Made by a program: the position numbers and the translations under genes. A DNA stretch of 64,000 nucleotides from Archangium violaceum (GTDB lineage: Bacteria > Myxococcota > Myxococcia > Myxococcales > Myxococcaceae): the NCBI RefSeq assembly GCF_016859125.1, contig NZ_CP069338.1, positions 5,643,501 through 5,707,500 of the forward strand, written 5' to 3'. Position 1 is the stretch's first letter. Each line of letters begins with the position of its first letter. The notes under the pieces were generated by a model. That model made no database searches. It saw only the letters and a list, made by a program, of their open reading frames with translations, and was not told where the DNA came from. Below are positions 1 to 64,000 of this stretch, one piece after another.

Positions 1-478
1 ACAGGTCGGCCTTGGTGAGGACCACCACGGGCTGGGCTCCGCTGTCCCAGGCGAGCGCCAGGTAGCGCTCGAGCCGCCGCGGGTTCAGGTCCCGCGTCAG
101 CGCGGAGACGAGGAAGACCACGTCCACGTTGGCGGCGACGACCTGCTCCTCGTCGATCCGGCCAGCGGCCTTGCGGGCGAGCTGCGTGCGCCGGGGGAGC
201 ACGGCCTGGATGAGGGACGTGCCCTCCTGGATGCGGGGCTCGAAGGCAACCCAGTCCCCGACGACCGGGCGCACGGACTCTCCCTTGCGGATGGCCATGC
301 GCAGCCGCCCCGGGACGGTGGCCCTCAGGTCCCCACGCGCCGAGTACAGGACGTACTCCACGCCGTAGTCGGCGGCGATGCGCGCCGGCTCCTCTCCTTC
401 GCTCGCGCGGGCGCTCCAGGCCTCCTGGAAGGTGGGCCCCCAGCCGAGTTTCTCCAAGGCGTGCTCGTCCATGCTCAT
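1..478 (-). CDS. rsgA: Ribosome small subunit-dependent GTPase A (RsgA/YjeQ), 3' part missing
   Basis: Translating the minus strand from the ATG at 478 (a second in-frame ATG lies at 472) gives 159 codons that run off the left edge. The visible part has a short N-terminal extension and an OB-fold-like region with the motif VVGDWVAFE. It then has the start of the circularly permuted GTPase domain, with NVDVVFLVSAL and the G4-type motif LTKAD just at the edge. This order (OB fold, then G4 before G1) is typical of RsgA, which helps late maturation of the 30S subunit and releases maturation factors on GTP hydrolysis. The G1/G3 motifs and the zinc finger should lie left of the window. It is on the same strand as the next four genes, with a 46-base gap to the nearest. 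Confidence 0.88.
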   Translation of the reverse strand, partial: MSMDEHALEKLGWGPTFQEAWSARASEGEEPARIAADYGVEYVLYSARGDLRATVPGRLRMAIRKGESVRPVVGDWVAFEPRIQEGTSLIQAVLPRRTQLARKAAGRIDEEQVVAANVDVVFLVSALTRDLNPRRLERYLALAWDSGAQPVVVLTKADL

Positions 479-524
479 GCGGCGCACAGACTATGCCCAT
501 CCCAGGAGGGTTGGGGTAGGGCGC

Positions 525-1355
525 TCAACGCGTGGGCGGGGTCTGTCGCCGGGCCGCCGCGGGAGCGCGACGCGGCGGGAGGAGCCTGGTGCGTACCACG
601 GGGTCTCCCGGTTCGAGCACCGGCCCCTCTCCGCCCACCATCACGGGGGGCTCGGAGCCGGTGAAGTAGAGATTGGTGTCGGGAGCCTTCACCACGAGGG
701 AGGCGAGGCCGATCTCCGGATGGACGACCACGCGGTCCGCGGTGAGCGTCCGTCCGCCGAGCGTGAGGGTCTCGGTCCCCTCGCGTGACAGCTTCACGTT
801 CACCTTGCGAGGCTTGGGGGTGGCGGCGAGGGCCTGCAGCTTCACTTCTTCTCCCTGGCGCAGTTGCGGCAGCAGGTTCTTCGCCACCAGGGCGAAGCCC
901 ACTCCGGCGAAGGTGCGGCCCGGCTCCACCTTCAGCCGCTCGTTGTACCGGCGCGTCTTGCCGCCCTCGCGGGAGAGGCCCACGGCTCGCCCGCTGCCGA
1001 AATCGAAGGTGAACTGTCGCGTCGTCCGCCCCTCCCTGCGCTCGCGCCAGTTCCAGCGCTCCTGGACGAGCTCCGGTTGGGTGAGGAAGACGGCGGACTC
1101 CTCGATGATGCGTCCATCCTCGTAGCGGTAGGTCAGCAGGACGTGGAGCCGATCCCCCTCGGTCCATTGGGTGAGGGAGCCCTTGCCGAGCGGCTGGCCC
1201 TCGGGCGTGCTCACGGACAGCTCGCGGGTGGTGTTCCTCTCTGGATAGAGGAGCTCCACGGCCCAGGCTGGAGAGGCGAGGCCCAGCAGCAGTCCCAGGC
1301 TGATCAGCAGTGCACCATGAGACCGACGAGACGTCGGACGAGATGTCTGGCCCAT
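525..1355 (-). CDS. Secreted hypothetical protein
   Basis: A 276-residue protein. The reading frame stays open upstream to 1520, but the ATG at 1355 is the sensible start. It opens a signal peptide with an Arg-rich n-region (residues 1-13) and a hydrophobic core SHGALLISLGLLLGLASPAWA. The region further upstream holds a dispersed palindromic repeat and reads as junk. The mature part is beta-rich and charged, with no cysteine pair or catalytic motif that I recognise, and the C-terminal 20 residues are Arg/Pro-rich. Probably periplasmic or outer-membrane associated. It lies between a sigma-54-type response regulator and rsgA on the same strand, but the 169-base gap to the regulator, which holds a repeat, makes co-transcription uncertain. 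Function unknown. Confidence 0.75.
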   Translation of the reverse strand: MGQTSRPTSRRSHGALLISLGLLLGLASPAWAVELLYPERNTTRELSVSTPEGQPLGKGSLTQWTEGDRLHVLLTYRYEDGRIIEESAVFLTQPELVQERWNWRERREGRTTRQFTFDFGSGRAVGLSREGGKTRRYNERLKVEPGRTFAGVGFALVAKNLLPQLRQGEEVKLQALAATPKPRKVNVKLSREGTETLTLGGRTLTADRVVVHPEIGLASLVVKAPDTNLYFTGSEPPVMVGGEGPVLEPGDPVVRTRLLPPRRAPAAARRQTPPTR

Positions 1356-1460
1356 GCCACGAAGGTGGAGGGAGTGCGGGCTTTTGGGGAGCGCGGGCTC
1401 GGACACTCCGAAATTCCCTCCCTCCCAGGCATCCGGGCGGTCGTGCCGGGCTCCGCCTGC

Positions 1461-1481
1461 TCCCTCTCCCGGGGGAGAGGG
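1461..1481. repeat. Dispersed palindrome, CCCTCTCCC/GGGAGAGGG type
   Basis: The sequence CCCTCTCCC-GG-GGGAGAGGG forms a near-perfect 9-bp stem between the response regulator gene and the secreted hypothetical gene. Close relatives lie at 25585-25609 and 50112-50132, and a related GC palindrome at 14153-14172. No T-tract follows on either strand here, so it reads as an interspersed element rather than a terminator. Confidence 0.6.
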
Positions 1482-1524
1482 GACATCCACGGACTTCGTC
1501 CAGGAACTCCGTGGACACACCGCG

Positions 1525-2943
1525 CTAGAGCAGCCCGTGCTCCTCGAGCTTGTTGTAGAGGGTGCGTCGGCTGATGCCGAGCAGGCGCGCCGCGAGGGTG
1601 CGGTTGTCCCCGGCTCGCTTCAATGCGTCCACCAGCGCCTGCCGCTCCATCTCCTTGCGCTGTGACTCCAGGGTGCGCCCCTCGCCATTCGTGCTTCCCG
1701 CCGTGGGCACGGCCGCGATGCTCAAGGAGGGACTCACGGGCTCGGGCGCGGGCGCCACCGGGACGATGCCCGGCTGCCTCGCGACCTCGCGCATCACCTC
1801 GTCGCCGGTGAGGAGGGGCCCATCGGAGAGCACCACGAGGCGCTCGATGAAGTTCTGCAACTGGCGCACGTTGCCGGGCCATGGCTGGGCGCGCAGGGCG
1901 GCGAGCCCGTCCGGCGTCAGGGTGAAGGGCGGCCTGCCATTGGCCTTCGCGTGCACGTCGAGGAAGTGCCGCACGAGGGGCTCGATGTCCTCGGTCCGGG
2001 CCCGCAGCGGGGGCATCCATACCGGCACCACGTTGAGCCGGTAGAAGAGGTCCTCGCGGAACTCGCCCTTGCGCACCATCTCCTCGAGGTTGCGGTGCGT
2101 GGCCGCCACGAAGCGCACGTCCACCTTCAGCGTCTGCGTGCCGCCGAGCCGCTCGAACTCGCGCTCCTGCAACAGCCGCAGCAGCTTCACCTGCACCTGC
2201 GGGGTGATGTCGCCGATCTCGTCCAGGAAGAGGGTTCCGCCGTTGGCCAGCTCCACGCGGCCGGGCTTCCGCGTGGCCGCGCCGGTGAAGGCGCCCTTCT
2301 CGTAGCCGAACAGCTCGCTCTCCAGCAGGGTGTCCGGCAGGGCCGCGCAGTGCAGCTTCACGAAGGGTCCGCCGCGCCGGGGGCTGGCGTCGTGCACCGC
2401 CTTGGCGGCCAGCTCCTTGCCCGTGCCGGACTCGCCGCGCAGCAGCACCGTGGCGGTGCCCGTGGCCGCTCGCGTCAGCAGCGCCTGCACCTCGGCCATG
2501 GCGGTGCTCTGGCCCACGAAGCCGCTGGCCTCCTTCACCAGGGGGCGCATGCCCTCCTGCTGTTGCTGGGCCCGCAGGAGCGCCTTGCGGATGCTGAAGA
2601 GGATCTCCTCCCGGTCGAAGGGCTTGAGGGCGAAGTCCGCGGCGCCCGCCTTCATGGCCTCCACGGCCAGTGGCACGGTTCCATGCGCGGTGAGGAGAAT
2701 GACGGGCACGTCCGGCCAGGTGCGTCCCACCTCGGCGAGCAGCTCCATGCCGCTCATTCCGGGCATGCGCACGTCGCTCACCACCACGTCGATGGGCTTG
2801 CGGCCCAGCAGGGCGAGCGCCTCCTGGCCCTGGGTGGCCGTGTGCACGGTGAGCCCCGCCTGGCCCAGCAGCGCGCCGAGCACCTTGGCCACGGCCGGGT
2901 CATCATCCACCAGCAACACGCTTCCCTTGAGCAGCTCGGCCAC
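1525..2943 (-). CDS. Sigma-54-dependent response regulator, NtrC family
   Basis: A 472-residue three-domain regulator. The receiver (1-125) has the acidic pair at 13-15, the phosphoacceptor Asp57 in SDVRMPG, Thr85 and Lys107. The AAA+ domain (about 140-370) has Walker A GESGTGKE (170-177), the sigma-54 contact loop GAFTGA (217-222) and Walker B GGTLFLDEIGD (235-245). After a Pro-rich linker, a Fis-type helix-turn-helix closes the protein (NRTLAARLLGISRRTLYNKL). It should activate RNA polymerase-sigma54 when phosphorylated. The histidine kinase gene ends 78 bases upstream on the same strand, so the two form a two-component pair. Such enhancer-binding proteins are abundant in myxobacteria. The target promoters cannot be read here. 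Confidence 0.95.
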   Translation of the reverse strand: MAELLKGSVLLVDDDPAVAKVLGALLGQAGLTVHTATQGQEALALLGRKPIDVVVSDVRMPGMSGMELLAEVGRTWPDVPVILLTAHGTVPLAVEAMKAGAADFALKPFDREEILFSIRKALLRAQQQQEGMRPLVKEASGFVGQSTAMAEVQALLTRAATGTATVLLRGESGTGKELAAKAVHDASPRRGGPFVKLHCAALPDTLLESELFGYEKGAFTGAATRKPGRVELANGGTLFLDEIGDITPQVQVKLLRLLQEREFERLGGTQTLKVDVRFVAATHRNLEEMVRKGEFREDLFYRLNVVPVWMPPLRARTEDIEPLVRHFLDVHAKANGRPPFTLTPDGLAALRAQPWPGNVRQLQNFIERLVVLSDGPLLTGDEVMREVARQPGIVPVAPAPEPVSPSLSIAAVPTAGSTNGEGRTLESQRKEMERQALVDALKRAGDNRTLAARLLGISRRTLYNKLEEHGLL

Positions 2944-3021
2944 GGTGCTTCATCTCCTGGTACGGGGCCGTCCGATGCTACCGCGCCCTCGCGGGCCCGT
3001 CAGCGGCGGCTCTTTTCACTC

Positions 3022-4560
3022 TCAGCCCGGCCAGGGCTCCGCTTCCCGCTCGAGGAGCGCCCCCGCGCACTCGTCGGACGCAGGCAGGCGCAGCGTCACC
3101 GTGGTGCCACGTCCCTCGTGGCTCGTCAGCGTCACCTGTCCCCCGTGGGCCTCCACCACCCGCCGTACGAAGGCCAGCCCCAATCCGCTCCCCGTGGCCT
3201 TGGTGGTGTAGAAGTCGTCGAAGGCCCGCTCGCGCGTGCGCACGTTCATGCCCTCGCCGGTGTCCTCCACGCTGAGCTCCACCCCCGTCCCCTCGAGCCG
3301 CGTCCGCAGGGTGAGGGTGCCCCCGCGCGGCATGGCCTCGAAGGCGTTGCGCACCAGGTTCTCCAGCGCGTTGGCCAGCAGATCCCAATCCCCCGCGCAG
3401 CGCGGCAGGTCCACCGTCAGCTCGCGCCGGAGCTCCACCTCGGGGCGGCCGGTGAAGGTCTGCAGGGACAGCACGCTCGCCACCAGTTGGTTCATATCCA
3501 GCGGCTGCATGAGCGGCTCCACCCGGCCCAGGCGCTGGTAGGTGCTCACCACGCGGTCCAACCGCTCCACCTGCTCCAGCAAGAGGTCCAGGAACTCGCC
3601 CTTGTCGTCCCAGGGCCGCCCCTGCGCGTGCTCCACCTTGAGGTACTGCGCGGCTCCCTTGAGCGCGGCGATGGGGTTCTTCAGGTCGTGCGCCATCTGC
3701 GCCGAGAAGCGGCCCAGGGTGGCCATCTGCTCCAGCCGCTCGCGCTGGGCGACGAAGGCGATGACGCCCCGGCGGGTGATGGCCAGCAGCGCCAGGGTGA
3801 TGGCCGCCGTCCCCACCACCAGCGCGCCGTACTGCGCGGCGAACATCTGGAAGACGGCCAGGTAGGACAGCACGCCCATCAGCGCCAGCAGCAGCGCGTA
3901 CATCGCGTGGACGTTGGAGAGCTCCCTCCCGAAGAGGCGCAGGCGCAGCGCCACCACGGCGATCGCCGGCAGGCCCAGCAGCGTGCCCAGGTTGCCCAGG
4001 CGCGGCACGTCCGTGCCCAGCACCGCCACGAGGTCCGTGCCCAGCAGCGTCACCAGCAGCGCCAGTCCCGTGAGGAGCAGCCCCGCCCGGGTGCGCTCGG
4101 TGGAGCGGACCTCGCGGCGCAGGTGCCAGGTGAGCAATCCGAAGCCACCGAGCAGCAGCGGCGCGCTGAGCGCCAGCACCGCCACGGCGAAGCCCCGCGA
4201 GGCCACCGCCGCGGCCACTCGCGCCGAGCCCAGCCCCACCAGGGTGGTGATCGCCAGCACACCGAAGACGCCGTACGCGGAGAACATCACCGCGGACAAC
4301 CGGCGCCGCTCGCCCACGAAGGAGAGGATGAAGTGCATGGCCGACGGAGCGCTCATCAGCGCCGCGCCCGTGGCGATGAGGCGCCAGCCCGCCTCGCCCG
4401 AGTGCGCCAGCGCGAAGTCGGCGAAGTTCCACGTGGACAGCGCGATGCACAGCACCGACAGGGGGAGCGCCATCGGGCTGCGTCCCACGCGTACCAGGGC
4501 CAGGCCCGCCAGCGCCAGCAGGCCCGCGCAGGCCCCGAGGCTGATCCACGCCTGGGTCAT
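3022..4560 (-). CDS. Membrane sensor histidine kinase, partner of the NtrC-type regulator
   Basis: 512 residues from the ATG at 4560, which has a G-rich Shine-Dalgarno run (GGGGGGG) about seven bases ahead. A GTG 18 bases upstream (4578) is possible but less likely. The first 265 residues are a polytopic membrane region with about seven hydrophobic helices, like the 7TM-type N-terminal modules of bacterial kinases. There is no large periplasmic loop, so sensing is probably intramembrane or indirect. The kinase core follows: H box MAHDLKNP with His291, N box ENLVRNAFEAM, G1 DTGEGM and G2 GSGLGLAF. All catalytic residues appear intact. It lies between the HEAT-repeat protein (25-base gap) and the response regulator, so the three probably share a transcript. 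Confidence 0.93.
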   Translation of the reverse strand: MTQAWISLGACAGLLALAGLALVRVGRSPMALPLSVLCIALSTWNFADFALAHSGEAGWRLIATGAALMSAPSAMHFILSFVGERRRLSAVMFSAYGVFGVLAITTLVGLGSARVAAAVASRGFAVAVLALSAPLLLGGFGLLTWHLRREVRSTERTRAGLLLTGLALLVTLLGTDLVAVLGTDVPRLGNLGTLLGLPAIAVVALRLRLFGRELSNVHAMYALLLALMGVLSYLAVFQMFAAQYGALVVGTAAITLALLAITRRGVIAFVAQRERLEQMATLGRFSAQMAHDLKNPIAALKGAAQYLKVEHAQGRPWDDKGEFLDLLLEQVERLDRVVSTYQRLGRVEPLMQPLDMNQLVASVLSLQTFTGRPEVELRRELTVDLPRCAGDWDLLANALENLVRNAFEAMPRGGTLTLRTRLEGTGVELSVEDTGEGMNVRTRERAFDDFYTTKATGSGLGLAFVRRVVEAHGGQVTLTSHEGRGTTVTLRLPASDECAGALLEREAEPWPG

Positions 4561-4585
4561 CTCATGCCCCCCCGTCACCCGCGAA

Positions 4586-7252
4586 TCAGAGCAGGGCCAG
4601 CCGACGTGCCCGGGAGGGATCCGCCACCGCGGCCTCCCACCGGCGCACGGCGGCTTCGCGCTCGGGCTCGGGCGCGTCGGCGTAGTAGCCGAGCGCGTCG
4701 TTGAGCGCGCGGCTGAGCTCCTCGCTGGCGGCCAGGCGGATGTCCAGCTCCGGGTGGCGCAGCGCGGAGACGAGCCAGTCCGCGCGGCGGCGCTGCCGGT
4801 TCTCCGCCCACCAGGCCGTCCACGCGCGCGTGTCCAGGCCGAACGTGGCGCGCGTCACCTCGCGCAGCGCCTCGGAGGCGGCCTGGGCGCACATCTCGTC
4901 GTCGCCCGCGGTGAGGTGGATGAGGCCCTCGATGGCCTCGCGATCGTGCAACGTGCCCAGGGCGCGGGCGGCCAGCGAGCGGCGCAGCGCGTCCCGGCTG
5001 GTGAGCTCCTGGCGCAGCTCCTTCCGGGCCGCGTCCAGGCGGGGCAGGTGCTTGAGGGCGGCGGCGGCCACGCGCGCGGCGCTGGAGATGTCCGGCTCGT
5101 AGTCGAAGAGGCCGCGCAGCACGCCGTCCACCAGCTCCACGTAGGGGAGGCTGCCGGCGGTGAGGAGCGCGAAGTAGCGCGTGTCCGGATCGCTCGAGTC
5201 CAGCAGGGGCGCCAGGGCCTGGGCCGCGGGCCGGCCGAGCCGCGAGAGGGCGCCGGGGATGGGGCCCAGCTCATCGGCCTCGGGCAGCTCCACCACGGGC
5301 AGGCGGCTCCACGCGGTGGGGCCGGGGAAGTGGGTGGCGAGCACCCGGGCACTGGCCTCGGGCGAGCGCGCCAGCTCGGCCATGGCGTTCGCGCGCTGGT
5401 TGGCGTCCGGGCCGGTGAGGCGCTTGAGGAGGGGGCCGAAGTCCGGAGGCGGGCGCTCCTCCTGGGACATCACGAGCGGGGCCATGGCGGCGGCGCGGCC
5501 CAGCACGTTGGCGGAGCGGGTGACGAAGGGGCTCCACCCCAGGCCCGCGGCCATGTTGGGGGCCGGGGTGCTCGGGGCCGCGCCGGTGTTGGCGGCGGGC
5601 TCGTCCACGTCCACGTCGAAGTCCAGGACGTTGCGCAGCTCGCCCAGGCGCTGCTTGCGGAAGAGGATGAGCTCCTGGAATGCACCGGGCATGTCCTGGC
5701 AGAACAGGATGAAGTCGGAGAGGCGGCGCTGGCTGATGGGCTTCTGGCCGCAGTCTCCATAGATGACGGCCACGAGCCGGCCGCGCACCTCCACCGGGTA
5801 GAGAAAGAGGGTGCGGGGCGGCTGCCGGCCGAACAGCTCCAGGTAGTGCTTCGTCAGGCTGTCGGGCGGCATGGGACCCGCGTAGCTGCCGCGGGTGATG
5901 GCCACGGTGCGGAAGACGCTGGAGGCGTCGAGCGGGATGGAGACCTGCGAGAGCTTGTCGCTGCCCAGGCCGTCGCCACGCGAGTCCCAGCCCACGGCCG
6001 CGCCGCGCAGCACGGCGAAGGCGGCCACGTAGTCGAAGGTGCGGCGCCCGAAGCGCAGGGCGGTGTCGATGAGCCGATCGCGATCCCTCGTGGACTCCTT
6101 GAGGGCGGCGCGTGCCTGCGCGAGCGTCCAGTCGGGTACCTCGTCGCGAGCGGACTGCGGCGCGGCGACCTCTGGAGCGCGGGGCTCGAGCCGCGGGCGC
6201 GCCTGCGGCCCGCTCTGGGCGACGGGCTGCGGCACGGGCGCCTGTACCGCGGTGGCCTGCGCCTGGGGTTGTACTGGAGGACGCGTGGCGGCCGGAGCGG
6301 CGGGCTGCGCGGGTGCTTGCGGAGCCGGAGCCGCGGGGCGCGCGACGGGCGCGGGCTGCTGGGCCTGGGGCGGAGCCGCGGGGCGAGCGACGGGCGCGGG
6401 CTGCGCGGGTGCTTGCGGAGCCGGAGCCGCGGGGCGCGCGGGCTCGGGCATGTTCAGCCGCAGCGGCTCGCGGACGGGCGCCGAGGGCTGTGCCGCGGGA
6501 GCCGTGGGCGCGGGGGGACCGGCGGGACGCGGAGGCTGCGCGGGCGCGGCGTGGGGGGCCGGAGCCGGAGGTGCGGCGGGGCCTCGCTGAGGCTGAACCT
6601 GGGGTTGGGGCTGCGCGGGCGGCGCGGCGGGCGTCCTCTCGATGGGGATGGGCTCGGCGGCCACGGAGCGCGCCAGTCGCTCCACCATCTCCAGGGTGAG
6701 GGCCGCGGATTCATCGACCGCGGGCCTGGGCGCGGGAGCCGGGGCGGGGGCGGGCTGCGCGGGAGGGACGGGCTGGGGCCGCTCGGGGTCGAGCGAGGCG
6801 AGGAGGGCGGCGTAGCGCGGCGCGAGCGGCTGCCGGTAGATGACGGAGATCCACTCGCGGACGCGGACCTCGGTGGCCACCCAGAGCTCGAGCGGCTTGC
6901 CGAGCAGGAAGCCCACCTCCTCCAGCTCCTTCATCGGCACCGGGTAGCCGCAGGCCACGTGGAGGGTGTTGCCGTCGAGCGACAGCGGCACCACGCACAG
7001 CCGGTCGGCGATCTTCGGAGGGATGAAGGAGGCGACGTCCGCGTTGGGCTCGAAATCGGCGAGGTTGACCGGACGCAGCGCGGAGGCCTCTCCGAGCGCG
7101 TGCAGGACCTGGGCTTCGGGCAGGAGCCGGCGCTCGAGGAGCGCGGTGTCGATGGCGCCACCCTGCGCCGCCTGATGCCGTAAGGCTTCCTCGGCCTTGT
7201 CCTGGGGGAGGAGGCCATGCGCGATCAGGGTGTGTGCAAGATGGGCAGGCAT
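4586..7252 (-). CDS. GspE N-terminal-like/GAF-like/HEAT-repeat protein
   Basis: 888 residues. Residues 1-150 resemble the N-terminal domain of GspE/PilB-type ATPases (MshEN), including the helix pattern LIAHGLLPQDKAEEALRHQ, but there is no ATPase domain. The MshEN c-di-GMP motif normally opens with Arg-Leu-Gly; here that is His-Leu-Ala, so the binding site looks degenerate. Residues about 165-370 are a very Pro/Ala/Gln-rich linker of imperfect repeats. Residues about 390-550 look GAF-like, with the motif VEVRGRLVAVIYGDC. The C-terminal 300 residues carry HEAT-like helical repeats (for example ALGTLHDREAIEGLIHL). Probably a cytoplasmic scaffold or signalling adaptor. It stands first in a likely operon with the kinase and regulator, which suggests it belongs to the same signalling route. 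Confidence 0.85.
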   Translation of the reverse strand: MPAHLAHTLIAHGLLPQDKAEEALRHQAAQGGAIDTALLERRLLPEAQVLHALGEASALRPVNLADFEPNADVASFIPPKIADRLCVVPLSLDGNTLHVACGYPVPMKELEEVGFLLGKPLELWVATEVRVREWISVIYRQPLAPRYAALLASLDPERPQPVPPAQPAPAPAPAPRPAVDESAALTLEMVERLARSVAAEPIPIERTPAAPPAQPQPQVQPQRGPAAPPAPAPHAAPAQPPRPAGPPAPTAPAAQPSAPVREPLRLNMPEPARPAAPAPQAPAQPAPVARPAAPPQAQQPAPVARPAAPAPQAPAQPAAPAATRPPVQPQAQATAVQAPVPQPVAQSGPQARPRLEPRAPEVAAPQSARDEVPDWTLAQARAALKESTRDRDRLIDTALRFGRRTFDYVAAFAVLRGAAVGWDSRGDGLGSDKLSQVSIPLDASSVFRTVAITRGSYAGPMPPDSLTKHYLELFGRQPPRTLFLYPVEVRGRLVAVIYGDCGQKPISQRRLSDFILFCQDMPGAFQELILFRKQRLGELRNVLDFDVDVDEPAANTGAAPSTPAPNMAAGLGWSPFVTRSANVLGRAAAMAPLVMSQEERPPPDFGPLLKRLTGPDANQRANAMAELARSPEASARVLATHFPGPTAWSRLPVVELPEADELGPIPGALSRLGRPAAQALAPLLDSSDPDTRYFALLTAGSLPYVELVDGVLRGLFDYEPDISSAARVAAAALKHLPRLDAARKELRQELTSRDALRRSLAARALGTLHDREAIEGLIHLTAGDDEMCAQAASEALREVTRATFGLDTRAWTAWWAENRQRRRADWLVSALRHPELDIRLAASEELSRALNDALGYYADAPEPEREAAVRRWEAAVADPSRARRLALL

Positions 7253-7644
7253 GGGGGACGCGGCATCTTACGGCCCTGGACGGCGGGCACAACGAATCCT
7301 TCAAGAACCGAGGGGACTTGCCGTTCCTCCTCGGGAGGAGGGGGTGGAGCGGTCGGATGGCCGACCGCTGACGGTGGAGCCATCAGGTAGCTCCGGCCTG
7401 GGGGACCTGATGGGCTGGATGTTGGATGGATGTCGCGGAGCTTTGTTCACCAGCGGAGTGCGACAACGGTTTCTGGCCCAGCCCACCTTTATTCTTGCGC
7501 TCTCATGGTCCAACAATGTGGCGTGTCTTTCCCGGGCTTGCCCTGAAGTAGGGGATGGCCCTGGGGAGATGGGGGGTCGCATGGTGGTCTCTGTTTGTCA
7601 GTCTCCATGCAAGGAACAGACCCGCAATCAAGCAAGGGGCGGAC
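7253..7644. other. 392-base intergenic region with two hairpins
   Basis: Divergent promoter region between the minus-strand HEAT-repeat gene and the plus-strand KAS III gene. It holds two perfect hairpins close together: CCTCCT-CGGG-AGGAGG (7326-7341) and GCGGTCGG-ATGG-CCGACCGC (7349-7368). Neither is followed by a T-tract. An AT-richer stretch follows around 7480-7500 (CCTTTATTCTTG), and a Shine-Dalgarno run AAGGGG ends just before the ATG at 7645. The frame of the KAS gene stays open back to 7555, but that part has no protein-like character. I found no convincing small gene or riboswitch. Confidence 0.5.
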
Positions 7645-8739
7645 ATGAAGACTGTTCGCGTTGCAGGCGCTGGTGCTTTCGTTCCTTCTCGGTCCATCAG
7701 CAACGAGCGGATCGCCGCGGCTTTTCCGGGCTGGTCCGCTGAGCGGATTCTCGAGAAGACGGGCATCCGCGAGCGGCGCTACCTGTGGGACATCGACGCG
7801 CGGGGTCATGCCATCGCTCCGCCCGAGAGAGATCTCCCCATCTACCCGGCCTCCAATACCGACATGTGCGAGGTCGCCCTGCGCCGGGCGCTGGAGCAGT
7901 CGGGCGTGGACGCCCGGGAACTGGACGCGCTCTTCCTCGTCACCTGCTCGCCGGACGAGCTGAACTTCAACCATGACGCGATGGCGTTGCACCAGCGGTT
8001 GGGCTGCCGTGCCGACACCTTCGCGCTGGTGATAGACGATGGCTGCGGCGGCACGCCCTACATCCTCGACATGGTGTGCAAGATGATGCAGGGCCACCGT
8101 TTCAAGACGGTGGCCGTGGTGGCGTCCTCGTTGCTCTCACCGCAGCTCCACCCGGACGTCTACACCGCCGAGGTCGTCCCGGCCCCGGGGCGCAAGCCGC
8201 TCAACGCCTATCTCTCCGTCTATGTATTCGGGGATGGGGCGGGCGCGGTGGTGTTGCGGGCGGACGGCAGGGAGGGAGAGGGCATCCTCGCGACCATGTC
8301 CGGCAACGCCCACGCGGAGCTGGTGATTCGTCGGGGCGGGGGGATGCTGCGGCTGCCGTACCAGGGGCGGGCGCGGCCGGCGGACATGGCCTTCGTGGTG
8401 GACGGGCCTCGGGTGGCGAGGGGCTACTCCACCTATATGAAGCAGTGCCTCGAGGCGGTGCTCGCCGACCGGCCCGAGCTGTGCTCCGAGGTGAAGCGCT
8501 ATTACTTCCACCAGCCCAACAAGCGGTTGATGGAGCACTTCATCCAGACGGCGGGTCTGCCCCACGAGCGCGTGGCCATGAACGTGGACCGCTACGGCAA
8601 CACCTCCGCGGCCGGGAAGCTGATCCTTCTGGCCGAGGACCTGGAGGCGGGCCGGGTACGTCTGGGCAGTGGAGACCTGGTGCTGTTGGCCGCGGTGGGC
8701 GCGAATGTCCACTACGGGGCGCAGTTGATCCGGTTGTAG
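7645..8739 (+). CDS. 3-oxoacyl-ACP synthase III-like (KAS III/FabH fold)
   Basis: 364 residues, thiolase fold. The catalytic triad of the FabH family is visible: Cys134 in DDGCGGTP, His289 in YFHQPNK and Asn319 in RYGNTSAAG. The glycine-rich motif FGDGAGAVVL (195-204) is also present. FabH condenses an acyl-CoA starter with malonyl-ACP to begin fatty acid synthesis. Stand-alone homologues also make beta-ketoacyl esters or methyl-branched or secondary-metabolite starters, and the sequence does not settle which. There is no acpP, fabD or fabG nearby, so it is not the main fatty acid cluster copy. The ATG at 7645 has a good ribosome site. A TIGR02265 family gene starts 50 bases after the stop, suggesting co-expression. 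Confidence 0.9.
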   Translation: MKTVRVAGAGAFVPSRSISNERIAAAFPGWSAERILEKTGIRERRYLWDIDARGHAIAPPERDLPIYPASNTDMCEVALRRALEQSGVDARELDALFLVTCSPDELNFNHDAMALHQRLGCRADTFALVIDDGCGGTPYILDMVCKMMQGHRFKTVAVVASSLLSPQLHPDVYTAEVVPAPGRKPLNAYLSVYVFGDGAGAVVLRADGREGEGILATMSGNAHAELVIRRGGGMLRLPYQGRARPADMAFVVDGPRVARGYSTYMKQCLEAVLADRPELCSEVKRYYFHQPNKRLMEHFIQTAGLPHERVAMNVDRYGNTSAAGKLILLAEDLEAGRVRLGSGDLVLLAAVGANVHYGAQLIRL

Positions 8740-8789
8740 GCGCGGCCCGTTTCTTTCCCTTCCCCCGAAGGCAGGCAGGAGTGTTCCCC

Positions 8790-9413
8790 ATGAGGCAACA
8801 GAGCGTGGCCGCTATGTATACGACGGACTTCAATTCGGAAGCCCACCTCGAGCGGAACGTGGCGCTCGCGGCCTCCGGCGATACGGCGCGAGGGATGTTC
8901 TTCAACGGCGTACTGGAGGTGGTGCGGAAGCTGGCGGGGGAGGAGGTGGCCCAGCGGTGTCGGGCCGCTACCGGTGAGAGCCATCACATCGACTTCTTCA
9001 GCTACCCGGTGTCCTCCTTCTTGCGGCTGTGTCTGACCGCGGTGAAGGAGGTGGGTCCCCTGTTTGGCGGCTGTGAGGTGACGCTGCACCGGATTGGCGA
9101 GCAGTCCGCGAAGGATTTCCTGTCCTCCACGGCGGGCAAGACGCTGCTGCTGCTGGCGGGCAACGACGTGAAGCGCATCCTCAAGCAGGTCCCCTCCGGC
9201 TACAGCGCGGCGGTGAGCTACGGCGAGAGGACGATGACGTGCCCCCACTACCAGAAGAGCGGACACTTCGTCATCAAGCACGACTTCATGCCGCATGCCT
9301 ACCATGAGGGCATCCTGAGAGGAGTGCTGCTCACGGCGGGAGCCCGCGCCCCGAGGATACGAGGCTATGCCACCGGGCCGCTGGACAGCGCGTACGACTT
9401 CTCCTGGGAGTAG
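8790..9413 (+). CDS. TIGR02265/DUF2378 family protein (myxobacterial paralogue family)
   Basis: 207 residues from the ATG at 8790, with AGGCAGGCAGGA just upstream. A GTG at 8781 is an alternative. It matches the pattern I know for the Myxococcus paralogous family TIGR02265: GMFFNGVLEVV near residue 31, YPVSSFLRL, GKTLLLLAGNDVKRIL, VPSGYSAAVSYGER, DFMPHAYHEGIL and the closing LDSAYDFSWE. The family is about 200 residues long and known mainly from myxobacteria; its biochemical role is not established. No signal peptide or membrane span is seen, so it is probably cytoplasmic. Its position directly behind a KAS III-like gene hints at a link to acyl-chain or signal metabolism, but that is inference from context only. 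Confidence 0.88.
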   Translation: MRQQSVAAMYTTDFNSEAHLERNVALAASGDTARGMFFNGVLEVVRKLAGEEVAQRCRAATGESHHIDFFSYPVSSFLRLCLTAVKEVGPLFGGCEVTLHRIGEQSAKDFLSSTAGKTLLLLAGNDVKRILKQVPSGYSAAVSYGERTMTCPHYQKSGHFVIKHDFMPHAYHEGILRGVLLTAGARAPRIRGYATGPLDSAYDFSWE

Positions 9414-9496
9414 TCCCCCGGTCTCCGACCGCCCCTCGTCCCCGAGGCACGCCGCCTCCGTCTTCCTCTCCCCTCTCCTCCTGAAAGAGACGCCCT

Positions 9497-10033
9497 ATGT
9501 CGCGGATGCTGCCGTCTGTGCTCGTGTTGGGTCTGTCCACCTCCGCTCTGGCAGGGGAGCGGGTGTATCAGTTCCGGACCGTGGAGGATGCCAGCGCGGT
9601 GGATCCGGGTGGCTGTCAGGCCGCGCCCTTCGAGGTGAACGTGCGGCTGCCCGCGCGCATCTTCGCGCGAGGAACCCCGGGGGGCGGCGGGAGGAGCGAC
9701 CCGGGCCATGAGCGGCAGGCGGGGGTGGCCCTGGCGTGCGCGCGCATCATGGATTGGACCTTCACCGAGGGCTCGAAGGCGGACTTCTACGTGCGCTTCG
9801 AGCTGCCCGAGGGGCTCTTCATCGCGCTGGGCGAGTGCACCATGGTGAGCAACGCGGTGCCTCGCCCCGGCGTGGTGCTCACCAGTTGCGCGTTGAAGCT
9901 GACGCGATTCCCCGCTGGCTACGTGGGGGGCTTCGTGACGAGCTCGAGCGTCTTCAACCCCCGACGTCTGCCTGGCTACAACACCGGCTCCTTCTGGACG
10001 TTGCGCGTGTTCGAGCCCGACCCTCACTCCTAG
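9497..10033 (+). CDS. Small secreted hypothetical protein
   Basis: 178 residues. It begins with a signal peptide (MSRMLPSVLVLGLSTSALA, cleavage probably after residue 19). The mature part has four cysteines (in GGCQA, LACAR, GECTM and TSCAL), suggesting two disulfides, and a beta-rich pattern. I recognise no family. The gene follows the TIGR02265 gene after 83 bases on the same strand and faces the RDD gene, whose stop codon is only 13 bases away, so it ends a convergent pair. Probably periplasmic or extracellular. Confidence 0.7.
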   Translation: MSRMLPSVLVLGLSTSALAGERVYQFRTVEDASAVDPGGCQAAPFEVNVRLPARIFARGTPGGGGRSDPGHERQAGVALACARIMDWTFTEGSKADFYVRFELPEGLFIALGECTMVSNAVPRPGVVLTSCALKLTRFPAGYVGGFVTSSSVFNPRRLPGYNTGSFWTLRVFEPDPHS

Positions 10034-10046
10034 GGAGGAAGGGGCG

Positions 10047-11225
10047 CTAGCTGGGTTGGACGACGTACGTGGACGTGAGCTTGTCGTGGAGCGTCTGGCC
10101 GCGCCGGTCGAAGAGGGCCATCCAGAAGCCGGCGAGGAAGAGCCCGAAGGACAGGCTGGCCAGCATGGCGCGGACGATGGCCCGGCCGGGAGCGGGGGCG
10201 AGGCCATGGGTGTCCACGAGCCTCAGGCCGAGCAGCCGCCGGCCCAGCGTGCGGCCATTCCAGAGGAAGGCGGCCACGGCGCAGTAGACGAGCGACAGCA
10301 CCAACAGGAGGACTGCACCGGGGAGCAGCACGGACTGGAGCGCGCGGACCTGGATGACGAAGGCGTCGAGCCCGGACAGGCCCGTCTGGGGCGTGTGCAC
10401 GCCGGCCACGGTGGAGGCGAGCATGAGGTAGAGCGCGGCCACTCCGCCGATGGCACCGGTGTCGATGGTGAAGGCCAGCAGCCGGCGCCAGAGCGAGGCC
10501 GGGCGCGCGTGGACTTCCGTCACCCCGGGCTCCGCGTTGGCCCTCGCGGTGGCGCCAGCGGGAGCGAGCGCGGGGGGCGGCGGGCGCGGGGCGGGCATGG
10601 GCGTCGCGGGCAGGGTCACGGCCTCGGAATCCTCGACGTCGACCGAGAAGGACGCCTCTTCCTCGGTGGACGCCTGCATCGGCGCGGGCTCGGCGGCCGT
10701 GACTGGCGGGATGCGGGGAAGGCCGGACGGAGCGGACGCCTGCTGCGGAGTGGGAGCCGGAGCGGAGGTGTTGGGAACACCAAAGGCCGGAGTATTCGAA
10801 CGGGGGGCTGGAGCCGCGACGCCGGGCAGGTGGATGGAAGACGCTGGCGGAGGCGGCGTCGGCGCGCGGGGCGCGGCGGCCTGGGCGTGAGCCGGAGGGG
10901 TCTCCGGTGCGCTCGGAACGGCAACGGGCCGGGGCGCGGGAGCCTTCGGGGCCTGTGCCATCTGCGCGGCCGGAGCCTGTGCGCGCGGAGGCATGACGGG
11001 GAGACCCGGCGCGTTCGGCGGGCGGGGCGTCTGGCGAGCCGTCATTCCAGGAGGCGTGAGGGGAGCCATCGCCGGCGCGTCGCGATCCGGGCGGCGGCGG
11101 TCGATCTGGATCTCCTTGTCCAGCAGACTCGGGACGGCCCGGTCCGCGAGCTGGGACGCGGCGGCGCAGGTGGGGCAATCCCCTACGGGCGGCAGCGAAG
11201 CTCCGCACTTCAGGCACTTGGACAA
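10047..11225 (-). CDS. Zinc-ribbon/RDD-domain membrane protein with TTG start
   Basis: 392 residues from a TTG at 11225. No ATG or GTG fits the conserved N-terminus, while the TTG has GGAGGA five to six bases ahead, an ideal Shine-Dalgarno site. The first 20 residues form a zinc ribbon (C4-x2-C7 and C17-x2-C20). A long Pro/Ala-rich low-complexity linker (about 25-235) leads to an RDD domain in the last 150 residues, with several hydrophobic spans, the Arg at the start of the first span (SLWRRLLAFTIDTG), and FLWNGRTLGRRLLGLRLVD. RDD proteins are inner-membrane proteins of mostly unknown function, some linked to ion or stress transport. The ribbon-linker-RDD arrangement is common in myxobacteria. 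Confidence 0.87.
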   Translation of the reverse strand: MSKCLKCGASLPPVGDCPTCAAASQLADRAVPSLLDKEIQIDRRRPDRDAPAMAPLTPPGMTARQTPRPPNAPGLPVMPPRAQAPAAQMAQAPKAPAPRPVAVPSAPETPPAHAQAAAPRAPTPPPPASSIHLPGVAAPAPRSNTPAFGVPNTSAPAPTPQQASAPSGLPRIPPVTAAEPAPMQASTEEEASFSVDVEDSEAVTLPATPMPAPRPPPPALAPAGATARANAEPGVTEVHARPASLWRRLLAFTIDTGAIGGVAALYLMLASTVAGVHTPQTGLSGLDAFVIQVRALQSVLLPGAVLLLVLSLVYCAVAAFLWNGRTLGRRLLGLRLVDTHGLAPAPGRAIVRAMLASLSFGLFLAGFWMALFDRRGQTLHDKLTSTYVVQPS

Positions 11226-11329
11226 CGATTCCTCCAGGCTGGAGAAGGCTGTAGCAGCATGAAACGCCCTCTCCGGGCCGGGAGCAAGAAAACCGCCGGA
11301 AGCCAGGGCTTCCCCGCCTGGTGACCGTG

Positions 11330-11596
11330 TCAGGCGAAACGTTTGTTGCGGGTGATGACGATCAACCCGACCGACACGAGGGCCGAGACGATGACGGCCA
11401 GCACGATGCCGAGGGGATGAACGGTGGACGTCGCGCTGACCGGGGCGATGGCGGAGCTGATGAGGCCGCCGATGATGCCTCCCGCCCCGCCGAGCAGCGC
11501 GCTGCCCCAGAGTCCCACCAGCCGCGTCGATGGCAGGATGGCTCGCGCGATGATGCCCACGATGAGCCCGATGAGCGCGTAGGCGTAGATGGCCAT
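11330..11596 (-). CDS. GlsB/YeaQ/YmgE-like small membrane protein
   Basis: 88 residues from the ATG at 11596, with GGGAG about eight bases ahead. An upstream in-frame start at 11620 adds an unlikely hydrophilic lead. The protein is almost wholly hydrophobic, with three helices, and carries the glycine-rich pattern GLIVGIIARAILP and GGAGGIIGGLI. These are hallmarks of the transglycosylase-associated GlsB/YeaQ/YmgE family of inner-membrane stress proteins. The C-terminus VITRNKRFA is positively charged and likely cytoplasmic. It sits alone between rsmE and the RDD gene, with gaps over 100 bases on both sides. Confidence 0.88.
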   Translation of the reverse strand: MAIYAYALIGLIVGIIARAILPSTRLVGLWGSALLGGAGGIIGGLISSAIAPVSATSTVHPLGIVLAVIVSALVSVGLIVITRNKRFA

Positions 11597-11710
11597 GTGT
11601 GCCGCTCCCTCTTCTGGCACTTCGGAATGAAGTGCCGTTGCGCGGCAAACATAGGAATGGCGGCGAGAGGGAGGCAGCCGCCAGGAGGCGGGGGCTCGTC
11701 CTCCCGCTCC

Positions 11711-12445
11711 CTAACCGAGCTCTCCGTCCAGGTAGGCCATGACGGCGAGTGCGGCGAGCGCGGCCGTCTCGGTGCGGAGGATGCGGCGGCCGAGGGTGAC
11801 GGGCCGTCCCCCGAGGGCCCGGAGCGCGGAGACCTCCTCGCGATCCAATCCTCCTTCGGGACCCACCACGAGGGCCACGGGAGCACCGGGAGCGCAGGAG
11901 CGGATGGCCTCGCCCAGCGGCACGGCGGACTCCTCCTCGTCGAGCACGAGCAGCGTGGTACCCGGAGCGAGCGCGCGCGCGGCCTCCACGAGGGGGCGGG
12001 GTCCATGGACGAGGGGCACGTCGTTGCGCCGGCACTGGCGGGCGGCCTCCTCGACGATCTTCGTCCACCGGGAGGTGCGCTCCTCGGCGCGCTTGGGCTC
12101 GAGCTTCACCACGCTGCGCGCGGCGGCCACGGGGTGGAAGGCGGTGGCGCCGAGCTCGGTACCCTTCTGCAGGACCCACTCCAGCTTGTCGCCCTTGGGG
12201 AGGCCCTGGAGGATGTGGACCTCGCGAGCCGGAGGGGCGTGCCGGGCCGGGCCGAGCACCAGGCGCACCGTGTCCGCGTCCACCGAGGCCACGCGTGCGT
12301 CGAAGGCCCGGCCGGAGCCGTCGAAGACCTCGAGCGAGGCGCCCTCGCCGAGCCGCAGCACATGGAGGAGGTAGTGGCGCCTGTCCCCCGAGAGCGTCAC
12401 CTCGGGGGGAGCGGGCTCGGGGATGGGGACGAAGAGTCGGACCAC
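11711..12445 (-). CDS. rsmE: 16S rRNA (uracil(1498)-N(3))-methyltransferase
   Basis: 244 residues, the usual length. It has the N-terminal PUA-like domain (1-70) and the SPOUT-class knotted methyltransferase domain. The signature regions are VVGPEGGLDREEV, which binds S-adenosylmethionine, and LGRRILRTETA, the trefoil-knot loop. It methylates N3 of U1498 in 16S rRNA in the 30S subunit. The gene lies 72 bases downstream of the phosphatase-fold gene on the same strand and may be co-transcribed with it. Confidence 0.95.
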   Translation of the reverse strand: MVRLFVPIPEPAPPEVTLSGDRRHYLLHVLRLGEGASLEVFDGSGRAFDARVASVDADTVRLVLGPARHAPPAREVHILQGLPKGDKLEWVLQKGTELGATAFHPVAAARSVVKLEPKRAEERTSRWTKIVEEAARQCRRNDVPLVHGPRPLVEAARALAPGTTLLVLDEEESAVPLGEAIRSCAPGAPVALVVGPEGGLDREEVSALRALGGRPVTLGRRILRTETAALAALAVMAYLDGELG

Positions 12446-12517
12446 GGGTGGGCTGGCCTCCAGGGAGGTGGGGAGGGGCGACTTCAGCAGGAAGCCGCCG
12501 TCCCCACCAGGGCCGAC

Positions 12518-13759
12518 TCAGTGCCGTGCGTCGCGCAGCTGGAAGTCGGCGGAGGAGGGCAGGTGATCGGACGCCTCGGTGGAGTGGTCCACCTCCAGCA
12601 GCAGCGGCTCGAGCTGGTGGGAGGCGAAGAAGGTGTCGAAGCGCTTGCCGGTGGCGGGCACCACGCCCTTCCCGTCGGGCAGCGAGTTGAGGGTGGACAT
12701 GTCCGCCACGTCCTGGAGGCGCAGCCACTGCTCCGAGTGCTTCGGACACTTGCCGGCGACGAGCATCTCGCGGGCCTCGTCCGGCCGCAGCAGGGAGCCA
12801 TCCGGCATGCGCACGCGCAGCTCGCGGGCGCGGCGGAGCGGGTCTGGCAGCTCGTGCTCGAGGGCATGGAGGGCGCGGCGGACGCGCACGTCGCCGATGT
12901 TGCCCACGCCCCAGTCGCCCACGCTGGGGTGCACGTCGCCGTAGCGGTTCTCGTAGTCCTTCACCGTCTCGGTGGGCTCGTGCTTGCGCAGGGGGTTGGG
13001 CAGCAGCGAGTAGTGGTGTTTGACGTTGATGTTGGCGTTGAAGTCGCCCAGGGCGATGGAGGGCACGCCATCTCGCGCGTGCACGAGGGACTGGAGCTGC
13101 CAGAGCTGGCCGGCGTTGATGCCGCTGTCGCCCAGCGTGTGGTGCACGTTGTAGAGGGCCACCGGGTGGCCGCACACGTCGATGAGCGCGAAGAGCGCGC
13201 CCCGGTCCTCGTCCAGCTCGCCGACGAATCCCTGGCGGGCGATGGCCGCCGCGCGCACGTCCTCGGGGAAGTCATAGGTGAAGTGCGCGGCCTCGAGGAT
13301 GGGGTGCCGGCTGAGGATGGCCTTGCCGTTCACCACGGGCCGCCGGACGTCACGGCCCTGGTAGGTGAGGTGGAAGCCATGGTCGCGCGCGAGCTCCACG
13401 GCGGTGGGCTGGCTCGCCTCCTGGAGCGCGATGACATCCGGCATCCGGCCGGTCTCCTCCAGTGTGGCGAAGTAGCGCTCGAGCAGCTCCCGGCGCTCCC
13501 CGCCCAGGAGGATGTTGTACGTCATCACGCGCAGCACGTGGTCGCGGGGCGGGCGCGGCCGTGGGTGGTGCACCAGCAGCGTGATGCCCGTGCCGAGCCG
13601 GCGCGGGCCATCCGCCTCCGGCAGCGACTCGAAGCCCTGGAAGACGTGGGTGGGCTCCTGGTGCGGCAGGTGCTGGGGCGGTGCGGCGGGGACACCATCG
13701 ATGACACTCCTCCCGAAGGGGAGGCGATCCAAAAGTCGAGAGAGGGCCTGTCCTGGCAT
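12518..13759 (-). CDS. Endonuclease/exonuclease/phosphatase superfamily protein
   Basis: 413 residues with the motifs of the metal-dependent EEP fold in order: MTYNILLGG (near residue 79), ALQEAS (metal-binding Glu), YNVHHT (catalytic His region), GDFNANI (Asp/Asn pair) and the closing SDHLP (His). The family covers nucleases, sphingomyelinases and inositol phosphatases, and the sequence does not decide between them. No signal peptide is visible, so it is probably cytoplasmic. The region 240-380 between the Asn motif and the last His is longer than in minimal members and may hold a specificity insert. It stands upstream of rsmE. Confidence 0.85.
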   Translation of the reverse strand: MPGQALSRLLDRLPFGRSVIDGVPAAPPQHLPHQEPTHVFQGFESLPEADGPRRLGTGITLLVHHPRPRPPRDHVLRVMTYNILLGGERRELLERYFATLEETGRMPDVIALQEASQPTAVELARDHGFHLTYQGRDVRRPVVNGKAILSRHPILEAAHFTYDFPEDVRAAAIARQGFVGELDEDRGALFALIDVCGHPVALYNVHHTLGDSGINAGQLWQLQSLVHARDGVPSIALGDFNANINVKHHYSLLPNPLRKHEPTETVKDYENRYGDVHPSVGDWGVGNIGDVRVRRALHALEHELPDPLRRARELRVRMPDGSLLRPDEAREMLVAGKCPKHSEQWLRLQDVADMSTLNSLPDGKGVVPATGKRFDTFFASHQLEPLLLEVDHSTEASDHLPSSADFQLRDARH

Positions 13760-13801
13760 GAGTCCTCTACTGTCTGTGCATCACTCACCCTGCACGCGAG
13801 T

Positions 13802-14086
13802 TCAAGGCGCCTCGTCGCTCCCTGTCCCGGCGTCCGCTGGGCCGCTCGCCGCCTCGGCGGACGAGCCTTCGGGCGTGTTGGTGGGATCGCCTCCGTAACC
13901 GGCCTTGCGGCCCGTGATGGTGTCGTCGTCCGCGTTGCCGGGGAAGAGGCCCTCTCGCTGCTCGGAGAAGGTGCGCCGCTCGTCGGGGACGCCGCGTCCG
14001 GACGTGTCGGTGAGGCCGCGCGACTGTTTGACGGCATCCGCGTAGCCCGTGCCGGGTGTCGTGGTCTTGCTGAACTTGCCTGCCAT
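13802..14086 (-). CDS. Small hydrophilic hypothetical protein
   Basis: 94 residues from the ATG at 14086, with AGGAG six bases ahead. The longer open frame back to 14224 crosses a GC palindrome and lacks a ribosome site. The protein is rich in Gly, Asp, Thr and Pro, with no hydrophobic core, cysteine or known motif, and is probably intrinsically disordered (KFSKTTTPGTGYADAVK at the start, acidic tail). It resembles the small stress- or development-induced disordered proteins common in myxobacteria, but that is only an impression. It stands 42 bases upstream of the EEP gene. Confidence 0.55.
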   Translation of the reverse strand: MAGKFSKTTTPGTGYADAVKQSRGLTDTSGRGVPDERRTFSEQREGLFPGNADDDTITGRKAGYGGDPTNTPEGSSAEAASGPADAGTGSDEAP

Positions 14087-14152
14087 GGTGGGCTCCTGAC
14101 TGGTGGATGTTCGACATCCGTCAATCTCGGGCGGCCGGGGTCCCTCGCCAAC

Positions 14153-14172
14153 CCGTCCAGCCTCCCCTGGGG
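14153..14172. repeat. GC palindrome of the dispersed type
   Basis: The stretch reads CCTCCCCT-GGG-GGAGGGGAGG. It lies in the divergent region between the small hydrophilic gene and the cyclase gene, and resembles the elements at 1461, 25585 and 50112 without being identical. Confidence 0.4.
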
Positions 14173-14277
14173 GAGGGGAGGCGGGCGGGCGGGCCATCGG
14201 GAGCGAGGCAAAGGGGCAGGACACCTGCTATGCGCAGCGCGACATGGCCTCTTTTATGCGTGGGGAGGGAGCCCGTC

Positions 14278-15594
14278 GTGGCGCGTCGCCCGAGTGACAG
14301 TACGGTGGCTCGGTTCGAGGTGGCCCGGGCGAACCAGGAGCAGGTGTTGGCGGAGAGCGCGCAGCGCGGGGAGCGCGTGGTGTCGCTGGTGCGACTGGCG
14401 CTGGTGGTCCTGGTCATGCTGAGCCAGGGCGTTGTCGCGCGGATGTCGGGCGAGCTGCTGCCGAAGGATCCACTCCGGCTGGTGGGCTCGCTGCTCTACA
14501 CGGGCCTCGCCATCGTCATCACGCTGAACCTCTACACGCAGAAGCCCAACCGGCGCCAGGCGATGTGGAGACCGGTGGCCGTCACGGTGATGGACTGTGG
14601 CTTCTTCGGCTTCCTGGCGTGGAGGGTCGTCTCCGTGACGGGGGAGTTCCGTCCGCAGATGCTGGCGGCGGGCTGCGCGGTGGTGATTGCCTTCTCGGTG
14701 GCGCGCTACAGCTGGCTGCACGTGTTGATGTCCACGGTGATGGCCTCGGCGACGTACGTGCTGGAGAACTGGTGGGTGGGAGGGTTCTCCTTCGCGCAGG
14801 TGAGCTTCGTGCTCGGCTGCTACATCACGCTCGGGCTGCTCATCGGGTGGGCGAACACGGCGGTGAGCAGCATGTTCCTGGGGCTGCGGCGGCGCGACAA
14901 CCTCTCGCGCTTCCTGCCGCGACAGGTGGTGGAGCGGGTGCTGCATCACGGGGACGAGGCGCTGGCGCCGGTGCAGCGCGAGGTGACCATCCTCTTCAGC
15001 GACATCCGGGACTTCACCTCGCTGAGCGAGTCACTGCCGCCCCGGGCGGTGCTGGAGTTGCTGGACGACTACTTCGGGCACATGGGGCAGATCGTCATGG
15101 GGCACGGGGGCATCGTGAACAAGTTCCTGGGGGACGGGATGCTGGCGTGCTGGGGCGTGCCGGACGGGGATGCGAATCACGCGGTGCACGCGATGCAGGC
15201 GGCGCTCGACATGCGCAAGAAGCTGGAGGAGCTCAACGCGTGGAGGGAGCAGCGAGGGGAGCCGCCCCTGCGCATTGGCGTCGGGCTGCACACGGGGGTG
15301 GTGGCGGCGGGGATGCTGGGCGGGGCGGAGCAGCACGAGTACACCGTCATCGGTGACGCGGTGAACCTGGCCTCGCGGGTGGAGGGACTGACGAAGGTCC
15401 TGGGGGTGGACATCCTGGTGAGCGAGAGCACCTGGAGGGCGGGCGGAGGCCGGTTCCACGGCGAGCGCATCTCCGAGGAGCGGGTGAAGGGGCGCCGGGA
15501 GGCGGTGGTGGTGTACTCGCTGAAGGGCCGCGCGTCGTCGGAGCAGGAGCTCATGCCCCCTCCGCGTCCTGCGCGGCTCGCCAGCTCTCTCTGA
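14278..15594 (+). CDS. Membrane-bound class III adenylate cyclase
   Basis: 438 residues from the GTG at 14278, which follows GGGGAGGGAG by about seven bases; an ATG at 14230 is the alternative. Residues 35-200 contain about six membrane helices in three pairs. The catalytic domain follows the linker NLSRFLPRQVVERV. Metal-binding Asp242 (FSDIRDFTS) and Asp286 (KFLGDGM), substrate-defining Lys282 and Asp360 (VIGDAVN), and transition-state Asn363 and Arg367 are all present. The Lys/Asp pair favours ATP over GTP. The product cAMP would signal in the cytoplasm from the inner membrane. The layout resembles the M. xanthus CyaA/CyaB class in outline, but identity to either is not claimed. Confidence 0.93.
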   Translation: MARRPSDSTVARFEVARANQEQVLAESAQRGERVVSLVRLALVVLVMLSQGVVARMSGELLPKDPLRLVGSLLYTGLAIVITLNLYTQKPNRRQAMWRPVAVTVMDCGFFGFLAWRVVSVTGEFRPQMLAAGCAVVIAFSVARYSWLHVLMSTVMASATYVLENWWVGGFSFAQVSFVLGCYITLGLLIGWANTAVSSMFLGLRRRDNLSRFLPRQVVERVLHHGDEALAPVQREVTILFSDIRDFTSLSESLPPRAVLELLDDYFGHMGQIVMGHGGIVNKFLGDGMLACWGVPDGDANHAVHAMQAALDMRKKLEELNAWREQRGEPPLRIGVGLHTGVVAAGMLGGAEQHEYTVIGDAVNLASRVEGLTKVLGVDILVSESTWRAGGGRFHGERISEERVKGRREAVVVYSLKGRASSEQELMPPPRPARLASSL

Positions 15595-15621
15595 GCCTCC
15601 AACTCCTCTTCCCCCGGACGG

Positions 15622-16110
15622 CTAGCTGGCGGTCTCGGGGGTGCCCCGGGTCTGGGCGCCGAGCTTGTAGTCGCCCGTGAGGAGGGCGACGAAGAAGAGG
15701 GGGCCGACGAGGGCGTGGATGAGGTTGGTGAAGAAGGAGGGGGACTTCTTCTCCCAGACGGCGTGGCCGGCGAGCTGGACGAGCCAGCCGAAGACGGCGA
15801 TGCCGACGACGGTCCAGACGGGGAGGAGCCGGCCCAGGGGGATGCAGAGGGCCATGGCCACGGAGACGATGAGTCCCAGCTTCGCGTCGGCGCGCAGGTA
15901 CCAGATGGACGCGAGGATCCAGGACACGAAGGCCAGCGTGAGCGAGCCACCGGGCAGCCAGGGCACGGACGCCAGCCGCACCCAGTCCAGCATCGCGACG
16001 ATGTGCAGGACGATGAGGGGAATGGCGATCTTGTGGGTGAGGCGATTGGTGGGGTGTTGGTGGGAGGAGATGTACTCGTCGAACAGGGCCTGGGTATGGG
16101 GCTTGAGCAT
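15622..16110 (-). CDS. DUF962/Mpo1-like membrane protein
   Basis: 162 residues with four hydrophobic helices. It bears the family histidines: HQHPTNRLTHKIAIP near residue 17 and GHAVWEKKSP near residue 115. In yeast Mpo1 these bind iron for alpha-oxidation of 2-hydroxy fatty acids. Bacterial members are usually annotated DUF962 and their substrate is not proven. It probably acts at the inner membrane on long-chain 2-hydroxy acids, which are frequent in myxobacterial lipids (general knowledge, not shown here). It is convergent with the cyclase gene (27-base gap) and downstream of prmA. Confidence 0.85.
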   Translation of the reverse strand: MLKPHTQALFDEYISSHQHPTNRLTHKIAIPLIVLHIVAMLDWVRLASVPWLPGGSLTLAFVSWILASIWYLRADAKLGLIVSVAMALCIPLGRLLPVWTVVGIAVFGWLVQLAGHAVWEKKSPSFFTNLIHALVGPLFFVALLTGDYKLGAQTRGTPETAS

Positions 16111-16140
16111 GCGGCGACTCTACCCCTCCCGGGAGTGAAC

Positions 16141-16174
16141 GGTAGTCAACCCAGGGTGCACACGGGTGACTACC
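16141..16174. promoter_or_regulatory. Bulged inverted repeat between prmA and the DUF962 gene
   Basis: GGTAGTCAACCC (16141-16152) pairs with GGGTGACTACC (16164-16174) over 11 pairs with one bulged A and an 11-base loop. It lies 31 bases upstream of the DUF962 start and downstream of the prmA stop on the same strand. No T-tract follows, so it could be a protein-binding site or a processing hairpin as well as a weak terminator. Confidence 0.45.
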
Positions 16175-16204
16175 GAACTCATTCAGGCGGACCGCCGCGG
16201 CGCG

Positions 16205-17077
16205 TTACCTGGCGCGGTGGAAGTCCAGCCGCACCCACTCGCCCTGTTGGGCGCCCGGTTCTGGCACCAGGCCGAGGTTCACATACGCGGCCTCCACCTC
16301 CGCCTTCTGGTGCGCGAGCACGCCCGCCATCAGCAGCTTGTCCTTCACCTTGGGGGCGATGAGCGGCGCCAGCTCGATGAGTGTGTTGGCCAGGATGTTG
16401 GCCACCACCAGGTCGAAGGTGCCCTCCACCGCCGTCAGCTCCTTGCCGGACAGCTCCACGTCCGGAGTCCCGTTGTCCTGGGCGTTCTCCCTCGCCAGCT
16501 CCACCGACACCGGATCGTTGTCCGTGCCCACCACCCGGCCGGCGCCCAGCTTCTTCGCGGCGATGGCCAGCACGCCCGTACCCGTGCCCACATCCAGCAC
16601 GCTCGCTCCCGGGTGGGTGCTCATGTAGTCGTCCACCGCACCCAGACACAGGGAGGTGGTGGGGTGGTCACCTGTGCCGAAGGCCATCTTCGGTTCGATG
16701 ACGAGGCGCACCTTGTCCGCCGGCGCGTTCTGCGCTTCCCAGGGGGGACCCACCCACAGTCGTCCTACCTGCACCGACTTGATGTGGGCCTTCCAGGCGT
16801 TGCTCCAGTCCTGCTGTTGCTCCTCGGCAATCCGCAGACGCGCCGAGGGATGGGCCTCGGCGAGCATCGCGCGGGCCTGCTCGGCCGTCTCCGCGTCCTC
16901 GAAGTAGGCCACGAGGATGGCCTCTCCCACCGAGGGGGCTCGCACTCCTGGCATGGTGGGCGTTTCCCGGTCTCGCACTTCCAGTCCCATGGCCCCCGCC
17001 TCGTGCAGCAGGTCCTGGGCGGCTTCCGACTCCGCCTCCGGCAGATCCACTGTGAGTGTCTGATACGTCCCCGTCAT
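16205..17077 (-). CDS. prmA: Ribosomal protein L11 methyltransferase
   Basis: 290 residues from the ATG at 17077, preceded by GAAGGG. The frame is open to 17245, but the extra part holds a strong hairpin and is not protein-like. The N-terminal substrate-binding domain (1-95) is followed by the Rossmann methyltransferase domain with FGTGDHPTT (the PrmA signature), LDVGTGTGVLAIAA (S-adenosylmethionine binding) and the N-P-P-Y-like VVANILANTL. It trimethylates ribosomal protein L11 in the cytoplasm. No dnaJ or rsmE is adjacent, though rsmE lies in the same window. Confidence 0.94.
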   Translation of the reverse strand: MTGTYQTLTVDLPEAESEAAQDLLHEAGAMGLEVRDRETPTMPGVRAPSVGEAILVAYFEDAETAEQARAMLAEAHPSARLRIAEEQQQDWSNAWKAHIKSVQVGRLWVGPPWEAQNAPADKVRLVIEPKMAFGTGDHPTTSLCLGAVDDYMSTHPGASVLDVGTGTGVLAIAAKKLGAGRVVGTDNDPVSVELARENAQDNGTPDVELSGKELTAVEGTFDLVVANILANTLIELAPLIAPKVKDKLLMAGVLAHQKAEVEAAYVNLGLVPEPGAQQGEWVRLDFHRAR

Positions 17078-17130
17078 GTCGCCCTTCTCGCGTTTCGCGT
17101 TGCTCTCTGGAAGATGCCGGGATGGCTGCA

Positions 17131-17153
17131 GCCGGGAAAGAAATTTTCCCGGC
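17131..17153. promoter_or_regulatory. Perfect hairpin in the prmA leader
   Basis: GCCGGGAAA-GAAAT-TTTCCCGGC is a perfect 9-bp inverted repeat with a 5-base loop, 54 bases upstream of the prmA ATG. It lies in the 250-base divergent region shared with the pilus operon. It may be an operator or a leader hairpin. No attenuator-type T-tract is visible. Confidence 0.5.
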
Positions 17154-17327
17154 GCGAGGCCCGCCGCGTCGCCCGCTCGTCGTGTGTTCGAGGATGCGAT
17201 GATCCTTCGTCGGAATTTGCGGTAAGCTGGCCCGCAGAGGACCAATTAGCAGGCCGTTGAAGCTCAGCTCTTACTTTTGTGCGCCCGTGTCAGGTTGGAG
17301 TGTGGCTCTGCTCGGGGGGCGCCGACG

Positions 17328-18122
17328 ATGGACTCCCTTATGAAGCGAACTCGCCGCAACAGTGGCTTCTCCCTGGTCGAGATGTCGACCGTCGTCGGCA
17401 TCATCGCGATCCTCGCCGTGCTCGCGTTCGCCGCGCTGGACGTGCTGCCCCAGCGCACACGGCTGACGGGTGGAGCGCTCGAGTTCGCCGCGGCGATCTC
17501 CAGCGCGCGTTCCCACGCGTATGGCCGCAACCACCGCGTGGTGCTGCTGCTCAACGCGGACACGCCCAACCTGGGCAACCCCATCCAGTACTGGGTGGTG
17601 GTGGATCCCTGGTCGAACATGACCGCGACGCTCAGGGCCAATCCCGGCTGGAGGACCCTGAGCGATCTGATTCCGGTGGCGCCCGCTCCCGCGGGCTCGG
17701 AGTACCCGCTGTTCGACTCGGGGCACTTCAACCCCTCGGTGCGGCTGTACGACAGGGGCTTCGTGGACGCGGTGGGCCGGGTGGCGCACAAGGGATGCAC
17801 CGCCGATCTCAAGAGCAAGGTCGGGCTCGCCAGGGGTCCCACGGATGGCACCAGCACCTTCCCGCCGCCCTTCTGCTTCGTCCCCAACGACACCCCGTGC
17901 ACCTTCTGCACCAATGACGGCGCTGCCGACGAGCCCCGGCGGGGTGCCATCATCTTCGAGCCGGACGGCACCGTGAGCTTCACCGACGCACTGGGCAACC
18001 CGTCCCCGGACGGGTCTGCCTCCATCTCCTTCCGCCCAATGGGTGGTGGCGGTTCGGACAGTGTCCAGGCCGTCGTCATCACCAACACCGGTATCGTCCG
18101 GACCTTCTCGGCGCATCGCTAG
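17328..18122 (+). CDS. fimU: Minor pilin FimU/GspH-type
   Basis: 264 residues from the ATG at 17328 (GGGGGG ahead); an ATG at 17340 would also keep the signal. The class III signal is intact: cleavage by PilD between Gly13 and Phe14, then FSLVE with Glu18 at mature position 5, and a hydrophobic helix to about residue 35. The globular part has six cysteines, including FCTN-type pairs late in the protein, and at 264 residues is longer than the roughly 170 residues usual for FimU. It is the first gene of a five-gene minor-pilin/PilY1 operon of the type described in Myxococcus xanthus. With PilV, PilW, PilX and PilY1 it should prime pilus assembly and sit at the tip. Confidence 0.9.
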   Translation: MDSLMKRTRRNSGFSLVEMSTVVGIIAILAVLAFAALDVLPQRTRLTGGALEFAAAISSARSHAYGRNHRVVLLLNADTPNLGNPIQYWVVVDPWSNMTATLRANPGWRTLSDLIPVAPAPAGSEYPLFDSGHFNPSVRLYDRGFVDAVGRVAHKGCTADLKSKVGLARGPTDGTSTFPPPFCFVPNDTPCTFCTNDGAADEPRRGAIIFEPDGTVSFTDALGNPSPDGSASISFRPMGGGGSDSVQAVVITNTGIVRTFSAHR

Positions 18123-18133
18123 AGGTGATTCCC

Positions 18134-18691
18134 ATGCTGAGACGAGCCTCTCCCCGCCAGGACCACGGTTTCACGACGATCGAGTCGCTCATCGCCGCGG
18201 TCGTATTCCTCCTGGGTCTCGCCGGGCTGCTCGGCGCGCTCGTGCAGGCGCGCGGCGCCACCGCTCAGGCACGTCGGCTCATGCAGGCCACCGACGTCGC
18301 CAACGATCTGGCCGAGCAGATCCAACTCTGGAGCTTCGACGACCCGCGGCTCATCCCCTCCGACCCCCTGTGCGCGGATGATCCGCTGGACAAGGATGGC
18401 AAGCTGCTCAAGCCGGGCACGGGCGACTACAACGCCTACAAGGCGTGCATGCACGACGAGATGATGCTCACGTTCGAGGACGCCAAGTTCGGCGGGATAC
18501 AGGAGCCCGTTTTCAGGAACGAGGAGAAGGATCCGTCCAAGAACAGAACCGAATACGAGCGCTTCTACATCGTCCGCCGCGTGGACGAGCGGATGCTGCA
18601 GATCTGGGTGAAGGTGCTCTACTTGGATGCGGGCGAGCCCCGCGTCGTGACCACGCAGGCCATGCGTACCAGGGTAGGAGGGATGTTGTGA
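18134..18691 (+). CDS. pilV: Minor pilin PilV
   Basis: 185 residues from the ATG at 18134; GAGGTGAT ahead is a good ribosome site and makes the GTG at 18125 unlikely. The prepilin signal reads HG-FTTIE, with cleavage after Gly12 and Glu17 at mature position 5. A hydrophobic stretch AAVVFLLGLAGLLGALV follows. The helix continues into ATDVANDLAEQIQLW, a typical PilV feature. It starts 11 bases after fimU, and its stop overlaps the pilW start as TGATG. A pilin-like protein of the priming complex. Confidence 0.9.
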   Translation: MLRRASPRQDHGFTTIESLIAAVVFLLGLAGLLGALVQARGATAQARRLMQATDVANDLAEQIQLWSFDDPRLIPSDPLCADDPLDKDGKLLKPGTGDYNAYKACMHDEMMLTFEDAKFGGIQEPVFRNEEKDPSKNRTEYERFYIVRRVDERMLQIWVKVLYLDAGEPRVVTTQAMRTRVGGML

Positions 18692-19845
18692 TGCGGCGCC
18701 AGCGAGGATTCACGCTCATCGAGCTGATGGTGAGCTCCGCGGTGACCTTCATCACGGTGCTCGCGGTATCCGCGGCCTTCCTGGGCTACACCCAGTCCTT
18801 CTACACGCAGGCGGGCATCCGGGGTGGGCAGGCGTCGCTGAGGCAGACGCACCTGATGGTGGTGCGCAACCTGCGCATGGCGGGTTATGGCATCGAGCCG
18901 TCCCTGGCCTTCGGCTTCCCAGCGGACTGGTCCCGAGAGTCCCCCACGGCCATCAACAGGTCGGATCGGCTCGTCTTCCGGATGCGCAACCCGGCGTTCA
19001 ATGCCCGCGTCGAGAGCGTCGCTGAGGACTCCGTTACCCTCGTCGATGGGTTGACCGAGCGGCTGCGCCGGGGGCAGATCGTCCAGTTGATGTGCCCGGG
19101 TGCGATCTCCTGGACCTACGCGCGGCTGCGCGAGGACGCCCCGAAGGGGGCGAAGTCGTTGTCGCTGCAGCCCAAGACGGGCACCTTCCCCAACCTCAAC
19201 GAGGTCCACAACTGCTTCTCCAACTCGGGAGCTCTGGCGGTCTACGTGTTCAAGATCGACGTCTACGACTACTCCATCCAGCTCATCGACGAGGATGGAG
19301 ATCCCGCCTCGCCAGGCCGGCCCTACCTGTTCCGGCGGCATGGGCTCGGTGATGGCCCCGAAGATTCGTTCGGCGAGCCGGTGGCCGAGGACATCGAGGC
19401 GTTGCGCGTCACCTTCGTGAAGGCGGATGGCAGCACCTTCATCCCCGACCCGAATGAAGCTGCGCCCGACTATGGGATGGATGTGGGTGATCCGCGCCTC
19501 ACGAACAACCACCCCGGCAACATTCGTGCTGTCGTGGTGGGCCTGGTGGCGCGCAGCACCACCCGCGATTCGGGCGCGGGCCCCGAGGTGATGAACCAGA
19601 TTCCCGCGTTCGGCAGGAAGGCGGACGGCACCCCGGAGGAGGCGCTCAGTGTGGATCCGACCACCGGAAAGCCGGTGCCCTACGGTTTCCGGCGCATCGT
19701 CTCGGAGATGTCCGTCCAGGTCCGTAACATGCTGTCCACGGAGATGCCCGTCCCGCTCTACTATGAGCCGGACGGGGTGACGCCGGACGCCTGCAGGGGC
19801 GAGCTTCCCGGCGAAGCCAACTCCTTCAACTGTGCCGGTGGCTAG
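18691..19845 (+). CDS. pilW: Minor pilin PilW
   Basis: 384 residues from the ATG at 18691, which overlaps the pilV stop by one base, so translation is coupled. The signal is RG-FTLIE (cleavage after Gly6, Glu11 at mature position 5), followed by a hydrophobic helix to about residue 30 and the conserved RQTHLMVVRNLRMAGYG helix, characteristic of PilW proteins. The globular domain is large and beta-rich. It acts as a core of the minor-pilin priming complex. Confidence 0.91.
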   Translation: MRRQRGFTLIELMVSSAVTFITVLAVSAAFLGYTQSFYTQAGIRGGQASLRQTHLMVVRNLRMAGYGIEPSLAFGFPADWSRESPTAINRSDRLVFRMRNPAFNARVESVAEDSVTLVDGLTERLRRGQIVQLMCPGAISWTYARLREDAPKGAKSLSLQPKTGTFPNLNEVHNCFSNSGALAVYVFKIDVYDYSIQLIDEDGDPASPGRPYLFRRHGLGDGPEDSFGEPVAEDIEALRVTFVKADGSTFIPDPNEAAPDYGMDVGDPRLTNNHPGNIRAVVVGLVARSTTRDSGAGPEVMNQIPAFGRKADGTPEEALSVDPTTGKPVPYGFRRIVSEMSVQVRNMLSTEMPVPLYYEPDGVTPDACRGELPGEANSFNCAGG

Positions 19846-19856
19846 GAGGATTGCCC

Positions 19857-20360
19857 ATGAAGAAACACCCCGACAGACGCGGTTCCGTGCTGTTGCTGGT
19901 GGTGGTGCTGCTGGCCGTCATCAGTCTGTTGGCCGCCGCCGCCGTGGCCTTTTCCCACAGTGAGCTGGGGGCGGCCAGGAACGAGCGCAGTGGTGACGAG
20001 TTGCTCGCGTGCGCTGACGCGGGTCGTCAATACATGCTCTCGCGCTTCCAGGGCGTCACCGCCAGCGTCGAGCCGGTGAACAAGGACTTGAACTCGGCGG
20101 GTGTCGTCGACTGTCCCGAGAGCGGCGAGGTCCCCCACGACGCCCGGTGTGTACGCAGCGGCCACATCGGTCAGGTGAAGGTGGGTGGCATGATCCAGGT
20201 CAAGCAGAAGGCGGGTGGTAACCGCAATAACCTGCGGGATCTGTCCAATATCGTCGGTGATAGTGCGTTGGGCGGAACGCCGTATAAAGTGACGGTCCAC
20301 TGTATGGACGAAAACGGTCGTGGCACCGAAGTGGAATTCGTGGTGCGTTTCGGTGTCTAG
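19857..20360 (+). CDS. pilX: Minor pilin PilX
   Basis: 167 residues from the ATG at 19857; AGGAGG seven bases ahead favours it over the TTG at 19851. The signal reads RRG-SVLLLVV: cleavage after Gly9, but mature position 5 is Leu, not Glu. Loss of Glu5 is usual for PilX, which is thought to cap the growing tip since it need not be followed by an earlier subunit. The helix is followed by SHSELGAARNERSGDELLACADAG, split here only by position, with a disulfide-capable Cys set. It sits 9 bases before pilY1. Confidence 0.88.
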   Translation: MKKHPDRRGSVLLLVVVLLAVISLLAAAAVAFSHSELGAARNERSGDELLACADAGRQYMLSRFQGVTASVEPVNKDLNSAGVVDCPESGEVPHDARCVRSGHIGQVKVGGMIQVKQKAGGNRNNLRDLSNIVGDSALGGTPYKVTVHCMDENGRGTEVEFVVRFGV

Positions 20361-20369
20361 GAGCCTTTC

Positions 20370-23300
20370 ATGATGCGCATCAACTTCGACACCATGCGAA
20401 ACGCCCTGCGGAGGCCCTTTGTCCGCAGGGTGAGCATGGCTGCGGGAGTGGTGGCGGCGGGGGCCGTGGGTCTGTTGGCCGTGGAGAGTCGCTCGGGTGC
20501 TGTTCCCAAGCCCGACAAGGCCATGTGCTGCACGAGCGCCGTGGCCATTGGCGACGCGATGATCAGCCCCGCGGTCGGCGGCGACAAGGACTTCTTCGAG
20601 GTCCCCGCCAGCCCTCCGAGCGCCATGTTCCTGCTGGGCAACAACGAGTCCATGCAGGACTTCCCCGAGTTCCTGCCCGAGGCCTTCACGCCCGGCTACG
20701 AGCCCCCGGCCACGTCCACCACCAAGCCCGGTGACCGCGGAGGTACGGGCTCGGCGGGACACGCCCTCAACACGGGCTGCGATGACCCGGCGCTGGTCGC
20801 CGCGATGAGCTGGTTCGACAAGGACAGCGCGGATCCGGGGAAGAACGGCTCCGTCGTCTACGACAGCGACGCCGATCTGGCCTCGCCGTTCTTCGATCCG
20901 AACAGGTTCTACAACGTGCGCGGTCGGCGCATTAACTTCGTCGTGGAGGAATCTCCGGCTACGCTCTACCCCGACTTCGAGTCGATGGATAGCACCGGGG
21001 ACGCGCTCACCGCCTGCTACTCGGGCTTGGGCTGGGATTTCGCGGACTATCCCTACTCCCCGGAAGCGCAGCTCGTCACCGACTGCAGGCGGTGCCTGAC
21101 GACCAAGGGCTGGTGGCGTGGTCCGATCGTGACCGACGCGCTGAAGCCCAGTCAGGGTCCCCCGCGGGATTTCGACGAGCCGCCGCTCCCTCCCGAGGCC
21201 TTCCGCAAGTGGGTTGTCACCGGCCGCGTGCTCAACGTACGTCCGCCCAAGTTCGTGGTGGCGCGCAAGGTGCTCAAGGACGTCATCAACATGGCGCCCA
21301 ACGTGCGCATGGGCGTGGCCACCTTCGGCAAGGACCATGGTTGGTTCGATCCGCCGGAGATTCTCGCGGGTCTGCGTCCGACCTGCGACAAGTCCTTTCC
21401 CACCATCAACGAGACGGCGCTCGATCGGCCCCTGCTGATGAAGGCCGTCAACAAGACGGAGTTCCGCAACAACGAGCGCTCCATCGGTGAGGCCCTGTTC
21501 GGTCTGGGCGGCTACTTCTCCTCTCAAATCTCGGACAAGAAGTGGGAGAACTGGTTCAAGCAGCCCCTCAGCCCCGGTTACTTCGGTTGGCCGGGCTGCT
21601 GCAACGGAGGCACCTACGACAACCCGTACACGGGTCAGCCGGGCGCTACCTACGCTGCGGGCGCCGATGAGTGGGTCAAGGCGCCCTACGTGGATTCCGC
21701 CACGGGGTACTACCGGCCGGGCCAGCCCTGGGAGATCGATCCCCGCAACGAGCTGCCGTCTCCCGACAAGCGCACCGTCTGCTTCGGCTGCCAGGTCAAC
21801 TCGGTCATCGTGCTGACGGACGGCGCGCCCAAGTACGACAACTCGGTGCCCATCACCAAGATGATGGAGCTGCTCGTCGCCAAGGGGGTCCGGCACCCGG
21901 CCCCGGACGCGTCGTTGGTCAGATTCGATCCGGTGGACCCCGAGACCAACCCGGACGTGGGTGGTGTCAACTACTGCGATCAGTTCGAGAAGTCCCCGGG
22001 CGTCAAGTACACCAAGGAGGACTGCGACTACACCGACTGGAACTGGCCGACCGGTCTGGGCGTGGGCAACAAGAACTTCATGGATGACGTGGCCTTCTTC
22101 CTGGCCAACATGGACCTGCGCGACGACATGCCGGGCATGCAGTCCGTGCGCACGTACACCATTGGCTATGGCGACAACAGCGCCATGCTCCAGAGCATCG
22201 CGAAGGCCGGCAAGGGCAACTTCTACCGCGCCAACAACGCCACCGAGCTGCGTGAGGCCATCATCGATGCCCTTGGCGACCTGAAGGAACTGTCCACCTC
22301 GTTCGCCGCGGCCAACATCTCCGGCGTGCAGGCGGGCGGGGTTCAATCGTCCGTGTACGTGCCGCGCTTCATCCCGCGCCGGGGCCGTCCGTACGAGGGC
22401 CACCTCTACCGCTTCTTCTACTACAGCGAGTTCGCCCAGGGCTGTAAGCCGGGTGCGGAGGGAGACCTCAACGAGGACGGCGACTGCGACGACTCCTTCT
22501 ACGTGGACAAGCCGACGGGCTTCTCGGGCGCACCGGGCTCCGTGCCGGAGATCACCAGCTTCACGAAGGACAACATCGTCCAGGAGAACACCGAGGGCAT
22601 CTGGGTCAAGGCGAACACGGCCAGTCCCGTGGAGGGCGGCAAGCTTGAGGGTGGCACCCCGGCGAGGCCCTTCTGGGACCTGGGCGAGACGATTGGCAAG
22701 CGCAAGGCCGCGCTGAAGTGCGACCCCAGCAACCCCCTCAAGGAGGACGGCGGTCGCTGCATCTTCACCCTGATCGACAGGGACAACGACGGCAAGTACA
22801 CTGCGGAGGACAACCCGCCCGTCGAGTTCCACGAGGACAACTTCTCCCTGCTCAAGAGCTACGTGCTGGCGGGGGGTGACTCCTTCTGCGGCACGCTCTT
22901 CTCCAAGCAGAAGAAGGCGTGGGCGGGCACCCCCGAGCAGCAGGACGACTGCGCCCTCCAGCTCATCCGCTTCGTGCGCGGCATGGACGTCTTCGACTAC
23001 GACGGTGACTCCATCCTGGACGAGGAACGGCCCTGCGCGGACAACGACAAGCCGGAGACCGCCACGTCCTGCAAGCTCGCGGACATCTTCCACTCCACGC
23101 CGGTGGTGGTGGATCCGCCCGTCGAGCCCTTCGTCTGCGACAACGCCCTGGCCGGCCAGTGCGTGTCCACCCTCTACAACCGGGTGGGCTTCGTCGAGGT
23201 CCCCAAGCCCACGCCGATGGAACCGATCCCGAACTACTACAGCGGAAACTTCGGCGCCTATACCGAGTACATGTCGTCGGCGGCGGGCACGCGTGACCGC

Positions 23301-25535
23301 ATCCTCCTGGTGGGCTCCAACGGTGGCATGGTTCACGCCGTCCACGCGGGCTCGGTGATCTCGGGCGCCTCCAAGGAGAACAAGTTCGACGACATCTACG
23401 ACGTGGGCACGGGCCAGGAGCTATGGGCCTTCATCCCGCCGGACCTGATGCCCAAGCTGGGTCTGATGGTGAGCGGCCACGAGTACTTCGTGGATGGCAC
23501 GGCCATGGTGCGTGACATCTGGGCGGATGGTGCTCCCTCGGGTTCCCTGCTGGCGCCCGGGCGGGACGGCAAAAAGCAGTCGCAGGAGTTCCGCTCCATC
23601 GCCGTCATCACCGAGCGTGGCGGCGGCCAGCGCTTCCTGGCGCTGGACGTGACGGATCCCTACCTGATGCTCAAGGCGGTTCAGAGCCCGGACAACAAGA
23701 GCCTGCGGCCGTTCCGTTGGATGTTCCCCAATGCGTGCGACAAGGAGTCGATCAGCATGGGGCAGTCCTGGTCCAACTTCTCGCCCAGGCCGCCGCCCAT
23801 CGGGCCGGTGCGTCTCAAGGCCGACGGGGGTTCCTCGGCCAAGGACTCCGAGCGCGGTTGGGAGGAGCGCTGGGTCGTCGCCCTCAATGGCGGCTACAGC
23901 CCGGACCTGACGCGTGGCCGCGGCGTGTACCTGGTGGATGCCTGGTCGGGCCAGAAGCTGTGGGCCGCGGAGGCCCAGCCCGGCATCAAGACGTCCGCCT
24001 ACGAGCAGGTGCTCAACCAGATGATGCCCGTGGTGGCCTCACCGGCCATGGTGGACATCGGCAAGGGCGATAGCGTGCAGATCGACGTGGACGGCTTCTT
24101 CGACACGCTCATCGTCGGCGACATGGGCGGCCAGATGTGGACGTTCCGTCTCTACGAGCCGGGCGTGCGCGACGCCACCACGGGAGAGGTGACCAACTGG
24201 TTCGGTGCGCGCTCGTTGGAGATGGCGCGTGAGGATGGGCACGAGAACGGGCCGTATAGTGCCTACAAGAAGGCGCCCTTCTTCCAGGTGGCCTCCACCA
24301 TCCTGCAGCCGGAGACGGGCTGGTTGCGTGCCTTCGCGGGCACCGGCGACCGGCAGCACCTGCGCACCACGCCGGGCACGGACTGCAGCGCGGACGACCT
24401 GCTGGCGTGCCTCCGGTTGAAGTGCAACGTGGAAGCGACGTTCGTCGGAGAGCTCAACGGTCAGAAGCGCACCAGCACCATCAAGTACCTGGGTGGCGTG
24501 CTGCAGAGCAACGCGGACAGCTGGCTCAGTACCCCGGGCTCGGCGTGCTCCAGCAACACGCGGATGGAACTGAGCAAGCTCACCATCAGCTGCCCCGACT
24601 CGGCGTACGGCTCCGCCGTGTACCCGCCGACCCTGCCGTCGGATGGCAAGCCCAGGGAGTTCTCGACCATGTCGTATTGCTCGCCCTCGGGCTCCACGTT
24701 CTCGTGTGACCACCTCAATCTCAACACGGCCGAGCACAGCGACCTGAAGTTGAGCGATGCCGAGAAGTCGGAGGTCGCGCTGCATCGCTACTTCGGCTTC
24801 CAGGCGTACGGCAGCGGTGGTCGTACCTTCAATGACGCCGACGGCGCGGTGAAGTTCGACGGGATGCGCCTGACGGACACCGCGGGCTTCAAGTGCGTCG
24901 ACGGCAGCTCGTGCTCGCTGGTGGACGTGACCATTCCGAGCTCGCTCTACGAGCGCCTGCCCGCGGATGAGTCGGGGGTGGAGCAGCGCTACATCACCGC
25001 CGCCAAGCTGAACACGGTCCCGAGCGCGAGCACGAACTCTCCCGGTTGGTTCATCCGCTACGACAACAGCCTGTTGGAGCGGACGGCGGAAGGTTCGACC
25101 ATTCTGGCGGGCGTCGTCTTCTGGCCCACCTTCGCTCCGTCCTCGGGCGTGGGGGCCGCGGCCTGCTCGTTGTCGGGTCTGGGTGACCTGTCCTACTCGT
25201 GGCAGGCGGACGTCATCACGGGCCATCCGAACCAGGCCGCGAGCTTCCAGGTGTACACGACCGATCCCGCCACCGGTAAGCGCACCCTATCGGGCTTCAT
25301 GTCCTCGAAGGCTCGCCCGACGAACGGTCCTCCGGGCTCGGGTATGCCGGTCGTCACGCTGTCGAAGGATGGGTCCAAGCGCTACGAGGTGGCGATGTCC
25401 AGCCCGGGCTCGGCTCCCATCACCGAGGCACTGAAGACCCAGAGGAACGCGGCTCCGGACATCTACTGGATGGAGGTGCCGCGCAACCTGCATGAGTGCC
25501 GCCACGAGAACGCCGAGGCCTGCGCGCAGCCGTGA
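20370..25535 (+). CDS. pilY1: Type IV pilus tip adhesin PilY1
   Basis: 1721 residues, at the large end for PilY1. A signal peptide (about 1-44) is followed by a von Willebrand A-like N-terminal region. Its expected MIDAS Asp-x-Ser-x-Ser is replaced by LGNNESMQ (around residue 89), so metal binding there may be lost. Acidic loops DRDNDGKYTAED (about 804) and DYDGDSILDEE (about 877) look like calcium sites. The C-terminal PilY1 propeller starts near 975 with ILLVGSNGGMVHAVH, then ELWAFIPPDLMP, DGTAMVRDIW and FLALDVTDP. About thirty cysteines suggest several disulfides. It is the last gene of the operon, followed by a strong terminator. It should sit at the pilus tip on the minor-pilin complex and mediate attachment for gliding by pilus retraction. 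Confidence 0.93.
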   Translation: MMRINFDTMRNALRRPFVRRVSMAAGVVAAGAVGLLAVESRSGAVPKPDKAMCCTSAVAIGDAMISPAVGGDKDFFEVPASPPSAMFLLGNNESMQDFPEFLPEAFTPGYEPPATSTTKPGDRGGTGSAGHALNTGCDDPALVAAMSWFDKDSADPGKNGSVVYDSDADLASPFFDPNRFYNVRGRRINFVVEESPATLYPDFESMDSTGDALTACYSGLGWDFADYPYSPEAQLVTDCRRCLTTKGWWRGPIVTDALKPSQGPPRDFDEPPLPPEAFRKWVVTGRVLNVRPPKFVVARKVLKDVINMAPNVRMGVATFGKDHGWFDPPEILAGLRPTCDKSFPTINETALDRPLLMKAVNKTEFRNNERSIGEALFGLGGYFSSQISDKKWENWFKQPLSPGYFGWPGCCNGGTYDNPYTGQPGATYAAGADEWVKAPYVDSATGYYRPGQPWEIDPRNELPSPDKRTVCFGCQVNSVIVLTDGAPKYDNSVPITKMMELLVAKGVRHPAPDASLVRFDPVDPETNPDVGGVNYCDQFEKSPGVKYTKEDCDYTDWNWPTGLGVGNKNFMDDVAFFLANMDLRDDMPGMQSVRTYTIGYGDNSAMLQSIAKAGKGNFYRANNATELREAIIDALGDLKELSTSFAAANISGVQAGGVQSSVYVPRFIPRRGRPYEGHLYRFFYYSEFAQGCKPGAEGDLNEDGDCDDSFYVDKPTGFSGAPGSVPEITSFTKDNIVQENTEGIWVKANTASPVEGGKLEGGTPARPFWDLGETIGKRKAALKCDPSNPLKEDGGRCIFTLIDRDNDGKYTAEDNPPVEFHEDNFSLLKSYVLAGGDSFCGTLFSKQKKAWAGTPEQQDDCALQLIRFVRGMDVFDYDGDSILDEERPCADNDKPETATSCKLADIFHSTPVVVDPPVEPFVCDNALAGQCVSTLYNRVGFVEVPKPTPMEPIPNYYSGNFGAYTEYMSSAAGTRDRILLVGSNGGMVHAVHAGSVISGASKENKFDDIYDVGTGQELWAFIPPDLMPKLGLMVSGHEYFVDGTAMVRDIWADGAPSGSLLAPGRDGKKQSQEFRSIAVITERGGGQRFLALDVTDPYLMLKAVQSPDNKSLRPFRWMFPNACDKESISMGQSWSNFSPRPPPIGPVRLKADGGSSAKDSERGWEERWVVALNGGYSPDLTRGRGVYLVDAWSGQKLWAAEAQPGIKTSAYEQVLNQMMPVVASPAMVDIGKGDSVQIDVDGFFDTLIVGDMGGQMWTFRLYEPGVRDATTGEVTNWFGARSLEMAREDGHENGPYSAYKKAPFFQVASTILQPETGWLRAFAGTGDRQHLRTTPGTDCSADDLLACLRLKCNVEATFVGELNGQKRTSTIKYLGGVLQSNADSWLSTPGSACSSNTRMELSKLTISCPDSAYGSAVYPPTLPSDGKPREFSTMSYCSPSGSTFSCDHLNLNTAEHSDLKLSDAEKSEVALHRYFGFQAYGSGGRTFNDADGAVKFDGMRLTDTAGFKCVDGSSCSLVDVTIPSSLYERLPADESGVEQRYITAAKLNTVPSASTNSPGWFIRYDNSLLERTAEGSTILAGVVFWPTFAPSSGVGAAACSLSGLGDLSYSWQADVITGHPNQAASFQVYTTDPATGKRTLSGFMSSKARPTNGPPGSGMPVVTLSKDGSKRYEVAMSSPGSAPITEALKTQRNAAPDIYWMEVPRNLHECRHENAEACAQP

Positions 25536-25553
25536 GCCGGGTGTCCCGGTGAG

Positions 25554-25575
25554 CCGGGCCTCCTCCGAGGCCCGG
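25554..25575 (+). terminator. First hairpin after pilY1
   Basis: CCGGGCCTC-CTCC-GAGGCCCGG is a perfect 9-bp stem with a 4-base loop, 18 bases after the pilY1 stop. It has no T-tract of its own and probably backs up the next hairpin. Confidence 0.55.
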
Positions 25576-25584
25576 TGACCTCAT

Positions 25585-25619
25585 CCCCTCTCCCCACCTG
25601 GGAGAGGGGATTTTGTTTT
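25585..25619 (+). terminator. Rho-independent terminator of the pilus operon
   Basis: CCCCTCTCCC (25585-25594) pairs perfectly with GGGAGAGGGG (25600-25609) and is followed by ATTTTGTTTT. The stem belongs to the dispersed palindrome family seen at 1461 and 50112, but only this copy has a T-tract. On the minus strand it lies after the M16 peptidase stop, where it could also slow RNA polymerase. Confidence 0.85.
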
Positions 25620-25628
25620 GCGGGGGGC

Positions 25629-28232
25629 TCAGGGGCCGACGACGGCGAGCGCGCTGCGCTCGAAGTCGATGAGCTGGCGGGCCACGGTACGCACGTCCTC
25701 GGCCGTCACCGCCGCCACGCGCTCCGCGTAGTGGAAGAAGTTCTCCAGGCCCAGGTGGTAGCACGCGTCCAGCGCGAGCAGCGCGGCACGCGAGCCGTTG
25801 CGCTGCAGGCCAATCTCATGGGTGCCGATGAGGTGCTGCTTCGCGCGGGAGAGCTCGGCCTCGGGGATGGGCTCGTCGCGCACGCGGGTGAGCTCCGCGC
25901 GGATGCCGGCGAGCGCGGCCTCCAGCTTCTCGGGGCTGGTGCCCATGTAGACGGCGAAGTAGCCCGGGTCCACTCCCTCCATGGAGAAGCTGCTGACGCT
26001 GTAGGCCATGGAGCGCTTGTCGCGCAGCTCCACGAAGAGTCGCCCGCCCTGGCCGCTGAGCAGCGTGGAGAGCACCTCCAGCGCGTGCCGCCGGCTGTCG
26101 TTCACCCGCACGCCCGGGAAGCCCAGGACGAGGTGGGCCTGTGCGCGCGCCAGGACTCGCTTGTCCGAGCGTGGGCCCTCGAGCGGCGGCTCTGGCTTCA
26201 CCTCGGGCGGAGGGGCCGCGTGGCCGCGGGAGGTCCCGAAGGCCTCGTGCGCGAGGGCGAGGACCTCGTCCACCTTCACATCCCCCACCACGCTCAGGAC
26301 GAGCTGGGATGGATCCATGTGCGCGGCGTGGTAGGCGCGCAGCGCGTCCGGCCCCAGCCTCTCCACCGAGGACTGCTCGCCCAGCGTGGACAGCCGGTAG
26401 GGGTGCGTGCGGAAGAGGGTGCGGCCGAAGAGATCGAACGCCACGCCGCTGGGCTTGTCCTCGCGGGTGAGGATGTCCTGCAGCAGCAGGGCGCGCTCCC
26501 GGGCCACCTCGGCCTCGGGGAAACGGGGGTGGAGGAGGCAGTCCGCGAAGAGCCGGAAGGCGGGCTGGAAGTGGCGCGAGAGGAACTCGCCGCGCAGGCC
26601 CACCGAGTTGCGTCCGCCCTGTCCCATGAGCGAGCCGGCGAAGCTGTCGATGAGGTGGGAGATCTCCTCCGCGTCGTGCGACGGCGTGCCGCGGGTGAGG
26701 CAGCGGCCGAGCAGCGTGGTGAGGCCGTTGTTCTCCGCCGTCTCGTAGCGCAGGCCGCCGGGGAAGGCGGCGCGCATGGCGAAGAGCGGCACGGCGGGCT
26801 CCTCGCGCACGAGGATGCGCGCGCCCGAGGGCAACCGCTCCTCCACCACCCGGCCCGGAGAGGTGGCCGTGGCGCGGCCCACCTTCAGCGCCGGCCCGGT
26901 GGGCGCGGCCCGGGGGGCGCGGCGCTCGACGGGGGCGCCAGGGACCTCGCGGGACACCCGGTCCAGAATCTCCTCGGCCTGCTCCGCGCCGAAGGGGGTG
27001 CCCGGAGGCAGCAGCCCGGTGATGACGGTGCGCTCGAAGCGCAGGTAGCGCTCGGCCACCTCGAGGATGCGCTCGGGAGTGAGGCGCGCGATGGCCTCGT
27101 AGTAGCGCGCCTCCGCCTCCAGGTCTCCCATGGAGGACTGGTAGTGGCCCAGCTTGCGCGCCAGGCCCTGCATCGTCTCGCGCTGGTAGATGGCCTCGGC
27201 TTCGATGAGGGCCTTCACCGTGGCGAGCTCGTCCGCGGGCACCAGGCCCGTGCGCAGCGCGGCCAGCACCCGCACCGTCTCCTCGAGCGCCTGGGGCAGC
27301 TTCGCGGGAGGCAGGGTGAAGCTGGCGGTGAAGAGGCCCGGATCCCTCGGCGTGTAGGCGTACGCGTGGATGTCGTTGACGAGGCTGCGCTTGCGCTTCA
27401 CCTCCAGCACCAGCCGGGACGTCTCGCCCTGGCCGGCGAGCATGGCCAGCGCGTCCAGGGCGGGCACGTCCGGGTGGTCCGCCTGGGGGATGGGGAAGGC
27501 GAGGTTGAAGTAGGCCTCCTTCACCTCGTCGGGGCGCAGCAACACGCGGCGGCGGGTGAGCTCGGGCTCGCGCGCGCGGGCCACGGCGCCCTCGTAGGGC
27601 CGGCCCCAGTCTCCGCCGAAGATCTCCTCCACCCACCGGCGCAGCTCCGCCTCGGTGAAGTCACCCACGGCCGAGAGCACCAGGTTTTTCGGCGTGTAGT
27701 GCCGCCGGTAGAACTCGAGCACCTTGTCCCGGTCGAAGCTGCGCACGCTCTCCGCGGTGCCGATGACGGGGGCGCGGTAGGGGTGCACCTGGTAGGCGGT
27801 GGAGAAGAGGTCGCGCGAGGCCCGCCGGGCCGGGGTGTCCTGGCTGCGTTTGATCTCCTCGCACACCACTTCGATTTCGCGCGCCAGCTCGTCCGTGTCG
27901 AAGGCGGAGGAGCGGATGGCGTCGCCGAGGATGTCCAACCCCATGCGGGCGAACTGGCTGGCGATGACGATGTGGTAGACCGTCTGGTCGAAGGACGTCC
28001 AGGCATTGATTTCACCGCCATGGGCCTCCACGTCGCGGGCGATCTCCCCGGGGCCACGCCGGGCCGTGCCCTTGAAGAGCATATGCTCGTGCAGGTGCGC
28101 GAGTCCGGCCTGATCAGGACGCTCGTCGGCGCTGCCGGCCTTGACCCACACCTGGAAGGCGGCCACCCGGGCGGAATGCAGCTCCTCGAAGACGACGGTG
28201 AGTCCGTTGGGAAGTGTGTAGCGCTGAGCCAT
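25629..28232 (-). CDS. M16 family zinc peptidase, two-domain
   Basis: 867 residues from the ATG at 28232; the open frame back to 28271 has no support. It is a fusion of two M16 halves. The N-terminal half is active: the inverted zinc motif HxxEH is His46-Leu-His-Glu49-His50, with the downstream acidic helix EIEVVCEEI supplying the third ligand. The second half (about 430-867) has the fold but no HxxEH, as usual for the partner domain. No signal peptide is visible, unlike the periplasmic members. It probably degrades peptides in the cytoplasm or resembles the paired processing-peptidase-like proteins that often occur as two genes. Convergent with pilY1. Confidence 0.9.
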   Translation of the reverse strand: MAQRYTLPNGLTVVFEELHSARVAAFQVWVKAGSADERPDQAGLAHLHEHMLFKGTARRGPGEIARDVEAHGGEINAWTSFDQTVYHIVIASQFARMGLDILGDAIRSSAFDTDELAREIEVVCEEIKRSQDTPARRASRDLFSTAYQVHPYRAPVIGTAESVRSFDRDKVLEFYRRHYTPKNLVLSAVGDFTEAELRRWVEEIFGGDWGRPYEGAVARAREPELTRRRVLLRPDEVKEAYFNLAFPIPQADHPDVPALDALAMLAGQGETSRLVLEVKRKRSLVNDIHAYAYTPRDPGLFTASFTLPPAKLPQALEETVRVLAALRTGLVPADELATVKALIEAEAIYQRETMQGLARKLGHYQSSMGDLEAEARYYEAIARLTPERILEVAERYLRFERTVITGLLPPGTPFGAEQAEEILDRVSREVPGAPVERRAPRAAPTGPALKVGRATATSPGRVVEERLPSGARILVREEPAVPLFAMRAAFPGGLRYETAENNGLTTLLGRCLTRGTPSHDAEEISHLIDSFAGSLMGQGGRNSVGLRGEFLSRHFQPAFRLFADCLLHPRFPEAEVARERALLLQDILTREDKPSGVAFDLFGRTLFRTHPYRLSTLGEQSSVERLGPDALRAYHAAHMDPSQLVLSVVGDVKVDEVLALAHEAFGTSRGHAAPPPEVKPEPPLEGPRSDKRVLARAQAHLVLGFPGVRVNDSRRHALEVLSTLLSGQGGRLFVELRDKRSMAYSVSSFSMEGVDPGYFAVYMGTSPEKLEAALAGIRAELTRVRDEPIPEAELSRAKQHLIGTHEIGLQRNGSRAALLALDACYHLGLENFFHYAERVAAVTAEDVRTVARQLIDFERSALAVVGP

Positions 28233-28424
28233 GGAACGTCTGAACCTGTCACCGCCTGTGTGGGGAGGCAAGGCAAGCCGGCGGCCTTTCCGCCCAGTCC
28301 CTAACGCCCCGATGGGCCCGCCGCGACCTTGTTGTGGGCCTGGAGACCAGGCGGGAGGTCGGGACGCGCACGGAGTGCGGACGTCTGTGGAGAAGAGGCG
28401 GTCCGGGCGTTAACGTGGGCGCGC

Positions 28425-30089
28425 ATGGGGTCGTCGCCAGAGGAGAGGGATACACTCACGGAGCTGCGGACCGGGTTGGAGGAGGACGCGCGTCCCGCGG
28501 CCCTGCCCGGACCCCCGCCGCTACCGCCACGCCGGGCGGCGCCCGCCCCGGACTCGGGCAGGGGGTCATCCGCCACGCCGGCCGCCTTCCGGCCCGCCAT
28601 GTCGCTGCCCTCCGTGCAGGCCTCGTCCCGGGCCTCGGAGGCCGTGACGGCCCCGGTGCGTCCCGTGGGGGCGGCGGATCCCTTCGCCGAACCCCCCGAG
28701 CCGCGCATGCCGCTGGGGGGCTCCCCGGAGGAGAAGCTCGAGCACTTCCGCTCGGTGCTGAAGCAGAAGACGGAGACGTTGAGCCGCGCGAGGGCGCTGT
28801 ATTCCGAGCGTGAGTCCGAGCTCCAGGAGCTGCGCGTCTCCGAGGCCACGCTGCGCAGACAATTGGCGGAGGCGCAGGAGCAGCTCGGAGCGCTGAAGGA
28901 CCTGCCCGCGAAGCTGGAGCAGGCCTCCCTGACGCTGTCTCGCGAGACGGCGCGCACGGCGGCGGCCGAGGCGAAGGTGACGGAGCTGCAGGGCGAGCTG
29001 CAGACGGCGGAGGAGGACCGCAAGGACCTCTCGCGCGCGCTGGCCGAGGTGGAGGCGGAGCTGTCGCGCGTCACCGGGGAGCTGAAGCACGAGCGGAGCT
29101 CGCGCGGCGCCCTGGCCGAGGAGCTCGTCGGGGCGAAGGAGGCCCTGTCGTTGGCGCAGGACCGGGTGGCGGAGCTGGCGGCCGAGCGCGCCGAGATGCA
29201 GGGGGCGCTGGAGGCCGTCCGGGAGCAGTATCAGGCCAACCTGGTCGAGCTGGAGGACACGGGCGAGCAGCTGCGGGCCGCCGAGCGGGAGCGGGAGCTC
29301 GTGGCGGCGGAGCGGGCGGGGCTGTCGGCGCGGGTGACGCAGCTGGAGGCGATGCTCGCGGAATCCGAGGGGTCGAGCAGCTCGCTGGAGGAGGCGCGGG
29401 CGCGCACCCGTGAGCTGGAGGCCGAGCTCGAGACGGCGCGTGCCGAGGTGGCGGAGTTCGAGTCGTTGAAGGAGTCGCTGGCGGCGAGCGAGGCCGAGGT
29501 GGTGCGGCTGCGCGATCGGATGGAGGCGGACGCGGCGGCGCTGAGCGAGGCGGCGGAGCAGGCCGAGGCGCAGGTGGCGGAGCTGCAGGCCGAGCTGCGG
29601 ACGGTGGAGTCGGATCGGCGGGATCTCTCGCGAGCACTGGCCGATGTGGAAGCGGAGCTGGGGCGGGTGCGGGAGCAGGTGGCGCAGCGGGAGGTGGAGG
29701 GCGAGGCGGAGGAGCTCGAGGTGGAGGAGCTGGACGCCGAGCGCCGCGCGCGGGAGGCCGAGGAGCAGGTGGAGCGGCTGCGCCAGCGGGTGACGATGCT
29801 GGAGGGCGCGCTGGACGCCTCGCGCAACAAGGACCAGGCCCGGGTGGCGGAGTTGGAGGCGGAGCTGGCGGAGGAGCGGGAGCGGCGTGCTGAGCTGGAA
29901 GCATCGACCCCGGAGGAGTCTGGGGCGTCCGCCGAGCTGCTCGCCGAGCGCGACCAGCTCAAGGAGGACGTGGCGACGATGAAGCGCAAGTTGATGGCGG
30001 CGGAGACGGCGCTGGAGGCCGCGGCCAGCTACAAGATGAAGGTGAGCCGGTTGGAGGCGCAACTCGCGCAGCTCCGGGGAGGAAAGTAG
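28425..30089 (+). CDS. Long coiled-coil protein
   Basis: 554 residues from the ATG at 28425. Upstream in-frame codons to 28329 are open but unlikely to be used. Residues 1-110 are Pro/Ala-rich and probably disordered; from about 115 to 550 the sequence is nearly continuous heptad coiled coil made of Glu, Leu, Ala, Arg, with repeating blocks such as ALAEVEAELSRV and ALADVEAELGRV. No catalytic motif, signal peptide or membrane span. Its role might be structural or cytoskeletal, as with other myxobacterial coiled-coil proteins, but nothing in the sequence proves it. The hemW start lies only 6 bases after its stop, so the two are translated from one message. Confidence 0.8.
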   Translation: MGSSPEERDTLTELRTGLEEDARPAALPGPPPLPPRRAAPAPDSGRGSSATPAAFRPAMSLPSVQASSRASEAVTAPVRPVGAADPFAEPPEPRMPLGGSPEEKLEHFRSVLKQKTETLSRARALYSERESELQELRVSEATLRRQLAEAQEQLGALKDLPAKLEQASLTLSRETARTAAAEAKVTELQGELQTAEEDRKDLSRALAEVEAELSRVTGELKHERSSRGALAEELVGAKEALSLAQDRVAELAAERAEMQGALEAVREQYQANLVELEDTGEQLRAAERERELVAAERAGLSARVTQLEAMLAESEGSSSSLEEARARTRELEAELETARAEVAEFESLKESLAASEAEVVRLRDRMEADAAALSEAAEQAEAQVAELQAELRTVESDRRDLSRALADVEAELGRVREQVAQREVEGEAEELEVEELDAERRAREAEEQVERLRQRVTMLEGALDASRNKDQARVAELEAELAEERERRAELEASTPEESGASAELLAERDQLKEDVATMKRKLMAAETALEAAASYKMKVSRLEAQLAQLRGGK

Positions 30090-30095
30090 CGCGGG

Positions 30096-31319
30096 ATGGA
30101 CTTCGCGGGCCCCATCGACCCTCTCACGGGAACTCCGGCGGCGCGGTTCGGACTGTACGTGCACTTCCCGTACTGCCTGGCCAAATGCCCCTACTGCGAC
30201 TTCGCGGTGGCGGTGGTGCGCCAGGTGCCGGAGGAGCGCTACGCGCGCGCGGTGCTGGCGGAGCTGGACGCGCGGCTGGCGGCGGAGCCCTCGCTGCGCG
30301 AACGGCCCCTGGAGTCCATCTTCCTCGGTGGCGGCACGCCCTCCATCTGGCACCCGCGCTGGGTGGCGCACGTCCTGGAGGGCGTGGCGGCGCGGCTGAA
30401 GGTGGCGCCGGGCGCGGAGGTCTCCCTGGAAGCCAACCCGAGCGTCGCGGACGCCGAGCGCTTCGCGGGCTACCGGGCCGCGGGCGTCAACCGGCTGTCG
30501 CTGGGCGTGCAGTCCTTCCACGAGGAGACGCTGAGGGCGCTGGGGCGCGAGCACACCGGCCAGGAGGCGGTGGCGGGGTTCGAGATGGCGCGGCGGGCGG
30601 GCTTCGACGTGGTGTCCATGGACTTCATCTACGGCGTGCATGGACAGACGCGGGCGCAGGCGGAGGCGGATGCGCGCCAGGCCGCGGCGCTGCAGCCCGA
30701 GCACCTGTCCACCTACGCGCTGACGGTGGAGCGGGAGGTGCTGGCGGTGGCCACGCCGCTGTCCCGGCAGCTCGACAAGGGCGAGCTGGCGCTGCCTCCG
30801 GACGAGGAGGTGGTGGAGATGGCACAGGCCATTCGCGAGGCCTACGAGGCGCACGGGCTGCGCCGCTATGAGATCTCCAACCACGCGAGGCCGGGGTTCA
30901 GCTCACGGCACAACGCGCTCTACTGGACGGGGGGCGAGTACCTCGCGCTGGGAGTGGGGGCCACGGGGATGCTGCTCACGTCCGGGCCGGACGAGCGGCC
31001 CTCGGGTTACCGCTACGTGAACCTGCGCGGCTCGGATGCGTACATGCGGGTGGCGGAGGAGGGCAGCCTGCCGGAGTCCAGCCGCGAGGAGCTGGGGCCC
31101 CAGGAGCTCTTCGAGGAGCGCCTGGCCATGGGGCTGCGACTTCGCTCCGGGGTGGACTGGGAGGCGGTGTGCGCGCGCTACGGCGAGAACCCGGAGCCGC
31201 GCCGCGCGGAGATCTCCCGGCTGGTCCAGCACGGCCTCGCGAGGCTCGAGGGCCGGAGGCTCGTGCTCACCGACGCGGGCGCGGACGTGCACAGCGCCAT
31301 CAGCGCGCGGCTCCTTTGA
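30096..31319 (+). CDS. hemW: Radical SAM heme chaperone HemW
   Basis: 407 residues. The radical SAM cluster motif is Cys27-x3-Cys31-x2-Cys34 (YCLAKCPYCDF). The HemW hallmark RHNALYW lies near residue 270, followed by a glycine-rich GEYLALGVGATG, and the C-terminal HemN-like winged region is present (ELGPQELFEERLAMGLRL). Such proteins were long called oxygen-independent coproporphyrinogen oxidase-like; HemW binds heme and hands it to target proteins rather than decarboxylating coproporphyrinogen. It begins 6 bases after the coiled-coil gene and converges with the phosphatase gene. Confidence 0.92.
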   Translation: MDFAGPIDPLTGTPAARFGLYVHFPYCLAKCPYCDFAVAVVRQVPEERYARAVLAELDARLAAEPSLRERPLESIFLGGGTPSIWHPRWVAHVLEGVAARLKVAPGAEVSLEANPSVADAERFAGYRAAGVNRLSLGVQSFHEETLRALGREHTGQEAVAGFEMARRAGFDVVSMDFIYGVHGQTRAQAEADARQAAALQPEHLSTYALTVEREVLAVATPLSRQLDKGELALPPDEEVVEMAQAIREAYEAHGLRRYEISNHARPGFSSRHNALYWTGGEYLALGVGATGMLLTSGPDERPSGYRYVNLRGSDAYMRVAEEGSLPESSREELGPQELFEERLAMGLRLRSGVDWEAVCARYGENPEPRRAEISRLVQHGLARLEGRRLVLTDAGADVHSAISARLL

Positions 31320-31331
31320 ACCGCGCCCGGG

Positions 31332-32324
31332 TCAGGGGCTGACCTGATCGCTTGCCGCGGGGGAGGGGGCTCCCAGCTCCACGCGGCCATCCTTGTAGAG
31401 GGCGGTGAGCTTGCCGCCGCGAATCTCCAGCGCGGCGAGGTGGTGGCCGTAACCGGTGCTCAGGCCGGTGTCGATGAACACCGCCTTGCCGCCGCACCGC
31501 GTCCGGATCTTCCCATCGCGGTCGGTGGTGTGCCCCATCACCATCCGCTTCGCGCCGAAGCGCCGCAGCACCGCCTCGAGGGCGAGCGTCGCGCTCTCCT
31601 CCTCGCCCAGTGCGTAGCCACGGAACCACAACGGCCCCTGCGGGTCCGTCGCACCTCCCGGAGGATTGCCGGGGAACAGGTCCTGCCTCACCCAGCGGTT
31701 GAGCTCGGCCAGGGTCTTCGCCGGTACCTCCGGGGCCACCCCGCCGTGCACGAAGAGGGTGTCGTTGATGCGTACCACCGCGGGGTGGGCGCGCAGCCAG
31801 CGGCCATAGCGCCCCTGGAGCCCATACGCCGCGCGGTGCCCGTTGAGCCCAGGCTGCGTGCCGGGTGCATCCGGCGTGGGGTCCTGGTCCGCGAACGAGG
31901 CCAGCTCACCCGGGGTGGCGTAGCGCAGGTCCCCGAGCATGTTCAGCACCTCGTGGTTGCCCAGCAGCGCGTGCACCCGGCCTCCCGCCGCGCGCGCCTC
32001 CTTCTCCAGCCGCATCAGCAGCTCGAAGGCCTCTCGGGTGTGGTCGCCGCGATCCGGGATGTCCCCCGTCTGCACCAGGTGGGTCTTTCCGCCGCTCCAC
32101 CGGCCCTTCTCGTTGATGAGGCCGGCCAGCCGCAGCACCTCCTTCAACGCCTCCACGTCTCCGTGCACGTCTCCCACCGCCACCACGCGCGCCACGCCGG
32201 AGAAGGTGTCGGGGAGCGTGTCCTCCAGTTGGGGCGGGGCCGGAGTGGCTGGAGGAGGCGCTGCCGCCAGGAGCAGCGGAACGAGCATGGAGACGAGGAG
32301 CGGGCGGACGAGGGTGGAAGACAT
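31332..32324 (-). CDS. Secreted Shewanella-like metallophosphatase
   Basis: 330 residues from the ATG at 32324; the frame is open to 32354 but this start gives a clean signal peptide ending near AAAPPPA. The calcineurin-type phosphoesterase motifs are complete: GDVHGD (51-56), GDIPDRGD, GNHE and, later, HGG and GHT. Their spacing fits the Shewanella-like protein phosphatase group (SLP). It likely removes phosphate from proteins in the periplasm using two metal ions. It lies downstream of the giant surface gene behind a strong hairpin, so it is probably transcribed separately. Confidence 0.88.
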   Translation of the reverse strand: MSSTLVRPLLVSMLVPLLLAAAPPPATPAPPQLEDTLPDTFSGVARVVAVGDVHGDVEALKEVLRLAGLINEKGRWSGGKTHLVQTGDIPDRGDHTREAFELLMRLEKEARAAGGRVHALLGNHEVLNMLGDLRYATPGELASFADQDPTPDAPGTQPGLNGHRAAYGLQGRYGRWLRAHPAVVRINDTLFVHGGVAPEVPAKTLAELNRWVRQDLFPGNPPGGATDPQGPLWFRGYALGEEESATLALEAVLRRFGAKRMVMGHTTDRDGKIRTRCGGKAVFIDTGLSTGYGHHLAALEIRGGKLTALYKDGRVELGAPSPAASDQVSP

Positions 32325-32361
32325 GGGGTCTCGCACAGTAACAAGGGATTTCAAACAGGAA

Positions 32362-32394
32362 CGGCGCGAGCAGGTCGATTGCCTGCTCGCGCCG
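32362..32394 (-). terminator. Hairpin terminator after the giant surface gene
   Basis: CGGCGCGAGCAGG (32362-32374) pairs perfectly over 13 bases with CCTGCTCGCGCCG (32382-32394) around a 7-base loop. On the minus strand it lies 40 bases after the stop codon at 32434 and is followed by TTCCTGTTTGAAAT, a weak T-rich tail. It is the strongest stem I found in the window. Confidence 0.7.
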
Positions 32395-32433
32395 CCCGGG
32401 CCCGGCTCGGGGCCGGGGTTCTGACTCCGGAGT

Positions 32434-35400
32434 CTACTCTCCGGCCATCTTCAGGATGTTGAACTCCACGCGGCGGTTGTTCTCACGGCCGGCCGCCGTC
32501 TTGTTGCTGTCCACGGGCTTCTCCTGCCCGTAGCCCACCGACTCGAGACGCTCCGCGGCGATGCCCTCGCGGATGAGGAAGGCGCGCACGTTGGCCGCGC
32601 GGCGCTGCGACAGCTTCAGGTTGCTGACGGAGCCGCCCTGGCCGTCCGTATGGCCCTCCACGCGCAGCAGTTGAATCTGCGGGTTGGCGCGCAGCACCGA
32701 CGCCACCTGCTTCAGCAGGTCGAAGGACCTGGGCAGGATGACGTCCTTGGTGGTGGCGAAGTAGACCTTGTCCAGGATGACGATGCGCTTGGACTCCAGG
32801 CGCACCTTGGACTCGCCCTCGTCAGGGCAGCCGTCCTCGTCCTTCACTCCGTTGATGACCTCGGGCTGCATGGGGCACTGGTCCTCCCAGTCCGGCACGC
32901 CGTCCTTGTCGTTGTCCGGATCCGGGCAACCGTCCTCGTCCTGGAAGCCGTCGTTGTCCTCGGGCTGGGTCGGGCACTTGTCCTGGTGGTCCATCAGCCC
33001 GTCCTTGTCCGTGTCCACCGGCTCCTTGTCCGGGCAGCCGTCGGCGTCCTCGAAGCCGTTCACCGTTTCGGGCTGCAGGGGGCACTTGTCCTGGGCGTCC
33101 AGGATGCCGTCCTTGTCGTTGTCCGGATCCGGGCAGCCGTCCTCGTCCTCGAAGCCATCCTTGTCCTCGGCCTCGTTGGGGCACGTGTCCTGGATGTTCG
33201 CGGAGCCCTCTCCGACGCCGTCCCCATCCGTGTCGACCTGGGTGGCGGGAGCGGATGCACGCTCACCGGGCTGGGTCCAGTCGAGGCCGGCGAAGACGCG
33301 GAAGCCCGGGGTGCCGTAGCCACGGGTGATGCCCGGGCCACCGCCCACATGCGCCGCCAGCCCCGGATTGATGCGGTACTGCAGCGCCGCGAGGAACTCC
33401 AGCGGACGCCCCTCCATGTCCGGCTCGTTCAGCCCGTACGCGCCCGCGAGGGTGGCGCGGAGCGCGAGCTTCTCGGAGAAGGGCACCTGGGCACCCACCG
33501 CGTACATCAGCTCGTTACCCGTGTGCAGGTTGCGCACCTGCTGCGCGGGCTGGAGGTTGGCGCCCAGGTTGGCCACCACTCGCAGGCCGTTGCCGTTGCC
33601 CCACTCGCCCACGAGCTGGGGCCGCGCGCTCACGCCCGCGCCGCCGCGGAAACCATTGCCCCCCGCGGAGGGCAGCAGGACGGGGACGACCAGACCCAGG
33701 TCGAACCCGCCCACCGTTAGCAGGTGCGCCTTGGGCACCAGCCGCAGGTCGCCCACGCCTCCGCCGCTCACCCCGTTCTGGAAGACGGGCGTGACGGCGG
33801 CGCCGCTCTCGGAGGACTGGTACGTGAGGGGCAGCGCCACGCCCAGCTCGAACCGGTTCCACAGCGAGATGGAGCCCATCAGGTCCACCGTCACCTGGTT
33901 GGCGACGATGTCGTAGACGAAGTCATCCTGGCGCGGGTCGAGGACGCCGAGGGGATTGCTCGCGTAGTTGAGCGAGGCTCCCAGGTGCCAGCCGAGGTGC
34001 TCGTCCACCCGGGCGCCGTGCACGCCGAGGATGTCCGTGGCTCCCGGGCCGGGCTTGTAGCGCTGCACGTCGATGGCCTGGGACAGCGGGGACGGGGTGG
34101 GAGCCTGGGCGTCCGCCGCCGGAGCGGACAGCACACCCAGGAGCCCCAGCAGCCCACCGGCCACCGCGGTGCCACGGCGCGAGGAGCGCCGCGAGCGCAT
34201 CATCGGCACGGCGAGCATCAGCGCCGCCAGCCACACGAACGGAGCGCCACCACCCGCGGTGCTGCAGCCACGGCCGACGATGCGGAAGTCGTCCGTGTCG
34301 TCCCGTGGGTTGGTGTTGTTCCACACCTCTTCACCGTCCGGGATTCCGCCGTCGTCGGTGTCCGCGTCGTCCGCGGCGGTCTCGTCCGAGTCGAGGCGGC
34401 CGTCGTGGTTCTTGTCCTCGTCACCGTCCTTCAGGCCGTCCCTGTCGGTGTCGGCCTTCTTCGGGTCGGTTGTGGTGGACGGGTCCGCGTCCGGCACGAA
34501 GTTGGGCGAGTCGATGTTGGTGCCCGCGGGAGCGGTGTCTCGCGTCACACCGCGCTCGGTGCCGTCGTTGATGCCGTCGTTATCGCTGTCCGGGTCGAGC
34601 GCGTCGATTTTGCCATCCTTGTCCGTGTCGGTGAGGCCGTCCTCGCCATCGATGACGCCGTCGTCATCGCTATCCGAGTCGTTCGGATCGAGGCCGGCAT
34701 CCACCTCGACCTCGTCGGCGATGCCGTCACCATCCGTGTCCCTGTCGTCCTTGGGGTCGAGCGGATTCGTCTCGCCCGTGTCCACGGCGCCGTTGTGGTT
34801 GGTGTCCTCCGAGCCATCGCTCGTGCCACCGCCATCGGTGTCCGCCTTGAGCGGATCCGTTCTCGTGGAGGGGTCCGCGTCGGGCTGGAAGACGGCCAGG
34901 TCGGTGCCCAGGCCCTCGGGAGAGGAGAGCCCCTTCTCGGTGCCGTCCTGGAGGCCGTCGCCGTCCGTGTCGATCTCGCGCGGATCCGTCTCGCCCGGGT
35001 CCACATCGCCGTCGTGGTTGGCGTCCTCGTTGCCATCCAGGATGCCGTCGTCGTCCGAGTCGTCATCGTTCGGGTCGGTGCCGGAGACCATCTCCAGGCT
35101 GTCGGGGAGGCCGTCATTGTCCGTGTCGGCGGGAACGACGTCGTCCTTGGGGTCGAGTGGATTGGTCTCGCCGAGGCTGGTGTCGATGCGGCCGTTGTGG
35201 TTGAGGTCCTCCGAACCATCGGACACGCCGCCCTTGTCGGTGTCCGGGTCGAGCGGATTCGTCTGGGTGGTCGGGTCCAGGTCGGACTGGAAGACGGTCT
35301 CGTCGGTGCCCGAGCCCTGGGGCGAGGTCAGGCCCTTCTCGGTGCCGTCCTGGAGGCCATCGCCATCCGTGTCGGCCTTGTTCGGGCTGGTCTCGCTGGT

Positions 35401-38400
35401 GCCGGTGTGTCCGTCGTGGTTGGCGTCCTCGTTGCCGTCCAGGAGGCCGTCGTCATCCGAGTCGTCGTCGAGCGGATTGGTCGTGGTGGCGGGGTCCGTA
35501 TCGGGCTCGAAGATGGACGTGCTGGTGCCCGAGCCCTGAGGCATGGTCAGACCCTTCTCGGTGCCGTCCTGGAGACCGTCGTGGTCCGAGTCACGCGTGC
35601 GCGGATCGAGCTCGCCCGGGTCCACGATGCCGTTGTGATTGGTGTCCTCGTTGCCGTCCAGGATGCCGTCGTCATCGGAGTCGTCATCGTCCGGGTCGGT
35701 GCCGGTGGCCTTCTCGATGCTGTCGGAAATGCCATCACCATCCGAGTCGGCCGTGAGCTTGTCGTCCGCCTTGTCGTTGGGATCCGACTCACCGGAGTCG
35801 ATGCGGCCGTTGTAGTTGAAGTCCTCCGCACCGTCGGACACGCCGCCGTCATCGGTGTCCCTGTCGAGCGGGTCCGTCGTGGTGGTGGGGTCCTCATCGC
35901 GCTGGAAGATGGCCCCGTTGGTGCCCAGGCCCTGGGGCGTGCGCAGGCCCTTCTCGGTGCCGTCCTGGATGCCATCACCATCCGTGTCGCGCTTGCGCGG
36001 GTCGGTCTCACCCAGATCCACGAAGCCGTCTCCGTTGGCGTCCTCATTGCCGTCCAGGAGGCCGTCATCGTCGGAGTCGTCATCGTTCGGGTCGGTGCCG
36101 GTGGCCCTCTCGATGCTGTCGGCGATGCCGTCATTGTCGGTGTCGACACCGATGAGCCAGGTGTAGGTGGCCGGAGTGGGGTCCACGACGCCGTTATAGG
36201 TCCGGGCGCGCACGGCGAAGGTGTGGCGACCCTCGGGCAGCTCCGTGTAGGTCTTCGCACTGGTGCACGGCACGAAGGTACGGCCGTCGAGGCTGCAGTC
36301 ATAGCCGCCGATGTCGTACCTGTCGGGGGGGGCGGTGAACTCGAAGGTGGCCGTGGTGCTCGAGGTCTTGAGCGGCGGCTGGGCGGTGATCTTCGTATCG
36401 GGCGGGTCCGCCGCGATGGTGAAGGGGACGTTGGTCGCGGTGCTGATGTTGCCCGCCGCGTCCTGCGCCCTGGCGCCGACGGTGTGCGGACCGTCCAGGA
36501 GCGGTTCCGGGGCCTGGAGCGACCAGTTGCCCGAGGCATCCGCCACCACCCGGCCGATGACCTTGCCGTCGACGCTCACGATGACCGTGGAGTTGGGTTC
36601 GGCGGTACCGATGAACAGGGGACGCTGAACGGGGAGCTCGGCGCCGGAGGGGGGCTCGGTGATGACGGGCGGAGCGGGTGCCACCGTATCCACCGTGAAG
36701 GTGGTGGTCGCTGGTTGACTCGGATTGCCCGCGCTGTCCGTGGCCACCGCGGTGACGGTGTGGGGGCCCTCGCTCAGCGGCGTACTCCCCGTGCAGGACC
36801 AGGTGCCGGAGGACGTGACGGCGGCGGTGCAGAGGACCCTGCCAGCCGAATCCTTCACGGTGATCGTGGTTCCCGGCAGGGCCGTCCCGCTGTACGTGGG
36901 CGTGTTGTCCGTGGTGTAGGAGCCATTCGCGGGCGTGCTGATGACGGGCACCGGGACGATGGCGACCTCGAACGCCGTGGGCCCGCTACCGCTCGGGCTA
37001 TGCGAGGGCGTTCTCACCGGATCGATGCCCAGCATGCCTCCGGCCTCGATGAAGGCCTGGTTCTCCACCTTGCCCTCGATGGCGGGCTTGACCTTCACCT
37101 GGAAGGAGATGCTGGTGCTCTCGCCCACATCCCCGGGAATCACGATGCCCTTCAGGCTGCCGCCCTTGCTGGCCGTGGCTCCCGTTCCCAGATGGACGGT
37201 GAGGGTCCGGGTGGCGGCGTCGTACCATGCGACGTCATCCCCCTTGGCGTCGGTGCGGGGACCGGGAGTTGCGGTGTCGCTCGCCGCCACCGTGAGGACC
37301 TTGATGGACTCCGGGACGTACTCGAGCTGCGCGGGCAGCACGTCGATGAGGACCGTGTCCCGGGAGTGGTCATCGCCCACGTTGATGGTGGAGATGGTGT
37401 ACTCGATGATGTCGCCAGGGCGGACCGTGCCATCGGCGCGGCTGAGATTGCGAGCCGACTTGACGGTGTTGGTGAAGTCCGGGGCCTGGGTGGTAATGGA
37501 GGTGACGAAGCCGCCCAGCCAGAACTTGTCACCACTGGTGTTGACCCTCACCGTGGCCGACTTCGTGCCCGCGGCCACCGTGACGTCCACCACGTCCAGG
37601 TCCATGCCGGACATGCTTCCGGGCGTGCCGGTGAGCTGGGGACGGTCGTACCTGTGGCTCACCGGGAGGGTGTCGAGCACCCCGTCGGTGCCCGCGTCGA
37701 GCCCTCCGAGCGGTGTGTCCGTGCGCACGGTGCTCTTCTGGGTGGTCCAGGAGCGCGTGCTGTTGAAGAAGTTGTTCGCGGGGTTGAGGTCGTTGCTGAG
37801 CAGCTTGCCGTTGAACTCGAACGTGTCGTTGATGTCCGGCTCGGGATCATCACCCTCGAAGGCGATGACGCCCAGCTTGGCGTCCTGGGCATAGGCCGGC
37901 ACGTGGAAGCCGGAGAGGGCGACGGTGGTGCCGGGCGCGCCCGCCACGACCCGCATGCTGTCGAAGAGCTTCAGGTGCCGCTTGTTCGCGCCCGGCTCCT
38001 CGTAGAAGACCACCATCCACCAGGCGTCGAAGAGGTACTCGCCGCTCGTGGTGTCGAGGGGAAGGGCCAGCACGTCACTGACCTGGTAGGCACCCGGACC
38101 GTAGGCCTTCACGAGGTTCGTGATGTCCGCCGTGGACTGGTACTGGTACTCCGTGACCCCGTCGTACTGGAAGGCGTAGTCGTCGGCGGTGAGGGACTTC
38201 TCGAAGCCGGCCACGCCAGGCCGGGACAGGATGGCGGTGAGGTCCGGCGCCTGGACCTTGTCGCCCGCCGATGCGTTGAAGCGGGTGGCCGCCCAGTAGA
38301 GGCGCGCGTACGTGACCCTTGCCCCCGGGGGAAGGGTGAGCACCGCCTGGGAGCGGGCCTTCAGGGGATCAGGGGGAGGCGTGACGGGGGTGCTGCCATC

Positions 38401-38781
38401 GGTCAGGAAGAGATAGGGCCTGGTGGCGGCTCCGGTGTTCTCGACCGTCCAGTCATCCAGGGTCCAGAAGAAGTCCGGGGAGGTATCGCGTTGGGAGCAG
38501 CTCCGCTCCCCGTACACGGCTTCATTGGGCGGCGTCGTGCCGACGAGCGGCCGGGGTGTCGTGCTGCGGCAGTCCTGCCCGAGCGTGTTTCCGATGAGCG
38601 CGAAGTTGCCGTACTGGTCGCTCCAGTAGCGCAGCTTGGGGTCCGCGTCATTGGTAGGGGCCTGGGCCTGCGCGCGGCCGGCCGTCAGCAACACCAGGAG
38701 TGCCAGCAGCAGCGTTGGCGCGGACGTCAGCGCCGCGAGGCCACGGCGTTCGGCCGGGGTTGGCGGGAAAGGAGTTCGCAT
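32434..38781 (-). CDS. Giant surface protein: adhesin with internal MYXO-CTERM-like tag fused to an OmpA-family outer-membrane protein
   Basis: 2115 residues from the ATG at 38781 (a GTG at 38790 is possible). A signal peptide ends near residue 40. Then come a beta-rich region, a DUF11-type domain (about 442-560), Ig-like repeats (about 608-870) and four long modules of acidic thrombospondin type 3 calcium repeats (about 875-1500). A MYXO-CTERM-like tail follows: Cys1506, a hydrophobic span and an Arg cluster (MMRSRRSSRR, 1527-1536). In the same frame the next residues form a typical signal-peptide core and AxA end (about 1538-1560). A beta-barrel-like region (about 1565-1845), more TSP3 repeats with Cys-Pro pairs, and an OmpA peptidoglycan-binding domain (about 2002-2115) complete it. 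It looks like two neighbouring genes joined without a stop. No frameshift is visible. Residue ranges are approximate. Confidence 0.9.
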   Translation of the reverse strand: MRTPFPPTPAERRGLAALTSAPTLLLALLVLLTAGRAQAQAPTNDADPKLRYWSDQYGNFALIGNTLGQDCRSTTPRPLVGTTPPNEAVYGERSCSQRDTSPDFFWTLDDWTVENTGAATRPYLFLTDGSTPVTPPPDPLKARSQAVLTLPPGARVTYARLYWAATRFNASAGDKVQAPDLTAILSRPGVAGFEKSLTADDYAFQYDGVTEYQYQSTADITNLVKAYGPGAYQVSDVLALPLDTTSGEYLFDAWWMVVFYEEPGANKRHLKLFDSMRVVAGAPGTTVALSGFHVPAYAQDAKLGVIAFEGDDPEPDINDTFEFNGKLLSNDLNPANNFFNSTRSWTTQKSTVRTDTPLGGLDAGTDGVLDTLPVSHRYDRPQLTGTPGSMSGMDLDVVDVTVAAGTKSATVRVNTSGDKFWLGGFVTSITTQAPDFTNTVKSARNLSRADGTVRPGDIIEYTISTINVGDDHSRDTVLIDVLPAQLEYVPESIKVLTVAASDTATPGPRTDAKGDDVAWYDAATRTLTVHLGTGATASKGGSLKGIVIPGDVGESTSISFQVKVKPAIEGKVENQAFIEAGGMLGIDPVRTPSHSPSGSGPTAFEVAIVPVPVISTPANGSYTTDNTPTYSGTALPGTTITVKDSAGRVLCTAAVTSSGTWSCTGSTPLSEGPHTVTAVATDSAGNPSQPATTTFTVDTVAPAPPVITEPPSGAELPVQRPLFIGTAEPNSTVIVSVDGKVIGRVVADASGNWSLQAPEPLLDGPHTVGARAQDAAGNISTATNVPFTIAADPPDTKITAQPPLKTSSTTATFEFTAPPDRYDIGGYDCSLDGRTFVPCTSAKTYTELPEGRHTFAVRARTYNGVVDPTPATYTWLIGVDTDNDGIADSIERATGTDPNDDDSDDDGLLDGNEDANGDGFVDLGETDPRKRDTDGDGIQDGTEKGLRTPQGLGTNGAIFQRDEDPTTTTDPLDRDTDDGGVSDGAEDFNYNGRIDSGESDPNDKADDKLTADSDGDGISDSIEKATGTDPDDDDSDDDGILDGNEDTNHNGIVDPGELDPRTRDSDHDGLQDGTEKGLTMPQGSGTSTSIFEPDTDPATTTNPLDDDSDDDGLLDGNEDANHDGHTGTSETSPNKADTDGDGLQDGTEKGLTSPQGSGTDETVFQSDLDPTTQTNPLDPDTDKGGVSDGSEDLNHNGRIDTSLGETNPLDPKDDVVPADTDNDGLPDSLEMVSGTDPNDDDSDDDGILDGNEDANHDGDVDPGETDPREIDTDGDGLQDGTEKGLSSPEGLGTDLAVFQPDADPSTRTDPLKADTDGGGTSDGSEDTNHNGAVDTGETNPLDPKDDRDTDGDGIADEVEVDAGLDPNDSDSDDDGVIDGEDGLTDTDKDGKIDALDPDSDNDGINDGTERGVTRDTAPAGTNIDSPNFVPDADPSTTTDPKKADTDRDGLKDGDEDKNHDGRLDSDETAADDADTDDGGIPDGEEVWNNTNPRDDTDDFRIVGRGCSTAGGGAPFVWLAALMLAVPMMRSRRSSRRGTAVAGGLLGLLGVLSAPAADAQAPTPSPLSQAIDVQRYKPGPGATDILGVHGARVDEHLGWHLGASLNYASNPLGVLDPRQDDFVYDIVANQVTVDLMGSISLWNRFELGVALPLTYQSSESGAAVTPVFQNGVSGGGVGDLRLVPKAHLLTVGGFDLGLVVPVLLPSAGGNGFRGGAGVSARPQLVGEWGNGNGLRVVANLGANLQPAQQVRNLHTGNELMYAVGAQVPFSEKLALRATLAGAYGLNEPDMEGRPLEFLAALQYRINPGLAAHVGGGPGITRGYGTPGFRVFAGLDWTQPGERASAPATQVDTDGDGVGEGSANIQDTCPNEAEDKDGFEDEDGCPDPDNDKDGILDAQDKCPLQPETVNGFEDADGCPDKEPVDTDKDGLMDHQDKCPTQPEDNDGFQDEDGCPDPDNDKDGVPDWEDQCPMQPEVINGVKDEDGCPDEGESKVRLESKRIVILDKVYFATTKDVILPRSFDLLKQVASVLRANPQIQLLRVEGHTDGQGGSVSNLKLSQRRAANVRAFLIREGIAAERLESVGYGQEKPVDSNKTAAGRENNRRVEFNILKMAGE
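34270..36160 (-). repeat. Tandem TSP3 modules within the giant surface gene
   Basis: The coding stretch contains four imperfect copies of a module of roughly 125 to 145 codons, each holding Asp-rich TSP3 loops, the sequence DGTEKGL followed by a Pro-Gln-Gly-like turn and DPLDPDTD-like linkers. The third copy carries an extra half unit. Copies differ by many substitutions, so they are old, but the DNA identity may still allow recombination and length change. Confidence 0.75.
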
Positions 38782-39083
38782 AGGAGCCACGGGATTGAAT
38801 CGAGGGGGGTGGATGACCAGGGCGCTCCCTGTAGTGCAAAGCCGAAGCCATCGCGCGCCCGAGTGTTCATCATATGCCAGTCCTATTCCAGGCTCCGAAT
38901 TCTTGCCTCACGCCTGCCTGGAGGTTCTGGGGGCGGCTTGGGCACCAGGGAGTCTGGGGGAGGTGACGCCTGTGCTCTGCAGGCGGACATGGGCGCTGTA
39001 GCGGAACGCCCCTGTGGCGAAACGCCACGCCACACTCCCGGTGGCGTGTGGCGCCTTTGCCCCTCCTGATATGAGGCCACCCC
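38782..39083. other. Divergent intergenic region
   Basis: 302 bases between the giant surface gene and the TPR gene, so it must hold promoters for both. A TATGAT hexamer for the minus strand lies at 38869-38874, without a clear -35 partner. A hairpin CACGCCAC-ACTCCCG-GTGGCGTG lies at 39026-39048, 36 bases ahead of the TPR gene. I see no small gene. Confidence 0.4.
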
Positions 39084-39890
39084 ATGAACACCAGTTGGCT
39101 CCTGTGGCTGGTCCTCTCCGCGTTGACCGGCAGCCCGGTGCTATCGGCCCTGGCCGTGTTGGGTTTCCTCTGGGTGGCGGACCGCTACACCGTGGGTATC
39201 CTCCCGAGCCCCTTCCGGGCACTGGGGCGGTGGCAGCGCGCCTCGAAGCTGCAGCGGATGCTGCAGACCAACCCGCATGACCGCAGGGCGCGCTACGAGC
39301 TGGCGGACCTGTGGGTGGGGCGGGGGAAGTACGCGGCGGCGGTGGAGGTGCTCAAGCCCAACCTGGAGGCGGGGGACGACGACGCGGCGACGCTGTTCCT
39401 GCTCGGGGTGGCGTACCTGGGCGCGGGGGACGCGGCCCGGGGCGAGCTGTTGCTGGAGGAGGCGTCGAAGCACGAGCCGGGCTACCAGATGGGGGCCATC
39501 GACCTGGAGCGTGGGCGCTTCCGGCTGGCGCGTGGGGACCTGAAGGGCGCCATCGAGGCCCTGGAGCGCCTGCGGGCGGCCCGGCCCGGGACGGTGGAGG
39601 GGCGGGTGCTGCTGGCGCGGGCGCTCGACCGGAGTGGCCGGGACGGGGAGGGGGCGTTGATGCGCGAGGAGGCCTGGAAGGAGTACGTGATCGCGCCCGG
39701 CTTCCAGCGTCGGCGTGAGCGGCTGTGGGCGTGGCGTGCGCGTCCCAGCCGCCCCATCGCCTACGGGGCGGCGCTGGTGGTGGTCCTGGCGCTCGGCTTC
39801 TCGCTCGTGAGCCGGTTGTCGGTCCCCGACCCTTCGCCGGACGGGTACGGGTACTACGGCGATCCAGGCATGGCGTCCGACAGCGAGTGA
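39084..39890 (+). CDS. TPR-containing membrane protein
   Basis: 268 residues. The N-terminus (5-35) is hydrophobic, with one or two spans; a second hydrophobic span lies near residues 222-245, leaving a short Asp/Tyr/Gly-rich tail outside. Between them are about four tetratricopeptide-type repeats (for example LFLLGVAYLGAGDAARGELLLEEA). This places a cytoplasmic or periplasmic TPR scaffold at the inner membrane; the topology is not certain. The next gene, also with TPRs, starts 62 bases later on the same strand, so the two may work together. Confidence 0.8.
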   Translation: MNTSWLLWLVLSALTGSPVLSALAVLGFLWVADRYTVGILPSPFRALGRWQRASKLQRMLQTNPHDRRARYELADLWVGRGKYAAAVEVLKPNLEAGDDDAATLFLLGVAYLGAGDAARGELLLEEASKHEPGYQMGAIDLERGRFRLARGDLKGAIEALERLRAARPGTVEGRVLLARALDRSGRDGEGALMREEAWKEYVIAPGFQRRRERLWAWRARPSRPIAYGAALVVVLALGFSLVSRLSVPDPSPDGYGYYGDPGMASDSE

Positions 39891-39952
39891 GGCCGCTCCC
39901 CCAGTGAAGGGGTTTGGAGGGGCGGGGGGCGGACCTCTAAGCTGCGGGCTCC

Positions 39953-41533
39953 ATGTTTCCCACCCCCGCCCAGGTCCTCAGGCAGCGCGAGGGGGCGCTC
40001 GCCGAGACTCCGTTCCCACTTCTCCTGCACGCGCTGGCCGTCGAGGAGCGCACGTGCACGCTGGAGTTGAAGGTGCGCCAGCGCGAGAAGCGCATCACCT
40101 TCGAGGACGGCGCGCCCGTGGCGTGCTCGAGCAACCTGCTGCACGAGACGCTGGGCAAGTTCCTGGTGGAGAAGGGCAAGCTGTCCGAGGTGGACTACCA
40201 GAAGGCGCTCGCCGAGAGCGTGCAGACGGAGGTGCCCATCGGCGGCCTGCTGGTGCAGAAGGGGCTCATCAGCCCGTTCGACCTGTACAAGCAGATGCAG
40301 GCCAACATGGCGATGAAGCTCCTGGACTGCTTCCGCTGGACGGACGCGCGCTTCCGGCTCATCGCCGACATCGAGCCGCCGGACACCAGCGTGCGGATGA
40401 ACACGGCGCAGCTCATCCTCACGGGCATCGCCAGCGTGATGCCCTTCGACGAGGTGGCCACGCACTTCACCTTCACGGATGACCGGCGTTTCGCGCAGGT
40501 GCCGGGCGTGGAGGGGCCTCGGCTGTCCTCGAAGGACGCGCGGCTGTTCCAGGCGCTGCGCTTCCGGCCCACCTTCCCGGAGCTGATGGCGCGCTCGGGC
40601 CTGGACACCGACGCCACGCTGCGCCGGCTCTACGCCTTCTGCCTGCTGGGGCTGGCGGACTTCGCGGAGGAGGTGGACAAGCGGCCGCAGCCGGCGCCCT
40701 CGGCGATGGCCCACACTCCGGCCCCGATGCCCGGCCCCGCGCTGACGCCACTGCCGGGGACGCTCGAGACGGTGGACCCCGCGACGCTCGTGCCGGCGGG
40801 GCCCTCGGGCGTGCCGTTCTCCGACGACGACGAGGCGGTGAAGAACGCGCTGTTGAGCGCCTTCATGTCGCACCGGAGCCAGGATCCGTTCGATCTGCTG
40901 GGTGTGCCGGAGAACGTGCAGCCGGTGGCGCTGCGCAAGGCGTTCCTGGCGCTGGCGGACAAGTTCTCTCCGCTGCGCTTCCAGACGGCGGACCTGAAGG
41001 AGAAGGCGGAGGCGCTGCTGGTGGGGTACGCGAGGGCGTACGGCGCTCTGTCCGAGACGGAGCAGGCGGCGTTGTGGCGCAAGCGGCGGGCGGCGGCGCG
41101 GGAGAAGAAGGTGGGGACGGGACGGCCGTCGACGGAGGAGCAGTTCCGCATCCGGACGGATCTGCTGGACGCGCGCACGCAGTACGACGAGGCGATGAGG
41201 CGGCTGAAGGCGGAGAACTACGCGGCCGCGTTCGAGTACTTCGAGTACGCGTGCGACATCGATCCGAAGCCGGTGTACCGGGCGTACCGGGCCTGGGCTC
41301 GCTACCTGATGAAGCCGGAGTCACACGGGAAGCTGGCGCTGCAGGAGCTGCTGGACGTGGTGAAGCAGGAGCCCGGGTGCGAGGAGGCGTGGTTCTTCAC
41401 GGGTGAGGTGTCGCGCGGCGAGGGGCAGTGGGCCCAGGCCGAGGACGCCTACCGGAAGGCCTTCAAGCTGAACCCGAAGAACCGGCAGTACGTGGACCTC
41501 ATCCAGGACACGATGAAGCGCGTGAAGCGCTGA
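39953..41533 (+). CDS. DUF4388/J-domain-like/TPR protein
   Basis: 526 residues. Residues 1-180 look like the DUF4388 (PATAN) domain common in myxobacterial signalling proteins. It includes two copies of a helix pattern, LGKFLVEKGKLSEVDYQKAL and GGLLVQKGLISPFDLYKQM, that resembles the MshEN motif. A Pro-rich linker follows (about 245-285). Residues about 305-380 are J-domain-like (DPFDLLGVPENVQPVALRKAFLALADKF), though the HPD tripeptide that activates DnaK is absent. TPR-like helices fill 395-526. It is likely a cytoplasmic adaptor. The missing HPD suggests it does not act as a true DnaK co-chaperone. Confidence 0.85.
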   Translation: MFPTPAQVLRQREGALAETPFPLLLHALAVEERTCTLELKVRQREKRITFEDGAPVACSSNLLHETLGKFLVEKGKLSEVDYQKALAESVQTEVPIGGLLVQKGLISPFDLYKQMQANMAMKLLDCFRWTDARFRLIADIEPPDTSVRMNTAQLILTGIASVMPFDEVATHFTFTDDRRFAQVPGVEGPRLSSKDARLFQALRFRPTFPELMARSGLDTDATLRRLYAFCLLGLADFAEEVDKRPQPAPSAMAHTPAPMPGPALTPLPGTLETVDPATLVPAGPSGVPFSDDDEAVKNALLSAFMSHRSQDPFDLLGVPENVQPVALRKAFLALADKFSPLRFQTADLKEKAEALLVGYARAYGALSETEQAALWRKRRAAAREKKVGTGRPSTEEQFRIRTDLLDARTQYDEAMRRLKAENYAAAFEYFEYACDIDPKPVYRAYRAWARYLMKPESHGKLALQELLDVVKQEPGCEEAWFFTGEVSRGEGQWAQAEDAYRKAFKLNPKNRQYVDLIQDTMKRVKR

Positions 41534-41592
41534 TTCCGCTTCCTCCGAAGGTGGGGGGAGATACCCTCCGCTCCATGCGGAGGGAGAAGACC

Positions 41593-43962
41593 ATGCGGAA
41601 GGGCCGTCATCCACGCCTGTCCGGCGCGTGTCGCCGCGGCGTGCTCGTGTTCATCACCATGCTGGGAGGTCTGACCGCGGTGCCCGCCAGGGCCGGCGCT
41701 CCGGACAAGGCTTGCGACTCGGTGGACCCCTTCATCGGGACTGGCGGTGATGGCCACACGTTCCCGGGCGCCGTCGTGCCGTTCGGGATGATCCAGTTGA
41801 GCCCCGACACGCAGATCCGCCACTTCCGCGAGAGCTACAAATGGGCGGCGGGCTATCGCCACGATGACGGCACCATCCAGGGCTTCTCCCATACGCACTT
41901 CTCCGGTACCGGGCACTCCGATCTCGGCGACGTGCTGGTGATGCCCCTCGCTGGCGAGGTCCGGTTGGAGCCGGGCGATCCGGACAAACCGGGCAGCGGC
42001 TACCGCTCGCGCTTCAGCCATGACGACGAGAAGGCCGAGCCGGGTTACTACGCGGTCACCCTCTCGGACCCGGGCATCCGCGCCGAGCTGACGGCGAGCC
42101 GGCGCGTCGGCCTGCACCGGTATCGGTTCCCGAAAGGGGCTCCGGCGCACCTGCTGATCGACCAGCGCTCGAGCATCTACAACCATCCCGGCAAGGTGCT
42201 GTGGTCGCGCCTGCGCGTGCACAAGGACGGCACGGTCACCGGCTTCCGGGAGACCCGGGGTTGGGCGCCGGGCCGGCCCCTGTTCTTCGCCATGCGCTTC
42301 TCGCAGCCGCTCACCGGGCACGCGCTGCACAACCGCGAGGAGAAGATTGAATACAAGGGCTTCGCGACCCCAGGACGGGGGACCGATCAGCGCGCGCAGC
42401 TGGAGGGCCGGGAGCTGGTCGGCGTGTTCGACTTCGGCGAGCTGAAGGACCGTGAGCTGTTGGTGAAGGTGGCGATCTCCCCGGTCAGCGAGGAGAACGC
42501 CCTGCGCAACCTGGAGGGAGATCTGCCGGGCTGGGACTTCGACGCCACCCGGGCCGCCGCGCGCCAGGAGTGGAGCAAGGTGCTCTCGGTGGTCGATATC
42601 GACGCGCCCGCTCCGATGCGGAAGATGCTCTACACGGCCCTCTACCACACGATGATCGCGCCCAGCCTGTTCACCGACATCGACGGCCGCTACCGGGGCC
42701 CCGACAACCAGGTCCATCAAGCGGAGGGCTTCACGTTCTACTCGACGTTCTCGCTGTGGGACACCTACCGCGCCGAGCATCCCCTGCTGACGTTGATCCA
42801 GCCGGAGCAGCGCAACAACGACTTCATCCACTCCCTCATCGCGTCCCAGCGGGTGAGCCCCTACGGCGTCCTGCCGGTCTGGCAGTTCCACGGGTTGGAG
42901 ACGTGGTGCATGATCGGCTACCACGCGGTGCCGGTGATCGCCGACGCGTACATGAAGGGCATCCGCGGCTACCCGGCGGACCAGGCGCTCGACGCGATGG
43001 TGGCCAGCGCCACGTACAAGCCCTACGGCGGCCTCGAGCACTACATGTCGCTGGGCTATGTGCCGATCGACAAGGAGCCGGAGGCGGCCTCCAAGACGCT
43101 CGAGTACGCCTATGACGACTGGACCATCGCGCGGATGGCGCGTGCGCTGGGGCGCGAGGAGCTGGCCGCGCGGTTCGAGAAGCGCGCATTGAACTACCGC
43201 AACGTGTTCGATCCCAAGACGGGCTTCGTGCGCGCGCGCAAGTCCGATGGTGGCTTCCGCGAGCCGTTCGATCCCGCCGCCGTGGGCTATGGCAGTGACT
43301 ACACCGAAGGCAACGCCTGGCAGTATTCCTGGTACATGCCGCAGGACACCGCCGGGTTGATCTCCCTGCTCGGCGGCGAGGCGAAGCTGGTGGCGAAGCT
43401 GGACGCCGTCTTCAACGCCAAGGTGTCGGCCGAGTCCTTCGCGCACGTCGAGGACATCTCGGGCCTCATCGGCCACTACGCGCACGGCAACGAGCCGAGC
43501 CACCACGTCGCCTATCTATACAGCTACGCCGGGCAGCCCTGGCGCACGCAGGAGCGGCTGAAGCAGATCGTCGACAGCCAGTACAAGGCGACGCCCGACG
43601 GGCTGGCGGGCAATGACGACTGCGGCCAGATGTCGGCCTGGCTGGTGTTCACCGCGCTCGGCTTCTATCCGGTGACACCGGGCAGCAACGAGTATGTCAT
43701 TGGCCGTCCCTTCGTCGAGCGCGCCACGCTGAACCTGCCCAACGGCAAGCGCTTCACGGTGGTGGCCGAGAAGCTCGGGGATGCGAATCCGTACATCGGC
43801 AAGGTGACGCTCAATGGCAAGCCGCTGGAGCGCGGCTACGTGCGCCACGAGGAGCTCCTGGCGGGCGGCGAGCTCCGCTTCGTGATGCAAGCGAAGCCGA
43901 ACAAGACCTGGGCCACGAAGCCGGGCAGCCGGCCCTACTCCCTGTCTCCCTACTCGCGCTGA
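41593..43962 (+). CDS. Secreted GH92 alpha-mannosidase
   Basis: 789 residues from the ATG at 41593 (GGGAG ahead; another ATG lies at 41575). A signal peptide ends near VPARAGA. The GH92 signatures are clear: VDPFIGTGGDGHTFPGA at the start, HTHFSGTG, EGNAWQYSWYMPQD and GNDDCGQMSAWLVFTALGFYP. GH92 enzymes are inverting, calcium-dependent exo-alpha-mannosidases acting on alpha-1,2/1,3/1,4/1,6 linkages. Exact linkage cannot be read. The length matches the family. It is probably secreted or periplasmic and used in feeding on fungal or prey mannans. It begins 59 bases after the DUF4388 gene and converges with the LRR gene. Confidence 0.94.
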   Translation: MRKGRHPRLSGACRRGVLVFITMLGGLTAVPARAGAPDKACDSVDPFIGTGGDGHTFPGAVVPFGMIQLSPDTQIRHFRESYKWAAGYRHDDGTIQGFSHTHFSGTGHSDLGDVLVMPLAGEVRLEPGDPDKPGSGYRSRFSHDDEKAEPGYYAVTLSDPGIRAELTASRRVGLHRYRFPKGAPAHLLIDQRSSIYNHPGKVLWSRLRVHKDGTVTGFRETRGWAPGRPLFFAMRFSQPLTGHALHNREEKIEYKGFATPGRGTDQRAQLEGRELVGVFDFGELKDRELLVKVAISPVSEENALRNLEGDLPGWDFDATRAAARQEWSKVLSVVDIDAPAPMRKMLYTALYHTMIAPSLFTDIDGRYRGPDNQVHQAEGFTFYSTFSLWDTYRAEHPLLTLIQPEQRNNDFIHSLIASQRVSPYGVLPVWQFHGLETWCMIGYHAVPVIADAYMKGIRGYPADQALDAMVASATYKPYGGLEHYMSLGYVPIDKEPEAASKTLEYAYDDWTIARMARALGREELAARFEKRALNYRNVFDPKTGFVRARKSDGGFREPFDPAAVGYGSDYTEGNAWQYSWYMPQDTAGLISLLGGEAKLVAKLDAVFNAKVSAESFAHVEDISGLIGHYAHGNEPSHHVAYLYSYAGQPWRTQERLKQIVDSQYKATPDGLAGNDDCGQMSAWLVFTALGFYPVTPGSNEYVIGRPFVERATLNLPNGKRFTVVAEKLGDANPYIGKVTLNGKPLERGYVRHEELLAGGELRFVMQAKPNKTWATKPGSRPYSLSPYSR

Positions 43963-43969
43963 GTCGTCG

Positions 43970-45784
43970 TCAGGGTGAGGGACGCAGGAGCCGGATGCCG
44001 TGCTCCTGCTCCAGCCGGGTCTGCGCCTCGGAGGACACCTGGGTGAGGCGCAGGTCGAGCTCTCGCAGCAGTGGGAGCCGGATGAGCTCGGCCACACCCG
44101 CGTCCGTGACCGGGGCGCGCGTCAGGTACAGGGTCCGCAGTGAGCGGGGCAGGTGCGGGAGGCTCGCGTCCGTCACGCGGGTGCTCGCCAGGCTCAGCCA
44201 GGTGAGCCGGCCGAGTCTCGCGAGCGCCCGCACGCCCGTGTCATCCACCCGCGTGCCGCCCAGGTCCAGGGACGTGAGGAGCGGCAGCCCGTCGAGCGCG
44301 GAGAGCCCCGGGCCGGCGATGGCCGAGGAGCGCACGGAGAGCGTCTCCAACTCCCGCAGCGCGGCGAGGTGCGCCAGCCCCGCGTCCGTCACCTGCGTCT
44401 TCACGAGTTGCAGCGTTCGAAGGTGTGGGAAGGAGGCGAGCGCGGTCAGCCACTCATCCGTGAGTCGGGTGCGGCTCAGGTCGAGGTGACGCAGGGCCTC
44501 GCGCGAGCCGAGCCGGCGCAGGCCCCCGGCGCCGAGAGGCGTATCGCTGAGGTCCAGTCGGGCCAGCACGCGCAGGGGCGCGAGTGCCTCCAGTGAGGTG
44601 TCATCCAGCTCCAGCCCCGCGAGGCCGAGCTCCTCCAGCAGCTCGAAGCCTCCGACGACGCGCAGCCCGGCCCCGGTGACGGCCGTGTGCGACAGGTCCA
44701 TCTGGCGTAGACCTCGGAGGGCCGCGAGGCGCTGGAGCCCGGCATCGGAGAGGGCCGTGCCGTCGAGCTGGAGCACCTGGAGATTCTCGAGCCCGGAGAG
44801 CCATCGCAGCCCGATACCTCCCACACGCGTCTTGCTGAGCACCAGGGCCCGCAGCGAGGAGAGTCCGGCGAGGTGCTCGAGCCCCTTGTCCGACACCCGC
44901 GTGTTTCCGAGGTGGAGCGCCGTCAGGGCGCGCAGCCCGGCCACGTGGACCAGTCCCGCGTCGGAGGTGGCGGTCCTCGCCAGACCGAGCTCCTCCAGCG
45001 CCGTCATCCGGCGGAGCGCGGAGAGCCCCGTGTCGGTGACATCGCTTCCACTGACGATGAGCGTACGCAGGTGCGTGCCGGGAAGCAGCGCGAGCACGCT
45101 GTCATCGGACATGGTGTCGGAGAGGTCGAGCCACTCCAGTTGCGGACGCTCGGCGAGGAAGTCGAGTCCCGGAGGACCGACGGCCGTGCTCCCGAGCCCG
45201 AGCCGGCGCAGCCCGGTGAGGCTGGCGAGGGGCGGCAGGCCTCGGAGTGACACGGCGGTCTCGTTCAGCAGCAGCTCGGTGAGGCGGGTCCTTCCCTCCA
45301 GGTGGACGAGCCCCTTGTTCGTCACCAGGGTGCGCTCGAGGTGGAGGGACTCCAGCGTCTCCAGCCCGCGGAGGGCGGCGAGGTGCGCATCCGTGAAGGC
45401 CGTGTCCGTCAGGTAGAGGGTGGTGAGCCGGGTGCCCTCGACGAGCCGGGCGAGGAGGGTCGGCTCGGGGAGTCCCACTTCGCCGAAAGCAAGGCCCGGC
45501 ACCTGGTACTCCCTGAGCACCGCGGCCAGCGCGAGCGCCTCCGCCTCGGTGCGGACGGGCGCCAGGGGCGTGACGTACCAGGGGCCCTCCGGGAGCGGCT
45601 CGGAGTGCGCGGGGGCGGGAGGCAACACGCCCCACTCGGAGCTCACTCCCCCCGGACCTGGCCGATGGACCCTGAGGAGGGCACGAGGCTCTTCGGGGGC
45701 GGAGACCGCCGGAGGAGGGGCGGGCGGGGGACGGGGCGACGTCGCACAGGCTGCCAGGAGGAGGAGAACGAGGAGCCGGGCCAT
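43970..45784 (-). CDS. Leucine-rich-repeat lipoprotein
   Basis: 604 residues. A lipoprotein signal (LLLLAAC, lipid attachment at Cys13) is followed by a Pro-rich stretch, and then about twenty leucine-rich repeats of 23-24 residues from about residue 110 to the end. The repeat follows the pattern L-x-x-L-x-L-x-x-T-x-V-x-D-x-G-L, like the cysteine-containing/AMN1-type repeats, here without the cysteine. Probably anchored in the outer membrane as a protein-binding solenoid. Homologous repeats make the DNA internally repetitive. Confidence 0.88.
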   Translation of the reverse strand: MARLLVLLLLAACATSPRPPPAPPPAVSAPEEPRALLRVHRPGPGGVSSEWGVLPPAPAHSEPLPEGPWYVTPLAPVRTEAEALALAAVLREYQVPGLAFGEVGLPEPTLLARLVEGTRLTTLYLTDTAFTDAHLAALRGLETLESLHLERTLVTNKGLVHLEGRTRLTELLLNETAVSLRGLPPLASLTGLRRLGLGSTAVGPPGLDFLAERPQLEWLDLSDTMSDDSVLALLPGTHLRTLIVSGSDVTDTGLSALRRMTALEELGLARTATSDAGLVHVAGLRALTALHLGNTRVSDKGLEHLAGLSSLRALVLSKTRVGGIGLRWLSGLENLQVLQLDGTALSDAGLQRLAALRGLRQMDLSHTAVTGAGLRVVGGFELLEELGLAGLELDDTSLEALAPLRVLARLDLSDTPLGAGGLRRLGSREALRHLDLSRTRLTDEWLTALASFPHLRTLQLVKTQVTDAGLAHLAALRELETLSVRSSAIAGPGLSALDGLPLLTSLDLGGTRVDDTGVRALARLGRLTWLSLASTRVTDASLPHLPRSLRTLYLTRAPVTDAGVAELIRLPLLRELDLRLTQVSSEAQTRLEQEHGIRLLRPSP

Positions 45785-45835
45785 GCCGCGCAGCCTACCC
45801 CGGGCCCACGCTCATCCCCTCGGAAGAGTCCGGAG

Positions 45836-46267
45836 TCAGTGCACCACGGTGACGGGGCGGCCGGCGTGCTGGACCACGCGGTCGCTGACGGAGCCGAGCA
45901 GCCACTTGCCGCCCGGGTTGAGGCCACGCGCGCCCACGACGATGTGGTCCGCGCCGAGCTTGTCGGCCATGGCGACGATGGTGTCCGCCGGGCGGCCAAT
46001 CTCCACCACCTTCTCCACCTGGGCCTTGGGCAGATCGGCGGCCACCTCATCCAGCATGCGCCGCACGGCTTCCATCTCCTCCGGGGTGCGCTGGGGCCCG
46101 GAGATGAGCTCCGAGTCCAGGAAGCCCAGGTTGAGGACCCGGGGCGGTTCGAGGACGAAGAGAAGGGTGATGCGCGCCTGCGTCTGCTGCGCCAGGTCGT
46201 GGGCGAAGCGCGCGGCCTTGCGCGAGGTCTCCGAGCCATCGATGGCGACGAGGATGTGTTTGAGCAC
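45836..46267 (-). CDS. Universal stress protein
   Basis: 143 residues from a GTG at 46267, preceded by GGAGGAGCG. The frame is open to 46342, but homologues start with the strand KHILVAIDGSE. The UspA nucleotide motif G-2x-G-9x-G-S is present (GARGLNPGGKWLLGS), so it should bind ATP. Small cytoplasmic stress or dormancy protein. The gene stands alone between the LRR gene and the ECF sigma gene, on the opposite strand from the latter. Confidence 0.92.
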   Translation of the reverse strand: MLKHILVAIDGSETSRKAARFAHDLAQQTQARITLLFVLEPPRVLNLGFLDSELISGPQRTPEEMEAVRRMLDEVAADLPKAQVEKVVEIGRPADTIVAMADKLGADHIVVGARGLNPGGKWLLGSVSDRVVQHAGRPVTVVH

Positions 46268-46465
46268 GTCCGCTCCTCCTTGAGACGAGAATCGGGGCCG
46301 CGGCCCCATACGGTCAGGGTGGGTGGGGAGCGTCGAGGGCACAAGCCGGGACCCCGCCTGGACCCCTGACGATATGGCATGGGCTCGCCCATCCGCCTAC
46401 CCAACAGGAGGCGAGGCCTGCCTTTTCGCATCGGCCTGCCCCGCCAGCGCCGTGACCCGGGCTTT

Positions 46466-46484
46466 ACATTCCGCTCGGGAATGT
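46466..46484. promoter_or_regulatory. Inverted repeat upstream of the ECF sigma gene
   Basis: ACATTCC-GCTCG-GGAATGT is a perfect 7-bp inverted repeat with a 5-base spacer, 18 bases ahead of the chosen GTG start. It may be an operator or part of an ECF-type promoter; no clear -35/-10 pair is visible. Confidence 0.4.
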
Positions 46485-46502
46485 CACCGATCATCGGGAG
46501 CC

Positions 46503-47240
46503 GTGACGGGTAGTTTTGGAGGCGTGGAGCCCCTTCCGCAGCGGTTCGCGACCACCCGTTGGAGCCTGATCCTCGCCGCCGGCACGGGCCACGCGCCCGA
46601 GGCCCGGGAAGCACTGGCGACGTTGTGCGGACTCTACTGGTATCCGCTCTATGCCTTCGTCCGCCGCCGCGGTCACACGGCCGAGGAGGCTCGAGACCTG
46701 ACGCAGGGCTTCTTCGCGCGGCTGTTGGAGCGCGACGACCTCGCCACCCTGGATCCCCGGCGAGGCCGCTTCCGTGCGTGGTTGCTCACCGCGCTCAAGC
46801 ACTACCTGTCCAACGAGAGGGATCGCCTCCAGGCCGTCAAGCGGGGTGGAGGCGAGTCGTTGCTCTCCATCGACGGAGAGGAGGCCGAGAGCACCTATGG
46901 CCTGGAACCCTCGCACGACCTCACGCCCGAGCGGCTCTTCGAGCGCCGCTGGGCCCTGGCGCTGTTGCAGCGGGTGACGGCCCTGCTGCGCGCCGAGTGG
47001 GTCCAGGCCGGCAGGGAGTCGCTCTTCGAGAAGCTGAAGGGCTGCCTCATGGACAGGACGGAGAGCTCCTACCAGCACATCGCCCACGACGTGGGGATGA
47101 GCGAGGGCGCGGTGAAGGTGGCGGCGCATCGGATGCGCTCCCGCTTCCGCGAGCTGCTGCGCGGCGAGATCGCCCAGACGGTGGAGCACCCCCACGAGAT
47201 CGACGGCGAGCTGCGGCACCTGCTCGCGGCGCTGGGGTGA
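46503..47240 (+). CDS. ECF-type sigma factor coupled to a Ser/Thr kinase
   Basis: 245 residues from a GTG at 46503; a GTG at 46524 would remove seven residues. Neither has a perfect ribosome site. The N-terminal motif [13 protein letters not shown] and the region-2 helix [28 protein letters not shown] are typical of the kinase-linked ECF groups known from planctomycetes and myxobacteria. Region 4 has the helix-turn-helix ([22 protein letters not shown]). There is no anti-sigma gene; instead a Ser/Thr kinase starts 4 bases downstream. In the related Vibrio EcfP/PknT system, threonine phosphorylation of the sigma factor switches it on. The same logic is likely here. Confidence 0.88.
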
Positions 47241-47244
47241 AGCC

Positions 47245-49356
47245 GTGTCCTCCTGCTCCGGGTGCGGAATGGATCTCTCGAGCGGTGCTCCCGAGGGGCT
47301 GTGCCCCCGGTGCCTGCTCTCCGGACTCCTGGAGGATGACGGGCCGGAGCCCGACCCCTCCGAGCCCTTTCCTCTTCCGGGTGAACGCGGCCCCGTGCGC
47401 TTCGGCGAGTACGAGCTCCTCGAGCGCATCGCCCGGGGTGGGATGGGGGTCGTCTACAAGGCGCGGCAGGTGCGCATCAACCGCCGGGTCGCCCTGAAGA
47501 TGATCGTCGACGGCGAGCTGGCCACCGAGCAGGAGCTCTACCGTTTCCGCGCCGAGGCCGAGGCCGCCGCGTTGCTCGAGCATCCCCACATCGTCCCCAT
47601 CTACGAGGTGGGTGTGCACGAGGGCCGCCACTACTTCACGATGAAGTTGATGGAAGGCGGGAGCCTGGCCGATCACCTGGAGCTGCTGGGGAGCTCACCG
47701 AGGCGCGCGGCGGAGCTCGTCGCGGCCGTGGCCCGGGCGGTTCACTTCGGCCACCAGCACGGCATCCTCCACCGTGACCTGAAGCCAGCGAACATCCTGC
47801 TGGACGCGGACGGGAAGCCGCACGTGGGAGACTTCGGAGTCGCGCGGCACCTGGAGAAGGAAGGGGGCCTCACCCAGACGGGGATGGTGATTGGAACGCC
47901 GGCCTACATGGCGCCGGAGCAGGCCGCGGGACGCATCCGGGAGCTCACCACGGCCGCGGACGTGTACAGCCTGGGCGCCATCCTCTACGAGCTGCTGACG
48001 GGCCGGCCGCCCTTCGTGGCGGACACGGCGACGGCCATCCTCCGGCAGGTCGCGGAGGCCGAGCCCGTGGCGCCGAGCGCGCTCGGCGTCCAGGTGGACC
48101 GGGATCTGGAGACCCTCTGTCTCAAGTGCCTGGAGAAGGAGCCGGGCCGCCGCTTCGGCTCGGCGGAGGAGCTGGCGCGGGAGCTGGAGCGCTGGTTGAA
48201 CGGCGAGCCCATCCAGGCGAGGCGAAGCGGCCGTGCGGCTCGCGCGTGGCGGTGGTGCCGGCGGCACCCCCTGGTGGCGGGCGGCCTGGCCACGGGCATG
48301 TGGTTCCTGCTCGTGATGACGGTGGTGTCGCTCTCCATCGCGCGAACGCAGGAGCTGGAGCGGCGCCAGGAGGTGTTGAGGGCCAATGCCTACGCCGCGC
48401 GGACGGTGGCGGGCACGGTGCTCTTCCAGTTGCAGGAGTATGGCCAGGCCGTCGAGCGGGTCGCGGCGGATGGCTGGCTGCGCGAGGTGTTGAAGCGCGG
48501 AGATCCGGAGGCCCTGCGGCTCTTCGTCCGGACGACGCATGACATCCACGATGATCCGCGCAATGGGCTGCGGGTCGCGGGTGGACCGTCGCCCTTCGAG
48601 GGCTGGCTCCTCCTGGACGCGGCGGGCCTCGCGCGGGCCCACTGGCCGGCGCCTCCCGAGGGCTTCCTCGGCAAGGACTTCGAGTGGAGGGACTTCTTCC
48701 AGGGCGCGGCGCAACTGGCGCGCAAGGGCCGGCACGCGTCGTACGTCTCGCGTGTGTTCCAGTCGGAGGTGGATGGCCAGTACCGCTTCGCCCTCTCCGC
48801 GCCCGTCTATGACGAGAACGGCCAGTGGCTCGGCGTCGTGGCGGCCATGGTGGGCACGGGCTCCATGCTGGGCGCGTTGCGGCTGACGGACACGGATGTG
48901 GAGGAGCGCACCACCGTGCTCGTGGCGCCCCGGGACCATGAGCAGGGACAACCTCCCCTGTCCGAACCGGAGACCTCCATCATCATCGTCCACGAGGCGC
49001 TCGCACATGGAGCGATCAGCGCGCTCGATGCCACCGCCGCGCGCCGTGTCGAGGAGGTGCTGCGGCAGGCCCCCCGGCATGGCCCGCAGCAACTCCGGCT
49101 CCCGGGGACGGGTCCGCTCGCGGCCTACGAGGACCATCGGGATCCGCTGATTGGCGGCGCGAGCCCGTGGCTGGCGGCGTTCGCGCCCGTGGGCCGCACG
49201 GGATTCGTGACCGTCGTCCAGACACGGGACGATGCCGCCTCCGCGCCGCTTCGGAAACTCGCCACGCGGCTGGCGTTGTGGGGAGGCGTTCCCTTTCTTC
49301 TCGGGGTGGCGGCGATGCTGGGGCTCGCGACGAAATCGTTACGTGCCCGGGCGTAA
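47245..49356 (+). CDS. Ser/Thr protein kinase with zinc ribbon and Cache-like sensor domain
   Basis: 703 residues from a GTG at 47245, four bases after the sigma factor stop. An N-terminal zinc ribbon (C4-x2-C7, C20-x2-C23) is followed by a complete Hanks-type kinase (about 55-320): glycine loop [12 protein letters not shown], Lys85, catalytic HRDLKPAN (Asp178), DFG (196-198) and [11 protein letters not shown] single span (343-365) leads to a periplasmic domain like dCache ([31 protein letters not shown]), and a second span near the C-terminus. This is a receptor kinase reading a periplasmic signal and probably phosphorylating the upstream sigma factor. All key catalytic residues are present. 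Confidence 0.93.
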
Positions 49357-49376
49357 CCTTTCGCGAGTCTTTATTC

Positions 49377-49967
49377 ATGGAGAGGGCGAACCCCTACCGA
49401 GGTCTCGCCTTGCGCCAACTCGCACAGATGTCCGCTCTCCTCCTGCTCCTGGGTCTCTGCTCCTGCGGAGATCCGCGACAGGACTTCGTCGGTTCCTTTG
49501 ATGTGCAGGGCCGCCTTTCCCTTTCCGACGGCAACTACCAGGAAACGGCACTCGTCGACGTCCCCATGGTGGTCGTGGCCGATGCCTTCGACTCCGACAA
49601 GCTCTACCTGGACTTCGACTGTGGCCTGGTCGGAACGATCGAGGACCACACCTCCTTTTCCCTTGATAGGAAGAAGTGCCCCTCGGACTTCGTTGATGGC
49701 TGCGAGCTCACCTGGACGTTCAGGGAGGGCGAGGGAACGAAGACGGAGGGCGACCCGACGCTCGCACTCCGGTTCAGCGGGGACATCAAGGTCAGTTGTT
49801 CCGGGGACTCGCCCAGGATGTACTCCTTCACGTTCACTCTGACGGCGACACAGGACGAGTCCGTGTCGAAGAGCTCGCGACAGGAGGAGCGAACCCAGTC
49901 GATTCGTACGGCCCTGGAGCAGGCGGCACTCTCGAGCTTCCGGAGAGGCGCCTCCTCCACCCGGTAA
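49377..49967 (+). CDS. Lipoprotein of unknown function
   Basis: 196 residues from the ATG at 49377, with a weak ribosome site. The signal peptide (MALLLLLGLCSC-like core, residues about 16-30) has the lipobox L-C-S-C, giving an N-terminal lipidated Cys. The mature part is beta-rich and acidic, with Cys residues in DFDCGL, KKCPSD, DGCELT and VSCSG that could form two disulfides. No known family. It starts 20 bases after the kinase gene on the same strand, so it may be part of the sigma/kinase transcript. Confidence 0.65.
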   Translation: MERANPYRGLALRQLAQMSALLLLLGLCSCGDPRQDFVGSFDVQGRLSLSDGNYQETALVDVPMVVVADAFDSDKLYLDFDCGLVGTIEDHTSFSLDRKKCPSDFVDGCELTWTFREGEGTKTEGDPTLALRFSGDIKVSCSGDSPRMYSFTFTLTATQDESVSKSSRQEERTQSIRTALEQAALSSFRRGASSTR

Positions 49968-50155
49968 GCGCGGCACTCCCGGCTTCAATACGGAGGCAGC
50001 AGCCGCCGGAAGCCGTGCGCCAGCAGGATGCCGAGCACGGCCAGGTTGCGAGGAATGAGCCCTGGCCAGAAGAGGGGGAGGGGACCTGGAGTCGCGAGGT
50101 CCCCGCCTATCCCCTCTCCCCCTGGGAGAGGGTCGGGGTGAGGGTATTTCGCTTT
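49968..50155. other. Intergenic region with repeat and possible coding remnant
   Basis: 188 bases between convergent genes. On the minus strand an open frame without a start codon ends at a TGA (49984-49986) and reads protein-like for about thirty codons (FWPGLIPRNLAVLGILLAHG, then FRRLLPPY). It could be the tail of a lost gene. Next to it lies the dispersed palindrome at 50112. Confidence 0.3.
50112..50132. repeat. Dispersed palindrome with GGGGTGAGGG tail
   Basis: CCCTCTCCC-CCT-GGGAGAGGG is a perfect 9-bp stem, followed by TCGGGGTGAGGG. This exact pattern is a widespread interspersed element in GC-rich proteobacteria, as I recall it. It lies downstream of the binding-protein gene on the minus strand, without a T-tract. 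Confidence 0.65.
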
Positions 50156-51355
50156 CTACGGCTTCACGGTGGTGACGAACTTCGTCTTCCCACCCTCGAC
50201 CTGGAGGATGACGGCCTCCTTCACCGCGTCGCGGTTCTCGTCGAGGTTGATGGTGCCGGCCACGCCCGGGAAGTTCTGGGTCGCGGCCAGCGCGTCGCGG
50301 ATGGCCTTGCCCGACAGGTCCGGCGCGCGCGTCATCGCGTCGATGGCGAGCTGCGCGGCGTCATAGGCGAGGGCCGCCACGCTGTCCGGCACGGCGCCGT
50401 AGGCCGCCTTGTACTTCTTGATGAACTCCTGCACGCGGGGATCCGGGTTGTCCACCGAGTAGTGGTTGGCGTAGTAGCTGCCCTCGATGGCGGCACCGCC
50501 CAGCTCGAACAGCTTGTCGGACTCCCAGCCATCTCCGCCGAGCAGCGGCACCATCAGCCCCAGCTCGCGCGCCTGCCGGGCGATGATGCCCACGTCGGTG
50601 TAGTACCCGGGGACGAAGAGGGCCTGCGGCTTCATCTTCTTGATGGCGGTGAGCTGCGCGCGGAAGTCCGTGTCGCCCTTGGAGTAGCTCTCGGTGGCCA
50701 CGATGGTGCCGCCCATCTCGGAGAACTTGCGGTTGAAGACGTCCGTGAGGCCCACCGAGTACGCGCTCTTGTTGTCCTGCAGCACCGCCACCTGGTTCAG
50801 CTTCAGGTTGTCGCGGGCGAACTTCGCCATCACGAAGCCCTGGAAGGGATCGATGAAGCAGACGCGGAAGATGTAGTCGCCCTTCTGGGTGACGGCGGGA
50901 TTGGTGGACGAGGGGGTGATCATGGGCACCCCGGCCGCCTGGGCCTTGTCCGCCATGGCCATGGAGTTGGACGAGGCGGCCTCGCCCAGGATGACCGCCA
51001 CCTTGTCCTGGGTGATGAGGCGCGTGGCCGCCTGGGCGGCCTCCTCGGGCCTGCCCTGGCTGTCATAGACGCGCACGGCCAGCTTCTTGCCCTTCACTCC
51101 ACCCGCGGCGTTGGCCTCCTGGACGGCCATGGCGATGCCATTGCGCGCGGAGACGCCGAAAGTGGCCTCGCTGCCGGTGAGGCTGCCCACCTGCCCGAGC
51201 AGGAGGGTGTCCGCGCCCGCCGGGGTCTCTCCGGTGGAAGCCGCGGCCGGCGTGGAGGGGGACGCGGAAGAGGGCGCGGGGGGAGCCTTCTTCTCACAGG
51301 CGGCCACCAGCACGGTGAGCGCGGCGAGGAGCAAGGGGATGACGGGACGACGCAT
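50156..51355 (-). CDS. Branched-chain amino acid-type ABC substrate-binding lipoprotein
   Basis: 399 residues from the ATG at 51355, with GGAGG ahead. A lipoprotein signal (LVAAC, Cys20) precedes a low-complexity Ser/Pro/Ala linker to about residue 50. The periplasmic binding fold of the LivJ/Leu-Ile-Val type follows: LLGQVGSLTGSEA, GKKLAVRVYDSQG, AVILGEAASSNSM, PSSTNPAVTQKG and ALAYDAAQLAIDA. The ligand might be an amino acid, amide or aromatic acid; the sequence does not say. There is no permease or ATPase gene beside it, so it is an orphan of the system or feeds a transporter elsewhere. Confidence 0.9.
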   Translation of the reverse strand: MRRPVIPLLLAALTVLVAACEKKAPPAPSSASPSTPAAASTGETPAGADTLLLGQVGSLTGSEATFGVSARNGIAMAVQEANAAGGVKGKKLAVRVYDSQGRPEEAAQAATRLITQDKVAVILGEAASSNSMAMADKAQAAGVPMITPSSTNPAVTQKGDYIFRVCFIDPFQGFVMAKFARDNLKLNQVAVLQDNKSAYSVGLTDVFNRKFSEMGGTIVATESYSKGDTDFRAQLTAIKKMKPQALFVPGYYTDVGIIARQARELGLMVPLLGGDGWESDKLFELGGAAIEGSYYANHYSVDNPDPRVQEFIKKYKAAYGAVPDSVAALAYDAAQLAIDAMTRAPDLSGKAIRDALAATQNFPGVAGTINLDENRDAVKEAVILQVEGGKTKFVTTVKP

Positions 51356-51431
51356 GGGGGCTTCCTCCAGAAACAAAGGCGCCCGCCTTCTACCTCACTC
51401 CGGCGCTCCTGGCATGCCGGGGGGGGAGTCG

Positions 51432-52223
51432 TCATTTCTCCGCGGAGACCACTGCGCAACCGAAGGAGAAGAAGGGGTTGCGCACGTCCTGGAAGCCCGC
51501 CTCGCGCAGCCAGGCCACATGCTCCTCCACGGACGAGGGCTGATCTCCATCCGCGTCGAACCCGGCCTGCAGGTCCCTCATCACCTGGGGGAGCGTCAGA
51601 CCCGGCGAGCTCCGCCGCAGCCCCGAGAGGCACCGCGCCGCGAGCACGGCATGGTAGTCGCGCCGGAGCCGTGTCGGCCCTGGCCCGCTTCCTGGCGGTA
51701 GCATCTTGTCCCCCACCACCAGCAGTCCGCCCGGCTCCAGGAGGCGGTACAGCACCCGGAACAGCGCGGCCTTCCCGGCTCCATCGAGGTGGTGGATGGC
51801 ATAGCTCGACACGATGCAGTCGAAGCGGCGCGCGCCCAGACGCTCCTCGAGCGCGGTGAACGCCCCCTGCTCGGTGCGGAACCGCACGCCCCTGTGCGCA
51901 CCCAGCTTGCTTTCGGCCACCGCCATCATGTGCGGAGAGGCGTCGAACCCCACCCACTCCAGGGGCGGGTCCTCCGAGGACCACGCGTCCTCCAGGAGCG
52001 CCGTGGCGAGCCGGAGGGAGAGGTTGCCGGTTCCGATGCCCAGGTCGAGCACCGAGCGGATGCGCCGAGGGTGGGCCGGGTCCTCCCTGCGGCCGTAGCG
52101 CACTTCCATGACCATGGCCTCGAGCGACTCGGGGTAGGCCCAGAAGAGCGTCCGGGCCATCTGGTCATAGTTCTGGGCGGTCACCGGACCGTAGTGGTCC
52201 ACGATGGCCTGACGGAGATTCAT
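51432..52223 (-). CDS. Class I SAM-dependent methyltransferase
   Basis: 263 residues from the ATG at 52223. Motif I is LDLGIGTGNLSLRL (about residue 58), followed by WVGFDASPHMMAVA and the post-motif IVSSYAIHHLDGAGK typical of small-molecule methyltransferases of the UbiE/BioC kind. Motif III is GGLLVVGDKMLPP. The C-terminal SSVEEHVAWLREAGF region is usual in this group. The substrate is unknown; no biosynthetic partner is adjacent. It sits between the binding-protein gene and recX on the minus strand. Confidence 0.88.
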   Translation of the reverse strand: MNLRQAIVDHYGPVTAQNYDQMARTLFWAYPESLEAMVMEVRYGRREDPAHPRRIRSVLDLGIGTGNLSLRLATALLEDAWSSEDPPLEWVGFDASPHMMAVAESKLGAHRGVRFRTEQGAFTALEERLGARRFDCIVSSYAIHHLDGAGKAALFRVLYRLLEPGGLLVVGDKMLPPGSGPGPTRLRRDYHAVLAARCLSGLRRSSPGLTLPQVMRDLQAGFDADGDQPSSVEEHVAWLREAGFQDVRNPFFSFGCAVVSAEK

Positions 52224-52332
52224 GGTGGGTTCCTCTCTCAGGGCCTTTGTTCCACCATGCTCCCCCTTCATGGATGTGCCTGGCCAGGAGCCCCCGCTCG
52301 GTATTGCAAGGTGCGTGACGAACGCCCCAGAG

Positions 52333-52899
52333 CTACTCGGCGGCGCCGTCGATGATCTTCTTCGCCATGGCGAACGGGAAGCCCGCGCGCGCCATGGCGG
52401 CCAGATCCCTCTGCCGGTTGTCCTGCCGGGTGCTCGGGTCGCGCCGGAAGGGCCCCAGACGCTTCTTGCGTGCCCAGATGCGCGCCGCGGCGTCCTCGGA
52501 CACCTCCGCCGTCGCCTGGGCCACCTTCTGCGCGACGACCTCCGTGGAGACGCCCTTGAGCTTGAGCTTCTGGGCGATCACCCGCGCGCTGCGGCCCGAG
52601 GCGCGCAATGAATGCGCCTTCGTCTCGGCGTAGGCCTGATCGTTGATGAGCCCGTTGCGCACCAGCTTGTCCACGAGCGCGTCCACCCAGCCGAGCGCCT
52701 CGGTGCGCTCGCCGCCATGGACACGCAGGGAGCGATCCACCTTGCGCAGCAGCACCTTCTTGAGCTGGCTCACCGTCGCCGAGTAGCGCTTCAGGTAGTG
52801 CAGCGCGGCGTTCTCCAGGTAGCGCGGAGACACCTTGCGGGGCTGCTTCTTGCGTGGCTCCCGGGGCTTGCCCCCGGCTTCATCCCTCGACTCGTCCAT
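52333..52899 (-). CDS. recX: Regulatory protein RecX
   Basis: 188 residues from the ATG at 52899. The three-helix RecX repeats are recognisable, with the motif LIDQAYAETKAHSLRASGRSARVIAQKLKLKG-like pattern in the middle (here NGLINDQAYAE followed by RSARVIAQKL). The basic N-terminus is about 30 residues longer than in E. coli. RecX binds RecA filaments and limits recombination and SOS activity. recA is not in the window. I see no Shine-Dalgarno ahead of the ATG. Confidence 0.87.
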   Translation of the reverse strand: MDESRDEAGGKPREPRKKQPRKVSPRYLENAALHYLKRYSATVSQLKKVLLRKVDRSLRVHGGERTEALGWVDALVDKLVRNGLINDQAYAETKAHSLRASGRSARVIAQKLKLKGVSTEVVAQKVAQATAEVSEDAAARIWARKKRLGPFRRDPSTRQDNRQRDLAAMARAGFPFAMAKKIIDGAAE

Positions 52900-53000
52900 C
52901 ACGGACGGTATGTAACATCCGGCTCCGACCTGGAGGGTGCTGTTCGCCTGACTGCCTGGGGAGCTACCCGCCGCTGCAACCCTGGGAGGATTCGCCGCGC

Positions 53001-53618
53001 TCAGCGCGACTTCTTCCTGGGCGCGGACACCTGGGGCTCCGTTCCGCCCTCCGCGAGCAGCAGGGCGCGCGCGGCCTCGAGGAACTCATCCGACAGGGGA
53101 TGGGAGGACGTGGCCCTCGCCAGCGTCATCGTCCCGAAGCACAGCGCCAGCGTGCCCAGCGCCCGTTGCCGTGCCGTCACCCCGGCCTCCGCCGGCACGC
53201 GCGCGACCGCCTCCGCGACCAGCACCTCCAGCTCTTCCGCCAACGCCGCCTGGGCCTCCGGCGATGCCCGCGTCAGGTCCGACAGCACGGAGGGCATGAG
53301 GCAGCCGCTCTCCAGGTTGTCCCGGTTCTGGCGGCTCAGGTAGCGGCGCACGAAGTGGCTCAGCCACTCGCGGCCCCTCAGGTCCTCCAGCCCCCCGAGC
53401 CACCGCGGCCCCGTCTTCCTCATGAACGCGCGCACGGACTCTGCGAGCAGCGTGTCCTTCGAGGCGAAGTGGACATAGAAGCCGCCCACCGTCAGCCCCG
53501 CCGCCTTCATCACCCGCTCCACGCTCGCGCCCGCGAAGCCCTCCCGGCGGAAGAGGGACTCCGCCGCCGCGAGGATGCGCTCATGTGTGGCCTGCTTGTG
53601 TCCGGGTCCGTACCTCAT
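53001..53618 (-). CDS. TetR family transcriptional regulator
   Basis: 205 residues from the ATG at 53618, with GGAGGG seven bases ahead. The DNA-binding domain is at 10-57: ERILAAAESLFRREGFAGAS, then the recognition part VMKAAGLTVGGFYVHFASKD. The C-terminal ligand and dimer domain resembles the group with NLESGCLMPSVLSDL. It is divergent from the FabF-like gene and almost certainly controls the shared AT-rich region (53641-53734), which has several inverted repeats. The ligand could be an acyl compound given its neighbour, but this is inference. Confidence 0.92.
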   Translation of the reverse strand: MRYGPGHKQATHERILAAAESLFRREGFAGASVERVMKAAGLTVGGFYVHFASKDTLLAESVRAFMRKTGPRWLGGLEDLRGREWLSHFVRRYLSRQNRDNLESGCLMPSVLSDLTRASPEAQAALAEELEVLVAEAVARVPAEAGVTARQRALGTLALCFGTMTLARATSSHPLSDEFLEAARALLLAEGGTEPQVSAPRKKSR

Positions 53619-53640
53619 CGTCCCTCCAGCGGTGGTGGCG

Positions 53641-53734
53641 ATGATATGATAGATATCATTCAATCCGGCTTATGGCTCGGGTCCACCGACGATTGACCGG
53701 TTTGAATGATGATCATAATACCATCATCCATTCA
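53641..53734. promoter_or_regulatory. TetR operator region and promoter for the FabF-like gene
   Basis: A strikingly AT-rich island in GC-rich DNA. It holds a perfect 7-bp inverted repeat ATGATAT-GATAG-ATATCAT (53641-53659) and a larger pair, ATCATTCAATCCGG (53655-53668) against CCGGTTTGAATGAT (53697-53710), matching in 13 of 14 positions. Arms TGAATG and CATTCA enclose 53703-53734. A possible promoter for the plus strand is TTGACC (53693-53698) and TAATAC (53716-53721) with 17 bases between, overlapping the repeats, so TetR binding would block it. Confidence 0.65.
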
Positions 53735-53759
53735 AGGAAGCCGTCGAGGGGAGCTGACC

Positions 53760-55001
<1,242 letters not shown>

Positions 55002-55084
55002 TCCACACCCGTCCAAGGGCGACGGGGGCTGACGGCGCGGGGTGGTTGCTTTCCCGCGCGCATCGTGTCACGCCAGGGGCAGAG

Positions 55085-56242
55085 ATGATTCTCCAGGGTA
55101 CGGAAACGGGTTACCCGCGCCACGTCCACCGCATGGCAGCCGGCGCGTTGTTCTTCCTCCAGGGCGTGTGTTTCGCGAGCTGGGCCTCGCGCATCCCGAG
55201 CATCCAGCAGCGCCTGGGCCTCAGCGAGGCGGCGCTGGGGCTCGTGCTGCTGGCACTGCCCGCGGGCTCGATGATCGCCCTGCCGTTCTCTGGCTTGTGG
55301 GTGGCCCGTAAGGGCAGCGCGCTGGTGGCGCTCACGGCGCTGGTCTTCTATGGAATGGCGCTCGTGGGGCTGGGCCTGGCGGAGTCGCTCCCAGCGCTGC
55401 TCACGGTGCTGTTCGTGTTTGGCTTCACGGGCAACGTGGTGAACATCTCCGTGAACACGCAGGCGGTGGGCGTCGAGGCGCTCTACGGGCGCTCGGTGAT
55501 GGCGTCCTTCCATGGGCTGTGGAGCCTCGCGGGCTTCGTCGCCGCGGGAGTGGGCGCGGGGATGATCGGCGCGGGCGTGCCTCCGCTGCCCCACTTCCTG
55601 GGCATGGCGCTGTTCATGCTGGCGGTGCTCGCCGCGTGCTCGCGCTTCCTGCTCTCGGACGCGTCCAGCGCGTCCACCGGGGGGAGGCGGGTGTTCGTGA
55701 TGCCGGACCGGGAGTTGCTGGGCCTGGGCGTCATGGCCTTCTGCTGCATGATCTGCGAGGGCGCCATGTTCGACTGGAGCGGGGTGTACTTCCAGCGGGT
55801 GGTGGGCGCGGAGACGGACTGGGTGGGCTCGGGTTACGCGGCGTTCATGGCGATGATGGCGTCCGGGCGCTTCCTCGCGGACGGGCTCACGCGCCGGTTC
55901 GGCTTGCGGCGGGTATTCCAGGTGAGCGGCCTGCTCATCACGCTGGGGCTCATGCTGGCGGTGATGCTGCCGCGTCTGTCCACGGCGATCGTGGGCTTCA
56001 TGCTCGTGGGCCTGGGCGTGTCGAGCGTGGTGCCGCTCGTGTATGGGGCGGCGGGCAGATCGCGCACGATGTCCGCGGGAGTGGCCCTGGCGGCGGTGTC
56101 CTCCATCGGCTTCCTGGGCTTCCTGATAGGTCCTCCGCTCATTGGCCTGGTGGCGGGCGTGGCGAGCCTGCGCGGCTCGTTCACCCTCATCGCCATGCTG
56201 GGCCTGGGCGTGGCGGTGCTGGGCAGCCGCAGAGCGGCCTGA
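55085..56242 (+). CDS. MFS transporter
   Basis: 385 residues from the ATG at 55085 (AGGGG ahead). About twelve membrane helices with the MFS loop-2 motif reduced to GLWVARKGSALVAL after helix 2, and the related GRFLADGLTRRFGLRRVF after helix 8. Its shape and the motif FFLQGVCFASWASRIPSIQ near the start resemble the YbjJ-like sub-family. The substrate is unknown. It follows the FabF-like gene by 83 bases on the same strand and may be under the same TetR control. Confidence 0.87.
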   Translation: MILQGTETGYPRHVHRMAAGALFFLQGVCFASWASRIPSIQQRLGLSEAALGLVLLALPAGSMIALPFSGLWVARKGSALVALTALVFYGMALVGLGLAESLPALLTVLFVFGFTGNVVNISVNTQAVGVEALYGRSVMASFHGLWSLAGFVAAGVGAGMIGAGVPPLPHFLGMALFMLAVLAACSRFLLSDASSASTGGRRVFVMPDRELLGLGVMAFCCMICEGAMFDWSGVYFQRVVGAETDWVGSGYAAFMAMMASGRFLADGLTRRFGLRRVFQVSGLLITLGLMLAVMLPRLSTAIVGFMLVGLGVSSVVPLVYGAAGRSRTMSAGVALAAVSSIGFLGFLIGPPLIGLVAGVASLRGSFTLIAMLGLGVAVLGSRRAA

Positions 56243-56362
56243 CCCTCCTCATTTCCTGATTTCGTCGTCCAAGGAGGCCGGCTCGGGGGCTGGCCATCGC
56301 AGGCTCGTCTGGTGTACGGGCTGACTCCGAAGCCTGGGCCGTTGTGCGTGGTTGTTGTGGGT

Positions 56363-57241
56363 ATGGGATACAACGGACAGGAACTTCAGACGTCGGTGGG
56401 AATGCCGAGGACCTTGGCTATCCCGCGGTCACAGTATGACATCGCGTCCATCATGAGCGGCATCTATGGGGACGGCGTCATTGGCCTGAAGGGCGCCTTC
56501 GATCGCGGCTGGGTGCAGCGGCTGGGCGAGGACATCGAGACCTTGTTCCAGGAGGCGAACAAGCGGCCGGGCGGGGCGCTCGGGCGCGGCCCCAATCGCT
56601 ACTACGTCGAGATCCATCCGGAGCGGCTCCGGGGCTTCGTCGACCTCGTCACGCACCCATGGGTGGTGGCGGTATGCGAGGCGATCCTTGGCCCCGAGTA
56701 CAAGGTCGTGGAGCTCGGCTTCGACATTCCGTTCCCTGGCGCCCAGAACCAGCCCTGGCACCGTGACTTCCCCATTCCGGAGGAGACGCTGAAGGGCCGG
56801 CGCCTGAACTCCCTGGCGTTCAATCTCACCACCGTGGATGTCACCGAGGACATGGGCCCCTTCGAGTTCGCGCCCGGTACGCAGTGGGACGACTCGCCCG
56901 AGTTCGAGAACGGGATGTTCCCTCCCAAGTCGTTCTATCCCCGGTATCTGGAGCGCGCCCAGCGCCGGATGCCGAAGATGGGTGACATCTCGGCGCGCTC
57001 CGCCCTCACCATCCACCGGGGCACGGCCAATCACTCGGACAAGTCCCGGCCGACCCTCGTCCTCGGCGTTGACGCGCCGGATGCCCGCAACGCGGAGCGG
57101 CACGACCTGCAGATCAGCCGGGGGTACTTCGAGACGCTGCCCGAGCAGGTGATCCGGCACCTGACCTACCGTGTGGTCGATCAGCTGGAGGACATCGAGC
57201 AGGCGCACACCATCGAAGGCCTGAAGATGGCGGACTCCTGA
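56363..57241 (+). CDS. Phytanoyl-CoA dioxygenase (PhyH) family oxygenase
   Basis: 292 residues from the ATG at 56363; the ATG at 56402 and codons further upstream are alternatives because no ribosome site is clear. The Fe(II)/2-oxoglutarate facial triad is readable: His133-Arg-Asp135 (PWHRDFP) and distal His218, with the 2-oxoglutarate-binding Arg229 in HRGTANHSDKSRP. It should hydroxylate a small organic substrate such as a lipid or natural product. It lies alone between the MFS gene and a convergent Gfo/Idh/MocA oxidoreductase. Confidence 0.86.
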   Translation: MGYNGQELQTSVGMPRTLAIPRSQYDIASIMSGIYGDGVIGLKGAFDRGWVQRLGEDIETLFQEANKRPGGALGRGPNRYYVEIHPERLRGFVDLVTHPWVVAVCEAILGPEYKVVELGFDIPFPGAQNQPWHRDFPIPEETLKGRRLNSLAFNLTTVDVTEDMGPFEFAPGTQWDDSPEFENGMFPPKSFYPRYLERAQRRMPKMGDISARSALTIHRGTANHSDKSRPTLVLGVDAPDARNAERHDLQISRGYFETLPEQVIRHLTYRVVDQLEDIEQAHTIEGLKMADS

Positions 57242-57257
57242 GCTCCTCGCCCCGGGC

Positions 57258-58295
57258 TCACGGCGCGCCGCCGACCTGGCGTCGCGCCGCGTCGATCGTC
57301 TCGAGCACCGCGATGGTGCGCTCGAGCGGATGCAGCGGCGACTCCTCGAGGCCGTCCGCGATGTGCTGGGCGGCCGCTGTCGCCTGGTAGGCAAGGCCCT
57401 CGCCCCCGCGCAGGGCGGAAGGGTCGGCCCAGCGCAGCCGCGCATCCGACGTGTGGGAGATCAGCGTGAAGCCGCCGGGGGCGATGAACCGCGTCTCCAC
57501 CTGGATGCGTGCGAGCGCTCCGCTGATGGCCGCCTCGTTGGGCGTGTGGGCGAAGAGCGTCGTATGCACGAGCGCCTGCGCGCCCATGGCGTTGGTCAGT
57601 ACGAGGGCGGTCTGTCCATCGACCCCCGTCCTGGCGAGCTCACCCGTCGCGAGCACCCGCGTGGGCGTGCCGAGCACGAAGTGCGCGAACCAGATGGGAT
57701 AGACCGCGAGGTCCAGCAGGGCACCGCCTCCGAGCGCGGGGTTGAAGATGCGCCCCTCGGGGTCGAAGTCGAAACGGACCCCGAAGTCCGCGGTGACGAG
57801 ACGGATGTCTCCGAGTACGCCGTCCCGCAGCAGCCGGTCGATGAGGACCGTCTGCGGGAGGAAGCGGGTCCACATCGCTTCCATGGCGAACACCCCCGCG
57901 GCGCGAGCGGCGTCGGCGATCTCTCGCGCCTCGGCGGCGTTGAGCGCCATGGGTTTCTCCACCAGCACGTGCTTGCCCGCGGCGATGGCGAGAAGGGCCT
58001 GCCGCTTGTGCTCGCTGTGCGGCGACGCCACGTAGACGATGTCGATGCTGGGATCCTCGACGAGCTGCGTATAGGAGCCGTAGGCGCGCGGGATGGCGTA
58101 CGCCGCCGCGAAGCTCCGCGCACGCTCGGGATCGCGAGAGGCCACGGCGTGCACGCGCTGGTCGGTGTTGTGGTGGAGTGTCCGGACGAACTCCCCCGCG
58201 ATACGCCCGGGTGCGAGCACCCCCCACCGCAGCACGGGCCCTCCACGCAGCGGGGTGATGTCGGGCTCGGGCAGGGCAGAAGGAAAGGTCTTCAC
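57258..58295 (-). CDS. Gfo/Idh/MocA family oxidoreductase
   Basis: 345 residues from a GTG at 58295. The Rossmann start is RWGVLAPGRIAGEF, slightly off the usual G-x-G-x-x-G. The family motif GKHVLVEKPMALNAAEA (Lys of EKP) is present. The C-terminal domain has the beta sheet with LGGGALLDLAVYPI, close to the trans-dihydrobenzenediol dehydrogenase-like branch. It uses NAD(P) to oxidise or reduce a sugar or related hydroxyl compound in the cytoplasm. It converges with the PhyH gene (16-base gap). Confidence 0.9.
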   Translation of the reverse strand: MKTFPSALPEPDITPLRGGPVLRWGVLAPGRIAGEFVRTLHHNTDQRVHAVASRDPERARSFAAAYAIPRAYGSYTQLVEDPSIDIVYVASPHSEHKRQALLAIAAGKHVLVEKPMALNAAEAREIADAARAAGVFAMEAMWTRFLPQTVLIDRLLRDGVLGDIRLVTADFGVRFDFDPEGRIFNPALGGGALLDLAVYPIWFAHFVLGTPTRVLATGELARTGVDGQTALVLTNAMGAQALVHTTLFAHTPNEAAISGALARIQVETRFIAPGGFTLISHTSDARLRWADPSALRGGEGLAYQATAAAQHIADGLEESPLHPLERTIAVLETIDAARRQVGGAP

Positions 58296-58414
58296 GCGCC
58301 CGAACGTATCAGCCGCGAAGCTTCGCCGTACATGACTCGCGCTCGTATGGCAGTCCCGCCTTGGCAGGCGGGACCAGTCGGTGCGGCAAGTCCCGTGAGC
58401 ATTGGCTCTTCTCT

Positions 58415-59233
58415 TCAGTTCTTCCAGGCTCCCCGCGCTGCCGCCTCGGCCGCGTAGGTCTCGAACGGCTTCGGCTCGCGCCCGGTCACCCGTCGTACGA
58501 TGTCGTTCGGCTCGACGTCGCCCTGCTCACGGAGTGCGGCGAAGGCGTCGACCGCGGCCTTCGCATCCTTCTCGGGCAGGCCTCGTTCGACCAGGGCGGC
58601 GATGTACGCATCGGCGGTCCCGACGAATCGGAGCCGTCGACCCGACGCTCGCCCGATGATGTCGACGGCTTCCTCGAAGCTCAGCGCTCGCGGTCCGCTC
58701 AACTCATAGGTGTTCCCGACATGGCCATCCTCCGTCAGTGCCACCGCGATGACGGCGGCGATGTCATCCGCGTCGTTGAACGCCTGGCGTAGATCGCCCA
58801 CGGGAAGCCTGACCTCGCCCGCGAGGATCTCCTCACGGAAGAATCCCTCGTCGAAGTTCTGGTTGAACCAGTCCGGGCGTACGATCGTCCAGTCCGCGCC
58901 CGAAGCGCGAACGGTTCGTTCCGCCGCCATGAGGCGTTCGTCCTTCATGACCTCGATACTCTTGCTCGATAGGAGCACGATGCGGCGGACACCGCTGGAC
59001 ACGGCGAGCTCCACGAAGGAGGGCTCGACGGAGACTCCATCGGGAGCCATGAGGTACATCCGCGAGGCGTTGCCCACGGCGCCCTTCCATGAGTCGGGAT
59101 CGGCCCAGTCGAATCGCACGTCTCCGCTGCGTGAGGCGGCCCTCACCGAGTGACCGCGAGCATGCAGTCGAGCGGCGACCCTTCGTCCGATCGTGCCGCT
59201 CGCGCCCAGTACGAGAATGTTCTGATGGCTCAT
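58415..59233 (-). CDS. NmrA-like NAD(P)-binding reductase
   Basis: 272 residues from the ATG at 59233 (AGGAG ahead). Atypical short-chain dehydrogenase: NILVLGASGTIGRRVAARL, then the substrate-side IVLLSSKSIEV and WTIVRPDWFNQNF. The active-site Tyr-x3-Lys of classical SDRs is missing, as in the NmrA/azoreductase-like group. It might act as a quinone or azo reductase, or a redox sensor. It starts 28 bases after the cupin gene, so the two likely form one operon. Confidence 0.88.
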   Translation of the reverse strand: MSHQNILVLGASGTIGRRVAARLHARGHSVRAASRSGDVRFDWADPDSWKGAVGNASRMYLMAPDGVSVEPSFVELAVSSGVRRIVLLSSKSIEVMKDERLMAAERTVRASGADWTIVRPDWFNQNFDEGFFREEILAGEVRLPVGDLRQAFNDADDIAAVIAVALTEDGHVGNTYELSGPRALSFEEAVDIIGRASGRRLRFVGTADAYIAALVERGLPEKDAKAAVDAFAALREQGDVEPNDIVRRVTGREPKPFETYAAEAAARGAWKN

Positions 59234-59261
59234 GGTGAACTCCTGTGTGCTTTCCTCTGGT

Positions 59262-59627
59262 TCAGAGTCGCTCCAGGGCGTCCCTCGTGCGCTCCGTCCG
59301 CACGTTGCCCGTGTTGAGGGTGGAGGCCGGCTCGAAGAGCAACACCTGCACTTCCTCATCGGCCACGGGCCGGTGCTCCACTCCACGAGGTACCACGATG
59401 AACTCGCCCTCCCGGATGTCGATCGCCCCGTCGCGGAGCTCCATCCGGAAGCTGCCCCGCACCACGAGGAATAACTCGTCCTCGTGGTCGTGGTGGTGCC
59501 AATCGAACGGGCCCTTGAGCTTCACCAGCTTCACCTGCTGACCGTTCAACTCTCCGACGACACGCGGGTTCCAGTGATCGGAAAAAAGAGCGAACTTCTC
59601 GGCGAGATTGACCTTCTGGAGCGACAT
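59262..59627 (-). CDS. Cupin-domain protein
   Basis: 121 residues from the ATG at 59627, with GGAGGTGTT ahead. It is a single cupin barrel: motif 1 is HHHDHEDELFLVVRG (His and Glu metal ligands, near residue 45-59) and motif 2 EGEFIVVPRGVEHRP (distal His). It is a small metal-binding enzyme or sensor; the substrate is not readable. It is co-directional with, and 28 bases ahead of, the NmrA-like gene, and divergent from the cytochrome-like gene 75 bases away. Confidence 0.9.
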   Translation of the reverse strand: MSLQKVNLAEKFALFSDHWNPRVVGELNGQQVKLVKLKGPFDWHHHDHEDELFLVVRGSFRMELRDGAIDIREGEFIVVPRGVEHRPVADEEVQVLLFEPASTLNTGNVRTERTRDALERL

Positions 59628-59702
59628 GGCGGAACACCTCCGGATGCGGGGCACCTATCATGCCCGTCCTTTCGCTGCGGCTGGACTGGTAGGTTGGGGC
59701 GC

Positions 59703-60215
59703 ATGTGGCTCGATGACACGGAACGAGATGCGGTGACCTCACTGTTGCCCGAGAAGAAGCGACCGCGGCGCTGGGTGTTCGTCCTGGGTGGATTGCTGCT
59801 GGTATGGGGGTGTGGCGGGGGAGGGGAGCCTGACCCGGAACCGGAACCAGAGGAGCGTCCCACCTTCAGCGGTGACGTGGTTCCCCTCTTCCAGGGGTCG
59901 TGCGGTTTCGGTTCGAGCTGTCACGGCACCGCGCAGCCGGCGGGCTACGTGCAACTCACCACCGGCTCGGGGGACGCCGCCGCCCTCCTGGAGCGCTTGA
60001 AGGCGAAGAGCGTCCGAGAGCCCTCGTTGCCGCTGGTGGATCCGGGAAATCCCTCGGGAAGCTTCCTGCTGCGAAAGGTGACGGGTGACTTCACGGGCCT
60101 GCCGTGCGCTCCGAACGCCTGTGGAGAACGCATGCCCCAGCGCAGTACACCTCTTCCCCAGGAGGAGATCGACTCGCTGGAGCGGTGGATCCAACAGGGC
60201 GCTGTCCTCGAATAG
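59703..60215 (+). CDS. Cytochrome-like lipoprotein
   Basis: 170 residues from the ATG at 59703. The N-terminus (1-24) is hydrophilic, followed by a hydrophobic lipoprotein core ending LVWGC (Cys37). The mature part opens with a Pro/Glu linker and a segment FSGDVVPLFQGSCGFGSSCHGT. This resembles the heme region of the cytochrome c-like domains in secreted proteins of planctomycetes and myxobacteria, but the spacing is C-x5-CH instead of C-x2-CH, so heme binding is doubtful. Two cysteines more (PCAPNACG) follow. The next gene starts 13 bases after the stop. Confidence 0.7.
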   Translation: MWLDDTERDAVTSLLPEKKRPRRWVFVLGGLLLVWGCGGGGEPDPEPEPEERPTFSGDVVPLFQGSCGFGSSCHGTAQPAGYVQLTTGSGDAAALLERLKAKSVREPSLPLVDPGNPSGSFLLRKVTGDFTGLPCAPNACGERMPQRSTPLPQEEIDSLERWIQQGAVLE

Positions 60216-60228
60216 ACTCGTCCACCCC

Positions 60229-61509
60229 ATGGCCTCCTGGAGACTCCTCACCTGCCTGGGCGTGCTGTCCGCGGCCTCCGTGCATGCGCACGGTGGCTTG
60301 ATGGAGACCCAGAGCTACACCGCTCGCCGGGGGCACCCGGAAGACCAGTTGATGAGCTTCACCCGGGGCGCGCTCATCTCCCGCGACGGCGGCGGCTCCT
60401 GGCGCTGGGTGTGCGCGGAGGCCATGGGGTACGGCAGTTGGCAACCCGAGGGCTACGCGTGGCTCTCGGGTGGAGACATCCTCGCGGCCACCGGTAAGGC
60501 CCTGTTGCGCTCACGCGATGGGGGGTGCTCATGGGCCTTGTCCACGGCGTTCCAGGACGCCTGGGTCTCCGCCCTCGCCGAGCACCCCACGAACGACACC
60601 CTCCTCTATGCGGCCACGGGAAGGCCCGCGGTGACCAATCTCCTGTACCGCTCGGAGGATGGTGGGGAGACGTGGAAGCCCACCCCTCTGAGTCGAGAAG
60701 CCGTCTTCTCCGCCGTGCGCGTGGCTCCGTCCGACCCGAAGCGCCTCTATCTCAGCGGCTGGAAGGGTTATGAGATGTACCTCTTCCGCAGCGACGATGA
60801 AGGCGAGACGTGGGAGGACCTGCCTCAAGCGTTCCCCTGGTGGCTCCAGGGCGCGTATGACTTGAAGCTGCTGTCGGTGAGCCCGGCCAATCCGGACGTG
60901 CTGTGGGTGCGCGTGTCCTCGCGGGGCACGGCCGGCAACATCCTCTACACCGTGCTGCGCAGTGATGATGGCGGGCGCACGCTCACGTCCGTGCTGGAGC
61001 AGGAGGACCCGCTCGTCAACATGGACGTCTCGGCCGATGGCCGGACCGCCTGGGTGGCGACCTACAACCACTTCTTTCGAGGGCGTGAGGGTGAGTCCTT
61101 CCTCGAGCTGCCCCTGCCCACGGGCAATGCGTGCGTGACGCGCATGGGTGACGTCCTCTACGCCTGTGGCTCCACCTGGGTGCACGAATGGGCCCTGGCG
61201 CGCAGCGCCGACGAGGGCACCTCGTGGGAGCCGCTCTTCAGCCTCCGTGAAGTCCAGGGCGTCCACGAGTGCCCGGCGGGCACGCCCGTGAGGGAGCGGT
61301 GCTCTTCGCTCTGGCCCCAGCTCGCCGAGCAGCTCGGCGCACCCCTCTCGCCAGCGCAACCGGACGCCGGAACGCCCGATGGGGAAGCCCCTCCGAAGTC
61401 GGAGGGGTGTGGTGCCGCGGCCGGGAGCGTGGGGATGGCCCCGCTGCTCCTGTTGATCCTGATGCGCCGGGGTTGGCGGCGTGCGGAGGGACGGCCGCGC
61501 CTCAGGTGA
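60229..61509 (+). CDS. BNR/Asp-box repeat protein with MYXO-CTERM tag
   Basis: 426 residues from the ATG at 60229. A signal peptide ends near VHAHG. Six Asp-box motifs (S-x-D-x-G-x-[ST]-W), such as SRDGGGSW, SEDGGETW, SDDEGETW and SADEGTSW, imply a beta-propeller of the sialidase/photosystem II stability factor shape, without sialidase catalytic Arg residues that I can place. The C-terminus has a Pro/Asp linker, GCGAAAG, a hydrophobic stretch (about 403-413) and an Arg-rich end, a MYXO-CTERM sorting tag. It should be lipidated and cleaved by a myxosortase and displayed on the surface. Co-transcribed with the cytochrome-like gene. Confidence 0.87.
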   Translation: MASWRLLTCLGVLSAASVHAHGGLMETQSYTARRGHPEDQLMSFTRGALISRDGGGSWRWVCAEAMGYGSWQPEGYAWLSGGDILAATGKALLRSRDGGCSWALSTAFQDAWVSALAEHPTNDTLLYAATGRPAVTNLLYRSEDGGETWKPTPLSREAVFSAVRVAPSDPKRLYLSGWKGYEMYLFRSDDEGETWEDLPQAFPWWLQGAYDLKLLSVSPANPDVLWVRVSSRGTAGNILYTVLRSDDGGRTLTSVLEQEDPLVNMDVSADGRTAWVATYNHFFRGREGESFLELPLPTGNACVTRMGDVLYACGSTWVHEWALARSADEGTSWEPLFSLREVQGVHECPAGTPVRERCSSLWPQLAEQLGAPLSPAQPDAGTPDGEAPPKSEGCGAAAGSVGMAPLLLLILMRRGWRRAEGRPRLR

Positions 61510-61545
61510 GAGCCCCCGAGGCGCGGTGGACCTTTCGTCACCACG

Positions 61546-62412
61546 CTACGGGCAGGGCTGTCCCAACTTGTAGCCCTGCTTGCACATACACAGGCATTGA
61601 CGCTCCTCGCCGGGCACGTTGCAGGCGGGGCGGATGGTAAGGGTCTTCTGGAGGCCCTTGCCTCGACTATCCTGGAGGATGACGGCGAGCTCGTAGTTCT
61701 GGTCGTAGAGGTCCATGCTGGACCAGTTGTTGGGACACAGCGGTACGTTGGAGAACGTGGAGTAATCCTCGTCGGTGCTCGACCCCTTGCCGTCCGGGCT
61801 CCGCTCCAGGTTGACGGTTCGCGAGTCGAACATGAGCTTGCCGGTGATGGGATTCTCCACCACGCCCATCAGTGTCACACCACAGGGATCCATGTTGATC
61901 ACATCGCGCACCCCGATGAATGACACGCGCCCGCCCTGGGGCGGTTCGACGAGCGAGACGATGCTCCCCTGCGTGAGCGGAATCGACGGCGACGTCATCC
62001 AGTCGGGCCCGAGCGCAGTGATCGTGAAGTCGGGCGCTCCATTGGGATCTCCCAGGTAGGGGATGCCGCACGACGTGGGGATCGTGCCCGCGTCCGGGGT
62101 CGTCGTACCCGCGTCCGGAGTCGTCGTACCCGCGTCCGGAGTCTCCGTACCCGCGTCCGGGGTCGTCGTGCCCGAGTCCGGGTTCTCCGTACCCGCATCA
62201 GGAGTCTCCGTACCCGAGTCGGGAGTCGTCGTGCCCGAGTCCGGGGTCTCCGCGCCCGAATCCGGAGTCGTCGTGCCCGCGTCCTGGCCCGTACCCGCGT
62301 CCTCGAGGGTGCCCGAGTCCTGGGGGGTGCCGCCGCCCTCCGGGCCACAGCCCATGGCCAGACAGAGCGACAGCAACACGACGGGAACATATCTCATGGG
62401 ATGCACTTGCAT
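61546..62412 (-). CDS. Lipoprotein with heptad Thr-Pro-Asp-Gly-Thr repeats
   Basis: 288 residues (ATG at 62412; an ATG at 62397 is equally plausible). The lipobox is LAMGC (Cys22). Residues about 49-111 are nine copies of a 7-residue repeat (TPDSGTT type), a flexible stalk lifting the domain off the membrane. The C-terminal domain of about 175 residues is beta-rich, with Cys pairs ending in ERQCLCMCKQGYKLGQPC. No known family. It lies 10 bases after the copper monooxygenase-like gene on the same strand, so both are probably one operon. Confidence 0.8.
   Translation of the reverse strand: MQVHPMRYVPVVLLSLCLAMGCGPEGGGTPQDSGTLEDAGTGQDAGTTTPDSGAETPDSGTTTPDSGTETPDAGTENPDSGTTTPDAGTETPDAGTTTPDAGTTTPDAGTIPTSCGIPYLGDPNGAPDFTITALGPDWMTSPSIPLTQGSIVSLVEPPQGGRVSFIGVRDVINMDPCGVTLMGVVENPITGKLMFDSRTVNLERSPDGKGSSTDEDYSTFSNVPLCPNNWSSMDLYDQNYELAVILQDSRGKGLQKTLTIRPACNVPGEERQCLCMCKQGYKLGQPCP
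62080..62268 (-). repeat. 21-bp tandem repeat coding for the lipoprotein stalk
   Basis: Nine consecutive 21-base units (each coding TPD-S/A-G-T-T/E) with few differences between units. Such runs can change copy number by slipped pairing and alter stalk length by seven residues without changing the frame. Confidence 0.8.
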
Positions 62413-62422
62413 GACAGCCTTG

Positions 62423-63523
62423 TCAGAAGCAGTTCACGTCGTCCTGCTTCGGGTAGTAATAGATGAAGGCATTGCAGTGCTCGTTCTGATCCACCTGCGG
62501 TCCGAAGGTGTAGCAGCAGTCGAGCAGCCTTTCGGGGGTCGAGTAGTTCGTGCGATCGAACTCGTCCAGGGCCTGGCAGCCCACGGGCGGAGGCGTCCAC
62601 TCGTAGGTGCACGTGTACCAGATGCCACTGCCAGGAGGCAGCGTGAGGTCCAGCTCGGGCGAGCGCGTCATGGGCGGATCATCCCACGTCTCCGAGGTGT
62701 AGAAGCGCTGGCTCTCCGGAGGCCGCACGATGCTCGAGCCATCCCAGGAGTAGATGCGGAACTCCTTGCCCCGGCTGTGGAAGTGGCCATTGGCCCCGAT
62801 GACCTGCACGGGGGTCTGGTTGTTGATATGGCAGCTGCCGTCGAAAACGGGCGTGGGGTTCTTCGTGCAGACCCGGATGGACTGCTTGGTGGCGAAGATG
62901 GTCCCCAGCTCGTACTTCACCTGCTCGGTCGGGATGACCCAGAAGTTCACCCACACCTTGCCGTAGTTCTGCGGCGTCTTCTGGGTGGAGGCGTTGACGA
63001 AGTGCGACTGCAACATCAGCCATTCATCCGGCTGGATGACATTGGCCACCCCCTCCGGATACGTCCAGTCGATGGTCCCATCCTGCTGGGTATTGGCCAG
63101 CAGGGGCCAGTCGGCCCAGTTGGCGCTGTTGAAGCAGGGACCGGAGCCGTTGGAGGCGGGCTGGAATTCGCCATTGGCCGGGTCCAGCTCCACGATGGTG
63201 CGCACCCGGTAGATGTTCATGTGGTGCGAGCCTTCACGCTGGGAGATCTGGATGCGGTGCAGGTTGATGGGCTGATTCGGCAGACCATTGGCCGCGGCGA
63301 TGTCACCCGCCTTGAAGAAGTAGCAGTCCTGCTGCTCGACGCCCTGGGGGACCTCGGTCTCCCGGGTGACGAGCTGGAACCCCTGGCCCGGTGGTACGGG
63401 TTCCAGTTCGTAGGGGTCCGGCGTGCCTGGAGCCGGCGTGCCTGGATCCGGCGGCTCGATGGTACTGGGACATGCCGTGGCCGTCAGTGCGAGCAGCGAG
63501 ATCAAGGCGAGCGGTGTTCTCAT
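62423..63523 (-). CDS. Type II copper monooxygenase-like lipoprotein
   Basis: 366 residues from the ATG at 63523; the frame is open to 63616 without support. The lipoprotein signal is LTATAC (Cys18), then a Pro-rich linker. Histidines are arranged as in peptidylglycine/dopamine monooxygenase: His100-His101 (GSHHMNIY), His174 (LQSHFVN) and His247-x-His249 (NGHFHSRG). The first group would form the Cu(H) site and the others the Cu(M) site with a Met ligand, which I cannot place with certainty. It is probably a surface-anchored copper oxygenase of ascorbate type, or a copper-binding relative that no longer oxidises. Confidence 0.8.
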   Translation of the reverse strand: MRTPLALISLLALTATACPSTIEPPDPGTPAPGTPDPYELEPVPPGQGFQLVTRETEVPQGVEQQDCYFFKAGDIAAANGLPNQPINLHRIQISQREGSHHMNIYRVRTIVELDPANGEFQPASNGSGPCFNSANWADWPLLANTQQDGTIDWTYPEGVANVIQPDEWLMLQSHFVNASTQKTPQNYGKVWVNFWVIPTEQVKYELGTIFATKQSIRVCTKNPTPVFDGSCHINNQTPVQVIGANGHFHSRGKEFRIYSWDGSSIVRPPESQRFYTSETWDDPPMTRSPELDLTLPPGSGIWYTCTYEWTPPPVGCQALDEFDRTNYSTPERLLDCCYTFGPQVDQNEHCNAFIYYYPKQDDVNCF

Positions 63524-63574
63524 GGACGCTCCTTGGGGTGAAAAGAGTGTGGGTCTACCGACGATCATCCTGTA

Positions 63575-63589
63575 CTTTTCCGCGAAAAG
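63575..63589. promoter_or_regulatory. Small inverted repeat upstream of the copper protein gene
   Basis: CTTTT-CCGCG-AAAAG lies 52 bases ahead of the start of the copper monooxygenase-like gene. It is the only AT-rich palindrome there and may be an operator. No known consensus fits. Confidence 0.3.
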
Positions 63590-63606
63590 CACCCCAGGAA
63601 GCCCCC

Positions 63607-63922
63607 CTATTGCCACTCGGAGTACGAGAAGGGACCTGGAGGGGGGTGAGCGCCTGTGTGGAGAACAGCGCTCGAGAGGCGGGTTCCGGCGCGGGTATCA
63701 CACAGCAGGCGGAATCCTGAGCTCCAGGTGGGCCGCATGCCCGGGTTGGCGGTGGGGCGCATGGCCTCCGCGAAGGCGGAGCGTCTCGCGTCAATGTCTT
63801 TCAAATCGCGAAACCTCACCGAAGCCCGGTCGCTGGCAAGCCACTCGAGCATCGATTCCAGGTCGGCGATGGCGATGCCCGTGATCGAGGTGTCCCGCTT
63901 CTTCGGAGGCTTTCGCGGCCAC
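63607..63922 (-). pseudogene. Short hypothetical gene, apparently frameshifted near its start
   Basis: A good ribosome site (GGGAG) precedes a GTG at 63922, and the first codons read VAAKAS. After about six codons the protein-like reading moves to another frame, beginning KKRDTSITGIAIADLES and running to a stop at 63607. Removing one base near 63898-63905 would join the parts into a 104-residue protein. The second part by itself has an ATG only at 63852, giving 81 residues. No family recognised (Arg-rich, with SVRFRDLKDIDARR). The cause could be a true frameshift mutation, a sequencing error, or an alternative start. Confidence 0.45.
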
Positions 63923-63949
63923 GGTTCGCTCCCTGGCGGGGTCTTCGTC

Positions 63950-64000
63950 CTACTTCACTTCGTTGAGCGCTTCATCTTTGGGAAGGTGCAGCAGAGCTCG
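63950..64000 (-). CDS. C-terminal end of a gene running off the right edge
   Basis: On the minus strand, 16 codons (RALLHLPKDEALNEVK) end at a TAG at 63950-63952, reading in from the window edge. The other two frames are shorter or less protein-like. The GTG of the next gene lies 28 bases further on. Too short to identify. Confidence 0.35.
   Translation of the reverse strand, partial: RALLHLPKDEALNEVK

Follow-up and report, generated by a model that had tools for sequence, protein, structure and literature searches.

The analysed stretch of Archangium violaceum DNA (64,000 nucleotides, hereafter the window) carries a gene for an ECF-type sigma factor directly followed by a gene for a receptor-like Ser/Thr kinase with a dCache sensor domain, and this sigma-kinase pair is a conserved module. 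It probably operates as a one-to-one transmembrane module, in which the dCache kinase would phosphorylate the adjacent sigma factor and so govern a very small regulon. The kind of system is known; its dCache sensor, a likely activation site other than that of EcfP and a predicted regulon that can be read from the DNA set it apart from the studied examples.

The sigma factor gene (46503-47240, + strand) encodes 245 aa from a GTG start, and an internal GTG at 46524 is a possible alternative start. Its product matches Sigma70_r2 with an E value of 1e-6, which exceeds the Pfam cut-off. The kinase gene (47245-49356, + strand; 703 aa; Pkinase, E 1e-50) begins after a gap of 4 bp, and a small lipoprotein gene (49410-49967, + strand) lies behind it. 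The upstream neighbour of the pair is a Usp protein gene (45836-46342, - strand) and the downstream neighbour is an ABC substrate-binding protein gene (50156-51376, - strand); no anti-sigma gene was found near the pair when the flanking genes were checked with Pfam. The sequence-only reading of this locus had described an ECF sigma factor linked to a receptor-like Ser/Thr kinase, with a zinc ribbon in the kinase, a lipoprotein gene after it and no anti-sigma gene, and all of these points were upheld. The product of the downstream neighbour is a periplasmic Peripla_BP_6 protein, whose gene converges on the lipoprotein gene, and no evidence linking this protein to the switch was found. The window also encodes, at 43970-45784 (- strand), a large leucine-rich-repeat protein with repeats across most of its length and a lipoprotein-like N-terminus.

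Among the 145 genomes of the order sampled, matches that span most of the sensor, at 36-100% identity, occur at 13 loci, distributed over the window's genome and 10 relatives. A sigma orthologue lies directly upstream of the dCache kinase in all 13 loci (11 myxobacterial genomes), with gaps of 4-70 bp between the two genes, and each of three genomes has two such pairs. The genome of the window, a single contig of 12.7 Mb, encodes about 156 kinases, and the pairing in 13 of 13 loci is far above chance. In addition, the divergence of the sigma factor and that of the kinase covary (Mantel r 0.91), and the gene neighbourhoods beyond the two genes are mostly unlike one another, except within one genus. 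Archangium lansinium (L072) is a genus-mate of the window's genome, and Sorangium cellulosum So ce26 (L123) has a copy, sensor included, that is more distantly related. The window's genome encodes one further ECF-STK pair whose sigma factor belongs to this family (L174:5585-7755; G000:C1:7663584-7665754); the kinase of that pair combines a zinc ribbon with several hydrophobic segments, and no dCache domain was matched in it.

The kinase domain (residues 56-308; 47410-48168, + strand; Pfam PF00069) has intact catalytic residues, with K85, D178 and D196 invariant across the 13 orthologues, and together with its membrane segment and extracytoplasmic domain this makes the protein a receptor-type Hanks kinase. 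The zinc-ribbon-like Cys pairs (CxxC...CxxC) at residues 4-23 (47254-47313, + strand) read CSGC...CPRC in the window; both pairs are kept in 10 of the 13 orthologues and one pair remains in the other three. A zinc ribbon N-terminal to the kinase domain is also found in 62 of 82 related kinases. The sensor domain (residues ~366-671; 48340-49257, + strand) is bracketed by hydrophobic segments beginning at ~342 and ~676. The dCache_1 match of the window's kinase scores under the Pfam cut-off; dCache_1 was matched in all seven sensor regions scanned, and a profile of seven sensor regions retrieves DctB and KinD, whose structures are solved. Residues 336-703 were modelled with AlphaFold (7 sequences, pLDDT 82); the model resembles the ligand-binding domains of PctA, CtaA, Mlp37 and DctB in a Foldseek comparison, and its alignment with PscC (6mni) by VIA-align gave a Z score of 19.1 and 2.9 A over 235 residues. 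The predicted structure thus confirms the sensor as a membrane-flanked dCache domain. The Cache-like domain had been proposed from sequence with the proviso that a predicted structure lacking a Cache fold would speak against it, and the fold recovered was a dCache fold. R482, in an FRDYF segment, is invariant in the 13 orthologues and aligns with the Arg of DctB; when the amino-acid motif of PctA (Arg, aromatics, Asp) was compared, its further positions were not rigorously mappable. In fold and membrane-flanked placement the domain is the same as the dCache_1 sensors PctA, CtaA, Mlp37, DctB and KinD; in contrast to these, it sits on a Hanks-type kinase that is paired with a sigma factor.

Previous studies established direct phosphorylation of ECF sigma factors by neighbouring Ser/Thr kinases (STKs) for ECF43, namely EcfP/PknT of Vibrio parahaemolyticus and EcfK/PknS of Xanthomonas citri (PMC8999054, PMC13147305). 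STK-linked ECF groups besides ECF43 have been described, and the switching of the numerous STK-linked sigma factors beyond ECF43 was called open (PMC8999054). The window's pair resembles ECF43 in that an ECF sigma factor without an anti-sigma gene is encoded beside a Ser/Thr kinase that spans the membrane and has an extracytoplasmic portion (PMC8999054, PMC13147305). However, the sigma factor lacks the phospho-Thr of sigma2.2 and retains the acid, the kinase carries a zinc ribbon at its N-terminus, and its sensor is a dCache domain, whereas that of PknS is a TPR region. An STK neighbourhood together with a kept acidic DAED-like motif places the sigma factor beside the non-ECF43 STK-linked groups, such as the largely planctomycetal ECF59, ECF61, ECF62, ECF217 and ECF283, a likeness drawn from neighbourhood and motif; the dCache sensor and the myxobacterial subclade set the window's pair apart from these groups. 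When GTDB genomes were searched with an alignment of the sigma factor, 80 loci were recovered; Planctomycetota and Verrucomicrobiota contributed most of them and Acidobacteriota some. An STK gene is adjacent to the sigma gene in 68 of the 80 loci, and lies within the fetched flanks in 74; the 68 adjacent kinases are the reason why the system counts as of a known kind. Partner kinases in other phyla bear WD40, TPR, RDD or phosphonate-binding modules. Another sensor fusion of this type, a sigma-linked kinase with a phosphonate-type periplasmic binding domain, was observed in a Limisphaerales genome (L103:5984-8212).

In EcfP (STTA) and EcfK (QATE), the residue phosphorylated is the third of the DAED position (PMC8999054, PMC13147305). 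The window's sigma2.2 motif is E62-A63-R64-D65: the phospho-Thr site, position 64, is occupied by Arg, no more than about 5% of 88 relatives have Ser or Thr there, and all 88 sequences have an acidic residue (Asp or Glu) at position 65. The same gene arrangement, the absence of an anti-sigma gene and a kinase of similar general type (PMC8999054) might suggest that the sigma factor is activated exactly like EcfP and EcfK, with a phospho-Thr in sigma2.2 supplying the charge missing for beta' binding; however, such activation is already contradicted by the alignment at positions 64 and 65, and we regard it as extremely improbable. The comparison with EcfP/PknT made in the sequence-only reading therefore fails at the level of chemistry. 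With Arg at the phospho-Thr position and the DAED acid kept, activation by phosphorylation must therefore use another site. T18 and T226 are invariant across the clade, and T17 and S21 nearly so. In a model of the sigma factor (44 sequences, pLDDT 82.5), T17 and T18 fall in a low-confidence stretch ahead of the first helix and T226 in a turn preceding an extra C-terminal helix. All four residues are candidate phosphosites only, because their conservation may be structural. T141 was considered as a counterpart of the EcfK linker Thr and set aside, since it immediately precedes the helix that begins at 142 and many relatives have Asp or Ser in its place.

The retained acid bears on a different reading as well. 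As the core-binding acid is kept, the sigma factor may bind RNA polymerase unphosphorylated, so that it could be intrinsically active, with a kinase that acts negatively or mainly on other substrates and a linkage that serves co-expression. Several substrates are indeed frequent for bacterial STKs (PMC13147305). Against this, the strict pairing in the 13 loci and in 68 of the 80 loci of other phyla, together with the covarying divergence, points to a specific partnership, although the sign of control is not fixed thereby. We consider an intrinsically active sigma factor unlikely, and prefer the reading in which the kinase activates its neighbour.

A possible output of the pair is suggested by a promoter-like footprint. 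Comparison of the 13 loci revealed a shared element in intergenic DNA, GTAACC-N14/15-CTTYA. No distinct signal emerged from a search for common 8-mers upstream of the sigma genes; visual inspection of the 8-mer output drew attention to the GTAACC element, which was tested afterwards. In the 13 loci, the 4.8 kb around the sigma and kinase genes contain 11 copies of the footprint, versus a single copy in 292 kb elsewhere; the corresponding p-value (2e-19) overstates the significance, because the test was devised post hoc on related loci. The single copy elsewhere lies on the other strand, immediately ahead of a sigma gene. In L032, a full GTAACC-N14-CTTCA on the opposite strand, some 80 bp ahead of the sigma gene, points away from that gene, and a divergent target may exist there. 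The footprint is present in some position at 12 of the 13 loci: GTAAC lies no more than 70 nt from the kinase stop in 10, complete elements stand upstream of the sigma gene in L038-L040 and between the sigma and kinase genes in L029, L032 and L038, and L030 is without the GTAAC element. In the window, the only match of the element's form is GTAACC-N14-ATTCAT (49353-49378, + strand), which overlaps the kinase stop codon; an A replaces C at the first -10 base relative to CTTYAY, the sole -10 mismatch. Upstream of the window's sigma gene no GTAAC element was found. An extended form, GTAACCTTT-N11/12-NTTYA, occurs six times in the 145 genomes, three of them at dCache-kinase loci, and the 49353-49378 site is its only occurrence in the window's genome. 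Genome-wide the motif is rare, with counts in 18 genomes close to those of the reversed control, and at that level no further targets are claimed from the motif alone.

The element might instead be the site of another regulator or sigma factor, in which case the lipoprotein gene would not be a target of the window's sigma factor. It is known by comparison alone, its -10 half is variable (CCCCAG in L034 and L037), and GTAAC is not enriched near related sigma genes of other phyla. However, its two-block form with ECF-like spacing and its concentration in three positions at the loci of this sigma factor argue for a promoter read by the sigma factor itself, as does its occurrence before an unlinked lipoprotein homologue. 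An unrelated reader of the element is thus doubtful in our judgement, and recognition by the paired sigma factor is the interpretation adopted below.

The lipoprotein encoded behind the kinase has the lipobox LCSC and no Pfam match. Its likely start is the TTG at 49410, which has the SD sequence GAGG and aligns with the TTG of L029, the nearest relative; ATG codons at 49377 and 49428 are alternative starts. In the window and in L029 the gene comes immediately after that of the kinase, an arrangement that could fit the earlier suggestion of a dedicated sensor part, such as a periplasmic ligand carrier or an inhibitor of the dCache domain. However, only 3 of the 13 loci keep it in the vicinity of the pair and the other 10 lack it there, other genomes encode homologues that are not linked to the pair or that occur in its absence, and a separate promoter-like element precedes it. 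The suggestion was accordingly given up as very unlikely, and the lipoprotein was also rejected as a conserved third component. The separate element and the infrequent linkage to the pair together indicate that the lipoprotein is probably a target and not a co-sensor. In G043, a sister genome that has the sigma factor, an unlinked lipoprotein homologue is preceded by GTAACC-N14-CTTTAG; no element was found in front of homologues in genomes without a window-type sigma factor, nor in front of the homologue in L159, a sigma-bearing genome.

Other genes take the place behind the element in the relatives. TIGR04222 membrane proteins are encoded there in six loci (L031 and L033-L037), and in four of these the following genes encode an MNIO/BufB-like protein and a partner protein. 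The six are Pyxidicoccus/Myxococcus relatives; L033 (7121-11732), L034, L035 and L037 show TIGR04222, MNIO (BufB-like), partner and MuiA-type DUF4139 genes with a GTAACC element in front, and in L031 and L036 a TIGR04222 membrane protein stands behind the pair. In L039 and L040, other predicted secreted proteins are encoded behind the element. TIGR04222 proteins with Cys-rich tails have been proposed as MNIO substrates, and sigma-factor genes have been reported in Buf1 clusters (PMC12452194). The gene set of the TIGR04222-MNIO clusters is thus found behind the pair in four relatives; in the window's genome, however, no TIGR04222 protein was found. This genome has three MNIO (PF05114) genes, two of them strong matches (G000:C1:7828134, 7773366 and 10522766), which sit at other loci, with no link to the pair found. 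A kinase-run ECF sigma factor before such clusters may be unreported, because the word "kinase" has zero occurrences in the text of the landscape paper (PMC12452194), although the literature searched is incomplete.

Taken together, we propose that the dCache domain, outside the inner membrane, would bind a small ligand and thereby control the cytoplasmic Ser/Thr kinase domain, which in turn would phosphorylate the adjacently encoded sigma factor at a site other than the sigma2.2 threonine of EcfP and EcfK, possibly T18 or T226. The phosphorylated sigma factor would then guide RNA polymerase to GTAACC-N14/15-CTTYA promoters. Its very small regulon would comprise the gene behind the kinase, which is the lipoprotein gene in the window, and in several relatives the sigma and kinase genes too.

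The alignment shows that the EcfP phosphosite cannot explain the clade of this sigma factor. A more far-reaching possibility, which we put forward only tentatively, is that the pair represents a second phosphorylation chemistry, in which a dCache kinase acts on terminal Ser/Thr residues (T18, T226) of an acid-keeping, non-ECF43 sigma factor with a DNA-readable regulon of one or a few genes. The locus offers a compact test case for this kind of regulation, with one kinase, a sensor fold fit for ligand screens, one sigma factor, and a predicted promoter and target adjoining the pair. For some TIGR04222-MNIO clusters, the relatives point to a possible regulator. If the second chemistry holds, the target in several relatives would be a Cys-rich TIGR04222 membrane protein, encoded four times with an MNIO maturase, so that a RiPP-like modification operon would come under the control of ligand sensing.
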